This document shows positions 1 through 64,000 of a stretch of 64,000 bases of DNA, piece after piece. This stretch comes from Bactericera cockerelli (taxonomy: Eukaryota; Arthropoda; Insecta; Hemiptera; Triozidae). The notes under the pieces were generated by a model. It had not been told where the DNA came from. It saw nothing but the letters and a program-made list of their open reading frames with translations, and ran no database searches. Numbering within the stretch: position 1 is the first letter of the stretch; each line of letters starts with the position of its first letter. Position numbers and translations under genes: made by a program. The stretch covers positions 1,805,284 to 1,869,283 of the forward strand of contig CM044964.1 of assembly GCA_024516035.1 (NCBI GenBank), written 5' to 3'.

Positions 1-1683
1 GGTGCAGTATTGATCAAACTAGTTGAACAACACGATAGTGGATGGTTTTAGAGACGAAAAAAAAGTATCCACGGTTATCTGGGTTAAAGAGCCATGAATT
101 AAATAAACCGTTTTTGTTTCTTAATTATTTATATTTATAATGTTGAAATAAAAAATATATAATACCTAAGAAGCAAAATAAATTTTATAATGTTTAAATA
201 AAACAAAAAGAGAACAACTTATGCGATAATCATAATTATAAAAAACATATTTTCATTTATTTTATTTTTTTCATAATTTCATCGACAAAAAAATCAATGT
301 TGGTGATAATTTTTCGTGCAAAAAAAACAATGGTCTCACTGATCTTCACAATTTGTAAATGGTTTTCCTATTTCTGCTCGAATATTCCCAAAAATTCCAT
401 CAAGCAAGGAAAACAATATTAAAACAACAATAACAACACAAACAATAACAAAGCTCTTCTGAAATAATAATTGCGTCTCGGAGTTTCTACATTGCTCCGA
501 AAATGCCTCCCAAAATTGAAAGATCCCGGATTATGAGGGTCGCATCTACAATGGGCTTCAGATCTATATTGGAATAAGCTGTAAAGTGCTCGTTGGAAAA
601 TAATTAGCAAATGTACAAAGCTGATGTCGAAGATGACAATGTCTCTTTGTATGGTCTTTTCATGAAAAAAGTTCGATGTGTATCTAACAATCTAACGTAT
701 GGATTCGTGGTTTGAATCCCAGTCGATCCTTGGATTTTTCCTTATTTATATATTTAAGTATGTGAAGTCTTTTTATTTAATTTTTGTTAATAACTATTGT
801 CCTTCAAATTCACTATGAAACAAAAGTCTAAAAGGTAATGGGTTACATATTATGTCTTCACCGGTGTTGTTTGTTAATTACTGCAACTAGCTCTTCTAAA
901 ATACTTGCTCAACTTGGAACATGAACCATCAAACTCCAGGTTTCAAGTCCGCCGCCTTGTCGATCAAAGTGTTGAGCTCGGTCATTGATTGGAGCATGTG
1001 ACCACATGATAGTAAGACGCTTAAGAGTTAGAGATAGAAAATGCGTTGAGGATTAATTTTGCTTGGTTTACTTTACACTAGAAAGTATTGTAATCGTTTC
1101 TGCCCCTGTTTATTATTAGTTTGATAATGGTATTCATTACCTTCAGCATGCTCTCTAAATTTTCTTACCATCTGATGTTGTCAATATTTGTCATTATTAT
1201 GAAGTGTGTCAGTATTTTTTTCCTCACCGACTTCAATAGCTCAGTCAGCCTCAGTCATTAAGACAGACTAGCAACCAGAGCTCGTTGTTCGAGTAACAAG
1301 CTCCAATAATTTTACTAACTTGTCTTCTTTTTTCTTACCTTTTCCTAAACTTAATTGAGGCCAGCATTATTAGATAAAGTCTTGTCCCTCACTTTATTCA
1401 GTCTTGGTCGTCTTCCATCTTCCACATCTTCTCTCTCTTTCTCTACAGATAAGTTTGGGCCTCCTTCTTTTCTCCTTCTCCCAAATTCAAGTTTCTCAAA
1501 TTTCCTACTCGCATAGTTTTCACCTTATCTCTCAATGTGTCCATTTCTGTCGACTTCTTCGTAAAGCTCCTAGCTTCAAATTTTCAGAAGAGTGACATCA
1601 CTCCGGTGATTAAACAATTTATGAGTTTCATATCATGATAATCTAATTAATTTCCCGTCTTATGCTGTCAATTATGACCCTCC
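1..1683. other. 3' flank of the transporter gene, no gene seen
   Basis: AT-rich DNA downstream of the minus-strand transporter stop codon. Only short chance ORFs are present. A B-box-like stretch (ggtttgaatcccag, near 710) could be a decayed tRNA-derived SINE, and 1230-1310 has a vaguely similar tRNA-like stretch. Neither is good enough to call. Confidence 0.5.
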
Positions 1684-2789
1684 TCATTTCCTGAGGAAAT
1701 GCTGCTGGATTTGGTGTAGCGTCCTATTCTCAGTTTCAGGCATTCGGAAGTAAATATACACAATGCCAAGGACGCCCGTGGAGGCGTACATACAAATGGT
1801 GCACGCCAGTCCAATGACGCCCGTCATACTGAGGTAGGCTTTGGTGAAAAAGAACTGCAGCAAAAATGCCGAGCCCGCACACACACCACACGCAATACCG
1901 CGCACTTCTAGCGGAAACACCTCACTCATAAGTATCCATGGCAACTGAAGAATACCATAGCCTTGAAGGAACGAGTTCATGTAGATACAGTAGATCGGGA
2001 TACGAGACTCAGAGACCCGAGTGTACGCGAAGTACCCAAGCGTGAAGCTGACCACTGCGTTGACGGCAAGCGCTAGTATAGATAGTCGACGCTTCCCTAG
2101 TCTGTTGATTGTGACTGCGCAGAGGAAGAAGCCTAGGATGTTGAGAACGCTTGTGGCGATGAGGACATCGTCTGTGTTGATTTTGTCGTCGTACATTTGA
2201 ATGATCTCCATGAGGAACGGTCGGATTGGAGTTAGAGATGCAATGGTTGTGATGGCGACGATTGTGAGCACCATCCTTAGTGGACGGTAGATTTCTTCGT
2301 TTCGCACGGTGTAGCGGATAAGGTTGAGGACAGTTTTTGGGTGTTTGACTTTGACAATAGTATACGCCAACTCTTCGGATGGTTCATGTGTGTCTTTAAC
2401 GTTAGGAGCAGATTTATTTCTGTAATTTACACCAATACCTAGGGAAAATTCCCTTTCTTCTTGCATATTTCTTTTGTTGTTTTCAGAGTATTGTATACCA
2501 TTACGATCATATTGCCGTCGTAGAGGAACGGCTTGAATATCATTCCTGTCTTTAACTGCAGTGTCGAATCTGATAGATTTTCTCCTTGTGTGGGTGACTC
2601 CATTGGCGGGTAGTTTTTCTTCGAATGCTTCACCTATGATGGTATCGTTGTGGTCACTGAGCTCTTCAACAGATTGGACTTGGTCCATGTTGTATCCTTG
2701 CCTCACTTTTGTGTTTATGTACAGTACGTTGCTTTCGTGAGTAATGCTCACCAGCTGTTCAAGTTCGCTATCGATGTTCTGCATTGTTT
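1684..2789 (-). CDS. Sugar (trehalose-type) transporter, exon 4 (C-terminal half)
   Basis: Last coding exon, residues 425-792 of the deduced 792-aa MFS sugar transporter. The acceptor is ctcaacag at 2790-2791 and the exon enters in phase 1, matching the single leftover base of exon 3. The first ~140 residues form a large hydrophilic central loop (TM6-TM7 loop), longer than the usual 60-70 residues of the family. Six membrane segments follow, with family marks: a charged NRLGKRRL turn, the SEVFPLEVRG motif after TM10, and a terminal PETENRT motif equivalent to the PETKG signature. A stop is at 1684-1686. The family moves hexoses or trehalose across the plasma membrane. Substrate cannot be read from sequence, and a Tret1-like assignment is an inference. 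Confidence 0.9.
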
Positions 2790-3877
2790 CTGTTGAGAAA
2801 TGAAAGTTGGTAAATATCAAACAGGTATTCTTTTTTTGATTGGGATAGTACTTATATAAATTATGACTATGAGAGAAAAAAAAAACACTGCCAATTATGA
2901 ACACAAAACTTCCTCGTGATTGCTTCACATTGTAAACACGTGCCAATTTTGAGATTTTATAGAAAATTACTTGTATCTCCAAAACGGCTCAACCGATTTT
3001 CTTCAAATTTGTTTTATATGGTAGAATATCATTTTTTCTACATTCTAGATTCCACAAAAAATTCTGTATCGGCAAGTCGTAGTCCTTATTTTTTTACTTT
3101 TTTGTCCAAAATTTCGGAATTTCTTAAATATCAGAGTTAAATTATAATTATTTTGAAAATAAATATAAATAACCTTTGTAAAACAATAATATGCATATTC
3201 TTACAAAATTTCATCGAAATCGGGTGTACCGTTCACGAGATATAAGCGTTTAAGTAAAAAGTTAGTGGTCAGGCGCATGGTCTCTTTCACCTAGAACCGC
3301 TGGTATGAATTCGATGAATTTAAAATGGGACCATCTACAGAATATCTCCTAGATATGTGCAAAATTTCATTAAAATCGGTCGAGTAGTTTCCGAGATTTG
3401 CGCGTTACAAGGAATCGTTTTAACAGACCGACGGATCGACAGACCGACAGACCGACAGACCGACAGACCGACAGACGGACACAAAACCAAATTTACTCAG
3501 TAGGTTATGAAACGTCCAGAAATATGAAAAAAATTGAAATCGGAGCAAAAAAATATTTTTTTTTAGAAAAACGAACACAATACTTCCGATTTCTAATATT
3601 AGAAATTTCTCGGAAGTAAAATTAGTATGTACTTTTACAGCATATTTGATAATAATATTTACGAGTAAACGTTTGAATGAAATGTATAATATCGATGTTA
3701 ACGCAATTATTTTCAATATTGGCAACTCCCCTTTTACTTCCGAGAAATTTCTAATATTAGAAATCGGAAGTAAAAGGGGAGTTTTTATTATTATACTAGG
3801 TTTATTTCCAAATTCATTAGAAACTAATCATCTATGATAAATAAATAAAAATATGCAATTAAAAAAAAACATCTCAC
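2790..3877. repeat. Intron 3 of the transporter, mostly an interspersed repeat
   Basis: About 1.1 kb. Positions ~2880-3780 are a dispersed repeat: its beginning (acactgccaattatg...cacgtgccaattttgag) and its end (aaattgaaatcggagcaaaa...cgaacacaatac) recur at 41793-41993 as an internally deleted copy, and the end alone recurs near 14040, 60460 and 61980. It includes sequence of the 'aaaacggctcaaccgatttt' type common in insect repeats. Near its end are two copies of a near-palindrome (acttccgagaaatttctaatattag...) at ~3587-3620 and ~3729-3775 in opposite orientation. No protein of the element is visible. Confidence 0.6.
3424..3480. repeat. Octamer microsatellite (cagaccga)n
   Basis: About seven tandem copies of an 8-bp unit (cagaccga) inside the intron 3 repeat, with two variant units at the edges. 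Confidence 0.85.
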
Positions 3878-4090
3878 CTGACTGAACATTATCCGCGTCC
3901 TTTCTGATCCACCCGCGAAGCCACATCAACGATTTTTTGGCGTCCGCCGCACGACCCTTGGACACCAAGTACACAGGAGACTCGGGTAGAAACCCAATGA
4001 CGCAGAGACTGATGGAGGGAATGACGCCACTCAACAGGAAAGTTGTTCTCCAGGAGGTGTAAGTGTAGAGAACGTAGACGACTAGACCTC
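3878..4090 (-). CDS. Sugar transporter, exon 3
   Basis: 213-bp exon, residues 354-424. The acceptor is atttcag at 4091-4092 and the donor is gtgaga at 3872-3877. Phase is 1 on both sides, matching exons 2 and 4. It encodes TM5-TM6 and the loop after TM6, with the family motif PESPVYLV (residues 389-396) equivalent to PESPRWL, followed by the charged intracellular helix. The conserved SWRTT turn before TM6 is also visible. The exon is separated from exon 2 by almost 26 kb of repeat-filled intron. Confidence 0.88.
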
Positions 4091-4246
4091 CTGAAATGTC
4101 AAAGTGAGGCATACATATTTAAGCAGTTAAAGGTGACGCGTGAACTGTCAATCAGGAGAGATTGCCTGAAATAACAAGAGGGTGAGAAATGACATGTACA
4201 TTGTACAATGACTAAATGTATACTGATCTTTCAAAGTGAAGCACAC

Positions 4247-4375
4247 CTTGTTTATTTTTTATTTTTATTGATAAACATTTGGATCAAGCTTTATTTACAT
4301 CTTTTATATACAATGAACATGGTAACAAGTTAGAAATAAATATAAGCAAAGCCTGATCAAGGGTGGTGATAATGC
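4247..4375 (-). repeat. 3' end of a LINE, 5'-truncated (family R2)
   Basis: Read on the minus strand this runs from 'gcattatcaccacccttgatcaggctttg' through an AATAAA-containing end 'aaataaagcttgatcc'. The same 3' end occurs at 45364-45500 and 61285-61410 on the plus strand, and in part near 36690-36760. Copies share the 3' end but start at different points, as 5'-truncated retroposons do. Confidence 0.6.
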
Positions 4376-4379
4376 TTTC

Positions 4380-5640
4380 GGCACTCTCTTTTAGAGAAAG
4401 CAAATTTACAGAAAGCAAACGTCTAGAACTCTAGACCAACTGAAGTGTTGACAATGTAATAACATAATTTATTACACGGACTTTAAAGTGAATTATTGAT
4501 TGTTCAAACCGGAGGTCAAGAATAGGGCCTGTTTTTTTCGTCCAAAACAAAAAAGAAGATATAAGATAAAGATGATGAGACCACATATTAAAAGCGAGTC
4601 AGAACAACAGTAGTTAGGGAAGGTATAGAAAACGAGTACAGCCATTAACTTTACCTTTATCTTTAACTTAACCTCTATTTTGATGCTCATATATAACACA
4701 ACTCTCTGACAATCTATATTTTCAATCCTAACACTACGAGGGAATATCATTCCTAGTTTCAAGAAGTGTTAATATCCTGCAACTGGTAATAAAAGAAAAT
4801 GACATCTGTCTCTTGTACAAAATAATATCTGTTCCAAAATCACCCCTCTGAAAAGTTCAATCTCCCCCTCCAGCATTGAGATTCATAATCTACGCCGAGT
4901 AAATGAAGAGTACACAATTAATTCCGAATATTTGGCTAAAAGTTCGTCGATTAGCTCTTCAAAATTTCCAGCAAAGTTCAATTTGAAGCCAAAGTTTGGT
5001 TCTCAATTATTTCACCATTAGAAGGAAATAGATTTTTGCATGATTTGACGAAAGTTATTTTTAATTGAAGGGGTTTTGTACACTTAGGAATTTAGAAATG
5101 TAACCAACATTTCGACATTCCAAAAGCCTTTGACTCTGTTGAGACGACTGAAGAGGATTTGAATTTCAAGTGTTCCTTTAATTATTTTTGTCGGTTCTCT
5201 CATTCCTGTTTATTCCTATCCTTTAGTTCCTTTACCCTCTTTTTAATTTCTTCTCATGTACTTTCTCCTCCTTTTGTCCTATCTATTTTAATCAACCTAT
5301 TATTTTACTTATTATCTTCTCCTTCTTTATCTTTTTCTCACTCTCCTCTTCTTTTTCCAACTCAATCTCCTTACCAATCTGCTTTCTCTGCGCTTTACCG
5401 AATGCTTCAAATAATCATTCGTACGTTTTGTTTTCATATTTTCGTCCGTTCTTTTTGTCATTCTTAATTTTGTTGCCCGTCACCATTGTTGTAGTAACTT
5501 CTCCCTACTTTTAGCTCTGTAACTCATGGGGTCCCTTTCAGTTTGCTTGTCCCCTCCCTGTCTCCTTGCTTGTCTTCTTTTACTCCTGGTCCACCTCTTT
5601 CTAGTAGCTAGATTATCTGCCTACTCACTTTTTAACACCT
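4380..5640. other. Intron 2 stretch with no recognised element
   Basis: AT-rich intronic DNA with a pyrimidine-rich half (5160-5600). The short ORFs here are low complexity. Nothing is supported. Confidence 0.4.
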
Positions 5641-5800
5641 GGTAAGGTGCATTGGTAGTCAAGTGGTTGACCCGCTAGTCTGGTAATCCAGGTAGCGCAG
5701 ATATTAATTGGTCCGAATCACACCCAGTGCATGAGTTTTTCCTCATCAATTTGAGTTTGATAATAATAAGACTCCGAGGGTTAGGTGGTAGAAAATTATT
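5640..5800 (+). repeat. Decayed tRNA-derived SINE relic
   Basis: A tRNA-like head (ggtagtcaagtggttgac, then a degenerate 'ggtccgaatcac' in B-box position) is followed by 'gagggttaggtggtagaaa', which is also seen at 39990 and 44359. It looks like a remnant of a tRNA-headed SINE or a LINE tail. Low confidence. Confidence 0.3.
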
Positions 5801-6539
5801 TTCATTATTTTTATGAAGCTCTTTATAATAAGAACATATGTAGGTATATACAAACAAATAATGGTAAATATTAAAATATATAATTTATATAAATAGGAAT
5901 AAAATAAACAAAATATATACATATGTCTCAACCTCGCCTGGTTATTATTATTGTTATTATTATTAACTCCTTCTCCGTCCCCTCTCATTTTCCTTGTGTC
6001 CTACTATTTATTTCTTAGAGTATCTCATTCTCCTGGTTTACATCTTACAACACTGTTTTACCCTTTACAATTCTGCCATTAGTACAGCCAGAGATATCAG
6101 TCTACTCTCTTTAGAAAATCTTTCCACCAGACTTGTTATACGTAATGATATAAAAATATTTCTTGTGTCAAAGTTGACAGTATGTCGGATGAACTTACAA
6201 CTCACAATTGTGACTCGAGTATTGCAAATTGCCTTGGGAGTTGCAAACAAGTTTTTTTTTCTGACAGCGCAGCGTCTGTATGGATATCTGAGAGTCAATT
6301 GAGTAGAGATGTCAAAGAGTCTGGATTTGCTAGAAACCCTGAGTGTCAATTGAGGAGTGGTGTCAGGTAGTCGGGATTTCTGAAAACCCTGTGAGTGAGT
6401 AGAGATGTCAGGGCATGGATTGATTGTAGGCAAAAAGTTGAACCCTTTGAAAATGTCAGAAGTGTTCGAAACAAGTTGCATGCATTTTTCAAGTCTATAA
6501 ATGGTAGAGAAATGTAATGTTTGTAGATGTTTGTTGAAG

Positions 6540-7195
6540 GGGAGAAGAGGAGAGAATGAAAGAAAAGGAAAGAGCCCGAGGAAAGGTAATTGAGGGTGAA
6601 TAAAAAGGAAAAAAGGGAGGTAATAAATAACGAGGAGGTTTAAGAAAACTAAAGAGAGAGCGAGCGAGAGAGAGAGAAGGAGATAGAGAGAGATAGATAG
6701 ATAGAAAGAGAGAGAGAGATATTATAATAATATGAATAGATAAAGAACAAATGGACACCTATGAAGAAGAGAAAGAAAGAAAAACTAATGTAAGGAGAGT
6801 ATTTACACAGAAATAGTGAGAATAAGAGAAGAGATAAGGGGAGAAAAAGACACAAGCAGAAATGCTGAAAAAGGTAAAGCCGATTAGATAGAGAACGAAT
6901 AGGTAGAGAGGAACAGAGAGAAGAAAAATATTAGTCTGGAGATATGGAAAAAAATTGAGAAGAAGAAAACTGAGACGATAAAACTATCGAGAAAAAAATA
7001 GTGAGAAAGGTAAAAAAAGAAAAAAGAGAAAGAAATGTCAATGCTAAATAGAAGAAAAACGAAATAATTGGTGAGTGATTTGATAATAGAATAGTACAAT
7101 GTGAATTAAGAGAAAACAGTGAAAGAACAAGTAAAAGAAATTGAAATAGAAAGAGAAAAAAAGCAAATAAAAAGAGAGGAATTTTGAAAAGTCGT

Positions 7196-7235
<40 letters not shown>

Positions 7236-7300
7236 GAGAGATAGAGATAGAGATAGAGAGAGAGAAAGAGAGACAGAGATAGAATAAGTGAGAAAAGTCC
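6540..7300. repeat. Purine-rich (GA) low-complexity region
   Basis: About 760 bp strongly biased to A and G on the plus strand, with clean (GA)n and (GATA)-like runs at 6650-6720 and 7197-7285. Long ORFs in the opposite strand here are Ser/Leu/Phe-rich artefacts. Confidence 0.85.
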
Positions 7301-8334
7301 TGAAAGGGATGAAACGAAAGAGGGAAGGGATTAAAGTTTGTCACAACTTCCAAGAAAACTAAATGAATTATTAACGCGATTGTTCCAAGCTTGAAATTGA
7401 AGTTATATACCGAATGACCTTTGTTTGAAATTCTCTGACTCCATCAGGCGCACAACAGGGAACTGCAGCACCCCGAGAGAAAAAAGAAAAAGAGTACACA
7501 GTAAAAAAGCTAGTTCGTACACAGTAAAAATCATCACCAACATATTTCTAGAATTATTAATAAAAATCGAAATAAATGCTGCCAGTGTGTTGGGAGCATT
7601 ACCATCAGAAGAATTGACTTCCATGTTCTATCTGTAAACTTTAATATTAAAAAAAAAAAAAAAATGAAGATAGAAAACACTTGGCTTTTTTTCAAATTAT
7701 TTCGATGTTTATTTGTTTCACCAAGAGTTGTGTGTAATCATAAGTTTTTTTTCTAAGAACTTATATATTTCTTTATTAATAGAACAAAATACATATAAAC
7801 TCTGATGTTTCGTGTAAATATAGGCCGGTTGGCTGGCGCTATTTGACGAGCGATCGCCTCCCGGCGAGCTTGTTATAATTGGCATGGTAAAGAAACTCAA
7901 ACTCTTTAGATACTGAAAGGCGACTATATAAATGGCTTTTAAGTTCAGTTTAATGTGACAACACCCTCTAAATTTTTTCCCAACTTCCGCGCCTGGCTGC
8001 ACCCAATGGTCGTAAATATTAATGTCTGTTTTTGTCATTCGCTTTTTGTTGGAACTAATTGGTTGCACGTTTTCAAATTGAACGAAAGCTTGGTTTTTTG
8101 CTTTCTCGACGTCTCTTTCAAGGTTTTTCAATACGAGTGTTTTGCTAAAGTGTTTAATTTTAAGTAAGAAATGTGCTACCTGCTGCGCCCTCACTCAGCC
8201 TGAGTTGGGTCGAGAAGAACCAGCATCACCAAGGTTTGACTCTGAGAGTCATTTAGCACATCCTGCCTGTTTCAGTGGTTTTACAGTGTGGGCGTGTTTT
8301 TCGTCTTTTTTTATTCTTTTTTAGGTCAACTGCA

Positions 8335-8520
8335 TGGTCAACTATTATTATTATATAAATCTTTATTAGGAGGACAAAGTAATGTACAGTATTTACAGTA
8401 TAAAATTAAGAAAAAAAAAAAAAAAAAACAAAGAAGAGAAGAACACGAATGTCCTAACTAAAAGGTGGGGTTATTGTCTTCAGCAATTTCTTCCACCCAA
8501 CCCTAAATTGGTGGAAGAAA
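8335..8520 (-). repeat. LINE 3' end with (TTA)n tail (family R1)
   Basis: On the minus strand this ends in the motif 'gggttgggtggaagaaattgct...caataacccc', followed by an A/T region and a (TAA)n tail. The same 3' end is scattered through the window (9672-9765, 30831-30985, 31165-31305, 34270-34355, 46198-46370, 63950-64000), in both orientations, always with the same end and variable beginning. Confidence 0.55.
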
Positions 8521-8630
8521 TATATGACGACGGGGGTTTTACCCTCCATTCGATGGAAACTTACAACCAGCTACTTAAATTTACCTCACCCATCCTGAAG
8601 GGTCCAGGAATAACCAGGGTTTGAATTTGG
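8515..8630 (-). repeat. SINE core domain fragment
   Basis: Reverse-complement match to the shared SINE body (gggtgaggt..aatgtggtagctggt..cgaatggagggtaaaacc) found in the tRNA-headed SINE at 13553 and the 5S-headed SINEs at 23582 and 37426. The head is not preserved. Confidence 0.5.
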
Positions 8631-9389
8631 TGAGGAGATTATTCACACTTTGGACTGGCCCTCTCTTAGCCCCGACCTGAACCCGATCGAGCATCTTTGG
8701 GACCAACTAAAACGAAGTGTTCGAGGCAGAATACCGGCTTTTGTTAAAAATAAAAAAAGCATGTTTTCTTCTTTTTTGACATCCTCTAGTAAAATTTCAT
8801 TTTGACGCCTTCTAGTAGGTCTTTTTTTCAAATCAAATCACAAAATTGTAGACAACAAAATTTACAACATTTAAGACTTCTTACGACTCGATGGAAAAAG
8901 TGATTTCGAAGATATCGCAGCTTTGGAGGAGGAAAAAGTTTGATTCGCTTTTCCTGCTCTCAAGTGTATGAGAAAATTATTGGCAGTAATAAAATAAGAC
9001 GAATGACAGAGCTTTCGTAATATTACAACTTTGTAGTTGAGTTGGTGACAGCCCCATTGATCTCCAACCGTGTTTAGAAGATGTTCAAATGTGAACGCAA
9101 GAGACAGGGGTAGATACATTTCGCACAAAGGATTTTGCAAAGGCAGGAACGAATACTAATCTTGTCATTTCAAATTTCGCTAGGGGTGTATTCTGAATTT
9201 CACCAGGGAATAATTTCACATTCCGCAACGCGAATATTAGTTTCCTGAACTTTTGAAAGGTAGTCGAAATTCCTTTAGGAGTAGAGGAAGGTAGGATTAT
9301 TACATTTTGAGTTTGTCGACATTTTCAGTCAGAATGAGACTGATAATCTCAGGAGCACAACTGCGTATCTTGATAGAAATTTGTGTATA

Positions 9390-9765
9390 CCAAACCCACA
9401 GGCTGGGTGAGGTTGATGTGGATAGCTGGTTTGTGACTTTTCAGCGAATTGAGGCTAAAACCCTTGTCTTGATTGACCAACACGTGAGAGATGAGTTTAT
9501 TATATATATCTCCCTTGCCTTTATCCCATATTAGCTTATGTTGCTTTTGGGGTCGGCATTGTTCAACCTCATGGTTGAGGTTGGTAGGGTGGAGCACGTT
9601 TTTTATGGCTGGATGCCCTTCCTAACGCCAACAATTCTATTTGGTTTTAACGTCCTGATCTGGACGGGGGTTTTAATAATAATAACTCTTTATTGACAAG
9701 AATAATATTGACAAAGGGCGTGATTATTGCCTGAGGCAATCTCTGCCATCAAACCCATACGGTTA
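9390..9765. repeat. SINE core fragment followed by a reversed LINE R1 tail
   Basis: Positions 9400-9470 match the SINE body in plus orientation (caggctgggtgaggttgatgtgg). Positions 9672-9765 are the minus-strand R1 LINE tail, with 'ataactctttattgacaagaataatattgac', a near copy of 34300-34345 in the other orientation. Confidence 0.5.
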
Positions 9766-9876
9766 CCACTTATTTGATATCAAGAAGTAAAGTGTTACTG
9801 ATATTCCATAATATATTTAAAAAAAAAGAAAAAAATGTATAAATATAGGTAGGTATATATAAAAGAGAGAATATAA

Positions 9877-11541
9877 TACAGGGTGTCCCACCAAACTTGG
9901 ACACCTCAAATTACTCGGCCCCTGAAAGAGTTTTTGAAAAATAAAAATCTTAGGGTACATGGTCTAATTATGCGGTTTCAGTCATGAAATTTTTTTTATA
10001 CAGGGTGGTTCAAAAGTCAGAAATTGAGGTGTCAACTTTCGATTTTTAAATGGATCGACCTAAATTTTATTTGATAAATTTACTTCTAAATGGTTCCTGA
10101 GTACTTTTTTAAACAAAAATTTTACATACAGGGTGGTTTTTTTTTTGACCAATTTTTTTTCTAAATCTCGAATAACTTAAGTTTGTTTAATTTTTTCGAT
10201 AACAAGAATAGAAAGTGTTTGTGTGATGAAAACACACACTTTCAATTGGCATCAAAATTTTTTATACAGGGTGGTTCACAAGTGAAATGATGACTTGATT
10301 TTTTTAAAAACTAAGTTTTTTTAATTTTTTATTTGGGATTAATAATTCTAACCTAATTTTACACATTTTTTGTTAGTAATATCGAAAAACAAAACTAAAG
10401 TGTTGTACAGGGTGAGACATAATTTTTTTGTGACACCCTGTATATGGGCAGTCAAAGAGACGTAAAATTAAATATAAAAACTAAATGTGCAAGAAAAACT
10501 TTGATTTTTAATTATATCAAAAAGTTATGGTGTTTTAACTAATATTGTCACAATTGTCACATGGACCACCCTGTAGATATTTTCTTAAAATATCATATGG
10601 GTAGTCGAAATTGTCTAAAATTCAACGAGGAGTCCAAATCTGAAAGAAAAAAATGGATTCAAAAAGCCATTTTCAATTTTGTGTCTACACCTACCTACTT
10701 TTTATTTCTAGTTTTAAAATCATTCAGTTTGTACACCAAATTGAAAATGGCTTCAAAATTCGTGTTTTTTACTTGCTTTTCCCCACGATTCGAAGTCTTC
10801 GTTGAATTTTATACAACCTCGAGTACCCACATGATAGTTTAAGAGAATATCTACAGGGTGGTCCATGCAACAATATTAGTTAAAATACCATAACTTTTTG
10901 ATATCATTAAAAATCAAAGTTTTTCTTGCATATTTAGTATTTATATTTAATTTTACGTCTCTTTGACTGCCCATATACAGGGTGTCACAAAAAAATTATG
11001 TCTCACCCTGTACAACACTTTAGTTTTGTTTTTCGATATGATTAACAAAAAATGTGTAAAATTAGGTTAGAATTATTAATCCCAAATAAAAAATTAAAAA
11101 AACTTAGTTTTAAAAAAAATCAAGTAATTATTTCACTTGTGAACCACCCTGTATAAAATTTTTTGATGCCAATTGAAAGTGTGTGTTTTCGTCACACAAA
11201 CACTTTCTATTCTTGTTATCGAAAAATTTAAACAAACTTGAGTTATTCGAGATTTAGAAAAAAAATTGGTCGAAAAAAAACCACCCTGTATGTAAAATTT
11301 TTCTTTAAAAAAGTACTCAGGAACCATTTAGAAGTAAATTTATCAAATAAAATTCAGGTCGATCCATTTAAAAATCGAAAGTTGACACCTCAATTTCTGA
11401 CTTTTGAACCACCCTGTATAAAAAAAAATTCATGACTGAAACTGCATAATTAGACCATGTACCCTAAGATTTTTTATTTTTCAAAAACTCTTTCAGGGGC
11501 CGAGTAATTTGAGGTGTCCAAGTTTGGTGGGACACCCTGTA
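9877..11541. mobile_element. Fold-back element FB1 (1.66 kb, almost wholly palindromic)
   Basis: The sequence from TACAGGGTGTCCC (9877) reads almost identically on the other strand from its right end (...GGGACACCCTGTA, 11541). The two arms are each about 820 bp with only a short asymmetric centre near 10710. TA at both edges fits a TA target duplication. Inside each arm the terminal box 'acagggtg' recurs every 125-140 bp (about 9878, 10000, 10128, 10266, 10406) and once inverted (about 10433). There is no transposase ORF, so it is non-autonomous. Superfamily is not certain; TA duplication would fit Tc1/mariner-like mobilisation. Confidence 0.8.
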
Positions 11542-11564
11542 TATTATATCCGGGTGAGGAAACA

Positions 11565-11690
11565 GAAGAAAAAAAAAAAAAAAAAAAAAAAGAAGGAGGA
11601 CAAGAAAATAAGGAGGAAGAAGAAAAGAAGGAAGAAGAAGAAAAGAAGGAAGAAGAAGGAAGAAGGAGCCAGTACTCAATTTTCAAACCG
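11565..11690. repeat. Poly-A and GAA-type low-complexity tract
   Basis: A run of about 25 A followed by (GAAGAAGAAAAGAAG)-like repeats. On the minus strand this lies directly after the LINE stop codon and before FB1. It is probably the expanded tail region of that LINE. Confidence 0.6.
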
Positions 11691-13240
11691 ATTTGAAATG
11701 TTCAATCAGTAAACGCCTAAAGGAAGACATGCGTTCACAGACCCTAACCTCATGGGGAAGTGAGTTCCACAACCTAGCACCTTGTACAGCAAATGAGCCA
11801 GAGAAGAAATTAGTCCTGTGTATTGGAATCGTAAGAAGAGCAGCATCCTCAGATCTGGTGTTATGAGAATGCTGAGACAGTGATGAAAACTTTGATGCTA
11901 AGTAAAGAGGATTTTGTGCGTTCAATACCCGCCACAATAACAAAAGAATATGAATGTCACGCCGTTCTTGCATAGTAAACCAACCCAAAGACTCACGACA
12001 CAAACTGACATGATCATATTTGCGTAAACCAAATATGTATCTGACGCAGGCATTTTGCAATCTTTGGATTTTTTGTTTAACTTTCTGAGTAGTGTTAGTG
12101 AAAAGAACATCACTATATTCAAGGATAGGCAAGATCAAGGCGGTGCAAAGCATTTTACGAACACCAAATGGCAGAATTCTCCTTACGGCTTTCAACGAAT
12201 GGAAGGAGTAGTAGCACTTCTTAGAAACAGCATTGATATGGGGGACCCAAGAAAGAGTAGAATCAAAGAGTATTCCAAGATTTTTAACTTGATTTGAATA
12301 AGGTATACTGACATTATTAAAATGGAGCCTACTTAAGGAGAGATCAATACGAGATAGAAGTGAAGAGGAACCTATTACAATGGCCTGAAATTTTTTGGGA
12401 TTGGGTAATATTCCATGAGAATTAACCCATACTCGAAGACTGTCTAGATCAGCATTCAAATGATTTACAGCATCAATATATCCATCGACAGGAAAATGAA
12501 TATAGAGCTGTAGATCATCGGCATACAAATGGCAGTTACATGAAATACTTGAGGTTATACTGTTGATGAAAAGAGAAAAAAGGAGGGGACCAAGAACACT
12601 ACCTTGAGGAACACCTGAAGAAACACTCAGCCATGACGAAAACATATTATTAGAACCTTTGACACTCTGCCTACGGTTGGTTAAATAGGAAGAGAACCAG
12701 GTAACGGCATTTCGTGAGAAATTCAAGGACAAGAGTTTAGCAAGTAAGATGTCGTGATCAACAGAATCAAATGCTTTACTAAAGTCAAGAAGAAGAAGCA
12801 TGGTAAGCATTTTTTGATCCATTGCTCTACGAATGTCGTCAGTGACTTTGATTAGAGCCGAAGAAGTACTATGCCCAGCCCTGAAACCAGATTGAAGAGG
12901 ATTGAGAAGAGAGTGTTCAAGAAGATATTTATTAACTTGGGCATAGACCAGACGTTCAAATACTTTTGACAGTGTTGGCAGGATAGAGATTGGACGAAAG
13001 TCATTGGCTGATGTTGGGCACTTGACTTTAGGAATTGGGGTAACCAAAGAAGATTTCCATTGAGAAGGAAAGTGGCAGGAAGAAAATGAAGCATTGTATA
13101 TATTAACGAGAGCCGGAATAACAAAAGTAGAAATAAGTTTTATAAAACGAATACTGATTCCATCATTGCCCATTGCATTGCACTTTATTGAAGACAATGC
13201 ATTCGAAACATCACTGCAAGTAACATCCTTAAACACAAAC
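11683..13240 (-). CDS. Non-LTR retrotransposon reverse transcriptase, 5'-truncated
   Basis: Open for about 520 codons and reads as the RT domain plus C-terminal part of a LINE ORF2. Visible RT blocks: FRPISILPTLSKVFERLV, QSGFRAGHSTSSAL, LDFSKAFDSVDHDIL (motif A, catalytic Asp), SGVPQGSVLGPLLF, then YADDLQLY (motif C, catalytic Asp pair). The tail ends ARLWNSLPHEVR...F, typical of CR1/Jockey-like LINEs. The endonuclease domain is missing, so this is a 5'-truncated but otherwise uninterrupted copy, likely a recent insertion into intron 2. The ATG at 13296 lies in an abutting SINE and is not the natural start. Confidence 0.88.
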
Positions 13241-13433
13241 GCTGGTTTTACCCTCCATTCGCTGGGAATCGTACCAGCTACCCACATTAACCTCACCCAG
13301 CCTGGGTAGGGCCGGAAATGCCAGCCTCATGTGTTCGGAGGGAACAGAATTTTCTTCGAAAAGTCTGCTCCAACCGGGGATCGAACTCGGGAACTCTGGA
13401 CTACGGGCAGTAGTCACAACCACGGAGGCTGGC
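13241..13433 (-). repeat. tRNA-derived SINE (family C), minus copy
   Basis: Reading minus, the tRNA-like head (gcctccgtgg...gttcgatccccgg, B box) is followed by the body 'caggctgggtgaggttaatgtgggtagctggta' and 'cgaatggagggtaaaacc'. It abuts the 5' end of the LINE RT at about 13240. It is inverted relative to the copy at 13553, only 120 bp away. Confidence 0.8.
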
Positions 13434-13552
13434 TTTAATATATGTATATAAAATTAAAATTTATTACTTTAATTTTATTGACCTAATTCTTGAATGTTGA
13501 AGAGATCAGTTTTTTCTCTAATTTTATATTTGTATAAATAATATCAACTATT

Positions 13553-13800
13553 TCCAGCCTCCGTGGCGTAACGGTTATGACTTCTGCCCATAGTCCAGAG
13601 GTCTCGAGTTCGACTCCCGGTTGGGGCAGACTTTTCAAAGAAAATTCTGTCCCCGCCAAACACGTGAGGCTGGCATTTTCGGTCCTACCCAGGCGGGGTG
13701 AGGCTAATGTGGGTAGCTGGTACGAACCCTGCGAATGGAGGGTAAAGCTTCCGTCCTGACTATCTATGTCAAAGCAGGAGGTTAAAACCGAATAGAATCA
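13553..13800 (+). repeat. tRNA-derived SINE (family C), plus copy
   Basis: Full-length copy. A box region gcctccgtggcgtaacggtta, B box gagttcgactccc, body with aggcggggtgaggctaatgtg and gcgaatggagggtaaa, ending aggaggttaaaaccg. The body domain after the head is shared with the 5S-headed SINEs of this window. Confidence 0.82.
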
Positions 13801-14074
13801 ACTGATCACACAATAGATCTAAATTAAGCCGCAGTATAAATCAAATTGTAAGGGTTTCATTGAAAACCCTCCAACAAGGTCAGATAATAATAATAATATT
13901 TTTTATCAACTTGTATTTTGTCATTACGGTGCAATGTGGATATACGATAACTGGATATAAGAGAACGATTTCCACGTCAAATTAACTTCTCTATAAAGAA
14001 AAATAATTTTAAGAGAAATCTAAGAGACCTGGGCATGAGATTTTTTTTTTACAAAAACGAACACAATACTTCAA

Positions 14075-14315
14075 TCTTAATATATAAATGTCAAAGACAC
14101 TCACTGACCACTGACCACTGACTGATCATCGCTCTACAGCCCAAACCGTAAGTCCTAGGAAGCTGAAATTTGGTAGGTAGCTTTGTCTTATAGTCTAGAT
14201 GTGCAATAAGACGGGATTTTTCGAAACTCCCACTACAACACCTGCCATTGGCGAAAAAGGATTTTTTGCTTTCACGGCCATGCCTCGGCCCGCAAAGCGG
14301 GCGACAGCCCGCTAG
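14075..14315 (+). mobile_element. Non-autonomous Helitron, copy 1
   Basis: Starts TCTTAATATATAAATGTC after an A and ends with a GC hairpin (gcgggcgacagcccgc) followed by CTAG, with T flanking. This is the Helitron pattern: TC start, hairpin, CTRR end, insertion between A and T. About 240 bp with no protein. Confidence 0.75.
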
Positions 14316-14548
14316 TCTCTATATATAAATGTCAAAGTAGTCACTGACCACTGACTGATCATCGCTCTACAGCCCAAACCGTAAGTCCTAGGAAGCTGAA
14401 ATTTGGTAGGTAGCTTTGTCTTATAGTCTAGATGTGCAATAAGACGGGATTTTTCGAAACTCCCACTACAACACCTGCCATTGGCGAAAAAGGATTTTTT
14501 GCTTTCACGGCCATGCCTCGCCCCGCAAAGCGGGCGACAGCCCGCTAG
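14316..14548 (+). mobile_element. Non-autonomous Helitron, copy 2 (tandem)
   Basis: Begins directly after the CTAG of copy 1 and is nearly identical to it, ending in the same hairpin plus CTAG at 14545-14548. Head-to-tail tandem copies are known for Helitrons. Confidence 0.75.
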
Positions 14549-14558
14549 TCTTAATATA

Positions 14559-16910
14559 CAGTATGTTTCAGAAAAGGTGGCCACCCCCTCGTAACTTTTG
14601 AACGCGACGGAATTTTTCAAATCTGTAAACTCCTAAGTATAGGAAGTGCCTTATGGCCCATCCTGTGGTCATATTTATTTTTGGCCCCGGTCGGCCCTTC
14701 CGGCTTTTAGGCCATATTTTTTAATTTTTCTCGCGAATTTTAAATAGAATGCTATATTTTTTATTCCTGTTAATTAAAGTCCAAGTTAGGCTGAGTATAA
14801 TGAGCTTTTAAATTTTTCAAAAACCTTATCAGGGGCGGAGCTGGTAGGGTGCAAGGTTCAGAATTGTTACACCCTGTATTTCAGCGTTAGTTGGATTTTT
14901 TAGTACAATTTTTATTTACATAGGTTCAAAGTATTGTTTTACACTATATGAAATCAAAAAATATTCTTGTTTTTATTTAACCAGGGCCGTAGTTAAGTTT
15001 TTGTAAAAGTACTTTTTTTCTCACGTCAATTTTTCCGTAAATTAATGGTGTTTTCGAAATTGGCATTTTTAGAGGTGAAAGTCTGCAGTGACATATGTTT
15101 TTTATACTTAAAATCGAAAGAAAAGTTAACGGAGAAGCGATTAAGGCCATAAAAAAGGCTATTTAACCTGCTAGTTTTTTCACAACAGTGTCCGGTAAAG
15201 TGGGTGAATTTCGAAATTATTGGATTTTTTTTGTTGTTAAGGAAATGCAATTGGCATAGAGAATAAATAATACCTAATAAGGGAATAATACTTCAATAAA
15301 CATAAATAAATGCGAAATCAAATGAAAACAATTTCTTCTAAATCAGTGCCGGATTTTCTCTCTCTCTCTCTTCTCCTCCTTAAAATAATTGAATTTTCAC
15401 CCTCAAGAGTTTGGTACTTGACCTGGTACTTTTTTTCTCTTAAATTTCAAGATTATTGGATATTTGTTGATGTTTAGAAAACACAATTTTTCTTTGAAAC
15501 AAAAGAAAACTAGTTTTTCCATACTGAGTCCAGTGAAACGGGTAAATTACAAAATTACTGGGGTTTTTTTGGGATACGAAATAAATAATACCTTATAAGA
15601 GAATTAATCTTCACTAAACATAAATACATACGAAATTAAATGAAAAATATCTTCTGAAAAAAAAATATTTCTTAAAAAAAAATTTAGAGACCTGGTTTCA
15701 TTACTAGCAACACCAGCATGATTTTTTTTTGGTTTGGGTTTTATATCACTTTCAACTGTATGGTCATATCATGACGAGAGTGTTACCCTCCATTCGCAGG
15801 AAACCAACCTGCTAATCACATTTATCTCACCCAGCCTGGGTTAGGCTGGAATGCCAGCATCACGAAGTCTTCACCTCGCTGGATGTTGCTTAACTTCGGT
15901 GATCCTACAAGAATCGTTGCATTCAAAGCGCCATCGGACTGACTCCAGAATGATTGACAATGTGTTTTCTACAGATTTTACCAACTTACCAACTAAAATT
16001 TTCTCAAGAGGGGACCCCTAGGCCGACTTTAGAAGTATGTAGCATTATAAGATAATTATTTTTCATACAACTTGAACTTTGAAAAGTGAAAAAGAGAGAG
16101 AGTGAAAAAAAAAAATAAATATCCGGCACTGATTTAGAAGAAATTATTTTCATTTAATTTCGCATTTAGTTATGTTTATTGAAGTATTATTCCCTAATTA
16201 GGTATTATTTATTTTCTATGCCAATTGTGTTTCCTCAACAACAAAATATCCAATACGAAATTCACCCACTTTACCGGACACTGTCGTGAAAAAACTAGCA
16301 GGTTAAATGGCTTTTTTTATGATCTTAATCGCTTCTCCGTTAAGTTTTCTTTCGATTTCAAGCATAAAAAACATATGTCACTGCAGACTTTCACCTCTAA
16401 AAATGCCAATTTCGAGAACACCATGAATTTACGGAAAAATTGACGTAAGAAAAAAAGTACTTTTACAAAAACCCTACTATGACCCTGATTAGATATAAAC
16501 AAGAATATTTTTTGATTTCATATGGTGTAAAACAATATTTTGAACCTATGAAAATAATAAAAGTACTAAAAAATCCAACTAACGCTGATATACAGCGTGT
16601 AACAGTTTTGACCCTTGCACCCTACTAGCTCCGCCCCTGATAAGGTTTTTGAAAATTTTAAAAGCTTATTATACTCAACCTAACTTAGACTTTAATTAAC
16701 AGGAATAAAAAATATAGCATTTCATTTAAAATTCTCGAGAAAAATGAAAAAATATGGCCTAAAAGACGGAAGGGCCGACCGGGGCCAAAAATAAATATGA
16801 CCACAGGATGGGCCATAGGGCACTTCCTATACTTAGGAATTTACAGAATTGAAAAATTCCGTCGCGTTCAAAAGTTACGAGGGGGTGGCCACCTTTTCTG
16901 AAACATACTG
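14559..16910. mobile_element. Fold-back element FB2 inserted in the third Helitron copy
   Basis: Begins CAGTATGTTTCAGAAAAGG and ends with its reverse complement. The arms are about 795 bp (14559-15356 and 16119-16910). Flanking TA on both sides is a target duplication: removing the element and one TA restores 'cttaatatataaatg', exactly the start of the neighbouring Helitron copy. The centre (15357-16118) holds AT-rich DNA and a reversed 5S SINE. No transposase is visible. Confidence 0.82.
15776..15965 (-). repeat. 5S-rRNA-derived SINE, reversed copy inside FB2
   Basis: Reverse complement shows the SINE body (taccctccattcgcaggaaacc ... cacccagcctggg) and then the 5S head (gaagttaagcaacatccagcgagg read on minus). 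More diverged than the copies at 23582 and 37426, and the 5S 5' end is degraded. Confidence 0.7.
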
Positions 16911-17132
16911 TATAAATGTCAAAGTCACTGACCACTGACTGATCATCGCTCTACAGCCCAAACCGTAGGTCCTAGGAAGCTGAAATTTCGTAGGTAGCTT
17001 TGTCTTATAGTCTAGATGTGCAATAAGACGGGATTTTTCGAAACTCCCACTACAACACCTGCCATTGGCGGAAAAGGAATTTTTGCTTTCACGGCCATGC
17101 CTCGGCCCGCAAAGCGGGCGACAGCCCGCTTG
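16911..17132 (+). mobile_element. Non-autonomous Helitron, copy 3 (right part after FB2)
   Basis: Continues the Helitron sequence interrupted at 14549-14558 and carries the same 220 bp. It ends with the GC hairpin, but the terminal CTAG has become CTTG. Confidence 0.7.
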
Positions 17133-17494
17133 TACTGTATAGACATTTACCGGATGCAATAATACCGGTCCCTAGAGTTCTCTCATAGCCAACTTGGACC
17201 CTAATCACTTTGTATAAATACGTTGTTTTTTGTTTTTCTTCCATAATTTGAATACTTTGATCAGTGTGCGAGTAAACGGGAAAAACATTGAAAGAGCCCA
17301 GATCCAGTATTTTACGTGAGCTCATTTTGAGCGTGCATTTCAAACCCGTGAAATTCAAGGATCAAACGAATAACCAGGAAAACAGAAAGCGCTGTGAATA
17401 TTTAAAGCTTAATTCGTTTCGGCGGAGCTATATCATTCGCCACATTAAAGGGAAAAAAATTTGAGGGATTTCGTCTGTCACAAAGTTGAACTAT

Positions 17495-17700
17495 AGTGAC
17501 AGAGAGAGATATATAGAAGAGAGAGGGAGGAGAGAGAGAGAAGAGGCAGAGGGAAGAGAGAGAAGGAGAAATAAGAGAAAGAGAAAAGAGAGAGAAAGAG
17601 AGAGAAAAGAGAGGGATGAGAGAGAAGGATGAGAGTGAGAGAGAGGCATGAGAGAGAGATAGATAAAAGAGAGAGGGAGAGAGATCGCGAGATACGAGGA
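17495..17700. repeat. (GA)n-rich microsatellite
   Basis: About 200 bp of impure GA/GGA repeats on the plus strand. Confidence 0.85.
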
Positions 17701-19020
17701 AAGTAGCTAAAAGGGGGGAGAAAAGGTATGTGTTGGAGGGAGAAAATACGAGGTAAATTTTGTCAAACTATCTCAATGAGGCGAAGAGGTATTTTTCGTT
17801 GGCATCAAAAGATCCGAAAGGGAAAAGAAGGGAGACTTTGACAGAAACAATGACAGAAAGAGAATTTTGTTGACATTGAGATAGAAGGGAAACTTTCCCT
17901 TCTATCTCGCAAGGTAATAGAGGACGAAATTATACCCGGAGTGCGTGTGGGTTTCTGGGTTTAGGTTATAGATATAGGCAATGAGATGAGGAGTGGGTAA
18001 AGGTGAATTTAGTTCAGAGGGATACTTTTAATTGAAAGGTAGGTATATGATGTTAATGGAAAAAGTTAACAAAGGCAACAACTTCGCCCAGGATTACGAG
18101 ACAGTCGTAAATATAAATTATAATAATGTTGTTCTATATTTTTACTGTACATTTTTTTTTTTCCTTGTTATTAATTTATTGTTCATTGTTAAATTATTTT
18201 AGCGGGAGGCTGCGATGGTCTCAAGCCAATTTAAGTGGAGAAATTGGCTCGTTCTGAACCATATATTTCTAAGTGCGATCAACGATCGCATCGTGAGAAC
18301 TAAAACTATTTCCTATCAAGCCATAAAACCCTTGGGAAACTGCAAGCTAGTCTGACTTGTAAGGGTGGGCTAGTCCGTTCTCTGGCTTTTTCGTGACATT
18401 TTTATATGATCAAAGTCTCAAATTAATGAAGAAAAATTCATGCATTAGGTGAGACTCCGAATTTTGGAACCTGACTATTTGACTAATGATGGAGGTATAG
18501 ATATTTTCTCTGATAAAGTCCCCAGTATTCTAGCATTATGTAACAATAAATATAACTTGTTACCATTTGTATTTTAATGTTTTTAATGTTCAATTTTTGT
18601 ATTTCATTAATTTGTATATTGGGTGCCCATGGGAACCGTAAAAGTTAAGAAGAAGATGAAGGGGAAGAAAAAGAAGAACACGAAAAGTTGTTGAAGGGTA
18701 ATGAGGGGTGAAATAAAATAGAGAGCAAATGTAGATAGGAATTAAAATTCAAAATGATTGAATGGTAAAGAGGGGTGAAACAGTACAGAGGTAGAACGCA
18801 GTGAGGGAGTCTGTATTCAAAATTATTGAAGGGTAGAGAGGGGTAACATAGAATAGAGGAAAAATGAACTAAAGCTGCAGGAGAGTTAATCAGTAAAAAA
18901 TGTTGTCATGTTCCCTGACGTAGTGTTTTGTTAGTTGTCAGAGTATTTGCGACAGAATTATTTTACAACAAATAATCCCTGCTGATTTCGACTTTGTTTT
19001 TGCTCCTATATCAGTGGCGA
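17701..19020. other. Intron 2 stretch with no recognised element
   Basis: AT-rich DNA with no ORF of note. Positions 18690-18860 contain three diverged ~75-bp repeats of the type 'gaagggtaatgaggggtgaaat'. Positions 18180-18480 look like part of a dispersed element, but no second copy is seen here. Confidence 0.35.
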
Positions 19021-19027
19021 CTTAACT

Positions 19028-19255
19028 CGTGAGAAGGAGTAGAAGGAAAAAAGGAGCTATGAATGTACATATTCTAACTGCGATTTTGTGGAGCATTGTG
19101 CTGTTCCCCCATCGTCGGCTTATGTAAAGGTAGCATTGCGGAATAGAGGAAGCAAAAAGTAGTAGCGCTCTGGTGGTGACGTCATGAACTGCGCAATGCT
19201 ACCTCTTCTACTCAATGCTCCACGAAATCGCAGTGAGAATACATTCGTAGCTCTT
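19028..19255. repeat. MITE-like inverted repeat (about 65-bp arms)
   Basis: The left arm gaaggagtagaaggaaaaaaggagc... pairs with the right arm ...gctctttttccttctac, with the inner ends at gtggagcattg / caatgctccac. About 225 bp and no coding sequence. Target duplication is not clear. Confidence 0.65.
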
Positions 19256-20199
19256 TTTCCTTCTACTAGGAGGAATGTGAGCGGCAATCGGTAGGTATAT
19301 TACACATTTGATATTGGATAAGTGATCGATGCTACATTATTTCTGGGGGTGTGTTTGAAAAGCGATTCCTATGTGCTGCGTTCATTATTTAGAACTATTG
19401 CACCCTTTAGAAGGATTATTAATTAATATAATGTGAAAAAGTGCCTTGTTATGCTGTGAAGCTCTTTGAAATTCTGATGTTTCACGTAGGGTTGGGTGGA
19501 AGAGTTAGGATATATGTATAATTATATTTTGTTTATTTTTTTCTTGTTTATATTATTAATATTGTCAATTTTTATATAATTTTTTACCATTATTTGTCTG
19601 TATAAATGTTCTACTAATAAAGAAATTCTAAATAAATAAAAATAAATAAATAGGAACATAAATTTACACAATTAATTGAACAAACTTGGAGATTTATGTG
19701 TTTTCCCGAGGTCGTCATATTCTTATGATTTCCTCCAGCATGGCTGACACTCCAACGCGACGCGGTTACACTTTAACAAACGAACAGTGTTCGCCCCATC
19801 GCGTCACCGTGAGCCGACACTGGTTGACAGCGAGTATTTCATGTCGCTACTAGTTAGCTGTTGAGCTTCCGTAAGCCTTTCGGGTGTCTAGTCTATTATG
19901 CACGACACAAAATACTTCCCTCTCCCTTTTGTTTATCCCTTTTTCTCCCTCACACAAATCCCACCCTTCACTTTCCCTCGCAGAAAATCCCTCTCGCGTT
20001 TTTTTTATCCCCTCTTCTCTTTCTCATTGAAGACCCTCCCTTTCTATTACTCTCTTTCTCACCGTGCAGTTTTTTTATCCCTTTTCCTCCGCCACATGAA
20101 GCTCGTCTCTATTACAATATCCCTTCATATTTTTTCCCCTTTTTCCCTCTTGCGGCTCAGATTGAACCCTTAGTTCTTCATTTTCTCGTTTTTCCTTTC

Positions 20200-20585
20200 T
20201 TTCCTCTTATATTTCTTTATTTTTTATGCTCCGTCTCTGTCCCTTTCTCTCTCGTTCAATCACTTCCTTTCTCTCTCTCTCACTCCCTTTCTCTCTCTCA
20301 CTCCCCATAACATTCTATCCCCTTCTCTCTCTCTCTCTCTCGCTTTCCCTTTAACACTCTATCTCCTTCTCTCTTTCTCTCTTGCTTTCCCTTTAACAGT
20401 CTATCTCTTTCTCTCTCTCTCGCTCTCCCTTTAACAATTTATCTCCTCTCTCTCTTCCTCTAACACTCTATGTCCTTCTCTTTCTCTCTCTCTCTCCCTC
20501 TATCTCCTTCACTCTCACTCTCTCTCTCCCTCTACCTCTTTCTCTCTCGCTCACCCTCTAATGCCCTTTCTCCTTCTCTCCCTTT
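20200..20585. repeat. (CT)n-rich low-complexity region
   Basis: Nearly 400 bp of CT-rich sequence with (TC)n runs. Long Ser/Leu/Pro ORFs here are artefacts. Confidence 0.85.
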
Positions 20586-20962
20586 TGTTCAATCAGGGTG
20601 AACCATTTCGCCCCTCCCACTCGTCAATGGCGAGTGCATGTATATCCTGTGATGAATATTCACAATAAATGCGGATTTGCAAATTGAAAGTGGCACTTTT
20701 TTGTTGAATAGGATTTCTGTTTTTTATTTTTTATCAACAAAACCAAGTAACAATATTTTGAAATAGAAATAAAAAACGTAAATGTCATTTCTACTCTCTA
20801 TTAGATTCCTGTCTAGGTAAGGTAAGGTATATGATTAGGTTAGATTAGGTAAGGTATATAATGTATCATTTTTTTTTTTTTTTTTTTTTTGAAATTGAGC
20901 TGATAATATTTCTAGCCGTTTGACGTTAACAGTATACAATATACATACATGAAATCCAAAAA

Positions 20963-21099
20963 GCAGGCCTTCGTTCCAGAAAGCACTCTCACGTAATCCC
21001 CAAATCTCCTTTTCAACTGTTACACAACGCAATCTGATTGGTTAATTTGTTCAAATCGGGGAATTTAAGAGTGAGAGTGCTTTCTGAAATGAGGGCCAA
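20963..21099. repeat. Short inverted-repeat element
   Basis: The arms are near-complementary: gccttcgttccagaaagcactctcac at the left and gtgagagtgctttctgaaatgagggcc at the right. About 137 bp in all, MITE-sized. Confidence 0.6.
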
Positions 21100-21169
21100 G
21101 TATCTCTGTTTTCTTATCATTTTTCCATGAGAAATAGAGGCATAAGGAAATATACTGGATAAAAAAGGA

Positions 21170-21400
21170 AAGAGAGAGAGTTCAATTGTAAAGATTGTAA
21201 AATAATATTACAAATAAATAAAATTATTAAAAAGGAAAGAGAGGGAACTAGAGAGAGGGAGATGTAGACGTAGAGAGAGGGAGAGAGAGGTAAAGATAGA
21301 GAGAGGGAGAAAGAGATGTAAGTAGAAGCAGAGAGAGAGAGGTAGAAGTAGAGAGACGTAGAATTAGAGAGAATGAGAGAGAAAGAGAGAAATTAAAACT
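21170..21400. repeat. (GA)n-rich microsatellite
   Basis: GAGA and GTAGA-type repeats, interrupted at 21190-21235 by a short AT-rich segment. Confidence 0.8.
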
Positions 21401-21834
21401 CCAAATTGCAATGAGCAAAACAAGAAAGTTTAGTCATGCAAATTACATGCTGCGATTTCAAGCTGTATTCCTGTATGCAAGTGGTGTAAGCCGTTTACAA
21501 AATATATACACAACATTTATTGTATAAACCGTCACTGCATGATAGTGTTGTAATGACAACATTACTTTTTAAGGTACGGATTATGAAACGCAAAAAGTTA
21601 GAGAAGTTTAGATATATGGAGAACTGGGGTAAAAAGGTAAGGGGGTAGAGCAGGACGAATACGTTGGGGTGATTTGGACGGAGGGGAAAAGAGTGAACTG
21701 AAAATGGGAGATAGTATAACTAGAGTGTAACTAGGATTAGCAGAGAGCTGGAGTAAAAAACACAGAGGAGAAAAGTGTTTCTTATGTGGTGTTTAAAAGT
21801 GTTTGTGTTTTTCATGTGGTGTTTTAATTCCATT

Positions 21835-22085
21835 ATTTCCCTTCTAGTTGGACAGGGTTTTCTCTTATTATAAGACCATTGCGGTTCTCGAGTTTTATCG
21901 TTCTAAATATCCACAAATCCCTACTAGTGGACAGGGTTTTCTCTTATTGTAAGGAAATTGCGTTTCTCGAGTTAAAGCATTCTAAATATCCACACATTCT
22001 CTACTAGTTGGACATGGTTTTCTCTAATTATAAGGAAATTACGGTTCTCAAGTTATAGCGTTCTAAACATACACGCACACGGATC
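21835..22085 (+). repeat. Three tandem copies of an ~87-bp unit
   Basis: Each unit reads roughly 'ctagttggacagggttttct ... taaggaaattgcggttctcgag ... gttctaaatatccacaaat'. Three successive diverged copies are followed by 'acacgcacacggatcattttataatataag', the look of a retroelement 3' region. Confidence 0.7.
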
Positions 22086-22139
22086 ATTTTATAATATAAG
22101 ATGGTATCTTCTGGTGTGTTTTTTTTCCTTTTAGGCGCT

Positions 22140-23300
22140 TTACCTCTGCTAGAGCAGGGCGTTCGCGCCAATGTTTTTTTGTGATCAAGCAAAACGCTAG
22201 TTTTGCAACGCCAAGAAAAACAAAACGAGCGTGCTATACTTACGCTAAACCGAGTTTGTATGTATTTTCTTTTGTAATTTTGACCTACTTAGGCAAAACT
22301 TTTTATATTTTTTTCTTCATATTCGTGTTTTCCTCGTCAAATAAAAGAATACTACTTTTTATTTTATATTTTTCTGATACTCCTAACCGCTTTTACGAAC
22401 ACCCCTAATATTAGTAAAAGATTCATACTTTGGTCTCATTTTTTTTTTTTTTTTTTTTTTTTTTCCGCATTCGCCTTACCACGGGCATATGGTTCAAGTT
22501 TCTGCTATGCCATTTTGTTTATGAGTTCATAATGCTTGCAGCTCGAGGTTTTTAACAAAAAAAAACTTCCGCGGTCACTCGGCGGCGCTTTGGCGGTATC
22601 GCCTATATCTCGAATGTGGCAAATGATAGAAAGCTGAAACTTAGTATATTAAAGGTTTGATTAATTTACAGCTTTTTTAATTCTATGTAATTTTTATATA
22701 ATTATAACCATTTATGAGTTATAACATTTTTGTTGATTTTTGACGTTCACCGACCTCTCTTCACGTAATCACATGAATCGCTACTAAGGCTATATTGTAT
22801 CGAGCTGAAACTTTCAGGACATATTCTTGAGTTTTGGCAGATGATTCCTCGTCAGAATAGCCGTCTTCAAAAAATGTACGGTTTTTGAGTTATAAGCTTC
22901 TTAAGTCATTGGTAGCGCACAACATATTTTGGATTAGAGTGTCTTCTCCGAGTTTCGGAGCTCACAGTATCGGGATCCCTCACTCGTAAATGAAATAAAA
23001 TTAAGGTATCGATTGATTGCTGAACTGTAGGGTGTGATATCTATCTTTCATCGACCTTCATTAGGTTCTTAGATATTATAGATGTACCTACTATTTTTCG
23101 ACTAGTTAGTTTTTTTAATTTTTAAGATGTGGGTGAGTGAATTATTCAATGAAATACCTTAAAGATATTATAAGGCTTTTTATAAGGATTATAAGGATAC
23201 AAAACTAAAATAATTGTAGGTAGGTAGTAGGTAGGTACCTAGTTAGGTAGGTCCTCCATTAAAATAATTTTAATATGGATTTAACTTCGCTTTCAACTGC
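22140..23300. other. Intron 2 stretch, probably decayed repeats
   Basis: Contains a 24-bp T run near 22440. Phrases such as 'tatctcgaatgtggcaaatgatagaaagctgaaactt' are typical of insect dispersed repeats, but no second copy lies in the window. No gene is supported. Confidence 0.35.
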
Positions 23301-23306
23301 ATATCA

Positions 23307-23485
23307 CGACGGGGATACTACCCTCCATTAGCAGGAAACTGACAAACCTGCTTCTCACATTAACCTCACTCAGCATGGGTTGGGCCAGATAGTCAGCATC
23401 ATAAAGTCTTCACTTCGCTAGACTTTGCTTAACATTGGTGATCCTACGAGAATTGATGTATTCAACGCGCTGTCGATGGCACCTA
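23307..23485 (-). repeat. 5S-rRNA-derived SINE, reversed and truncated
   Basis: On the minus strand the 5S head (tagaaccg-type remnant, gttaagcaaagtctagcgaag) is followed by the body gggtgaggttaatgtgag and the end gcaggaaac / taatggagggtagtatcc. Diverged relative to the full copy 100 bp to the right. Confidence 0.7.
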
Positions 23486-23581
23486 ATTAGGTGTGGCAAA
23501 AGTCATCTCTAGTTTTAGTATGTTATTATTATTATTATTAAACATGTTTGATCAAGTTTTATTTACAAATAACATGTTGCA

Positions 23582-23851
23582 GCCAGCGTCGATGGCATGT
23601 TGAATACACCGGTTCCCTTCAGAACACCGAAGTTAAGCGACATCCAGCGAGGTTAAGACTTGGATGGGTGACCATTCAAATTCTAATTCTCGTGACGCTG
23701 GCTTTTCCCGGCCCCACTCAGGCTGGGTGAGGTCAATGTGAGTAGCAGGTTTGTGAGTTTCCTGCGAATGGAGGGTAAAACCCCGTCGTGATATGACCAT
23801 GGCAGTTGAAAGCGACGTTAAACCCCACTTAAAAAAAAAAAAAAAATAATA
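23582..23851 (+). repeat. 5S-rRNA-derived SINE, full length with target duplication
   Basis: Head is a 5S rRNA derivative: gccagcgtcgatggcatgttgaa, acaccggttc, caccgaagttaagcgacat (A-box region) and cttggatgggtgacca (C box), closing with gtgacgctggc. Then comes a body (caggctgggtgaggtcaatgtgag ... gcgaatggagggtaaaacc) and an A-rich tail. A 13-bp target duplication (ataacatgttgca) flanks it at 23569-23581 and 23852-23864, so it moved by LINE-type retroposition (SINE3 class). A pol III internal promoter is inferred. Confidence 0.9.
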
Positions 23852-25073
23852 ATAACATGTTGCACAGGCTTGCTAGCCGTGACTCATCAATTTGAGTTGT
23901 GTAACAATTTGGCCAACTTACAGAAAATTCATGTTATACTCTTAGTAGGTGAGATCCTCGCTACCCAGTCAGGAAGGCTTTTCAAACCCCAGAATCGACA
24001 AAAAATGTATAGTTAATTTGGTTACAATATTATTGTGTGCACATAAGCGATTCCGGTTCTCTTGATCTCTTGTGTTGACCTAGAACCTTAATGGGAATTT
24101 GATAATGACACAAAGAATACATAATACACATACATACCTAAATGGGTATAGTTGTAAAAACAATTCCAAGAAAATCACCTACATCTTGTAAGAAGTTACG
24201 GTTCGAAAAAATAGGTTTGACTTTACATGCAGGTACCTAGACACTAACGAAAGGGTACCTACGTAATACATTGAACCTTTCTTGCAAAAAAGACAAATAA
24301 AACTCTTTTCTTTTGTTGTACTAGTCAAACCAGTCCAGCACGTGTTGTATCAAACAATAGATGTATAATATTCCGTTAACTGGGTAGAATTTTTATTTGA
24401 AATGCTCTGTACTTGGGTGCTCGGGGTGCGAATCACTCATTCACTCATACCTCGTGACGAAAAATGAGCATAGTAGACGAGATGTAGCTTGCCATATGAA
24501 CCTCCCCTTTGGTGCCGAGTAAGGATACTAAAGAGGAGAAATGTGCGGTGGCTCTAGATTTACAAATCTACCTTGAGATCTTGAGAAGGTATTTTTCTCT
24601 TTCTCGAACTCGGACTAGGGTGCGAATAAAGATAAAAAAAAAAAAAATAGAGGGTCATGTTGTTATCAGCATGATCCTTAAGTTTTTCAAAGAAGCTTGT
24701 TAGTTAACATTAACCTCGGATATCGTTATTTTGGGTATAAACAAATTATTTTATTCGGTATGCAGGTAGTTGGGATACAATGTAAATGAAATAAGATAAA
24801 CAAAAATAGATCATTTCTAAGCTCCTGAATTTTGATCGCTCCAATCAAAACCCTTTGAAAATAATTGAATCAGTTATTTTGAAAAGTAAGTCCAATTTTT
24901 TCGAAATTTGTTTTATTATGAAAATGGATTCTATGGACCTAGACGCATCGTTATGACACATCGAGAAAGACACAAATCCGATCAGTCATAAGGAAGTTAT
25001 AGCGAGTCAAATATCTTGTCCGTGACTAAATCCCTTTTCGAAATGACTCATAGTGAAGACACTACTAAGGGGT

Positions 25074-27480
25074 GTCTAGAAGAACAACCTATGTTATTTT
25101 TGGTACTTTTCAGGAGAGAGGTTTAAAGTTGAAATTGCTGTTATTTTATTTCAATTTAGGTTTCTTGCCACATAGGTTGTTATTCCACTCAACCCAAAAA
25201 ACACAAAGAAAAAAACATGCCAAGAAACTTACTTTTCTACTGGGAAGGTAAATTTGTGTAGAATCTCTTGTGACTGGGATTGCTCATGTAAGGCACCATA
25301 CTCAATAAGTTTTTTCTTTTTTCGGCATCTACTGGAATGTGTCCTGGGTAAAGTTGAGGTAAATTTTCTTCTGTGATTTGTAGATTATCTCTTCTGAATA
25401 TAACAAAGTTTTTCCAGGGCCTAATAGTATTGTGTGACTCTCTAGCATAAACTGTAGTGATGTCATCGCTGGACATCTTAAACCAGACATATTTTGTAAT
25501 CTTGAACTTGTTGTTATTGAGATATAACGCTTCAGTAACTTTGTCCATGTCTTTGAAGTCTTCCTGGTGCATTTCTGTCATTTGAAAAGGAGATTTTTCA
25601 TTGGATTCACCTATCATGTGTTTGATTTGTGAAGGAACCATCAGTTTAGTGTGTTTTTTCTTCTTCTCAATAAGTGCAAAATCTCTATCGCAAGGTAAGA
25701 AGCTGTGTCCTGTGACCAGGAATTTCTGATGTACCTCTGTGAAATAACCACATCGAATGAAGAACATACATAAAGATAAGACAGTTTTGTTATTGTTTTG
25801 TCCAACACATCTGTCGGACCAAATTACTAGTTTCCTCTCTTCTGTTGGTTGGAGTTTCTTGTATTGAGTTGTAATGTAGTTCAACAAACAAGAGGAAACT
25901 TCTTTTGATCCTCTTTTTGCAATAATCTGATGCCACAGGAACATGTGTGCTTGACTTTTTGTCATATTATGCACGGCAAAGTTATAGTTAGAATATTGCC
26001 TCTGATAGTACATGTCTGAATGAGTCAACATTGGAGTAAATATGACTTGCTCTAAGTCCATGCATAGCACGTTAAGATTAATATTCCTGCCATCTTCTGC
26101 AAGTGTTTTATAGGCTGCATCAGATTGCATGTGGTGAATAGTGGTTTCCTGATGTATTGCTTCTCTTTCCTCATCTGTATTTGCCAAAACCATTTCACAG
26201 AATAATTTGTCACACTTTTTGCAGGTGTCAGAACGGGGTGTGCCAAATCTTAGATTGAAATCTTTAATAAACACCTTTCTGTATAAACTGTAAGAAACTT
26301 GATTATTAGGGTACTTGGTCAAAAATAGTTTATGCATCTTATTCACTGATAAATTATAGTTCAAGCACTTTTTAGCAGATTCACGTCTTGAGTAATGGTT
26401 TTCCATGAGAGGGAAGCTGTTGATGTGTGCTTTCACTCGGTCTCTGTCTTCTTGGCGAATGGCAAGAGGACGATTAGCATGAGTACCTCTCTGGTCATGA
26501 GCAATAAAGTCACCAGTTTTCATTTTGTTCTGTATGTTTCTAAGGCGCATGATAGTAATAGAGAAAGTATTCAAAAGAGTAGCACGACATACAGGTTGTC
26601 CATTGATTACATAGTCGTATCCAGCTAGTTTTAATGAGTTATTATCATACTTGCCAGGTCTCCTTTTCTTAACTTCTCTTATGGTCACATACTTTATGAC
26701 AAACAAATTTTGTTCATTATAATTTAGATTGTAGAAGTTATTGTGTAAACCATGCACAGTCTGCAGTGTAAGAGTTTCACAGCCTCTTTTGGAACAATGT
26801 TCTTCTCCACATCCTCTGGGATTAACAGGTGGATTCTTCCTTGGAACAAATACACCTTTTCCTCGTTTGTTAACATATGCCTGGCCAGAATTGCGTTTTT
26901 GTTGCAATTTTTTGTCTGCCCAGTTGGAAGTGTTCAAACTTCTCTTCTTCACACTGTTCAAGCACTCAATGTCTCCTTGAGTTAAACTCATGTTTACTAA
27001 GTACTTGAAACTTTACTTTACTAGTCACTGAAAACACTGGCAAAATTAAACATAAAAGTTACTGAACATTAAACTTATGCATATTGATTACTAGGTAACT
27101 AGTGTTTACAATTATGCATAGGTAACTAGTGTTTACAATTTAAATAGGTGTCTCAACAAAATTGTTATGCACCTAAAAATTGACACAATAAAATTAATTA
27201 GAATAAACGAAAATAATTTTATTGGCGGACGAAAATAAAACAAACGGCCGAGGGGTTAGACTATAGCCTTTTGCGCGCACGCACTAGCTGAAATTTTTGT
27301 AACATAGGTTGTTCTACATCAAAATTTTCATCCCTTCTCCCACTCTTTTTTCCAAGTTTGACCGACATAAGCCGATTTTTTCCGAATTCTGACAACACTA
27401 CGCTATGAAAGAGAACACATAGGTTGTTATTCTGCAAAAAAAAAAAACTCGAAAAATTAACATAGGTTGTTCTTCTAGAC
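25074..27480 (-). mobile_element. DUF7869-type DNA transposon, apparently complete
   Basis: Terminal inverted repeats start GTCTAGAAGAACAACCTATGTTA at the left and end with the reverse complement at the right (27458-27480). Length is about 2.4 kb with one intact ORF. The 12-mer ACATAGGTTGTT, part of the terminal repeat, also recurs subterminally: 25083-25094 (inverted), 25170-25181, 27302-27313, 27417-27428 and 27460-27471. These are likely transposase-binding sites. A clean target duplication was not found. Confidence 0.75.
25237..26991 (-). CDS. Transposase-like protein with DUF7869 domain
   Basis: An uninterrupted 584-aa ORF. An N-terminal Cys/His cluster (C61, H65, C66, C71) and a second Cys cluster (C257, C260, C265 in SDTCKKCDKLFC) suggest zinc binding. 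The DUF7869 core has an RNase H-like layout: NVLCMDLEQV (D312), KLVIWSDRCVGQNNN (D393) and GHSFLPCDRDFALIEKKKK (D435/D437 or E442). I infer these as the acidic catalytic residues. The family is frequent and multicopy in insects and other animals, and lies inside terminal inverted repeats here, so a cut-and-paste transposase is the best reading. The superfamily (Sola-like is one option) is not certain. The intact frame suggests recent activity. Confidence 0.75.
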   Translation of the reverse strand: MSLTQGDIECLNSVKKRSLNTSNWADKKLQQKRNSGQAYVNKRGKGVFVPRKNPPVNPRGCGEEHCSKRGCETLTLQTVHGLHNNFYNLNYNEQNLFVIKYVTIREVKKRRPGKYDNNSLKLAGYDYVINGQPVCRATLLNTFSITIMRLRNIQNKMKTGDFIAHDQRGTHANRPLAIRQEDRDRVKAHINSFPLMENHYSRRESAKKCLNYNLSVNKMHKLFLTKYPNNQVSYSLYRKVFIKDFNLRFGTPRSDTCKKCDKLFCEMVLANTDEEREAIHQETTIHHMQSDAAYKTLAEDGRNINLNVLCMDLEQVIFTPMLTHSDMYYQRQYSNYNFAVHNMTKSQAHMFLWHQIIAKRGSKEVSSCLLNYITTQYKKLQPTEERKLVIWSDRCVGQNNNKTVLSLCMFFIRCGYFTEVHQKFLVTGHSFLPCDRDFALIEKKKKHTKLMVPSQIKHMIGESNEKSPFQMTEMHQEDFKDMDKVTEALYLNNNKFKITKYVWFKMSSDDITTVYARESHNTIRPWKNFVIFRRDNLQITEENLPQLYPGHIPVDAEKRKNLLSMVPYMSNPSHKRFYTNLPSQ

Positions 27481-27635
27481 AAGCCTTGACTTGTTGATAC
27501 CATCAGATTTGTTCAGTTTATTTTTTTATTCAGTTTAAGGTCAGTTTATTTAGTTAAATGCGCCAATGATTTGTGTTATTGTATGATTTATTTATGGTGA
27601 AGCACAAGACCTCTTCGCAGCATTAGTAAGTATAA

Positions 27636-27940
27636 GTAGTCACTGTGGCAGAGCGAGTTAGCGCGCTAGGCATTGCACACATGGTGACCTGGGTTCGATT
27701 CCCAGCGGGGGATGATTTTTTCTGCTCTGTACTTGGATTTTCGGGGTCCACTCATACCTCGTGAAAAAAAATGAGTAGCTGCTTTAATGTGAAGCAGCGA
27801 CCAGTAACAGAATCTTAGGCAAAAAAATAATACAAGATCTTGTAAATTAAAGTGGTAAAGTCTTATGATTCTGCGCTACCCACTAAAATTGTGACATAAT
27901 AACACAAATAAAAAGCATTAGTATTATTATTAATACTTGA
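27636..27940 (+). repeat. tRNA-derived SINE (family A), copy 1
   Basis: Head gtggcagagcgagttagcgcgc with B box gggttcgattccc, a body including ggggtccactcatacctcgtga and gaagcagcgaccagt, a tail region acccactaaaattgtgac, then a (TTA)n-type end. Near-identical to the copy at 30411. Confidence 0.85.
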
Positions 27941-28610
27941 AATTTGAAGATGATTTTCTTTTTACCTTATCCTTAAAATACTAGCCTAAATTGTCTCAGA
28001 ATTGACATAATTGACATATGTGGTTTGTGGTTGACCAAACCCAAAATGGTAAATAATATGCATATTTGGTTAACGGATTTACCTATTTTCGTGTTTATTT
28101 CAGTAAGGAGATAAGTCCAGCCTATAAAACTAAAATTTACTTGAAAAGTATGACACTTAAACGTTTGTAGGTCAGTTACATAATGTCTTTTAGCCTAATT
28201 AATCATTACACGAAGAAAAAAAATATGCCATGTTTTATATTTTCCAAAATAAATAGTTTTTATTAGTTTTCCAAAAGTTTACCTTTTGTGACTTAAACCC
28301 TTTTCAAAATAACTGATTCAATTGCAAGTTAAATGAAAATTAAAACAAGTTGTATTAACCAAAAGTAAATGTCCGAAATCTGATAAAATGAAGCAGATTG
28401 AAGCGTTTGAGAGTTATTCATAAAAAAGGATCTAATCTCAAAAAATCAAAAGTTGAAATACCTTAATATTTTAGAAATATTGGGCCGTAGTAAAGAGATG
28501 GTGAGATAGAAAAAGAAGCCATGAATATTTTCATAAAAATAAATTCTACTTTATTTCATGTGTTGAATTTAGCAAATGGGAAACAATGTAACCAACCAAA
28601 AATACCTGAT
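27941..28610. other. Intron 2 stretch, no gene
   Basis: AT-rich. A short match to 24850-24890 (ccctttt-aaaataa-tgattcaat) in opposite orientation suggests another dispersed repeat. Nothing further is supported. Confidence 0.3.
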
Positions 28611-29137
28611 ATCCCCCAAAAATACACTTCGTGTGCAAAAGACGCCAAGAAAATAACAATCCTTCTCAAATAGAATTACCTTGAAAATGATTGCCTAAAA
28701 AGGAACTGATATCAAATGAAGGCCAAGTTCTTGTAAACTGGATATTATCTGGCCACAAAAGAGTCTCAAGTACAGGAATTAAGCTGACAATTGGATATGA
28801 TATTTCCCATTTTTCTGCTTTTTAACAACACTAAAATTTAACATTAAAAATCTTGGCAAGTTCAAAGCAATTTTTTGATGTTTCAAACTTGCCAAGATTT
28901 TTAATGTTAAATTTTAGTGTTGTTAAAAAGCAGAAAAATGGGAAATATCATATCCAATTGTCAGCTTAATTCCTGTACTTGAGACTCTTTTGTGGCCAGA
29001 TAATATCCAGTTTACAAGAACTTGGCCTTCATTTGATATCAGTTCCTTTTTAGGCAATCATTTTCAAGGTAATTCTATTTGAGAAGGATTGTTATTTTCT
29101 TGGCGTCTTTTGCACACGAAGTGTATTTTTGGGGGAT
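28611..29137. repeat. Perfect palindrome, 252-bp arms with a 23-nt loop
   Basis: Arms 28611-28862 and 28886-29137 are exact reverse complements at every segment I compared along their full length, with a 23-nt unpaired centre. The arms start atcccccaaaaatacac. No ORF of note and no target duplication were seen. Either a very young inverted duplication or fold-back insertion, or an assembly or read chimera. Confidence 0.92.
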
Positions 29138-29280
29138 AAAAAATACTTTAAGCCCCTTCAAATTAACTTACCTTAGTTATTTTATATTTACCTTATTATG
29201 CAATAAGCACTCCATTTTTTGTCAACAACAAAAAATATTGGATATAATAATTGAATATCACAATATTTTTTCACAGAGAA

Positions 29281-29328
29281 GCATTTGAATTTTATTTTCA
29301 AATGCATTTGAAAATAAAATTCAAATGC
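29281..29328. repeat. 48-bp perfect palindrome without spacer
   Basis: gcatttgaattttattttca followed directly by its reverse complement, centred on an NsiI-like atgcat core at 29302-29307. Confidence 0.9.
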
Positions 29329-29729
29329 ATTGTAGTTGCTGCATACCTACATTGTTTTGAATTGTAGTTGCCTTCCGACACAGCATTAAAATCAATAGAC
29401 AGTAAACTTAGACAGTAATTTATCTTAGTTATTCTTATTTTCTCAATTTTTTTCCTTGTTTTTTTTTCAACTAACATCTAATGTGTAAATTGCTATTTAA
29501 ATTGAGGTTTAATTTGTATACAGATGTTTTTTTGTAGTATGTGCAGGTTTTCCTTCATAACGGTTGGACAGTTCTTCAAGCCTTCACTGTTGTAGATTAT
29601 ATTTAGTGAAGAGTTGAAGAAGTATCATTATCCACCACCACCTGTATAAAAATCATTACAAAAAAAAAGATAAAATTGTTTGACAATATTACTGTGTCGC
29701 CTGTCAAACATCAATGAGATGTTAGTTAA

Positions 29730-29760
29730 ATAAATATTTTTTTTTTTTTTTTTTTTTTTA
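29730..29760. repeat. Poly-T run
   Basis: More than 20 T in a row within intron 2 on the plus strand, close to exon 2. It is an A tail on the transcribed strand, probably from a retroposon. Confidence 0.6.
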
Positions 29761-29980
29761 GATACTTTTATTTACAATCTACAATGCTTTAGTATAGGAA
29801 AATACAAATTGTAATAAGTAAATTTGATGTAGTAGATATGACATGGAGGAGAAGTAGCCCAATGACTACACTCCTTTTAAAATTGCAATATTCTGTTAGC
29901 TGAAATAAATAAATAAAAAATATTAATACGTTCGGAAGTATAAAAATAACATTCAACCAGAAAGGAAAGATCCCACTTAC

Positions 29981-30265
29981 CCACACTGCACGCAAAGCCC
30001 GTCAAGAGCGATATGGTCCCCCGCAGTTTGGGCTCGGAAATCTCGCCGATGTAACTCGCCACGGGCGCCTCGCACACGCCCAGACTGACGCCCATCACAA
30101 TGGAGGCCAGGTAGAGGGCGCCCACATGTTGGGCCGCCCCGAGCAGCGCCCAGCAGAGCAGGAAGGGGATGTTGATGGAGAACATGATGGTCTTGCGGCC
30201 CAGCAGCTCTTGGAGGTGGCCGCTCAGGATGGCGCCCACCGGGTGAAACAGCATGAGGACGCTGC
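29981..30265 (-). CDS. Sugar transporter, exon 2
   Basis: 285-bp exon, residues 259-353, with acceptor cccccccag and donor gtaagt at 29975-29980. It encodes TM2-TM5. The loop after TM2 carries the MFS signature GHLQELLGRKTIMF (G-x3-GRK type, residues 273-287), and the loop after TM4 carries EISEPKLRG (residues 333-341), both diagnostic of sugar porters. Phase 1 at both ends fits exons 1 and 3. GC content is clearly higher than in the other exons and introns. The acceptor region is present in three tandem copies (see 30247-30390). Confidence 0.9.
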
Positions 30266-30390
30266 CTGGGGGGGGATATAATCATATAAACAAGTTGAAA
30301 ACTCACAGCATGAGGACGCTGCCTGGGGGGGGAATATAATCATATAAACAAGTTGAAAACTCACAGCATGAGGACGCTGCCTGGGGGGGG
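30247..30390 (-). repeat. Triplicated exon 2 splice acceptor (57/58-bp tandem repeat)
   Basis: The unit holds the G-run (poly-C on the transcribed strand), the AG acceptor and the first ~16 nt of exon 2. Acceptors lie before 30265 (true exon, open into TM2), 30322 and 30380. The two extra copies run into an in-frame TGA within seven codons, and their ends read gtgagt, a good donor. Each could therefore be skipped, used as a poison exon, or used as a 16-nt microexon. Confidence 0.85.
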
Positions 30391-30410
30391 AAATATAATC
30401 TTATAAACCT

Positions 30411-30715
30411 GTAGTCACCGTGGCAGAGCGAGTTAGCGCGCTAGGCATTGCACACATGGTGACCCGGGTTCGATTCCCAGCGGGGGAGGATTTTTTCTGC
30501 TCTGTACTTTGATGTTCGGGGTCCACTCATACTTCGTGAGGAAAAATGAGTAGCTGCTTTAATGTGAAGCAGCGACCAGTGGCAGAATCTTAGGCAAAAA
30601 AATAATACAAGATATTGTAAATTTAAGTGGTAAAGTCCTATGATTCTGCGCTACCCACTAAAATTGTGACATAATAACACAAAGAAAAAGCATTATTATT
30701 ATTATTATTATCATA
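30411..30715 (+). repeat. tRNA-derived SINE (family A), copy 2
   Basis: Near-identical to 27636-27940, from gtagtcaccgtggcagagcgag to a (TTA)n tail. It sits about 30 bp upstream (in transcription) of the triplicated acceptor, in antisense to the transporter. Confidence 0.85.
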
Positions 30716-30830
30716 ATCATATAAACCAGTTGAAAAATCAAGACGTCTTGAGGTTTACTAGCTCAAGACATACTAGCTGTTTACGCGTATACTTTGCATC
30801 GGAGCTGAATTTTTCTTATAGGCCGCCGTA

Positions 30831-31305
30831 CTTATTATTATTATACAACGCTTTATTAGGTATAAAGGGACATTATGTACATACAAATAATTAATTTAAA
30901 AATGCAAAATATGGAAACAATATATACAATAAAAATGAAAAAGGGTTATTGCCTATGGCAATCTCTTCCACCCAACCCAGGTACTCGTGGGTGCCGACAT
31001 GCCTCTCGTAGTTCCTATAATTTTCTCTAGTTACGTGATCAACCTAACAGTGGTGAACACATTTGTCAAGTCCAGAAGAGTCATGATTTCTTTTTGAACA
31101 TGTTGGTTTCATGAACAAAGCGTGTTTAGGAACTGAAAAGAGACTACCAAAAAAATTGGGTGATTATTATTATTATTATTTAACACTTTATTGGTAAACC
31201 ATATGATACATACATAGGACATGAAATCAAAAAGAACACAATAGAATATGTAGTGAATTAAGGGGCAAGGTTAAAGCCTGAGGCTTTTCTCTTCCACCGA
31301 ACCCC
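30831..31305 (-). repeat. Two LINE R1 3' ends, each with a (TTA)n tail
   Basis: Positions 30831-30985 and 31165-31305 each read, on minus, from a 'gggttgggtggaagagattgcc..aggcaata' type start to an AT-rich 3' end and a (TAA)n tail. They are different-length copies of the R1 family. Confidence 0.55.
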
Positions 31306-31547
31306 ATTATGTCTTTTCTATAGGATAAGGTTACTTTCCTTTCTATAGGATAAGGAAATTAAAAAAAAAGTGATACCACGTAAAGCAATGGAGACTCAAA
31401 ATAAACAACTCAAGGATATTCGATAGACTCGAATAGAGTGAGAGACAAACAGCAAATAGCTTCAGGGCTTTCTAGTTTCAGCATGATTTATTGGAGATTA
31501 TTTTCAGCACAAATGTATTTCTCTCTGTAAAATGTCTTTGTGACACA

Positions 31548-31806
31548 CGTGGCACAATATTGTCTTTTTTATTTCATATCCATGAAACAGGAACTACTGT
31601 ATACTCTTGTGGTCTGTATTTTAGCCTGCCCATCCCGTAGTATGTCTCCCCTCTGGTGGACGAGAAGTGACACAATACTTCCCATTTAGGTGCTTAAAAA
31701 CAATTGTAACCAAAATTTGAATACAATTTTATGTCGGTGCGGGAATTCAAACCGGGAATTCCGCATGGCAAGTGAGTGTTTAACCACTGAGCTATTCGTG
31801 CGCTTT
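31548..31806 (-). repeat. tRNA-Gly-derived SINE (family B), reversed copy
   Basis: On minus: gcgcacgaatagctcagtgg, a GCC anticodon-like loop (cttgccatgcgg), a B-box region, then 'gggaagtattgtgtcacttctcgtcc' and 'tgtttcatgg' body and tail. Same family as 41455 and 61745. Confidence 0.75.
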
Positions 31807-31829
31807 AAATAATAATATTAACACTAAAG

Positions 31830-31832
31830 AGT

Positions 31833-31863
<31 letters not shown>
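31830..31863. repeat. Poly-T run (about 33 nt)
   Basis: A homopolymer in intron 1, probably a reversed retroposon A tail. Confidence 0.8.
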
Positions 31864-31865
<2 letters not shown>

Positions 31866-32809
31866 CTCTGTTTACACTTTTTAACCGGAAAAAGCCAAAT
31901 CCCGAGGATTGGATTTTGGGTAGTCATTCAACGAGTTCTGAGCTCACTGGGCGTTGTTATCTTCTTGTTCAACTTTCCATCTATGGCAATAATTGTTTCA
32001 AAGGGATTTTCTTTACCTCTTCTTCTTCTTTTACTTTGCTTTTTCCCAAAACTACTTAGGGTCGGCATTTGTTCCATGAATTCTTTCCTTCCATATCTTT
32101 CTATTTCGCGCATCCTATTTTCTCCAGTTTTTCTCTCCTAGGTCTTCTCCCACTTTATCTCTCCATCTCATCAAAGGGATGTTATTAACTAATCTACTCA
32201 ATTTTCATCTCTAGTCTATTCCACCTCCTTCATGTAAACTTACCAATAGTACTTCACTCCTCTATGTTGTAGCTTTTGTGAACGCACCCTAAGTAAAAAC
32301 TTCACTTCTCTTTGTTTTACCTAGTGTAAACGCAGCCTATTGGATCTTTTTCGCAGCCTATCGGATCCAGATTAACCTGTTGCTACGTTTAAGGTGAACA
32401 TTTCTCGGAACATGATCAAAATGCAAGAGGGTCAACGCTTGTTGTAGTTCGTGTAAACGCTCCTTGAGTAACTACTTCACTTCTTCTTATTAAACCTCGT
32501 TTGATCGCACCCTGAAGCCAACCTGTTGCTGCGTTTGAGGTGAACATTTCTCGGAAACTCGTTCAAAATGTAAGAGAGAACAGCAAAGTTTCTGGAATAA
32601 TAAACCGGAATATCACGTTCCAAGTGCCGGGTTCAAATATTTCACCTCTGCGGTTTCGTTTGTATATTGCGACTCCTATCTCTGACTTTTCATCTTTATA
32701 TCTTTCACACTTTCCATTTCAGTGTGACTCTACTTCCGTTGAGTTTACTTCTTCTTATCATATCTTGTTCTTCTAATCTCATCTCTCCTTTCTCTCAATT
32801 TTGTTTTTA

Positions 32810-33080
32810 TCCTGTTTTATTTATTAGATTCCTTTCTTTCATTCTTTCGTTCTTTTTTATTAGATTCCTTTCTTTCACTCTTAGATTCTTTTTTATTAGA
32901 TGCTTTTCTTTCACTCTTAAATTCCTTTCTTTCATTCTAAGATTCTTTTTTTATTAGATTCCTTTCTTTCACTCTTTGATTCTTTTTTATTAGATTCCTT
33001 TCTTTCACTCTTAAATTCCTCTCTTTCACTCTTAGATTCTTTTTTATTAGATGCCTTTCTTTCACTCTTCTTTCTCTCAA
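32810..33080 (+). repeat. Minisatellite (ttagattcctttctttcactc)n
   Basis: About nine imperfect tandem copies of a 20-30 bp pyrimidine-rich unit containing 'tttttattagat' and 'cctttctttcactct'. Confidence 0.8.
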
Positions 33081-34269
33081 CATTTATTCCTTCATTTCAC
33101 TCTTTCTTCTTTAAGGTTCTGTTAATCTCCTCTATTGTTCACTACTTCTTCTTCATCTCTTTTAGTCTTTTTTCCATCTTTGGAATTTGTTTTTACATTT
33201 TTCAGTTCTGTCATTCTTTCGGTTCTTTCCTATATGGTGTACCTCTATTCTTCTTCATTTTACTTCTTATTATGTTGTTTTGGTTTTCCAATATCCACTC
33301 TTTCTTCTCTCAATTTTATTTCATCTTGTTTTCTTCACTCACATCAAATCACTCTTTCTGCACCCAATGGTTGTGTTTTCTGCGCGTGATTCAGAGATCC
33401 CATGTTGGATCCCCAGGTTACACGAAAAATTCCTTCTATACTTCTCGCTATTATATATATTGATTTTAATAATTGTAAAAAAACCAGTTGCTAACTGCAA
33501 TGGTCATTATTAGTAACCCTTCAAAAAAAAAAAAAAAAAATAGTAATACCTAAATATTTTAATACGGAACTTCGGCCGAGGTGTGAAGAACGCCTCATAC
33601 AAAGAAAGAGACAGCGTGGCAGAGTGTAAGGTAATAGAAAACATAGTTCCCATGTATTTCATGTACTTTTCTGCGAACATTTTTACATGAACTTCAGAAA
33701 GTGTACTTTTTATTGCAGAACTTTACATCGAAAAAGGAGTCAATTTGACTTTTTATTTGACTTCCTAGGCCAACGGGTATCCTGTTTTTGGGCAATTTTA
33801 GTTTTAACTCATCGGACAATTTTTGTCCCAGTAAATAATTTTTCGTTCTATTTATTATGTTCACAGGTGAGTCTCTCATACTTTCCGCTACTCGGATACC
33901 GTAAGTTACAGAATATATGAACAAACTACTCAGGCAGAAACTCTTTCATTACTTATTTTGAACGTTGACTAAAACCCTTCTATCAAAGACGAAAATAAAA
34001 GTCGATGATAATAGGTAAGATAAAATAGCTCAACGGTAAAACATCAACTAGTGTTATTGTTCTTAAATTATTGGTTCCTGTAGGTAAATCAAAAAAGTGA
34101 AATTCAGTTGATAGATTTTGTTAACAAAAAGAATATCTTGAAGTTCGTTGTTAATAATTAAGGGCGGAATTGTTCTAAATTAGGAATGAGGGAACGTAAG
34201 CACTAACTCGAACTTGTGTACCCGATAATATTGTCAATTAATTACGCCCTATAGCTGACGAAATTAAAC

Positions 34270-34355
34270 CAATTAATGGCAGAGATTGCCTCAGGCAATA
34301 ATCACGCCCTTTGTCAATATTATTCTTGTCAATAAAGAGTTATTATTATTATTAT
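34270..34355 (+). repeat. LINE R1 3' end, plus copy
   Basis: ggcagagattgcctcaggcaataatcacgccc, then gtcaataaagagtt and a (ATT)n tail. It matches 9672-9765 in opposite orientation. Confidence 0.6.
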
Positions 34356-34451
34356 AATTAATGAGACTTTGCTTAAACTACTAGCAAAAAGGGACTCTTT
34401 AGTTCTACGACGGTCCCGACAGTCTAAATAAAGTACTTGTAATTGTACAAA

Positions 34452-34691
34452 TCTCTATATATAAAACAGAAAAAAGGACTACCTACCTACCTTTGTTTGT
34501 TTGTCCGGAGTTGTTTAGCCAAAACGGTAAGAGATAGCGAAAAATGTCTGAGAATTGACCCCCCCAAAACCATTATCGTTTTGTCCAGAAAAATTATAAA
34601 AAGTTCAAAAAGGCATTGCTGTCCAGCAGTACGGCCATGCCTTAGTAAATTTGAAATTTAGTCCCGTTGCAAAGCACGCGCAAACGGCTAG
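34452..34691 (+). mobile_element. Non-autonomous Helitron-like element, next to the exon 1 donor
   Basis: Starts TCTCTATATATAAAAC and ends ...cgcaaacggCTAG followed by T, like the 14 kb Helitrons, including the 'ttgcaaagc' phrase before the end. The internal sequence differs. Its right end is only 20 bp from the exon 1 donor at 34711. Confidence 0.6.
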
Positions 34692-34711
34692 TATTATATA
34701 AAATTACTCAC

Positions 34712-35486
34712 CGAGCCACGAGGCTTGCGTCTCATTCAGTATAAGCTGAGGCGAGGTCAGCCTCGTTTCGTTCAGCGCCGTCACCGAGTCCAGTGTCCCA
34801 ACCAGTAGGGTGGGCATGGTCACCACCATGCCATAGTTGAAGTTGAGGAAGTTCAGAATCAGGGTCGCCGTGATTTGCGACACGGTCGATCGAAAGCTGT
34901 AGTTGTACTGAGGCTCGTCGGAGTTGGCAATCTCATTTCTTCCATGGTCCGACGTTTTAGCGTTGTCAAATGTTTTTCTAAAACTAATCTCGCTTTTTCT
35001 GACAATGGTTTCCACGTTCATGCAATTTTTATCTGCTTGTCTGAGATTGTCTTCTACTTTCTTTACAATTTTGTCAACATTGATTTTATTGTCGTATAGT
35101 TTCTTACTTTTGTGAAGTTCCCCATTATGTTGTGATTGATCAGGCACGTGACTTATTTTTTTAGTATCTTCAATGATTTCTTTTTCGTTTACTTGTAAAA
35201 TTGCAACATTGTTGTGTGTTTTGTTATATTCTTTGCTTTTTATTTTATTTCCGTTTGATACTTGAACACGTTTTTCTCGTCTGTCATATTTTTCCTCGCA
35301 TTGAAATCTTCCATCTGTAATGCTTCTGTCCATGTCTTCTGCTCCTTTGATTTTTGATTGTTCCTCACTCTTGTTTTTGTCGCTTTGTCTTGGATTTCTT
35401 GCTTCGAATGTCTCATTTTCATTTCTTTCTTCGTGTTCACTTTTCCCTTCTTCTGATTCGACATCATCAGATTGATTTTCTCCCAT
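34712..35486 (-). CDS. Sugar transporter, exon 1 (long charged N-terminus and TM1)
   Basis: First coding exon, residues 1-258 plus one base. I chose the ATG at 35484-35486 (MGENQSDDVESEEGK); the frame opens slightly earlier only at a GTG. About 195 residues of very hydrophilic Glu/Lys/Asn/Ser-rich sequence precede TM1 (roughly residues 203-227, TATLILNFLNFNYGMVVTMP). Then follows an extracellular loop with N-x-T sites (NETR, NETQ) and the conserved QASWLG at the donor (gtgagt). Typical sugar porters have 20-60 residues before TM1; long N-termini are known in some insect trehalose transporters. Expected site is the plasma membrane. The N-terminal function is unknown. Confidence 0.87.
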
Positions 35487-35668
35487 TCCTATCACTTTTA
35501 ACACCTTTCAATTATTTGTCTTTTTATTTTAAGTTTTCCTCGACACTTTCTTCTTCTTTATTATCAGAAAAAATATTCACTTGTTAAGTACATATCGTGC
35601 ACGTTGCATATTTTAATTTCCAACAGTTTGCAACTCTTAAAATTTATAATTATAATATAGTTTTATCT

Positions 35669-35701
<33 letters not shown>

Positions 35702-37425
35702 CAAGAATATTTTTTTTTTTTTTCTTCTAAAAGTAAATTTCTATGCACTCATATTTTTATTGTTTTCTTCAACTTTTATTTGAGTTCTTCGTTGTAACGC
35801 TGTCTTTTATGTTTTGTTTGATACCTACAATTTTAGTTCGCCAGAAGTTTTTCTTTTCGTGCTTAATTATGATAATGTAATTTAACAGCGTTAAAACAAT
35901 AGATATAATTTAGCGTTACTTCTGCGTACTTGGAGTTTTTTAATAATTGAAAACATTTAACAGAGGGAAACAAAAAGAGCTTTTATATTTTATTTCCAAA
36001 AAGAAAAGTACTGTAGAAAAAGCTCTCCTTTTTCCTTCAGTTTTTAAAAGACCCAAGTTCTATTGGAAAAAGAGAACGGAGGAAAGTCATATTTGTCTTT
36101 CCTTTATTTTTAAATGAAGTAGTTTTTCTGAAAGCAAAATGTCAGTCGCATTTGTAACTTTCCAACATTTTATTTCTTGAAGAAGTTAACTGAATTATAG
36201 ATCGCGTATTCCATTTCCATTTGTTTATTTGAGTTGTTTATAACTTGATTTTTTTATAATAAAGCAAATTTACAGTTAATCAAAAGACTCCTGTTGACGT
36301 AATTATAGTAGAGATAGCTCAGTGATATTACTTACTTTCCATTCGAAAGGTTTCTAGTTTTAAATACCAATCAACATTTTGTTTTTCTTTTGGAATAAAT
36401 TACAATTGCTTTTAGCATTTTCTAATGGTTTAAAAAACAAGCAATACATTATTTTAATGTTAAAATATAATAAATACTAATTTGAAACAGTACCTACTCA
36501 GATTAAATCATAATCATAATAACCCAATGGTGAAGAAAGCTTTAGGCAGACGCGGCCAATGGGAAAATGTTTTGGGTTGCTGCCACATTTTCAGGACTAA
36601 AATGGGTTTTTGGTCTATTTACAATGCCAATCATAATAAAATTACTATGCATTAATTACTTTAGAAATGTGTCTGGATTTTCATTAGCACCGCGCCTGGC
36701 CTTAGGCATTATCACCACCCTTCATCTAACATTTTTTTTCGTTACATTGTATTGATTTTATTGTACACAAACTTTGATTGAAATTGTTTAAAAGTAATGG
36801 TTTTCAGCTGCAACTTCTTCCACCCAACCCTTATTTAGAACTGCACTGCCACATATTTTGCGAAACCTCAACAACTTTTGCTCTTCAAATTTTAGTAGTA
36901 ATCCTTTTCAAAGGCTTGACGGAGTTCATTTGTGCGATTTCCTTTGTAATATAATTAAATTAACCGTCAAGGCATTGTAAACTTTCATGAGTTTGCTTTG
37001 GAAACTTTGTGTCACCTTTGTAAGTTTGTGCTCTTGCAATTTGATTACCTTCTTAGATCTTAGAAACTCGCTCTTCTTGCTTAATCTTTGAACTCGGTTT
37101 ATATCTTTAATTTGACTATGGACTAAATGAATAGTCATCCAAGATATAACCCTAAAGCGAGATGACACCAAGTTTCTTCATGTCATTTGATATTTTTTGT
37201 TCTTTTTCGACTTCCGTTATTCATTTATGGTGGTTTTTGCAAACGATGAAATTGATTTATTTTACATATTCGAACATTGAATAATTTTCATTATTAAGTT
37301 ATTAATAAAATCATTTGAGGGAAAACGAAGTCTGAACTTTCAGGATCAAATCCATCGCCATCGAGAAAGGTAATGAATGCAGCGTGCGTCAAGCGGACCT
37401 TGCCGAGCTGTTTAAAAATGGTAGA
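35487..37425. other. Upstream region of the transporter, no gene
   Basis: AT-rich DNA with a ~30-nt T run near 35670 and a partial R2 LINE tail (about 36690-36760). A weak tRNA-like A-box phrase at 36309 (gagatagctcagtgat) has no convincing B box. A promoter or non-coding first exon may lie here but cannot be recognised. Confidence 0.4.
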
Positions 37426-37686
37426 AGCCAGCGTCGATGGCATGTTGAATACACCGGTTCCCTTCAGAACACCGAAGTTAAGCGACATCCAGCGAGGTTA
37501 AGACTTGGATGGGTGACCATTCAAATTCCAATTCTCGTGACGCTGGTTTTTCCCGGCCCCACTCAGGCTGGGTGAGGTCAATGTGAGTAGCAGGTTTGTG
37601 AGTTTCCTGCGAATGGAGGGTAAAACCCCCGTCGTGATATGACCATGGCAGTTGAAAGCGACGTTAAACCCCACTTAAAAAAAAAA
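37426..37686 (+). repeat. 5S-rRNA-derived SINE, full length with target duplication
   Basis: Almost identical to 23582-23851 (5S head, shared SINE body, A tail). Target duplication aaaaatggtaga flanks it at 37414-37425 and 37687-37698. The near-identity of two copies implies recent activity. Confidence 0.9.
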
Positions 37687-37719
37687 AAAAATGGTAGAGA
37701 TTTTTTATTTGTAATATTT

Positions 37720-38816
37720 TAGAAAATAAATGACATGTTCCGTCTATTTACTATTTCTGATTCATTTGACGGAGGTTGATTTTCATTGTATATTAATTAT
37801 ATTTTTGTTGTGTTAACTTTTATGCTTTGGCTATTTAACAGACGGAACTTTTTTGATGCATCCGATTATTATTTTTAATTTGATTTAGTAATATTTCTAC
37901 AAACAGTATAAACTTTTTACAGGTCATATCGTACAGCGAGTTAATACCGGCAGTATTACCAGCAGAAGAAAAGATGTTCACCATTTACTATCTTTAAATG
38001 TTATGTTTTAAAATATATGCTACATGTTCACATTGAATACCTACATGATATTACGGGGCAGTTTGAAATATTTATAGTTATGTTATTTCGATGTTACATG
38101 TATGATCTTCTTTACAATTATAATTTTTGTTTATTTAATGTTTTTCTTTTTATAACTATCAACGCATTTTTTAATTTTATTTTTCAACAACTTTCAAATA
38201 TCAACATTTCTACCCCATCTTCACATTCAACACTGATATTTACATAATCTAATAATGAACATACATCACAACTTTTCACTCTTCTATTTTGACTCGGCAT
38301 AATATATTTTGTCAAAGCAATGTCCACGTTGTGGTGACTAGTTGACTGACTACTGTCACTAGTGAATAATGTGGAAGCTTCATGTCCCCTTTCAACTGTC
38401 AGAGTCCCTGTTATTTCTGTCGCTGTTGTTGTAATTCCTATTACCCATTATTTTTATCATGGCTTCTATTACTACCATTATTATTGATACTGTTGTAATG
38501 GCTTTTACTGTTTTTACTCTTGCTTTAGCGTCCGTCTGCTACAATTATCGTCTTCTGTGTTATTGTTTGTTATTTTATCCCCGTTGTCAAATTTGTAACT
38601 TTTTTTTCCGTTTGTCGTTCACCATACCTGTTTTGATTATTGTTGTCTTCTCTTTGAATGTTTTTTTTTATGCCTTTTGCTTTGACGTATGTCTGCTATA
38701 CATATTTAAAGTGATAGTTATTATCGTTGCACTTGTGTTGTTCTTGTTAATATCCCTTTTTTTTTCTTCTTTCAGTATCTCTGAACTTTTTTATTGAATA
38801 CTTGTGGTCAAAACTA
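37720..38816. other. Intergenic, no gene
   Basis: T-rich DNA. The plus ORF at 38459-38797 is Ile/Val/Phe-rich low-complexity translation without recognisable domains and is not called. Confidence 0.4.
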
Positions 38817-39254
38817 GTGCACAAGCAGGCTGTTTTCCATTCAACTCCATGTAGTTCGCTGTGATTGATAAAAGCTTATATTTCTTATTTTGGTAGGGGA
38901 GGTACTTGTATTCTGAAGGAAAAACTGAAGATGATCAAAGTAAACAGTACAACTGTTAGCGTAATGGGACTTCCTGTCTCGAGCCGACAGTCTAAATAAA
39001 GCACTACTATACTATACTATACAACTAGACAACTTTGAATATTTTGTACAATAATTATGTTTCTTTTTCAATTTTTCTACCATGGAGTTGCGATTTTTAT
39101 TTCTGGTTAACTTTTTTATTGAGTACACAACATACTTACAATGTGATATTTTATTTAAAACAATTTTTTTCGGAAAATGTTATGTACTACAGAAGTTACA
39201 TCACTTCTCAATCGCATAGGAATGCATGGAGTTAAATGGAAAACAGCCTGTGTG
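38817..39254. mobile_element. MITE with ~32-bp terminal inverted repeats
   Basis: The left end gcacaagcaggctgttttcc..ttcaactccatg pairs with the right end catggagttaaatggaaaac..gcctgtgtgc. About 440 bp, AT-rich, non-coding. It contains a LINE-tail-like phrase (ccgacagtctaaataaagca) also seen at 34415. Confidence 0.7.
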
Positions 39255-39359
39255 CGCGATAATTTGAATATGAGATTATATAATGAGTGTTTTAAAGCAT
39301 TTTTTTGTGGTATGAATTGATCAAGCAGCAGTTACTGTAGACGCTTGTGTTCTGTGTTG

Positions 39360-39450
39360 TTGCGTTCTAATTCTGTAGTATGTGTCCCTTCTGATGAGCG
39401 AGAAGTAATGCAATACTTTCTAGTTAGGTGCTGGGTTAACACGAGAGTAC
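39360..39450 (-). repeat. SINE family B fragment
   Basis: Reversed, diverged piece of the tRNA-Gly SINE body (gggaagtat..cacttctcgcccatcagaggg-like). Confidence 0.5.
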
Positions 39451-39459
39451 CAAAAGGGG

Positions 39460-41390
39460 CAAACGGTACTGTAACAAAATTTTGAATTCAATTGTTTCGT
39501 TTAAATCTTTTATCTTTTTCATAAATACTATTCAGTATAGATACTTTTCATTAAATCATAAATATTACAACTTATTAAAAACGACACTTTAGAAATTTCT
39601 AATGAATAAAAAGAGTTTTTTTATTACCGCTTTAACTTTTGAAAGTCATTGCCGTGATTTATTTTATTTGTTATATTTGTCAAATACTTTCTAAGGTAAA
39701 TAAATGTAGACTTGTTTGCATACCTTTGTCAATATAAAGTTAGGTAATGGAGCTATCTATTCCCCACTCAGACTCATTCGTTTACAAAGGGTCGCATTAA
39801 CACTACTGATACCTACAGTGTGGTTCATTGTATTTTTACATTTACACGAAAGTGCTAGAGGTCAACAAAAACGGTACGTTTGTTGTTTAAATTCTGATTT
39901 GCATACTAATAATGATCTTTATTATTTTGTTATTACTTTATTACCAACAAAAAATTAAAATACATTTTCTGTTACTATGAAGTACTATTGAGGGGTGGTA
40001 GAAAATGCTTTAACCATTACCCTCACCTATACCTTCGACTAAAGGGTGCACTTCTCAGATATATGATGAAAATATTTCTAATAAAAACGCTTCTCTCCGC
40101 TAATCAGGACCTCTACTTATATCGTGGCCCTAGTTGGTGTTTGATTTACTCGTTAAAAAAAGTTTCACATTTGAAATTTCCTACATTCGTTATCTACACC
40201 CTGTATATTTAATGCGTATTTTGAACCTCCATTGCTACGGTTCATGATTTCAAGTGGAGACTCCACCATCTCTCCTCAGAAGTTTACATTGCTTCCAAAG
40301 TACCCATTGTTTCACCATTAACAAGTATTTGTTCAAACTTTAATTTAAATTAAGTTTACGGAAAAGCATTCCGCTCAGCATTATGTGTTTCGAGAAATTT
40401 AGTTTTTCTGTGCTTTGTTCAAGCGCGAAACTGCAACGGTTCTGCTGAACTTCAAGAATCCTTTTATTTTTATAAACCTTATTTTTTAATTTCTATAAAC
40501 CTTGTTATTTTTTTTTTCAGTATAGGTACCGTATGCAACAAAATCTATCTCTATTATACCTGCATTTAGTTTATCTTCCAGTAATTGGTGGCCGATCAAT
40601 TTATTAATTTGTTTCAATCGTATTGAATATTTTACCTTAATTTCTTGCAGGCGCGGCCGGTGGAAATTTTTTTTGGGTGCTGCCACATAAACTGGTCTGA
40701 GATTTATAGAGTAGCTCTTTCAGTATTATAAAGAGTTTGATTTTGTTTACCATTACTAATCAAATTAATATGCATTGATAACTCTAGTAATGTGTGATGA
40801 TTTTCATTGTGTTCGAGCTAGAACTTAAGAAAATCCTGTCATCTTCTTTTTCGTCTTTTGGTGCACAGTTCTGCAGCTCCTTACCGCCAGCCTTGCCTTT
40901 CTTCTTGTAATTTTTGCATTCATTAATTTGTTTTAATAATATTTTTTTATTCGGGTATGTAATTATCCGTGTTTTTTTATTTATTGTTTTATTATAACTC
41001 TATCAATTCTTCCAAAGTACTGTCTGTCACTTTTATCTGTTTTAGATATTCTGTGTTTTTGATTTTAAACAAAAAAAATCACTGATTTATGTATTAACAG
41101 GCTCGAGAATAAGTTTTCTATTAGAAGGATATACATAGAGTTAAAAGGGAAAAGGAAGTATGGCTCCATGGAGCAATACTTTCTAACGGCAGTTTATATA
41201 ACCAATGCTGAAAAATTACAAATATATTTAGCTACCATATTTTTTTTTTCAAATAATAATAAATTGAATTTTTCTCCTGGTTGAATAGAGATCTGGAGAC
41301 CCAGAATAGAATCCTTTTATTATTTTATAATTTCAAAAAAATATTCTCTACCTCATCGTTCGATTGCGGGAATTAAAAAAAAAATAGGAA
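39460..41390. other. Intergenic, no gene
   Basis: Contains phrases of dispersed repeats (39985-40020 gaggggtggtagaaaatgc; 40190-40205 acaccctgtatattta, an isolated fold-back type end). Two copies of a 'ggcgcggcc..gtggaaaatttttttgggt..tgctgccaca' phrase occur, at 36548 and 40650. No coding sequence is supported. Confidence 0.35.
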
Positions 41391-41392
41391 AT

Positions 41393-42513
41393 ACAGGGTC
41401 CGATACTGACCATGAACACCATTTTGAAACGACTCTATTTTCGAAATATATGAGCACGCGATTAGCTCAGTGGTTAAGCACTCGCTTGCCATGCGGAAGG
41501 TCCCGTGTTCGATCCCCAGTGCCGACAAAAGTTTGTATTCTCAATTTGGTTACAGTTGTTGGTAAGGGATACCTTCCGTTGCGCTCGTGTTGACCCAGCA
41601 CCTAAATGGGAAGTAGTGTGTCACTTCTCGCCCATCAGAGGGGAGGTATACTACGGATTGGGCAGGCTACAACACAGTTCACAAGCTTCTACAGTAGGTC
41701 CTGTTTCATGGCTACGAAATAAAAACACTCATCTAAAAAAAGAAAAAAAGTGAAGCTTCATAATGCATTTTTCTTTGATGGAATGCTAGAAAAAACACTG
41801 CCTATTATGGACACAATATTCCTCGAATTGTTTCACATTGTATACACGTGCCAATTTTGAGTTGCTCAGGAGGTTATATGACACGTCCAAAAATATGAAA
41901 AAAATTGAAATCGGAGCAAAAGAATATTTTTTTTTACAAAAACGAACACAATATCCGATTTCTAATATTGGAAATCTATCGGAAGTAATACAATGAACAA
42001 TTGCATCTATTGCAATAATCAAAATACACGTTTTGAAGATCATATTACGGAGATTTTGGCCTTAATGCAAAGTGCATGTCGAATTCAGAGCTCAGACATT
42101 CTCTCAAGTTACGCATCGCGTTCAAAAACATGTATTCGAGGTTTCAAAAACTTTTCAGTTCAAATAGTATTTCTCAGTTCTTGTCGGGTTTTTGGTTTTA
42201 CCCTAATCAAGAACACAAGAAATCAATGCTATCCCCGAAGACATTGTAGTAAACGCGTTGCAGAGATCGAGAGAATATCTGAACTTATGCAGAATGCATC
42301 AATACAAAAAAAAAAAAAAAAAATATCAACATCTTCATGGTGATTGATGTGATCTTCAAAACGTGTATAGTTGAGTATTACAACTATTACAATAAATGGC
42401 ATTTTGTTTTCTAAAAGCGTTCCACGAATGAAAAATACATTTTAAAACTTCAGTTGTGAAAATATAGGCATTTCAAAATGGTTCATGATCAATGGTGGAC
42501 CCTATATAAATTT
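41393..42513. mobile_element. Inverted-repeat element with nested SINE
   Basis: The left end (tacagggtccgat..gaccatgaacaccattttgaaa) is the diverged reverse complement of the right end (catttcaaaatggttcatgatcaatggtggaccctata). Inside are SINE B (41455-41755), a deleted copy of the intron 3 repeat (41793-41993) and a further inverted repeat pair (about 42005-42130 with 42245-42390, e.g. aatacacgttttgaagatca). Confidence 0.55.
41455..41755 (+). repeat. tRNA-Gly-derived SINE (family B), full length
   Basis: Head gcacgcgattagctcagtgg with loop ttgccat (GCC) and B box gtgttcgatcccc. The body includes acagttgttggtaaggg, gcacctaaatgggaag, cacttctcgcccatcagagg and a tail cctgtttcatggctacgaaataaaa. 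It is a SINE rather than a tRNA gene because the tRNA 3' half runs into a ~200-bp conserved tail. Confidence 0.85.
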
Positions 42514-42622
42514 AAAAAAAAAAAAAAAATCCTCTCTCCTCGTGGTTAAATATGTACATTTCAATTAAAATGCAATATTCTAATAGGAGTGAAAAGAATT
42601 ATGCATTGTGTTATTATTGATA

Positions 42623-43112
42623 TATAGGGTGAACCATTTAAATGTATTCTATTTATGAAAGAGGATTAGATTTTGGGCAAAATTAATAGACAGATTCTAT
42701 AACTCAGTCATCGCTAAGCGTCGGTTTTCTGTGTAAACAGTACGCAATCGGTGACATAGCACCACAGATTTATTACAAAAACGCCTATTAATTCCGCCCT
42801 TAATCTAAATGAACACTATCACCTAACACGCCCTCTAGTGGAAATTTCAACCAATCACAACCAATTTTCGAAGCATTTCATATTGTAAGTATTGTATACT
42901 TTGGTCCCTCTAATAAAGCTGTATATTATAATAATAACAGTCTCCCATCACATAAAATCTATGCCTCTTTTACAATTTGGCCCTTAGAGTCCTAGCGGTA
43001 TTTTTTCTCTCTAAGATGAAAGGAAGATGGATGATCAGTCTCTTTCACCAGTTAGAGAACAATTAAGGTCTCTGCTTCCATACCAAACATTTAAATGACC
43101 TACCCTATATTT
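42623..43112. repeat. Short inverted-repeat element
   Basis: atatagggtgaaccatttaaatg at the left and catttaaatgacctaccctatat at the right enclose ~490 bp of non-coding DNA. The ends resemble the terminal boxes of the fold-back elements. Confidence 0.45.
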
Positions 43113-43373
43113 TGTGCTATCATAACTATTATTGAGGTTTTATCATATTTTTTGTAAATGGAAAGAATGGAAAGGAAAGAAACGTCGCCGCCTGCAATTT
43201 TTCAACTGCATGGTCATGTCTGAATAGAGGTTTTACTTTCCATGCTGTGAAAACCCACAATCTAACTACTCAAATTAACCTCCCAGCCAGAATGCGACTG
43301 GGAATAGCCAGTATAACAAGGATAACATGTAAGAGTGTAAATCAGCAATTATTGAAGATGGTGCAGGAGCGGA

Positions 43374-44255
43374 CTATACATAAAGTCTCACCCCACCACC
43401 CGTATCTCGAGAATGGCTGAAAATACAAGAAAACGCAAAAACCTGTATGCCTTAATTTTTAGGGGGATTAATTTTCAGCCAAAATTTTTTTGCCTACACG
43501 GCCCCAGTCAGGCTGGGCATGGACCAACTTTAAAATCTTAAATAGAATGTTATGTCTTGTGGCATATTGTTTTAAAGGTCTCATAAAGAGAAGTTCATTA
43601 CAAAAAAATTCAGTGAGCTACAGCTCACCGTTCTAGAGATACAGGGTCGAACGTCCTGCGTAATATCCATATATTTTGACCTATAACTCGTTAACCGTAA
43701 ATTATAGAAAAATGAAATTTGGTGATAATAACTCCTTATGACAAGCCCTGTCGAAAAAGGTATAACTCGACATACTCTGTTGATATTAGTTTCTGGTCGG
43801 TTTCGTCAGCCAGCCGGACGAACAGTCCGAAAATTTTTAACGAAAAAACAAATCAAGCTTTAACTTGTTCGAAAGTCCTTGCCATAAGGAGTTATTATCA
43901 ACAAATTTAATTTTTCTGGAATTTACGGTCAACGAGTTATAGGTCAAAATATATGGATATTACGCAGGACGTCCGACCCTGTATCTCAAAAACGGTAAGT
44001 TGTAGCTCACTGAAATTTGTTGTAATGAAATTATCTCTATGAGATCTTTAAAACAATATGCCACAAGACATACTATTCTATTTAAGATTTTAAAGTTGGT
44101 CCATGCCCAGCCTGACTGGGGCCCTGTAGGGAAATTTTTTTTGGCTAAAAATTAATCCCCCCAAAAATTAAGGAATACGGGTTTTTGCGTTTTCTTGTAT
44201 TTTCAGCCATTCTTGAGATACGGGGGGTGGGGTGAGACTTTATGTTCACCCTGTA
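43374..44255. mobile_element. Fold-back element FB3
   Basis: Arms of about 380 bp. Left acataaagtctcaccccacc pairs with right ggtggggtgagactttatgt, and further inside tataactcgttaaccgtaaatt pairs with aatttacggtcaacgagttata. The right end has the extra caccctgtata box; on the left the corresponding 9 bp are missing between 'tata' and 'cataaag'. No ORF. Confidence 0.75.
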
Positions 44256-44291
44256 TAATATGCCAATAAATAAATAAATATATCAGAAGTA

Positions 44292-44325
<34 letters not shown>

Positions 44326-44424
44326 AAAGATTCGATATTTAATGGTAATCAGACTCTGAGGGTTAGGTGGTAGAAATTGCTTGAGCATTAACCTCGCCTA
44401 GTGGTTACCTTCCACCAAAGAGTG

Positions 44425-44705
44425 TTATTATTATTAAAGCTCACCCAGCCAAGTCCTAACGTAGTTAAAGTTAAGTTATCATATTTGTGTTAATCACTTT
44501 CGTGATATCACAACTACGCAAACTCGCTTTACTAAATCTACGCTGAAACCGGGACTTGAACCACCGACCTGCAGGTTACTAGTCCACTGCCTTATCGATA
44601 AAGCTACTGAGGTCGGTGCCAAGTCCTAACCTCGGTGGACGTTGCTTAACTTCAGTGACTGAACGAGAACTGATTAAACTAGCTATCGGACCCATTGACG
44701 TTGAA
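44425..44705 (-). repeat. 5S-derived SINE, reversed, split by another SINE
   Basis: Positions 44425-44455 hold the SINE body end, and 44625-44705 the 5S head (on minus: cgttgaa.., gttaagcaacgtccaccgagg). It is interrupted by SINE E at 44456-44624. Confidence 0.65.
44456..44624 (-). repeat. Short tRNA-derived SINE (family E) with target duplication
   Basis: On minus: gcaccgacctcagtagctttatcgataaggc, then ggtggttcaagtcccggt (B box) and a short tail. It is flanked by the direct repeat gccaagtcctaac at both ends (44447-44459 and 44618-44630), a 13-bp target duplication inside the older 5S SINE. Confidence 0.72.
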
Positions 44706-44825
44706 GAATAGGAGGACGATGTGATGATTGAAAATGTTGTATTTTAATCTATCTCTCTTGCCGATACTTAACCCAGTTACTTATTTGAAATCACAACAAA
44801 TAGTTAATTATATTTTCCTAATTTA

Positions 44826-45625
44826 TACAGAGTGTCTCATTTTAAGCGCACCAACGCGATTACTCGGCCCCTGTTGGAAATACGAAAATTCTATTCCGAG
44901 ATCATTTTCATAACTCAAAGGAGGACATGTAATGATTACCTGCATAATTATCTGTCAAGGATGTCCTTCAAGGTTATTTCGAGGTCAACTTTAAAATCTG
45001 AAATATTTTATTGCATATTTAGATTTTCAAAGGAAACTTGACTTCATTTAAATATTTATATGAAATTTTTATTTTTCTTCTTTCTCAATTTTTTTTTTTT
45101 TTTCAAGTTCAGTTTTTTCATCTCAAACTTGCACATGTGACGCATCAAATTAAAGATCTTCTCATACTGAATGAGACAGTACCGAAAAAATAATTAAAAG
45201 ATATTTATAGGCGTCTGTTGAAATAAATTGATATCTAAATAATGGTGCAATCAACTTCAAGAAAAAAAAATCGATGTAAATAGTTGAATGGAGTCACTTT
45301 GAATGCGAAAATTCAGGTCACTTTATTTAAGATTTTAATGTTGACCTCGAAATAAACTTGAAGGTTAAATGCCGAAGACATTATCACCACCCTTGATCAG
45401 GCTTTGTTTGTAATTATTTATTTCTTAACATTTTACCATGTTCATTGTATTAAAAAAAAAATATGTAAATAAAGCTTGATCCATTTGTTTATAAATATGG
45501 ACAACCTTGATAGATCTGCATAGGTCATCACGTCCTCTTTTGAGCTATGAAAATGATCTAGGAATAGTTTTTTTTTGTATTCCCAACAGGGGCCGAATAC
45601 ATGCGCTGGTAAGAGTCACCCTGTA
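44826..45625. mobile_element. Fold-back element FB4 with nested LINE tail
   Basis: Left tacagagtgtctcattttaa..gcgc and right ..agagtcaccctgtata are inverted ends. Inner arm parts match (aaggttatttcgaggtcaac with gttgacctcgaaataaactt). The right arm is interrupted at about 45362-45500 by an R2 LINE 3' end. Confidence 0.7.
45364..45500 (+). repeat. LINE R2 3' end inside FB4
   Basis: aaatgccgaagacattatcaccacccttgatcaggc ... taaataaagcttgatcca. The fold-back arm resumes directly after it. Confidence 0.65.
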
Positions 45626-45974
45626 TATATTATTATCTATCCATAGCTCTGTACAGCACTCGAAACACCTGCCATCTTGCAACAACGCGAATTTAAACCT
45701 TTTCAATTTTGCGCTCGACTAACTCGGCTAATTGGCTGAAATCCGAAACTCATTGTTTCACAATTGAATAAATTTGCCGGCGTAATCCGGATGGTAATGA
45801 TCGAATTAAGGCTAAAGTATCTAAACTGAAATTTTAAGCCGAAATTTACATACGTGTGGGTACTTGAATATGAGTATGCAATCTGCTCTGTTCGAGGGAG
45901 TTATTTATACCTTTATACATACTACAATTACTATGTTATGTGTATGTATTCTGTTGATGATGATGATTATTCTT

Positions 45975-46170
45975 CAAGGTTAGCTCAGTGGTAAAGGCGC
46001 ACTTTCTGAATCCAGAGATTCCAGAGGTCGTGGGTTCGAAACCCAACTGGGACGTGACAAGTTATACTCCCATTTGGGAATTTCAACACATAATAATATG
46101 TATATCTTGGGCTCACGGCTGGAATAATGGGACTTTAGTAGTCATAATCGGGTAGTAAAAAAATAAGGCG
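45975..46170 (+). repeat. tRNA-derived SINE (family D)
   Basis: ggttagctcagtggtaaaggcg head, B box gggttcgaaaccc, body gggacgtgacaagttatactcc. The second copy is at 62412-62560. Confidence 0.75.
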
Positions 46171-46197
46171 ATATTTTTATTCTTGTTTTAATTTTAT

Positions 46198-46370
46198 TAG
46201 AGGGTTGGGTGGAAGAGATTGCCATATAGGTAATAACCCTGCCCTTCTGTCAGGACATCTGTATATATTTTATCTATATTTTTTATCTTTTCTTTTCTTG
46301 TTTGTATTATTCTAAATTTTGTATTTTAATTTTGTAGTTAAAAAAGTAATTATTAAAAAGTTATTATTAC
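46198..46370 (+). repeat. LINE R1 3' end
   Basis: agagggttgggtggaagagattgcc, aataaccctgccc, then an AT-rich 3' end with a short TTATTA tail. Lies 140 bp outside the Polinton. Its start is the same sequence as the Polinton TIR minisatellite unit. Confidence 0.6.
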
Positions 46371-46505
46371 TTTTATGTATATAATTATATTAATTATGTC
46401 CCATTATTATACATATAATTAAATAATAATATTTTTTACAATTATTTTTTATACACAATTCTTATACAGAACCAATGTGTAATAGTAGTTATAAATATGG
46501 ATATG

Positions 46506-47590
46506 TCGCGAAAAACGTGCCCATTTTTTTCAAAGCTCCCTGTGCGCGCGGGTGAGTAAGTGTGAGCAATGTGCTGTGCCCCCCCCCCTTTTTTTCCCCC
46601 CTTTTATCACATCCTTTAGGGTATCGATTGGGGGTATTGATTTTATTGATTGGGGTATTGATTTATTGATTGGAGTATTGATTTATTGATTGGGGGTATT
46701 GATTTTATTGATTGGAGTATTGATTTATTGATTTGGTTGGGTGGAAGAGATGGTGATTGGGTTGGGTGGAAGAGATGGTAATTGGGTTGGGTGGAAGAGA
46801 TGGTGATTGGGTTGCGTGGAAAAGATGGTGATTGGGTTGGGTGGAAGAGATGGTGATTGGGTTGTGTGGAAGAGATGGTGATTGGGTTGGGTGGAAAAGA
46901 TGGTGATTGGGTTGGGTGGAAGAGATGGTGATTGGTTTGGGTGGAAGAGATGGTGATTGGGTTGGGTGGAAGAGATGGTGATTGGGTTGGGTGGAAGAGA
47001 TGGTGATTGGGTTGGGTGGAAGAGATTGTGATTGGGTTGGGTGGAAGAGATGGTGATTGGGTTGGGTGGAAGAGATGGTGATTGGGTTGGGTGGAAGAGA
47101 TGGTGATTGGGTTGGGTGGAAGAGATGGTGATTGGGTTGGGTGGAAGAGATGGTGATTGGGTTGGGTGGAAGAGATGGTGATTGGGTTGGGTGGAAGAGA
47201 TGGTGATTGGGTTGGGTGGAAGAGATTGCCTAAAATTTGTATGTACCTATTATTTTCCATTCTAATGATGGTGTTGTCTACTGATTGTTTCTCGTGCGTT
47301 ATGGCGGCAGCGTCGTTGGCGGGTAACGAACTTTTTTCGCACAGGTGGTGAGTTCTTGTGGTGAGGGAAATATCTCTGGTGCAGGTAGGTTTTCGCAATC
47401 ACCGAGGCGTGCGATAACATGTGCGGAAATAAGAGAGGGTGATTTTCCGCGATTTCGTGAGAGTTCCTGCTAATAATCTTGCATGGTTCCCCCTTTTTAA
47501 ACCATATTGTACTTGTGTGAAAATAATTGAAGAAGAGGTTGTTGACTTTTTGTGTGTGTGTGTGAAAATAACTGACAATAGAGAGATGGT
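46506..47590. repeat. Left terminal inverted repeat of the Polinton
   Basis: About 1.08 kb, in three parts. The tip is 46506-46620 with C/T homopolymer runs. Next comes a 20-bp-unit AT minisatellite (46621-46732) and a 25-bp minisatellite (46733-47229). Last is a unique ~360-bp inner part (47230-47590) matching 58886-59248 reversed. The inner identity ends at agagagatggt. Confidence 0.9.
46733..47229. repeat. 25-bp minisatellite in the left TIR (about 20 copies)
   Basis: Unit attgggttgggtggaagagatggtg repeated with few changes. An open frame across it on minus is a repeat artefact (PNPITISSTQ repeats). Confidence 0.95.
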
Positions 47591-47630
47591 GTTGTTTCAG
47601 TAAATTATTGTTATAAAGTTCTATCGATGT

Positions 47631-48815
47631 TTAGAAAATAATGCCAGCCTCCCTTAACTCTTCTTCAATGGAAATAATTTCATTGTTATGAGCAAGATGA
47701 TTACCTGCTGCTTGCGATCTTTTTAAAAGTAAAAGTCTCTCTACCAATTCATTTGGGTTGTCAAAGTATACATATTCTTTGTCTTGATTGGTATCAAACA
47801 TCATTCCTTTTCCATATTGCGATACTTTTGTTGTTATAGGGTCCAGACTTGTGATGTCTATGATATTTTTATAATTACGTTCATCCAATGTACTAATTAT
47901 TTCCTGATTGGGTTGTTTGAGAAACAAAAGTTCCATAAGTCCACGTGTAACTGGATAAACTTTACCATCGATATAAAATTGTTCGGTTGGTGTTTTAGAA
48001 AATTGAATTTCTTTTTTTCCTAGATAATATTTTCCTTGCTTTGATTTTATACCTGTTGCTTTGTCAATTTCAATGGACTCATTTTGTTGTAATTGTTTTA
48101 AAAACTGATCAATCAAAGAGGTCTTATTCACTTTCACAGGTTCGATCTCTTCACTCCATCCACTGGAGGATGCATCAAAAGGTGGTAGTGGAGATGATGA
48201 TGGTGTGGTTGAAAATTCTCTCCTACGTTCCAATAGTTTTCCCTTCTGTAAAGCTTCAGCTGAAGGTTGTGGTGAGTTCGGCATGGAAATACTGAAACGT
48301 TTTGGCTTGGTCTTTTCTCTGAATGGAGACGTGTACCCTGGACTAGGAAAGACCATTTGATTGTATTGTTTCTGCAACAATTTACTATCGAAATTACTAG
48401 GACTACTTTGATATGAGGCACTCGGAAAATTTGATTCGGGCGTTTGAACTGAGGAATCAAAGTTCCAGCTTTCTAGTGGACTTGCATATTCTGTTTCAGG
48501 CGTTCCAGACGGACTCTCGAATTTTTTTAGTAGTGAAGGTAAACGTCTCAGAGAAGATGCTGGTTCTCTTTTGATGGAATCTGACTGTACCATTTTTTTT
48601 TCCTTGATTTTCCGTAAGTAATCAACTTTTTTATCTTTTAGTTGCACAATTTTTGTCAAAGGATCAACTACTGGCTTTAAGAAGTTATCGATACTACTTG
48701 TTTGTTCATCTTGGCCAATTTTAAGGGATAATGTTTTTGCTCGAATTTCTTTCTGTGCGTCACTAATTTTTTTTGCGAGAATTTTCGCTTCACTTAGTTC
48801 TTTCGAAAGACTCAT
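47631..48815 (-). CDS. Polinton-associated protein of unknown function (394 aa)
   Basis: Intact ORF starting MSLSKELSEAKILAKKI. The N-terminal ~60 residues are helical and charged, the middle (about 90-225) is Ser/Pro-rich and disordered, and a compact C-terminal domain (about 255-390) holds a conserved-looking block GKYYLGKKEIQF ... VYPVTRGLMELLFLKQP. Similar C-terminal domains recur in uncharacterised insect proteins linked to Polintons (memory-based, not searched). A TATATAAA box (about 48849-48856 on minus) lies 40 bp before the ATG and overlaps the end of the ATPase gene. The gene ends 40 bp from the left TIR. The role is unknown; a structural or core protein is possible. Confidence 0.75.
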   Translation of the reverse strand: MSLSKELSEAKILAKKISDAQKEIRAKTLSLKIGQDEQTSSIDNFLKPVVDPLTKIVQLKDKKVDYLRKIKEKKMVQSDSIKREPASSLRRLPSLLKKFESPSGTPETEYASPLESWNFDSSVQTPESNFPSASYQSSPSNFDSKLLQKQYNQMVFPSPGYTSPFREKTKPKRFSISMPNSPQPSAEALQKGKLLERRREFSTTPSSSPLPPFDASSSGWSEEIEPVKVNKTSLIDQFLKQLQQNESIEIDKATGIKSKQGKYYLGKKEIQFSKTPTEQFYIDGKVYPVTRGLMELLFLKQPNQEIISTLDERNYKNIIDITSLDPITTKVSQYGKGMMFDTNQDKEYVYFDNPNELVERLLLLKRSQAAGNHLAHNNEIISIEEELREAGIIF

Positions 48816-48847
48816 GTCTAATTAAGCCTCAATTGTTAAGCATTGGG

Positions 48848-48857
48848 GTTTATATAT
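48848..48857 (-). promoter_or_regulatory. TATA box for the 394-aa gene, overlapping the ATPase stop
   Basis: On minus gatatataaacc. The same bases include the TAA stop (48850-48852) of the frameshifted C-terminal ATPase frame. Spacing to the ATG at 48815 is about 40 bp, which would leave a leader of about 10 nt. Confidence 0.5.
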
Positions 48858-49549
48858 CTACGAAATATTTATCCAAACCACAACGATAGCGTCCAGATTT
48901 GATACTCTCAGATTCTTTGTCCAACACAAGAAAACCATGTTTTTCTTTCCAACAATATTGACAAAGCTCTTTGAACTTTTCGAAAGATAAATCAGAAATG
49001 TGATCGAAATAAATATGTTTTCAAGTTTAGTGGGTCTTGTTGAAAGATACATAGGAAGTTTGCGTTATCCCGAATCAATTGTTTACCAATGGCTGAGTAG
49101 GTTTGTGCCAAAAGAATGGTATCGACGAGAAAATGTCGACCCTGGGAAAAATATTGTTTAATATTATTTTGTTTCTCGAACGCAATGTCATCCATAACAA
49201 AAACACTGTTTTTCTTTGTTTCACATGGTGAAATCACGTCTTCATTGTTTGTAAAAACTTTGTATTCTATTTCTTTGATTCCTTTCAAAATTTTCTCCAA
49301 AAATGTGTATTTGGGTTGTTGAAATGATTTCGAGTATATATAAACGTTTTCAAAGCGCAATCCATTTGGATGTAACAAGAGAGCCAGCAGGAGATTTGTC
49401 TTGCCTGATCCACTTGGACCAACTATTAAAGCTCGTACACTGTTTGGAAAAAAATCTCCATGTCTCTTGAATTTTGAACGTACATTCATACCGCTAACAA
49501 AGTCAAAGTTTTCAACATTCAATTTTTGTTTACAATTTAAAGTTTTCAT
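48850..49549 (-). pseudogene. Polinton packaging ATPase (FtsK/HerA type) with one frameshift
   Basis: The ORF from 49549 encodes Walker A GPSGSGKT (residues 44-51), Walker B VFVMDD (116-121) and a sensor-like LAQTYS (148-153), as in the genome-packaging ATPases of Polintons and related viruses. The frame stops at 48992, but the family's C-terminal block (FEKFKELCQYCW, then a GFLV..D, then GRYR) is present in the next frame down to a TAA at 48850. The break maps to a 4-T run (AAAA on minus) at 49018-49021, where one extra base explains the shift. This is a recent inactivating mutation, a sequencing error in a homopolymer, or less likely programmed frameshifting. It is divergently placed, 53 bp from the PLA2-like gene. 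Confidence 0.85.
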
Positions 49550-49562
49550 TTTATTCTTCTTC

Positions 49563-49570
49563 TATATAAA
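49563..49570 (+). promoter_or_regulatory. TATA box of the structural gene block
   Basis: ctatataaact lies 40 bp before the ATG at 49603, in the 53-bp gap between divergent genes. It predicts a start site near 49594 and a very short leader. In the minus direction it reads tttatata but is too close to the ATPase ATG to serve the first Met. Confidence 0.55.
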
Positions 49571-49602
49571 CTAATGTTTTCACAGCAATCACTTTATTAT
49601 TA

Positions 49603-50441
49603 ATGATAAACAGACGAGGGAAAGGTCTCTTAAATACTTTAATTGATAAATTACCTTTCGAAGTCCACATTCCAACTTATAGATTTTGTGGTAAGTTTTT
49701 TTTTTTTTACTAAACATTATTTTTTCTTCTTCTTCTTCTTCTTCTTTATTTTTACATAGATTATTAAAAAAAAAAGTTAAAATAGTGTGTTTTTTTCAAG
49801 GACCAGGAACAAGATTAGATCAAAGAAAAGATCAAGAAGGAATCAATCCATTGGATTCAGCCTGCAAAGAGCACGATCTCAAGTACGCAGACAAGAAAGC
49901 TAACCGTAAACAAGCGGACTGGGAGTTGGAAAATAAAGCTTGGCAAAGAGTGTTAGCAAAAGATTCAAGGCTCTCGGAAAAAGCAGCTGCCTTGTTTGTC
50001 ACTAACGCTATGAAAGTGAAAAGAAAAATAGGTGCAGGTCTTCGTCGCAAAAAGAAGACAATGATCACTTTTCGAAAACTAGCTAAAGCTGCCTCAGTGG
50101 GAATGAAGTCTGCTGGTGAGAGTGATAATTTCAAGTTGATGAGTAAACATGCATTGATGGCAGCACGTAAAGCTATCCGAGGTAATAAAATAAACAAGAA
50201 AGTACCGAGAATGCTCAGAATACCCAAGACAATGTCAGGTGGATTTTTACCCGCTGCTATACCCATACTTGCTGGTTTAAGTGCTCTTGGATCAATTGTT
50301 GGTGGTGTAGGCGGTATTGCAAAAGCGGTTGCAGATTTCAAGACTGCTAGTTCTTCGGGTGCTGTCACTCCTATTAAAAGTGGACAGGGATTGTACATAA
50401 AACCGTACTCAAATTATTTTAAAGTCTTGTCAAAAAACTAA
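49603..50441 (+). CDS. Phospholipase A2-like protein, spliced (exons 49603-49690 and 49801-50441)
   Basis: Deduced 242 aa. Exon 1 encodes MINRRGKGLLN...YRFC plus one base. The intron (gtaagt at 49691, pyrimidine-rich tract, tttttcaag at 49800) is 110 nt and does not keep the frame, so splicing is needed. Exon 2 continues with the parvovirus-type PLA2 domain: calcium loop CGPGT (29-33), NPLDSACKEHD with the H54-D55 dyad, then helices. A basic stretch (RKIGAGLRRKKKT) follows, and a Gly/Ala-rich hydrophobic segment (GGFLPAAIPILAGLSALGS, about 177-195) resembles the adenovirus pX/mu type segment found in Polinton proteins. Likely a virion protein that disrupts membranes or binds DNA (inference). 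It ends in a -1 frameshift signal. Confidence 0.85.
49691..49800 (+). other. 110-nt spliceosomal intron in the PLA2-like gene
   Basis: Donor G|gtaagt; acceptor preceded by a long tract (ttttttcttcttcttcttct) and ending tttttttcaag. Joining restores the CGPGT calcium-loop motif across the junction. Without splicing, exon 2 has no ATG near its start, only a GTG inside the intron. Confidence 0.85.
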
Positions 50442-50522
50442 ATGATTTGCCTCGAAGAGCATTGACAAATATTGATATTATGAAAAAGGTTCGTGAAATC
50501 AATGTTCCATATTTTCGAGGCA
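50432..50522 (+). promoter_or_regulatory. Putative -1 programmed ribosomal frameshift signal
   Basis: Slippery heptamer A AAA AAC at 50432-50438, in the zero frame of the PLA2-like gene and immediately followed by its TAA. A 9-nt spacer follows (50439-50447), then an 11-bp stem: TGCCTCGAAGA (50448-50458) with TTTTCGAGGCA (50512-50522), one G-U pair, 53-nt loop. A -1 slip enters the protease frame directly. The heptamer is the classical eukaryotic type, as at the MMTV gag-pro junction. Confidence 0.7.
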
Positions 50523-50818
50523 TATATAGTTTGGATCAGCTTCCATCAAGACCAAGAAAAAATGAAGTGATAATTGTTAATCTCGATAGAGCTACAGGAC
50601 CTGGAACTCATTGGACAGCTGTGTTGAAAAAAAATAACTATGCGTTTTATTATGATAGTTTTGGAAACTTGCGTCCACCTGTAGAAATAAGAGCTTATCT
50701 TACTGGCTTTAAACTTTTCTATAATTATGAGCGACATCAACAATATAGATCAGTTAATTGTGGACACTTATGTTTGAAGTATGTTGTACTAAAAACTATT
50801 GAACTATTTAACAAGTAA
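50438..50818 (+). CDS. Adenovirus-type cysteine protease (capsid maturation), probably made by -1 frameshift
   Basis: Adenain-like fold (C5/Ulp1 clan). Numbering from the TTG at 50447: His55 in GTHWTAV, Asp70 in FYYDSFGN, Gln98, and Cys105 in VNCGHLCLKY form the expected catalytic set, with Gln seven residues before Cys. Length ~125 aa is usual for Polinton proteases. The frame is open from 50423, but no ATG occurs before 50480, and the family's N-terminal LTNIDI block lies upstream of that ATG. The natural start is therefore most simply the -1 shift at 50438 from the PLA2-like gene. The protease would cleave capsid and core precursors in assembling particles. Confidence 0.88.
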   Translation, partial: LNDLPRRALTNIDIMKKVREINVPYFRGIYSLDQLPSRPRKNEVIIVNLDRATGPGTHWTAVLKKNNYAFYYDSFGNLRPPVEIRAYLTGFKLFYNYERHQQYRSVNCGHLCLKYVVLKTIELFNK

Positions 50819-50839
50819 AAAAAAAACAGAAAATAAAAG

Positions 50840-51520
50840 ATGTCCAGCAGAATTTTTCACTTGACTTCTAATCAATCGGAAATTGTGTGTTCAATATTTC
50901 CTCCTTTAAAAGTTCCACCAGACGCAGTGATTGGTTTGACTCAATTTCAAACTTACAATAGTATTCCAAATATTGATAAGACAAACAATGTTTTTAAATA
51001 TCAGGATGATAATAACAAGTGGAATATCATTGAAATGGACGAAGGAACGTACGAATTAGTCGACATTGAAAATTATTTAAAATCCAGGTTGGGCGATAAT
51101 GCAATAAATATTAAACCCAATGTAAACACACTAAAATGTAATTTCTGGTGCAAATATAATGTTGATTTCAAGGAGCCTTTACTTGCCGATATGCTTGGAC
51201 TGCCCAAAGAAATTTACCCTGCACATACTGTTTTGATGTCAACTAAAACCTTGGAAATTTCAAAAATAAATTCTATACAAATTGACGTTAACATAGTTAG
51301 TGGTTCCTACCAAGACGGTGTGCCGAGTAATTGTTTGTACAAATATTTCCTCAACGTACCACCTGGTTTCCGGATCACAGAAGTTCCCAACAATGTTATA
51401 TATTTACCACTCAATACGGATGAAATTGACAGATTGATTGTAAAGCTTGTTGACGAAAGACATAATTTAATAGACTTTAGAGGTGAAGAAATATCGTTGG
51501 AATTACATCTGAAAATATGA
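50840..51520 (+). CDS. Polinton minor capsid (penton-type) protein
   Basis: 226 aa. It matches the Polinton minor capsid family by recall: an N-terminal strand set MSSRIFHLTSNQSEIV, then VIGLTQFQTYNSIPNI, TYELVDIENYL, NTLKCNFWCKYNVDF, a conserved VNIVSGSYQDG, and the end VPNNVIYLPLN ... LIDFRGEEISLELHLKI. The family is a single jelly-roll protein at the vertices of icosahedral capsids. Lies 21 nt after the protease stop with no TATA box of its own, so it is probably a downstream cistron. Its stop overlaps the next start as ATGA (51517-51520). Confidence 0.85.
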   Translation: MSSRIFHLTSNQSEIVCSIFPPLKVPPDAVIGLTQFQTYNSIPNIDKTNNVFKYQDDNNKWNIIEMDEGTYELVDIENYLKSRLGDNAINIKPNVNTLKCNFWCKYNVDFKEPLLADMLGLPKEIYPAHTVLMSTKTLEISKINSIQIDVNIVSGSYQDGVPSNCLYKYFLNVPPGFRITEVPNNVIYLPLNTDEIDRLIVKLVDERHNLIDFRGEEISLELHLKI

Positions 51521-51699
51521 TTGTGATGAAACGAATGAAAAGCAATAAAAAGAGGGCACTCGCCTTCCACAATATCATTCCAATAAGTGACATACAAGTG
51601 AAAAGTAATAAGAAAAAGAAGAAAAGAAAATTAAAGAAGCTAACACGAAAAAGTGTGAAAATATTGCAAAGTTTAGGCTATAGTGTAAAACAAAAATGA
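51517..51699 (+). CDS. Small, very basic protein between the capsid genes (60 aa)
   Basis: MIVMKRMKSNKKRALAFHN start, a Lys/Arg-rich centre, and an end RKSVKILQSLGYSVKQK. Its ATG overlaps the minor capsid stop (ATGA), and its stop overlaps the major capsid ATG (ATGA, 51696-51699), so the frame is fixed by its neighbours and unlikely to be accidental. Charge suggests DNA or RNA binding, such as a condensing core peptide, or it serves to carry ribosomes to the major capsid ATG. I do not recognise a named family with certainty. Confidence 0.65.
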   Translation: MIVMKRMKSNKKRALAFHNIIPISDIQVKSNKKKKKRKLKKLTRKSVKILQSLGYSVKQK

Positions 51700-52922
51700 A
51701 CATAGAAGATAGTATTCTGAACGTAAACAATCGTGTAACTTATGATGAAAATATTATTCGTTATGAGACACATTCATACGGTCCGTATACCAGTATCAGT
51801 TTGGATTCTACAGATAATATAATCATCAGTATTAATCAAGAAAGTTCATACCTACTTGTAAGTGAATCGGGAATCTACATTGAAGGAAATATTGTGAAAG
51901 AAGATGGAACCAACCTGGATGTCAATAAAACCATAAAGTTTGTAAACAATGGACTATGCTTCCTGTTTGAAGAGATTCGCTTGGAAATGAATGGTGTTGA
52001 AATTGATTGTATTAAAAATGTTGGTATTACATCGACGCTGAAAGCATATCCATCATTCTCAAGTGATGAAATGAAAAAGTACGAGATAGCAGGACAGTCG
52101 ATTGAGATTACATCAAAATACACATTTAGTGGTTACATAAAACTGAAATATCTATTTGGTTTTGCTGAAAACTATGACAAAATTCTCCTAAACCAACGTC
52201 TTGATTTGATTTTAATGAGAACCAAAAGCTCAAAGGATGCTCTTTTATCGACTGGTGCTAGTGCTGTAACTGATGCAAAAGTTCAACTGTCAAAAGTAGT
52301 ATGGAAGGTACCACATGTACAAGTCAGTGATTCTATTCGTTTAGAGTTGCTCTCACAGTACAAAAAAAATATTCCAATTGATATCAGTTTTAGAAAATGG
52401 AATTTGAATTATTATCCAAATTTACCTTCAAGCAAGGAGATCAACTGGACAATAAAGACAAGTACTCAGTCTGAACGTTGCCGTTTCATGATTTTAGGTT
52501 TCCAAACAGATCGGGACAATAGCCTAACAAAGGATCCATCAGAGTTTGATCATGTAAAATTAAAGAATTTAAAAGTGTATCTCAACTCTGTTTGTTTTCC
52601 CTATGAGTCTTTAAATATTGACTTTGAACAGAAAAAATATATTCCTCTATACCTTATGTATTGTGCTTTCCAAGAGAGTTATTATGGAAAAGTTGGTGAA
52701 CCTTACCTAAGTTATAAAGATTATTTAACAAAAGCTCCTATTGTAGTACTTGACTGTTCAAAACAGTCCGAACTGTGGAAACATAGCTCTTCAGTAGATA
52801 TCCGTATTGAATATGAGCTAGCGGAAAATGCTCCCAATAAAACAACTCTGTATGCTCTTATAATACATGATTCACTTGTAAGGCTGTACCCATTGACAAA
52901 TACAATCCAAAAATTATTATGA
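51696..52922 (+). CDS. Polinton major capsid protein (double jelly roll)
   Basis: 408 aa, intact. Recalled family marks: an N-terminal YETHSYGPYTS, SESGIYIEGNIV, the block FVNNGLCFLFEEIRLEMNGVEID, then KNVGITSTLKAY. The C-terminal half is the second jelly roll, with RKWNLNYYPNLPSSKEINWTIKTS and RFMILGFQTDRD, ending RIEYELAENAPNKTTLYALIIHDSLV. This is the double jelly-roll capsid protein shared with adenovirus-like and virophage lineages, expected to form hexon-like trimers. Its start overlaps the basic protein's stop (ATGA). A poly-A signal AATAAA follows at 52977-52982. Confidence 0.9.
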   Translation: MNIEDSILNVNNRVTYDENIIRYETHSYGPYTSISLDSTDNIIISINQESSYLLVSESGIYIEGNIVKEDGTNLDVNKTIKFVNNGLCFLFEEIRLEMNGVEIDCIKNVGITSTLKAYPSFSSDEMKKYEIAGQSIEITSKYTFSGYIKLKYLFGFAENYDKILLNQRLDLILMRTKSSKDALLSTGASAVTDAKVQLSKVVWKVPHVQVSDSIRLELLSQYKKNIPIDISFRKWNLNYYPNLPSSKEINWTIKTSTQSERCRFMILGFQTDRDNSLTKDPSEFDHVKLKNLKVYLNSVCFPYESLNIDFEQKKYIPLYLMYCAFQESYYGKVGEPYLSYKDYLTKAPIVVLDCSKQSELWKHSSSVDIRIEYELAENAPNKTTLYALIIHDSLVRLYPLTNTIQKLL

Positions 52923-52976
52923 TTTCTGTGAATAGGTACTGGCGGTGGACAGTGGTAGTTCTCATGCTAACATTTA

Positions 52977-52982
52977 ATAAAT
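52977..52982 (+). terminator. Poly-A signal after the major capsid gene
   Basis: AATAAA 55 bp downstream of the capsid stop, with a GT/G-rich stretch following (gagggggagggggtcagt). It would end a transcript covering 49594 to about 53000. Confidence 0.45.
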
Positions 52983-53380
52983 AACCGTTTACGAGGGGGA
53001 GGGGGTCAGTCAACATTTCAGTTATAAAAAAGTGTTATGTGAAAATGACCATTTCACCCTCTAACCCTCAGCGGAAAGAGAATATTATAAATATGGAAAC
53101 TTGCATGTGGGTAGAAATCATTCAATCTGAAACTGCTGATCATTCAAGTGCTGTTTGTGACTATTATTTTTAATTTAAATCTATTTCTTAAAGTTAATCA
53201 TTTATTTTTAAAGTTTACTATTATTTTTAAGTATATTATATATAAATACCTATTTTATTTGTAAAAGTGTTTTTTGATTTTTTATTATTTTTTGTGAAAA
53301 CTTAAATTGAGTAAGTACCTACCATCACTACTGAACATTTTTTTGTGTCTATTATAACTATCTAACTTGAGCTAAGAAGA
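52983..53380 (+). other. Gap before the polymerase fragment, with a TATA box
   Basis: TATAAATA at 53086-53093 is followed by a 25-codon mini-ORF (ATG 53093) and AT-rich DNA. No remnant of the missing N-terminal polymerase is seen. A leader or intron may lie here. Confidence 0.45.
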
Positions 53381-54115
53381 ATGAGCTCCTCCAAAATTGT
53401 TTTAAAAGTAATAAAAAATAGAAGACTATTGGAACTAGTAATTAGAAAAAATTTAAATTTATCTGCAAAAGACATTTATGTGGAAGAAAAAATAATCTCT
53501 TTCAAACTTAGATATAAAATAGGAAAAACGAAATTAATGGAAAAGTTAAACACGTCGCAAGGTGATTTTGAAGACGTCATACTGTTGGACACCGATTCCT
53601 TTTTCTATCAAATTTTCACAGATGATTTATATCGCGACTATTCTAGTCTTGCAGAACATTTAGACACGAGTTCCTATCCCAAAGAACATATTTTATTTTC
53701 AAGTCAAAATAAAAAAGTACTCGGAAAATTCAAAGATGAGTTGGACGGGAAAATTTTGAAAAAATTTATTGGAATCGCGAGTAAACTTTACTCTTATCAG
53801 GTGCACGAAGGAAATATTGTAAAAAAAGCCAAGGGTGTTAAAAAACATATCACAGAACGTCAAATCAAGTTTGAAGATTTTGAGAGATGTTTACGTGAAA
53901 ATGTGCAACTTTATAAAAGTTTTCACAACATAGTCTCGAAAAATCATTGTTTGACAACTGTTAAACAGAACAAACTTGTTCTTGATAATTCTGACGACAA
54001 ACGTGTTCTAATGTTAGATAAAATTAACACCCTGCCGTTTGGTCATTATAGTCTAGCAATCGAGTCTTCAGAGATGGATTTGGAAAGCAGTGGTAGTGTT
54101 AGTCATGAGTGTTAG
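53381..54115 (+). CDS. C-terminal fragment of protein-primed DNA polymerase B
   Basis: A 244-aa intact ORF. It keeps the palm motif C as LLDTDSFFYQI (D70, D72) and the following thumb-side block KKVLGKFKDELDGKILKKFIG, typical of Polinton PolB. Full Polinton PolB is usually 1000-1500 aa with exonuclease, TPR1/TPR2 and motifs A and B. All of those are missing, and nothing before 53381 restores them. The ~55 residues before motif C are divergent. Either an internal deletion left this stub, or a shortened protein is still made, since the ORF has an ATG and no breaks. It cannot polymerise DNA alone, so replication would need help in trans. Confidence 0.85.
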   Translation: MSSSKIVLKVIKNRRLLELVIRKNLNLSAKDIYVEEKIISFKLRYKIGKTKLMEKLNTSQGDFEDVILLDTDSFFYQIFTDDLYRDYSSLAEHLDTSSYPKEHILFSSQNKKVLGKFKDELDGKILKKFIGIASKLYSYQVHEGNIVKKAKGVKKHITERQIKFEDFERCLRENVQLYKSFHNIVSKNHCLTTVKQNKLVLDNSDDKRVLMLDKINTLPFGHYSLAIESSEMDLESSGSVSHEC

Positions 54116-54149
54116 CTTCTTTTTTTCTATTGTGTTATCTTACAGAAAG

Positions 54150-54157
54150 TATAAAAG
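54150..54157 (+). promoter_or_regulatory. TATA box before the 231-aa gene
   Basis: tataaaag followed by cagg. 80 bp before the ATG at 54237, just after the polymerase fragment stop. Confidence 0.5.
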
Positions 54158-54236
54158 CAGGTCACGTTAGCTTGGCTAGTACAGTTTCATTTTACCTCTT
54201 GTGAGTGTGTTTTTATTTGTGTTACACGTTTTAAAT

Positions 54237-54932
54237 ATGGAAAATACTTTTGTGGCTGATATTCAATTTTTTCGGGGCAATGACAAAGACATTATAGTGA
54301 AAAGTTTTTCTTTCTGTAAACTCTTTGACGATGACATTGTACAACACTTTATATTTAAACCACCATTTGAGTTGGGAAAATTAAATCTCATGCGTCGCAG
54401 AGAGGCTGTAAATGTTACACTGAACTATCACCATTTGAACTGGGACGATGGTTTAATTGATTACAATCTAGCAGTTAAAATAATACAATCAGCTTTGTCC
54501 GATGCAAGTGAAATCTTTGTAAAGGGATTAGAAAAGGAGAAATATTTGAATTCCATTTTGTCCAAAAAAACATGTTACAATATTGAACATTTGGACTGTC
54601 CTAACTTTAAGACAATGAAAGCAAGCTTACTTTTACAAAACCCTTGTTCCCCAGTGTCCAGTTTAAATGTCATTGTTATGAAAAAATGGCTCTGTGAGTT
54701 GTTTAAAAACACACTAACCTTGGCCAATGATTCAATCGGAAAATTTAATGAGTACGGGTTTTTCTCTATGTCTGCTAGGGATCTCTATTTTTTACCAGTA
54801 AAATTTCTAATTCATTCTCTTAGAGCTGTTTTTTTGCAAAACCATACCAACAAATTTGCTCCCCACATTGTGTATGATCCATATTTTAAGGACTATATAA
54901 ATCAAGACAGTGGATATGATACTGTAAACTAG
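54237..54932 (+). CDS. Polinton-associated protein of unknown function (231 aa)
   Basis: I place the start at the ATG of MENTFVADIQFFRGNDKD; the frame extends upstream only to a GTG. It resembles, from memory, a widespread insect family with the order V.D.Q.F, FVHHIFKPP-like HFIFKPPFELGKL, NYHHLNWDDGLIDY, and EIFVKGLEKEKYLNSIL. The acidic N-terminal strand followed by this layout is reminiscent of an RNase H-like exonuclease fold (inference, weak). The C-terminal region carries a Cys/His pair and a hydrophobic FFSMSARDLYFLPVKFLIHSL segment. Alternative: a nucleic acid-processing protein replacing the polymerase's lost exonuclease. Confidence 0.65.
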   Translation: MENTFVADIQFFRGNDKDIIVKSFSFCKLFDDDIVQHFIFKPPFELGKLNLMRRREAVNVTLNYHHLNWDDGLIDYNLAVKIIQSALSDASEIFVKGLEKEKYLNSILSKKTCYNIEHLDCPNFKTMKASLLLQNPCSPVSSLNVIVMKKWLCELFKNTLTLANDSIGKFNEYGFFSMSARDLYFLPVKFLIHSLRAVFLQNHTNKFAPHIVYDPYFKDYINQDSGYDTVN

Positions 54933-55029
54933 CATATTATTGATAAACACATGTTTTTTCTATCTGTCTGATTATTAATTTGTATGTATATTTTTTTATA
55001 TCCCTAGGTGAGCTTTGTATTTTACTTTT

Positions 55030-55218
55030 TTTATTATCCACTTAAATTGTACATTTTTTTGTTTATTTTCTATGTGCCATATTATCTTATTACCTAAATA
55101 TTATTTACATGTATTGCTGCTCAGCTTAAACTTTAACATACTACACCTTGTGTAGGAATATAACAACATATTTAAAGCTGAATCATATTTTTTATTATTC
55201 TCTTGAACCTTTTTTACT

Positions 55219-55257
<39 letters not shown>

Positions 55258-55470
55258 ATCCACTTAAATTGTACATTTTTGTTTATTTTCTATGTGCCAT
55301 ATTATCTTATTACCTAAATATTATTTACATGTATTGCTGCTCAGCTTAAACTTTAACATACTACACCTTGTGTAGGAATATAACAACATATTTAAAGCTG
55401 AATCATATTTTTTATTATTCTCTTAAACCTTTTTTACTCATATAATATGTGTGTGTGTGTGTGTATTATA
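55030..55470 (+). repeat. Tandem duplication of ~215 bp with (TG)n ends
   Basis: Positions 55030-55252 and 55253-55465 are near-identical (attatccacttaaattgtac ... ttattattctctt), each ending in a (TG)n microsatellite. It lies in the intergenic region between convergent Polinton genes. Confidence 0.9.
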
Positions 55471-55618
55471 ATTACCCTAGAAATAAGATTTTAAAATAAA
55501 GCAAAACATTCTTTTTATTTTCACAAAAATATCATTTATTACTATAATGTAAATAAAGAAATATTACAGTTTATTTTGTGTGCACACTTGCTTTACTAAT
55601 TGTTTGTGTTTTCATTTT

Positions 55619-56557
55619 CTATCTCTTTATTAGCGAAGAAGTAGGGACCCACTGATTTTCTTCAGGTCCAAAGCCTAAATACTTTACTAAAGCTTTACTG
55701 CCTTTACGTTGGAGTACCTTTTCAACAAGATAAACATCTGGGTATGAGGTCTTGAGTAGCTCTTGTTCATAGAAACAACCAAGTATTGGTTTCCCATTTA
55801 AATCTTCCAGATGATATACCCTAGGAAAAGTACTACCCACTTTGACCACACGAAATACCTCATAACTCCAGTTGGCCTCATATCCTTTTTGAAACAAATG
55901 TTTCACTTTGGAAATACGTACAAGATCACCTAGTTTAAATTTACTAGATCTAGCTAAGACTTGCTTGGGTTTATTTAATCGAAGAGCTACGAGACTTTGA
56001 TTTTTAAGGTTCACATCTGCAGGGGCCATACCAATGGATCTATGTTTTGTAGCATTGTAGGTAGACAAAAGTGTTGGTAAAATTTCTATCCATTTGTACG
56101 AGCCAAGTAAATTGAATTCAATCCACATTTTAGTTTTCAAGGTTCGGTTAAATCGCTCTACAATAGCAGCTTTCATGGGGGAAAATGTGCTGTAATGGTT
56201 GATTTTATATGAACTCATAAGTTCGCGAAACGGACGGCCAAAAAATTCTTTACCAGCATCCGTTTGCAAGTGGGTTGGGATCTGGTTTCGCGCAAGTTTA
56301 GAAAGAATAAATTTTTCCATTTGCCTGGCTACTTCAATACTAGTTTTATTCTTCAACGGTGCACAGTAAGCATATTTGGAGAAGCAATTGATGCAGGTAA
56401 GTATATATTTATATCCATTATTCTCACTAGCATAAGGAATCATTTCCACAAGATCAGCTTGAAACAGATCATGTACATTGCGCAGTAGAGTTCTCCGACG
56501 AGGAAATAGTTTTCTCGCGGGACGATGAAGCTCTAAAACGAGATCACGCTTTGACAT
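55619..56557 (-). CDS. Polinton integrase (retroviral type) with C-terminal chromodomain
   Basis: 312 aa. The DDE core reads D35 in FQADLVEM, D100 in LQTDAGKEFFGR and E134 in KAAIVERFNRTLK, matching rve integrases and the Polinton subtype. After the core comes an SH3-like region (LGDLVRISKVKHLFQKGYEANWS) and then a chromodomain at about 273-311 (DVYLVEKVLQ ... VKYLGFGPEENQWVP). Its ATG (56555-56557) overlaps the preceding gene's stop as TAATG, suggesting reinitiation rather than a separate promoter. A complete HHCC zinc finger is not seen before residue 30, so the N-terminus is shorter than in many copies. It inserts the element via its inverted repeats. Confidence 0.93.
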   Translation of the reverse strand: MSKRDLVLELHRPARKLFPRRRTLLRNVHDLFQADLVEMIPYASENNGYKYILTCINCFSKYAYCAPLKNKTSIEVARQMEKFILSKLARNQIPTHLQTDAGKEFFGRPFRELMSSYKINHYSTFSPMKAAIVERFNRTLKTKMWIEFNLLGSYKWIEILPTLLSTYNATKHRSIGMAPADVNLKNQSLVALRLNKPKQVLARSSKFKLGDLVRISKVKHLFQKGYEANWSYEVFRVVKVGSTFPRVYHLEDLNGKPILGCFYEQELLKTSYPDVYLVEKVLQRKGSKALVKYLGFGPEENQWVPTSSLIKR

Positions 56558-57885
56558 TACTCTATTGGAATGGGGAGACGAGTTGTTTTTTCTTCAACTT
56601 CTCCAATGGTGGTGGTGGTTTTCTTCGACGTTTTTGATTTTACAAGGGGTTCCAATTTTTCATACAAGAGAGGCTCAAAAATGAGATTTTTAATTTTCAA
56701 ACTTAAACCAGCTTCCAACTCATCAACTATATTCACCTTGATATAGTTTTCAATTGCTTCATTCGAAATATGAATTTGCTCTTTTATAGTGATTATTTCC
56801 ACGTTCAGCTTCTCCATTATTTCTTTGCGAAGTTGAGCCACGACTTTTTCTAAAATGTCATCTGTAATTTCACTACCTTCACTCCAACATGATAGAAATG
56901 CAGACAATATGTTCTCGGTATTGATTCGGCTGAGTAAATTATAACGTAATTGTTGTAGGAACTTCTTTTTGTTCGACTCTTCAAGAAGGAAAGCGTTTAA
57001 ATTTTGCGAAAACATCTGCGTAAGTTCACTTCGAATTTTCACTTTCTCTTCCTCAACTTTTTTTTTAAAATCAGTTTCATGAGTTGACAGCAATGAAGTT
57101 AACATATTTGTCACTTCAGTTTTCAATTTTTTCTCTTTTTCACTGACAATCTCCTTGAAATCAGACTCGTGATTTTTTTTGTAATTGTAAAATGTTGTTG
57201 CGTAGAGCGCTTTTTTGTCCAAAGCATTGAGATCTCGTCTCAAAGTAGCAGTCACATGAACATTTTGTTTATAATGTTGCTCCACTGTATTTTTTAATTC
57301 CAAAAGAGGAAAGAACTTATTATCCAACTCATGTATCCTGCTGGAAAGATCTTCTTTCACTTTGTTCACGTCCTCATTCATTTTTTGTTCACTTTCTCCG
57401 GCCTCAACAATGTAATCATCGAACGCCTTTTTTAGCACAAATTTGGAATTATTATTCTCATTGTCCTGTTTTCTGTTTTGTTTCAATTCCTCTATAGACA
57501 AATTCACATTATTCACATTTTTATCATTGTTTGTTTTATACTCGGCAAAAGATTTTTGTTCCAAATATGTATTATTAGCCACACGTGTTGGTACAAAATT
57601 ATTCTTCTGGACGTGATTAGATAAATTGTCAAAAGTTTTTCTTTCTACAAAGTATGAGGACAACTTTTGAACATGTGATTGACGAGGAAATTCTCTCATG
57701 AATTTTTTTACTTCCTTTTCAGTTTGACTTTCAATTTCATCATTTTTAGGCTTGATCTTCTCTTCAGATTGTTGCGGCGGCGGCGGCGGCGGCGGTGGTT
57801 CTTGAATGCGGTGCCTTTTCAGTGCTCGTCTTAAGACATGGTGGAGCTCGCTCTCACCAAAATAGTTTACCGAATGATTTTTCAT
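56557..57885 (-). CDS. Long coiled-coil protein of unknown function (442 aa)
   Basis: Starts MKNHSVNYFGESELHHVLRR, then a run of eight prolines (encoded by a GCC-type microsatellite), and then mostly charged helices with heptad patterns from about residue 60 to 410 (e.g. KEKKLKTEVTNML and KVEEEKVKIRSELTQMF). Ends TTTIGEVEEKTTRLPIPIE. No catalytic motif. I do not recognise a family; a structural, tail-fibre-like or scaffold role is possible only by shape. A TATAAATA box lies 37 bp before the ATG, overlapping the upstream stop. Its own stop overlaps the integrase start (TAATG), so the two are probably on one mRNA. Confidence 0.7.
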   Translation of the reverse strand: MKNHSVNYFGESELHHVLRRALKRHRIQEPPPPPPPPQQSEEKIKPKNDEIESQTEKEVKKFMREFPRQSHVQKLSSYFVERKTFDNLSNHVQKNNFVPTRVANNTYLEQKSFAEYKTNNDKNVNNVNLSIEELKQNRKQDNENNNSKFVLKKAFDDYIVEAGESEQKMNEDVNKVKEDLSSRIHELDNKFFPLLELKNTVEQHYKQNVHVTATLRRDLNALDKKALYATTFYNYKKNHESDFKEIVSEKEKKLKTEVTNMLTSLLSTHETDFKKKVEEEKVKIRSELTQMFSQNLNAFLLEESNKKKFLQQLRYNLLSRINTENILSAFLSCWSEGSEITDDILEKVVAQLRKEIMEKLNVEIITIKEQIHISNEAIENYIKVNIVDELEAGLSLKIKNLIFEPLLYEKLEPLVKSKTSKKTTTTIGEVEEKTTRLPIPIE

Positions 57886-57914
57886 AACTAATTGTTTGCA
57901 ATTCAGAAATTAGT

Positions 57915-57922
57915 TATTTATA
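57915..57922 (-). promoter_or_regulatory. TATA box fused to the stop codon of the upstream gene
   Basis: On minus the 123-aa gene ends 'cgg ata taa' and continues 'ata', so TATAAATA contains the stop. 37 bp to the ATG of the coiled-coil gene predicts a leader of a few nucleotides. Confidence 0.5.
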
Positions 57923-58289
57923 TCCGTCTCCTAGTGGGCACTTTGTAAGGGATACTTCTTTTGATGTTACTACTCGTCGGCGTTTGCTGGGGTTGTGGTG
58001 GTGGTGGTGGTTGTAGCTGCTCTGGTTCCTGCTCCAAATTTGGCATTTCAAACAAAAATTCTTGCAAAACGTTTTCCCCATTTTCTTCCACCGGTACAAA
58101 GTTGTATGTTCCCTGGGACACGATATTATTGTCATTACTTGGAACAGTAGTGTTTGGTTTTTTTTTCTTACCGATATAAGCTTTCTGGAAGAGAGGGCGA
58201 ATGTCAATGCCATAATGTGTAAGCCAATACATTAAATGAATAGGTACCTCTTGTTTTGCACACTGACATCCTTCAATCTTACAAACCAT
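57918..58289 (-). CDS. Small Cys- and Pro-rich protein, unknown (123 aa)
   Basis: MVCKIEGCQCAKQEVPIH start with a Cys trio (C3, C8, C10), then a helix-like stretch YWLTHYGIDIRPLFQKAY, a disordered middle, a Pro/Gln-rich tract (QLQPPPPPQPQQTP) and a basic end. No family recognised. It is the first gene of the minus-strand integrase cluster. The overlapping ORF in another frame at 57914-58213 is a shadow. Confidence 0.6.
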   Translation of the reverse strand: MVCKIEGCQCAKQEVPIHLMYWLTHYGIDIRPLFQKAYIGKKKKPNTTVPSNDNNIVSQGTYNFVPVEENGENVLQEFLFEMPNLEQEPEQLQPPPPPQPQQTPTSSNIKRSIPYKVPTRRRI

Positions 58290-58405
58290 TATTTAAAAAA
58301 TAAACTGAATTATAATAACAACAACTCGACGAAAAAAAAAAAGCAAGACACATACACGCGCGCGAGAACACCACAAGAGAACAAACGCAACTGATTTAAT
58401 TTGCC

Positions 58406-58413
58406 TATAAATA
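58406..58413. promoter_or_regulatory. TATA box between divergent genes
   Basis: gcctataaatac on plus, 48 bp before the ATG at 58454. On minus it reads gtatttata, a weaker match, 117 bp before the 123-aa gene start. The 165-bp gap also has a CGCGCG/CACACA run. Confidence 0.45.
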
Positions 58414-58453
58414 CTACTTACAAAATCAATATCTCCCTCATAACGCCGTTAAC

Positions 58454-58867
58454 ATGCTTCAACATACAATGAACAGTGGAGATAATACAACTCAGTTATT
58501 ACTGGGGGCTCGTGAATATTCAATGTACTTGATAAGAATGTGCTTGATTTATCAAAACCAATCTTTTCTGGACCAATATGATGTACATAGCTGGGATTCG
58601 AAAGCAAGAAATTTAAATTTAACCTATGATGTTTGTTTTAAAATTAAATCTTCCAATGTATTCAATTGCACGGAATCATTGACAGCTGTTGATGAATATA
58701 CCATCAACTTTTTGTCTGCCTTGAAATCCCTATGTGCTAGCATCAAATTAAACCCCACCAGTTCCCACCTTTCATTCACATATTGGATTATAATTGCAAC
58801 GACATTCTTCTGCTTTATTACACTTGTGTTAATTAGAATAATAAAGTCAACAACCAGGAAACAATGA
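58454..58867 (+). CDS. Small membrane protein next to the right TIR (137 aa)
   Basis: A hydrophilic N-terminal ~105 residues with four N-x-S/T sites (NTT, NQS, NLT, NCT) and four cysteines, then one strong membrane helix (about 108-128, YWIIIATTFFCFITLVLIRI) and a short basic tail KSTTRKQ. There is no cleavable signal peptide, but the topology fits a surface or membrane protein with a glycosylated outer part. No family recognised. It ends 19 bp from the right TIR. The single-helix, Cys- and glycosylation-site-rich shape is envelope-like, but no fusion peptide is visible. Confidence 0.6.
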   Translation: MLQHTMNSGDNTTQLLLGAREYSMYLIRMCLIYQNQSFLDQYDVHSWDSKARNLNLTYDVCFKIKSSNVFNCTESLTAVDEYTINFLSALKSLCASIKLNPTSSHLSFTYWIIIATTFFCFITLVLIRIIKSTTRKQ

Positions 58868-58885
58868 CCTGTCCATGAGACCATT

Positions 58886-60238
58886 ACCATCTCTCTATGA
58901 CCAGCTGTTATTTTCACACACACACACAAAAAGTCAACAACCTCTTCTTCAATTATTTTCACACAAGTACAATATGGTTTAAAAAGGGGGAACCATGCAA
59001 GATTATTAGCAGTAACTCTCACGAAATCGCGGAAAATCACCCTCTCTTATTTCCGCACATGTTATCGCACGCCTCGGTGATTGCGAAAACCTACCTGCAC
59101 CAGAGATATTTCCCTCACCACAAGAACTCACCACCTGTGCGAAAAAAGTTCGTTACCCGCCAACGACGCTGCCGCCATAACGCACGAGAAACAATCAGTA
59201 GACAACACCATCATTAGAATGGAAAATAATACATACAAATTTTAGGCAATCTCTTCCACCCAACCCAATCACCATCTCTTCCACCCAACCCAATCACCAT
59301 CTCTTCCACCCAACCCAAAATGGAAAATAATACATACAAATTTTGGGCAATCTCTTCCACCCAACCCAATCACCATATCTTCCACCCAATCCAAAATGGA
59401 AAATAATACATACAAATTTTGGGCAATCTCTTCCACCCAACCCAATCACCATCTCTTCCACCCAACCCAATCAATAAATCAATACCCCAATCAATAAATC
59501 AATACCCCAATCACCATCTCTTCCACCCAACCCAATCACCATCTCTTCCACCCAACCCAATCACCATCTCTTCCACCCAACCCAAAATGGAAAATAATAC
59601 ATACAAATTTTGGGCAATCTCTTCCACCCAACCCAATCACCATCTCTTCCACCCAACCCAAAATGGAAAATAATACATACAAATTTTGGGCAATCTCTTC
59701 CACCCAACCCAATCACCATCTCTTCCACCCAACCCAATCACCATCTCTTCCACCCAACCCAATCACCATCTTTTCCACCCAACCCAATCACCATCTCTTC
59801 CACCCAACCCAATCAATAAATCAATACCCCAATCAATAAATCAATACCCCAATCAATACACCAAACAATAAATCAATACACCAATCAATAAATCAATACA
59901 CCAATCAATAAATCAATACCCCAATCAATAAATCAATACCCCAATCAATACCCCAATCAATAAATCAATACCCCAATCAATACACCAATACCCCAATCAA
60001 TACCCCAATCAATAAATCAATACCCCAATCAATAAATCAATACCCCAATCAATACACCAATCAATAAATCAATACCCCAATCAATAAATCAATACCCCAA
60101 TCAATACCCCTAATCGATACCCTAAAGGATGTAATAAAAGGGGGGGGGGGGAAAGGGGGGGGGGGCACAGCACATTGCTCACACTTACTCACCCACGCGC
60201 ACACGGAGCTTTGAAAAAAATGGGCATGTGTTTCGCGA
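58886..60238. repeat. Right terminal inverted repeat of the Polinton
   Basis: Inverted copy of 46506-47590, but 1.35 kb. The unique inner part is 58886-59248. The 25-bp minisatellite occupies 59249-59815, here interspersed with a 38-bp module (aatggaaaataatacatac...) repeated about five times. Then come caataaatcaatacccc units (59808-60110) and a G-rich tip. The left-right length difference is confined to the minisatellites. Confidence 0.9.
60138..60167 (+). repeat. G-tract near the Polinton tip
   Basis: Two runs of about 12 G separated by AAA. The left TIR has the matching C runs at 46580-46610. Capable in principle of G-quadruplex formation. Confidence 0.7.
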
Positions 60239-60857
60239 TACCCCCATATATATACCTACTTGTAATTATTAATAAATTAGTTCTCCATCTACTAAACTCC
60301 ATCTACGGATTTTCTTTAAATGTACTTCTTGTTATAAATCTAGCTGTAAAATACATCTATAAGATTTTGTATTCAGAAAAGGAACTTCTTAATAAAAAGT
60401 ATTAGTAAGTTTTGTACTGATATTACCTAACAATATTACTTCTGATATTTTTTTAATTTTAGAAATCGGAAGTATCGTGTTCGTTTATATAAATAAAACA
60501 AATATTTTTTGCTCTGATTTCAATTTTTTTCTAAATGTATTATAGAAACACTGGTCACTTTTTTTAACTGAAAATGGCTGTCGCCTGTTCCAATGACTTC
60601 TTGAGACACGTCTTTGGAAACTCTATTTTTTATTATTGTATTATTTCTTACGTAATTCATTCTACAAACGTTATCATTTTACTAACACATAATAGTATGA
60701 AACCATTAATGTCTCTGTTTACAGTAAAGAGTTTGTTCTACAAGTTTGAACTGTGTTTTTTTTTTTTTTTTTTTTTTAATTATTAATTATTGCGACAACC
60801 TGTACTTGGGTTATTACAGCAAACATTCAAACTCACTCGTAACAAGAAGGGTGACGT

Positions 60858-60889
<32 letters not shown>

Positions 60890-60900
60890 CAATTTTATTT
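60239..60900. other. Right flank of the Polinton, no gene
   Basis: AT-rich. Positions 60460-60530 carry the reversed end of the intron 3 repeat (gaagtatcgtgttcgtttat..ttttgctctgatttcaat). Poly-T runs occur at 60755-60778 and 60860-60890. Confidence 0.5.
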
Positions 60901-60904
60901 TGTA

Positions 60905-61080
60905 AGGGAGTTGTAAGGGAGACCTTCCGGTGCGCTCGAGTTGATCCATCTCCTTTTGGAAAGTACTGTGTCACTTCTCGTCCATCAGAGGGGAGGCATA
61001 CTACGGGATGGGCAACAACACAGGCCACAGTAGCTCCTGTTTCATGGCTACGAAATAAAAACGGCTGTAAAATACAAGGT
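60905..61080 (+). repeat. SINE family B, 5'-truncated
   Basis: Begins at gtaagggagaccttccgg and runs through cacttctcgtccatcagagg to ctacgaaataaaaac. The tRNA head is missing. Confidence 0.7.
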
Positions 61081-61284
61081 TCAACATTCGCCTATAAAAA
61101 AGATAAAGAGCTAGTTATTTGTGTTGTTATCTCACAATTTTCAGTGGGTAGCCACGACATTACGAGATCTAGTACATAGGAATGTCTTTTACAAAACAAC
61201 CCCAATAATACTATTTTAATGTAACATGAATGGTACGAGTATTATTGTAACAACAATAATGATGATGATGATGAAATGCCGGAG

Positions 61285-61410
61285 GAAGAGAATGCCGTAG
61301 GCATTATCACCACCCTTGATCAGGCTTTGTTTATATTTTATTCTAAATTGTTACCATGTTCATTGTATATAAAAGATGTAAATAAAGCTTGATCCAAATG
61401 TTTATATAAA
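61285..61410 (+). repeat. LINE R2 3' end
   Basis: aatgccgtaggcattatcaccacccttgatcagg ... taaataaagcttgatccaaatg followed by an A-rich tail. The best preserved of the R2 copies. Confidence 0.65.
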
Positions 61411-61744
61411 AAAAATAATAATAAAATAATAAAAATAAAAATGAAATGATTCTAACAACAATGTTAGCTACCTGTATTGGAATAGATTATTACATTTCCC
61501 CTTACAAAAACACTGATAATTATAATCATCTCGCACATCCACTAAGCATCCCAGTGGAAATGATACATTTCAAAACAAACTGAGAAGTAGCTCTTGAATG
61601 CGAATAACTCCCATCCTAGCTGCCATTCCCAATTAGGGGTTTCATTTTGCCTGTTCCGCCTGCAGAGTATGTCAGGTGTATGACTGTATGTATGGGCCCT
61701 CTTTATGTAATATGCAGCGTGGAAAACTTCATCGGATATAAGGT

Positions 61745-61965
61745 TTTCCAATAGCTCAATGGTTAAGCACTCGCTTGTCATGCGAAAGATCCCGGGTTCG
61801 AACCCCCGCGACGACAAAAATTTGTATTCATAATTCGATTACAGTTGTTGGTAATTCGATTACAGTTGTTGGTAAGGGACACCTTCCGGAGCGCTCGTGT
61901 TGACCCAGCACCTAAATGGGAAGTATTGTGTCACTTCTCTCCCATCAGACGGGAGGCCTTTTAAT
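61745..61965 (+). repeat. SINE family B, 3'-truncated, with a small internal duplication
   Basis: tRNA-like head (aatagctcaatggttaagcac, B box gggttcgaaccc), then a duplicated aattcgattacagttgttgg, then the body to cccatcagacgggaggc, where it breaks off into a reversed intron 3-type repeat (61975-62070). Confidence 0.75.
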
Positions 61966-62199
61966 AGAGACAATGTTACTTTTGTGTTCGTTTTTGTAAA
62001 AAAAAAAAAAAAAAATTGTTGCCCCGATTTCAATTTTTTTCATATTTCTGGACGTTTCATAACCTCCTGTTTTACTATGGTGACCTTAGTTTCTGGTTGC
62101 TGCAATAGTTTCTGTTATTGGTGTACTGAGTAATGACCTTTGTTCTAAGGTGTTAAGTGTTGCTTTCCAGATGTTTCACTGATAACAAAGGAGGCTATT

Positions 62200-62335
62200 A
62201 CGACGTTCTCTCTCTTACTTTCTCTCTCTTTCTCTATTTCTATCTATTTCTCTTTCTTTCTCTCTATTTCTTTTCTTTTTCTCTCTCTCTTTCTCTCTCT
62301 CTCTTTTACTTTCTCTCTATTTCTTTCTCTCTCGT

Positions 62336-62412
<77 letters not shown>
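62200..62412. repeat. (TC)n microsatellite
   Basis: About 210 bp of CT repeats, pure TC over the last 70 bp, abutting SINE D. Confidence 0.95.
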
Positions 62413-62415
<3 letters not shown>

Positions 62416-62560
62416 ATCCAGAGATTTCAGAGGTCGCAGGTTCGAAACCCAGCCGGGACATGACAAGTTATCCTCTCGTTTGGGATTTTTACCGTCTTGA
62501 ATTTTCATCATAATAAGTCTTGGAATTACTGCTGGAATAAATAAATTAGAGTATGAGCAA
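62412..62560 (+). repeat. SINE family D, 5'-truncated
   Basis: tgtaaatccagagatttcagaggtcgcaggttcgaaacccagc..., then gggacatgacaagttatcc and ggaataaataaatta. The missing head is replaced by the TC microsatellite. Confidence 0.7.
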
Positions 62561-63299
62561 TAGCTCGTACACAATGTACATGATCACACATTTCTAGAAT
62601 AATTAACGCATAATTATTATGATTGGCATGAGAGAAAAACACAAACTCTTTAGATACTGAAAGAGCTGCAAATCCCATTTTAGTCCGGTTTACGTGGCAG
62701 CAACCCCAAAACTTTTTCCTACCGGCCTCGTCTGGATTCTATGTATCTCCTCAATTAAAAAGGTTTCAACAAAACATCTCAAATCAAAGACTTAGGCACA
62801 TCCTGAATCCTCTTTGTCGAGCTCAAATATCCTCGGAGTCAGAGGAACGCCCTAATTGAAGTAAAACTCTTATGTACTGGGTCCACAGGGAAATCACTCC
62901 ACCCCAACTGCTGCAAATAATCTGTTTAAAAAAAAAGCTCACAGAAAAAAATGACAAATAATTCGATGGAAAAAAGAAAAAAACGAGAAAAAAAAAAAAA
63001 AAAAAAAAAAAAAATCGTCGCAGGATAAGAGTCTACAAATTAGAGACAATCAATTTTCTCCGACCGATAAATGTTACAAGCAAAGCCTCTTTGTGAAATA
63101 TTGAGTAAAAAATTATGGACGAGAAGGAAGAGAGAGTAAGAAAATTATGGAGAAGGAGGAGTGGATGAGGAGAAGGAGGGGAAAATATGGGAAGAGATTT
63201 GTCTTGACTCGTGGAAGATGAGAAAAAAAGTTTCATTAATTACGTCGGGGACATGATAGCAAGTCAGGTTCTCCGAGAGGTTAAAATGAGATTTAAATA
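62561..63299. other. Intergenic, no gene
   Basis: Positions 62610-62720 resemble 7870-7985 (ggcatg..aaactc..actctttagatactgaaag), so another dispersed repeat is present in both places. A 30-nt A run lies near 62990. Confidence 0.45.
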
Positions 63300-63392
63300 G
63301 AGTTGAAGAAAAGAGAAAGGGAGAGAGAAAGAAAGAGTGAAGGAAGAGAAAGAGACAGAGAAGGAAGGAAGGAAGAGAAAGAAAGAGAGAGA

Positions 63393-63423
<31 letters not shown>

Positions 63424-63690
63424 GAAGAGGTAAGGGAAAGAAAGAAAAAGAAAGAGCGAAAGAGAAAGAAAGAGGAAAGAGAAAGAAAGAGGAAAGAGAG
63501 AGAGAGGAAAGAGAGAGAGAGAGAGAAAGAAGAAAGAAAGAGAGAGAGAAGAGAGAGAGAGAGAGAGAAAGAAGAAAGAAAGAGGTACAGAAAAGAAATT
63601 GGTAAAAAAAGGAAATATAGAAAATAGAGAGAAAGAAAAATAACTAGAAGGAGAGGTACAGAAAGGAAAAGAGGTAAAAAGAAAAGGATA
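63300..63690. repeat. (GA)n / (GAAA)n low-complexity region
   Basis: Nearly 400 bp of A/G-only sequence on plus. ORFs on both strands here are artefacts. Confidence 0.9.
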
Positions 63691-63904
63691 TACATACAGT
63701 TTGTGTAAAAGAAGAGGTGTAGGAAACAATTCGAGTATAGGCTCAAAATAAATACAAAAATAAATATAAATATGTTAGTTAGGTACAAGAGAACGAAATA
63801 GGTGAAAAGAGAAGGAAAGACACAAAATAAGTTAGGTCAAGAAGGAGAGAAAGAAAGATGCATAAAAGGAGAGCAACAGAGAGGGAAAATAGGGTTAATA
63901 TATT

Positions 63905-64000
63905 CCAATCCACCCAACCCAAAGGGTTGGGTTGGCTCTCTGTTCCTCTCCTTTTATGAATCGATTGGAAGAGATTGCCATAGGCAATAACCCCGCCCTT
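63905..64000 (+). repeat. LINE R1 3' end, partial, with a small palindrome
   Basis: ccaacccaaagggttgggttgg is a near-palindrome at 63913-63935. Then gattggaagagattgccatagg and caataaccccgccc run off the window edge. Confidence 0.5.

Follow-up and report, generated by a model that had tools for sequence, protein, structure and literature searches.

How does a virus-like DNA element express a protease whose reading frame is conserved and lacks a start codon of its own? This question is raised by an element at about 46.5 to 60.3 kb of the window, the stretch of 64,000 nucleotides of Bactericera cockerelli DNA analyzed here. Pfam matches to a double jelly-roll capsid protein (PF21738, E 3.9e-90), a Pox_A32 ATPase (E 3e-11) and an rve integrase (E 5.8e-10) identify it as a Polinton/adintovirus, and inverted repeats at 46484-47572 and 58907-60260 (exact ends approximate) are in keeping with the terminal repeats of such elements. 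An earlier note on this DNA had interpreted the region upstream of the protease as a -1 ribosomal frameshift cassette that links a phospholipase A2 (PLA2)-like protein to the Polinton protease, and the copies, frames and conservation described below support that interpretation.

Several other features of the element and its surroundings were observed. The arms of the inverted repeats themselves repeat at 25-nt steps, which suggests arrays of ∼25-nt tandem units. No match to the protein-primed polymerase PolB was found among the 14 open reading frames (ORFs) that were put to Pfam, and the element may lack or have replaced PolB; two long ORFs on the minus strand (47631-48821 and 56557-57909) had no Pfam match. 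Just 5' of the capsid gene, a small lysine-rich ORF (51517-51699), whose ATG overlaps the preceding stop (ATGA), possibly encodes a basic core peptide. Outside the element, positions 43378-44245 form a 425-nt inverted repeat that is 87% complementary, with 18 nt between the arms.

A slippery heptamer at the end of the PLA2X gene

The protease frame follows a gene, here called PLA2X, whose product resembles phospholipase A2 and the adenoviral pX (mu) core protein (Table 1). A search for PLA2X homologs returned 506 at E 0.01 or better; among the 120 listed, most carry a precomputed PF08398 assignment, the closest relatives show 85% and 75% identity, and the closest named one (P0125, 67%) is from the psyllid Cacopsylla melanoneura. 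In the window subfamily (L001 and L002) the CGPG motif of PLA2X is interrupted, and it is contiguous in six of the eight loci tested; the 110-nt intron is thus an apparent gain (or a loss elsewhere) in a Polinton gene.

Table 1. Features of the PLA2X-protease junction, in window coordinates
Feature	Position	Strand	Basis
PLA2X exon 1, ATG through base 1 of the CGPG-motif Gly codon	49603..49690	+	By eye; contiguous in intronless L003, L005, L062 and L069
Intron inside PLA2X, 110 nt, GTAAGT...TTTTTTTCAAG (GT-AG)	49691..49800	+	Read in sequence; splicing inferred
PLA2X exon 2 with stop; similarity to Phospholip_A2_4 and Adeno_PX (mu core)	49801..50441	+	Pfam E 3.4e-4 and 4e-4, neither reaching the curated cut-off
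Last protease-frame stop (TAA) 5' of the conserved block	50420..50422	+	Read in sequence; locus survey
Slippery heptamer A AAA AAC	50432..50438	+	Read in sequence; kept in 40/40 near copies
Adenain-like cysteine protease frame entered by -1 shift, with stop	50438..50818	+	Profile match, AF2 model, Foldseek, dN/dS
Zero-frame PLA2X stop TAA	50439..50441	+	Read in sequence
9-nt spacer, containing ATG 50442-50444 (outside the protease frame)	50439..50447	+	Read in sequence
Conserved N-terminal block LPRRALTNIDI, 5' of every in-frame ATG	50447..50479	+	Alignments; locus survey
Stem 5' arm, TGCCTCGAAGA, pairs with 50512-50522	50448..50458	+	Folding; 11/11 pairs in window clade and family A, 9/11 in B
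First in-frame protease ATG in window subfamily	50480..50482	+	CTG in main subfamily, TTA in L003
Stem 3' arm, TTTTCGAGGCA	50512..50522	+	Folding; copy comparison

Direct reading of the codons at 50430-50441 (T50430 C50431 A50432-A50437 C50438 T50439 A A) gave TCA AAA AAC TAA. This confirmed the earlier claim that A AAA AAC stands in the exact zero-frame X XXY YYZ register, as in a frameshift signal, with the stop immediately 3' of it. The 9-nt spacer and the 11-bp stem described in the earlier note were found as well, and a slip of one base backward does enter the protease frame, with the conserved block of the latter lying 5' of its first ATG. The -1 frame is open from 50423 to 50818, with its own stop just 5', and reads KKL over A AAA AAC T. 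Under a loose definition and on both strands, the window contains 2096 slippery-type heptamers, only a single one of which lies within 10 codons of the end of an ORF of 100 codons or more and leads into a -1 frame that stays open for 100 codons or more. The motif AAAAAAC alone has 25 and 38 chance occurrences on the two strands, which counts against our preferred reading.

The protease frame is conserved and lacks a start codon

The product of the -1 frame is related in sequence and fold to the adenovirus endoprotease adenain (C5), as judged by a profile match to 1avp (E 1.9e-5) and by an AF2 model (pLDDT 94.4) whose best Foldseek match was 1nln (TMq 0.70). Its H63 and C113 are invariant in 21 aligned protease sequences. 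Pfam C5 itself matches 6 of the 13 members of alignment A3, P0001 being without a match. The N-terminal block, which precedes every in-frame ATG, forms part of the confidently predicted adenain fold. The first ATG of the window copy is replaced by CTG, TTA or TTG in the other subfamilies of the window clade. For the main subfamily and L003, no in-frame Met is reached until codon 50 of the stop-to-stop frame, already within the catalytic domain.

Sequence comparison indicates that this frame, without a start of its own, is under purifying selection, as expected downstream of a frameshift signal. dN/dS ranged from 0.12 to 0.54 across the computable family pairs, and 12 of 36 family pairs were saturated at synonymous sites, so the shared arrangement is old and has been maintained. 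The differences between the window and main subfamilies make the switch of frame visible at the junction: upstream, 18 of 21 fall at position 3 of frame 0, and downstream, 22 of 44 fall at position 3 of the -1 frame. In the PLA2X tail, the same two subfamilies differ by 15 synonymous codon changes versus 4 others.

Copies of the junction in the same genome

We searched the 565-Mb genome for further copies, taking the repeat-search counts as lower bounds. The DNA search yielded at least 40 scored near copies (97 candidates), and the PLA2X protein search yielded at least 131 matches from several divergent families. The genome contains eight further subfamilies besides that of the window. Of at least 121 protease matches, 110 adjoin a PLA2X match and 11 do not. 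The expectation that heptamer and frame should be conserved among these copies was borne out: all 40 near copies keep the heptamer, the stop, the spacer and the start of the stem, and the protease lies in the -1 frame relative to PLA2X in 101 of the 110 adjoining matches, in frame in 7 and in the +1 frame in 2.

Ninety loci were fetched, two of which repeat others (L069 repeats L040, and L090 repeats L011), leaving 88 copies; two more (L073 and L074) lack a protease, so that 86 distinct copies have a junction. An A-run of at least six is present in 85 of these 86, the exception being L084 (A5C), whose PLA2X is broken across three frames. A6C was found in 66 of the 81 distinct copies classified. 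The junctions of the window, the main subfamily (E), L003, C and D read A6C followed by TAA, that of A reads A6C TAT TAG and that of B reads A9C TGA, and the A-runs of F and G extend to 12 to 13 (14 in L077). The automated locus reader accepted a locus only if the block and an FRG motif shared a frame and were preceded by KK or KN; it passed 83 loci (81 copies), a set that by construction could show no counterexample without KK or KN; L084 was omitted for that reason. The reader also missed L029, L034, L080 and L083 as well as L073 and L074. L029, L034 and L083 keep the heptamer and contain indels, and L080 has an A13 run and an indel.

The exceptions to the -1 relation are few. Three of the seven in-frame matches (L061, L085 and L077) result from a longer A-run, L029, L034 and L083 are those with indels, and the seventh is C2:27821382 (open frame 276, as in L077). 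Both +1 matches (L072 and L030) carry an indel within PLA2X. The PLA2X frame is incomplete upstream in L085 and L077. The extra A that puts PLA2X and the protease in one frame in L061, L085 and L077 could be real or could be a homopolymer assembly error.

It is hardly credible that the window copy simply represents a decayed gene whose protease frame lost one base. Met at LPRR is a frequent start among relatives, and the ATG at 50442 is one frame off from the start of some of them; the genome's own copies nevertheless speak against a deletion artefact, since 101 of 110 matches share the arrangement, some of the family pairs have reached saturation at synonymous sites, and dN/dS is well below 1.

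Two further observations concern the near copies themselves. L005 and L008-L023, 17 of the 30 near copies fetched, are identical across the 569-nt junction region, which suggests that the main subfamily expanded rapidly and recently. A 43-nt identical run across the site was considered as evidence and rejected, such a run being not unusual at that divergence (P 0.26).

Relatives in other species

The comparison with other species was made at the protein level. Among the listed PLA2X relatives (the best 120 of 506), 75 have KN 0 to 2 residues from the C-terminus. The residue before this terminal KN can have an A-ending codon in 74 of 75 cases, compared to 127 of 155 for internal KN, and the residue or stop after it can start with T in 65 of 75, compared to 20 of 155. 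Of the 118 PLA2X tails located via an anchor motif, 32 lack KN, and most of these 32 show lysine runs. One family member, P0231, is named as the PLA2X of a Megastigmus wasp adintovirus; this homologous PLA2 plus X protein has KKKN and KKK away from its C-terminus and no terminal KN, unlike the PLA2X of the window. Scans of viral contigs (IMG/VR) gave 9 pattern matches for the protease sequence, 42 for its alignment and 206 for that of PLA2X, and no confirmed relative.

On the protease side, KK just before the block was found in 16 of 21 N-extended proteases from a single-sequence search (KKL in 12). A profile search gave 31 of 34 (KKL in 24), a figure biased by a profile built mostly from KK-bearing extended sequences. 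Eight of 56 N-terminally extended proteases have no KK. Met is the first residue of 197 of 204 protease entries, many of them starting at or beside the block, although proteins cannot tell whether an ATG stands behind an annotated Met. Two jgi entries start with Val at the block (P0290 and P0323) and others with Met (P0019 and P0031); this source also writes V and L starts, and P0019 and P0031 probably have a true ATG at the block. Some relatives in other species may thus have an AUG start for the protease. Two fusions were also seen: in P0277 the two proteins are fused in frame, and a single additional A would account for the difference between its junction and the PLA2X tail of P0240; P0207, an annotated protein of Lucilia cuprina, is a PLA2X-protease fusion that skips the junction, presumably via a predicted intron.

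Routes into the protease frame

At 80 of the 83 loci read, the protease frame opens 15 to 96 nt 5' of the LPxRxLTN block with no ATG in the stretch, so an AUG start cannot enter the block in frame there; at the remaining three (L061, L077 and L085) the longer A-run makes the junction in-frame. Related copies combining an in-frame protease ATG with loss of the heptamer, which the earlier note had named as evidence against a frameshift, were therefore not seen in this genome: none of the 80 non-fused loci has an in-frame ATG before the block, and none of the 40 near copies lacks the heptamer. We regard it as quite improbable that translation starts internally or resumes beyond the PLA2X stop, whether at an AUG or at a near-cognate codon. 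An ATG does follow the stop directly at 50442, and Met at or directly before the block is common among relatives, in some lineages of which re-initiation may operate; in the window, however, that ATG is in the zero frame and not in the protease frame.

The other route named in the earlier note was a splice joining an upstream exon to the protease frame. At 46 of the 83 loci (44 distinct copies), no AG is present between the last in-frame stop and the block, and a canonical acceptor thus cannot deliver the block in frame; at the other 37 an AG is present or the frames are fused, and to these loci the argument does not extend. The GT-AG intron in the PLA2X of the window copy and the junction-skipping fusion of Lucilia cuprina speak for this route. 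Against it, splicing would leave the KN at PLA2X C-termini unexplained, and the conserved block belongs to a confidently predicted fold. We consider splicing into the protease highly improbable.

A predicted downstream hairpin in the window clade

Slippage at the heptamer is the reading that these results favor, and in the window clade a structure is predicted 9 nt downstream, within the 5 to 9 nt expected of a stimulatory structure. The two arms of the stem form 11 of 11 pairs, including one G-U. The region 50432-50560 folds at -36 kcal/mol, compared to -19.3 (sd 3.7) for shuffled sequences (z -4.49; 1 of 200 shuffles was as good). When the 102 nt downstream were compared to 500 synonymous recodings that kept the amino acids, z was -4.41 and one recoding was equally good. 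This position also ranked lowest (z -5.23) when 130 overlapping coding stretches from the element were scanned with 100 recodings each. With one arm slid by 1 to 6 nt, there were never more than seven pairs, and register 0 alone was best in the seven representatives tested.

The earlier note had also expected stem pairing and compensatory changes to be conserved among copies, and this held in part. The window clade and family A retain the complete set of 11 pairs. In B, 9 of 11 are kept, with two double changes (pair 2 from G-C to A-U, with G-U in A, and pair 8 from A-U to G-C, with G-U in D) and two other pairs broken. The expectation failed in F and G, where three pairs remain, as counted at fixed offsets despite blocks of differing length. 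The z-scores against synonymous recoding are -4.41 for the window, -4.19 for D, -2.51 for E, -2.32 for C and -2.31 for L003; a weak -1.49 for A; and -0.05 for B, -0.29 for F and +0.72 for G, in which the hairpin does not go beyond coding constraint. Only in the window clade is the hairpin clearly stronger than coding constraint would give, and a universal hairpin was rejected on the basis of B, F and G. That longer A-runs go with the lack of a significant hairpin (B, F and G) is suggestive only, the window, E, L003, C and D being close kin.

These data also bear on transcriptional slippage, in which RNA polymerase would add an A within the A-run so that a minority of mRNAs fuse PLA2X and the protease. 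The same products would be expected, especially from long A-runs, such as the A9 to A14 runs of B, F and G, where no significant hairpin accompanies them, and copies with an extra A, as well as one relative (P0277 versus P0240), are indeed fused in frame. Against this, 66 of the 81 classified copies have only A6C, placed in the ribosomal XXXYYYZ register, and in the window clade the hairpin 9 nt downstream exceeds coding constraint; polymerase slippage is not known to require such a structure. Overall, we consider transcriptional slippage unlikely, though more plausible on long A-runs.

Discussion

The heptamer and its register, the relation of the two frames, the lack of an AUG and often of an AG, the selection on the protease and the conservation across subfamilies lead us to conclude that -1 ribosomal frameshifting probably makes a Gag-Pro-like PLA2X-protease fusion. 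Of the ribosomes that reach the end of PLA2X, a minority would shift back by one base on A AAA AAC and read on in the protease frame, a step that the hairpin would assist in the window clade; most would terminate and yield PLA2X alone. That the ribosome rather than the polymerase slips, at what rate and for what purpose, we infer from the sequence pattern and from analogy. With a low fusion ratio, few copies of the protease would be made, each attached to a core protein that has a mu/pX-like segment, and the protease would be carried into the particle as in retroviral Gag-Pro; the mu/pX-like segment, itself a weak Pfam match, suggests that inside the particle the fusion would be located beside the genome.

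In retroviral gag-pro, an XXXYYYZ heptamer at the end of the structural gene is followed by a short spacer and an RNA structure, with the protease in the -1 frame. The Polinton junction has the same heptamer type, spacer, predicted downstream structure and -1 protease. In contrast to retroviruses, the Polinton is a double-stranded DNA virus-like element, its protease is an adenain-type cysteine protease and the partner is a PLA2 plus pX/mu-like protein. Adenain in adenovirus is a free protein.

A review of recoding describes the eukaryotic DNA viruses known to use frameshifting as relatively few and reports that there is no hint of recoding in adenovirus (PMC8310308). The nearest description that we found is a preprint on adintoviruses in which KnotInFrame predicted hypothetical -1 shifts in Penton and a similar relationship for Hexon-Adenain (Hexain) fusions (PMC11071296). 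These predictions are likewise -1, with sites in Penton and Hexon; the portion of the preprint at hand contains no PLA2X-protease shift and no comparative test. In Spodoptera frugiperda, Mavericks 1 and 2 are listed with a PLA2 domain-containing CAP directly before an adenovirus-like PRO (PMC5803895), the same gene neighbors as here, but in the available part of that paper CAP and PRO are treated as separate ORFs and the description does not include a frameshift at their junction. One other polinton paper mentions ribosomal frameshifting, and in its accessible text the term concerns a tombus-like virus. A PLA2X-protease frameshift was not found in the accessible parts of the open-licence literature searched, and within that literature the present case would be a known recoding mechanism in a new place.

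We lean, somewhat tentatively, toward the view that the -1 frameshift between PLA2X and adenain is an ancestral and general expression strategy of insect adintoviruses/Polintons. Lineages would have exchanged the hairpin for a lengthened A-run, and the gain of one A would have hard-wired the fusion in some copies. If the frameshift is real, it would explain the missing start codon of the Polinton protease, and it would mean that relatives of adenoviruses evolved the Gag-Pro solution to protease dosing and packaging. It would be the equivalent of Gag-Pro in a DNA virus, with the maturation protease joined to a core protein associated with DNA, and would add to the evidence for the selection of Polintons as particle-forming viruses.
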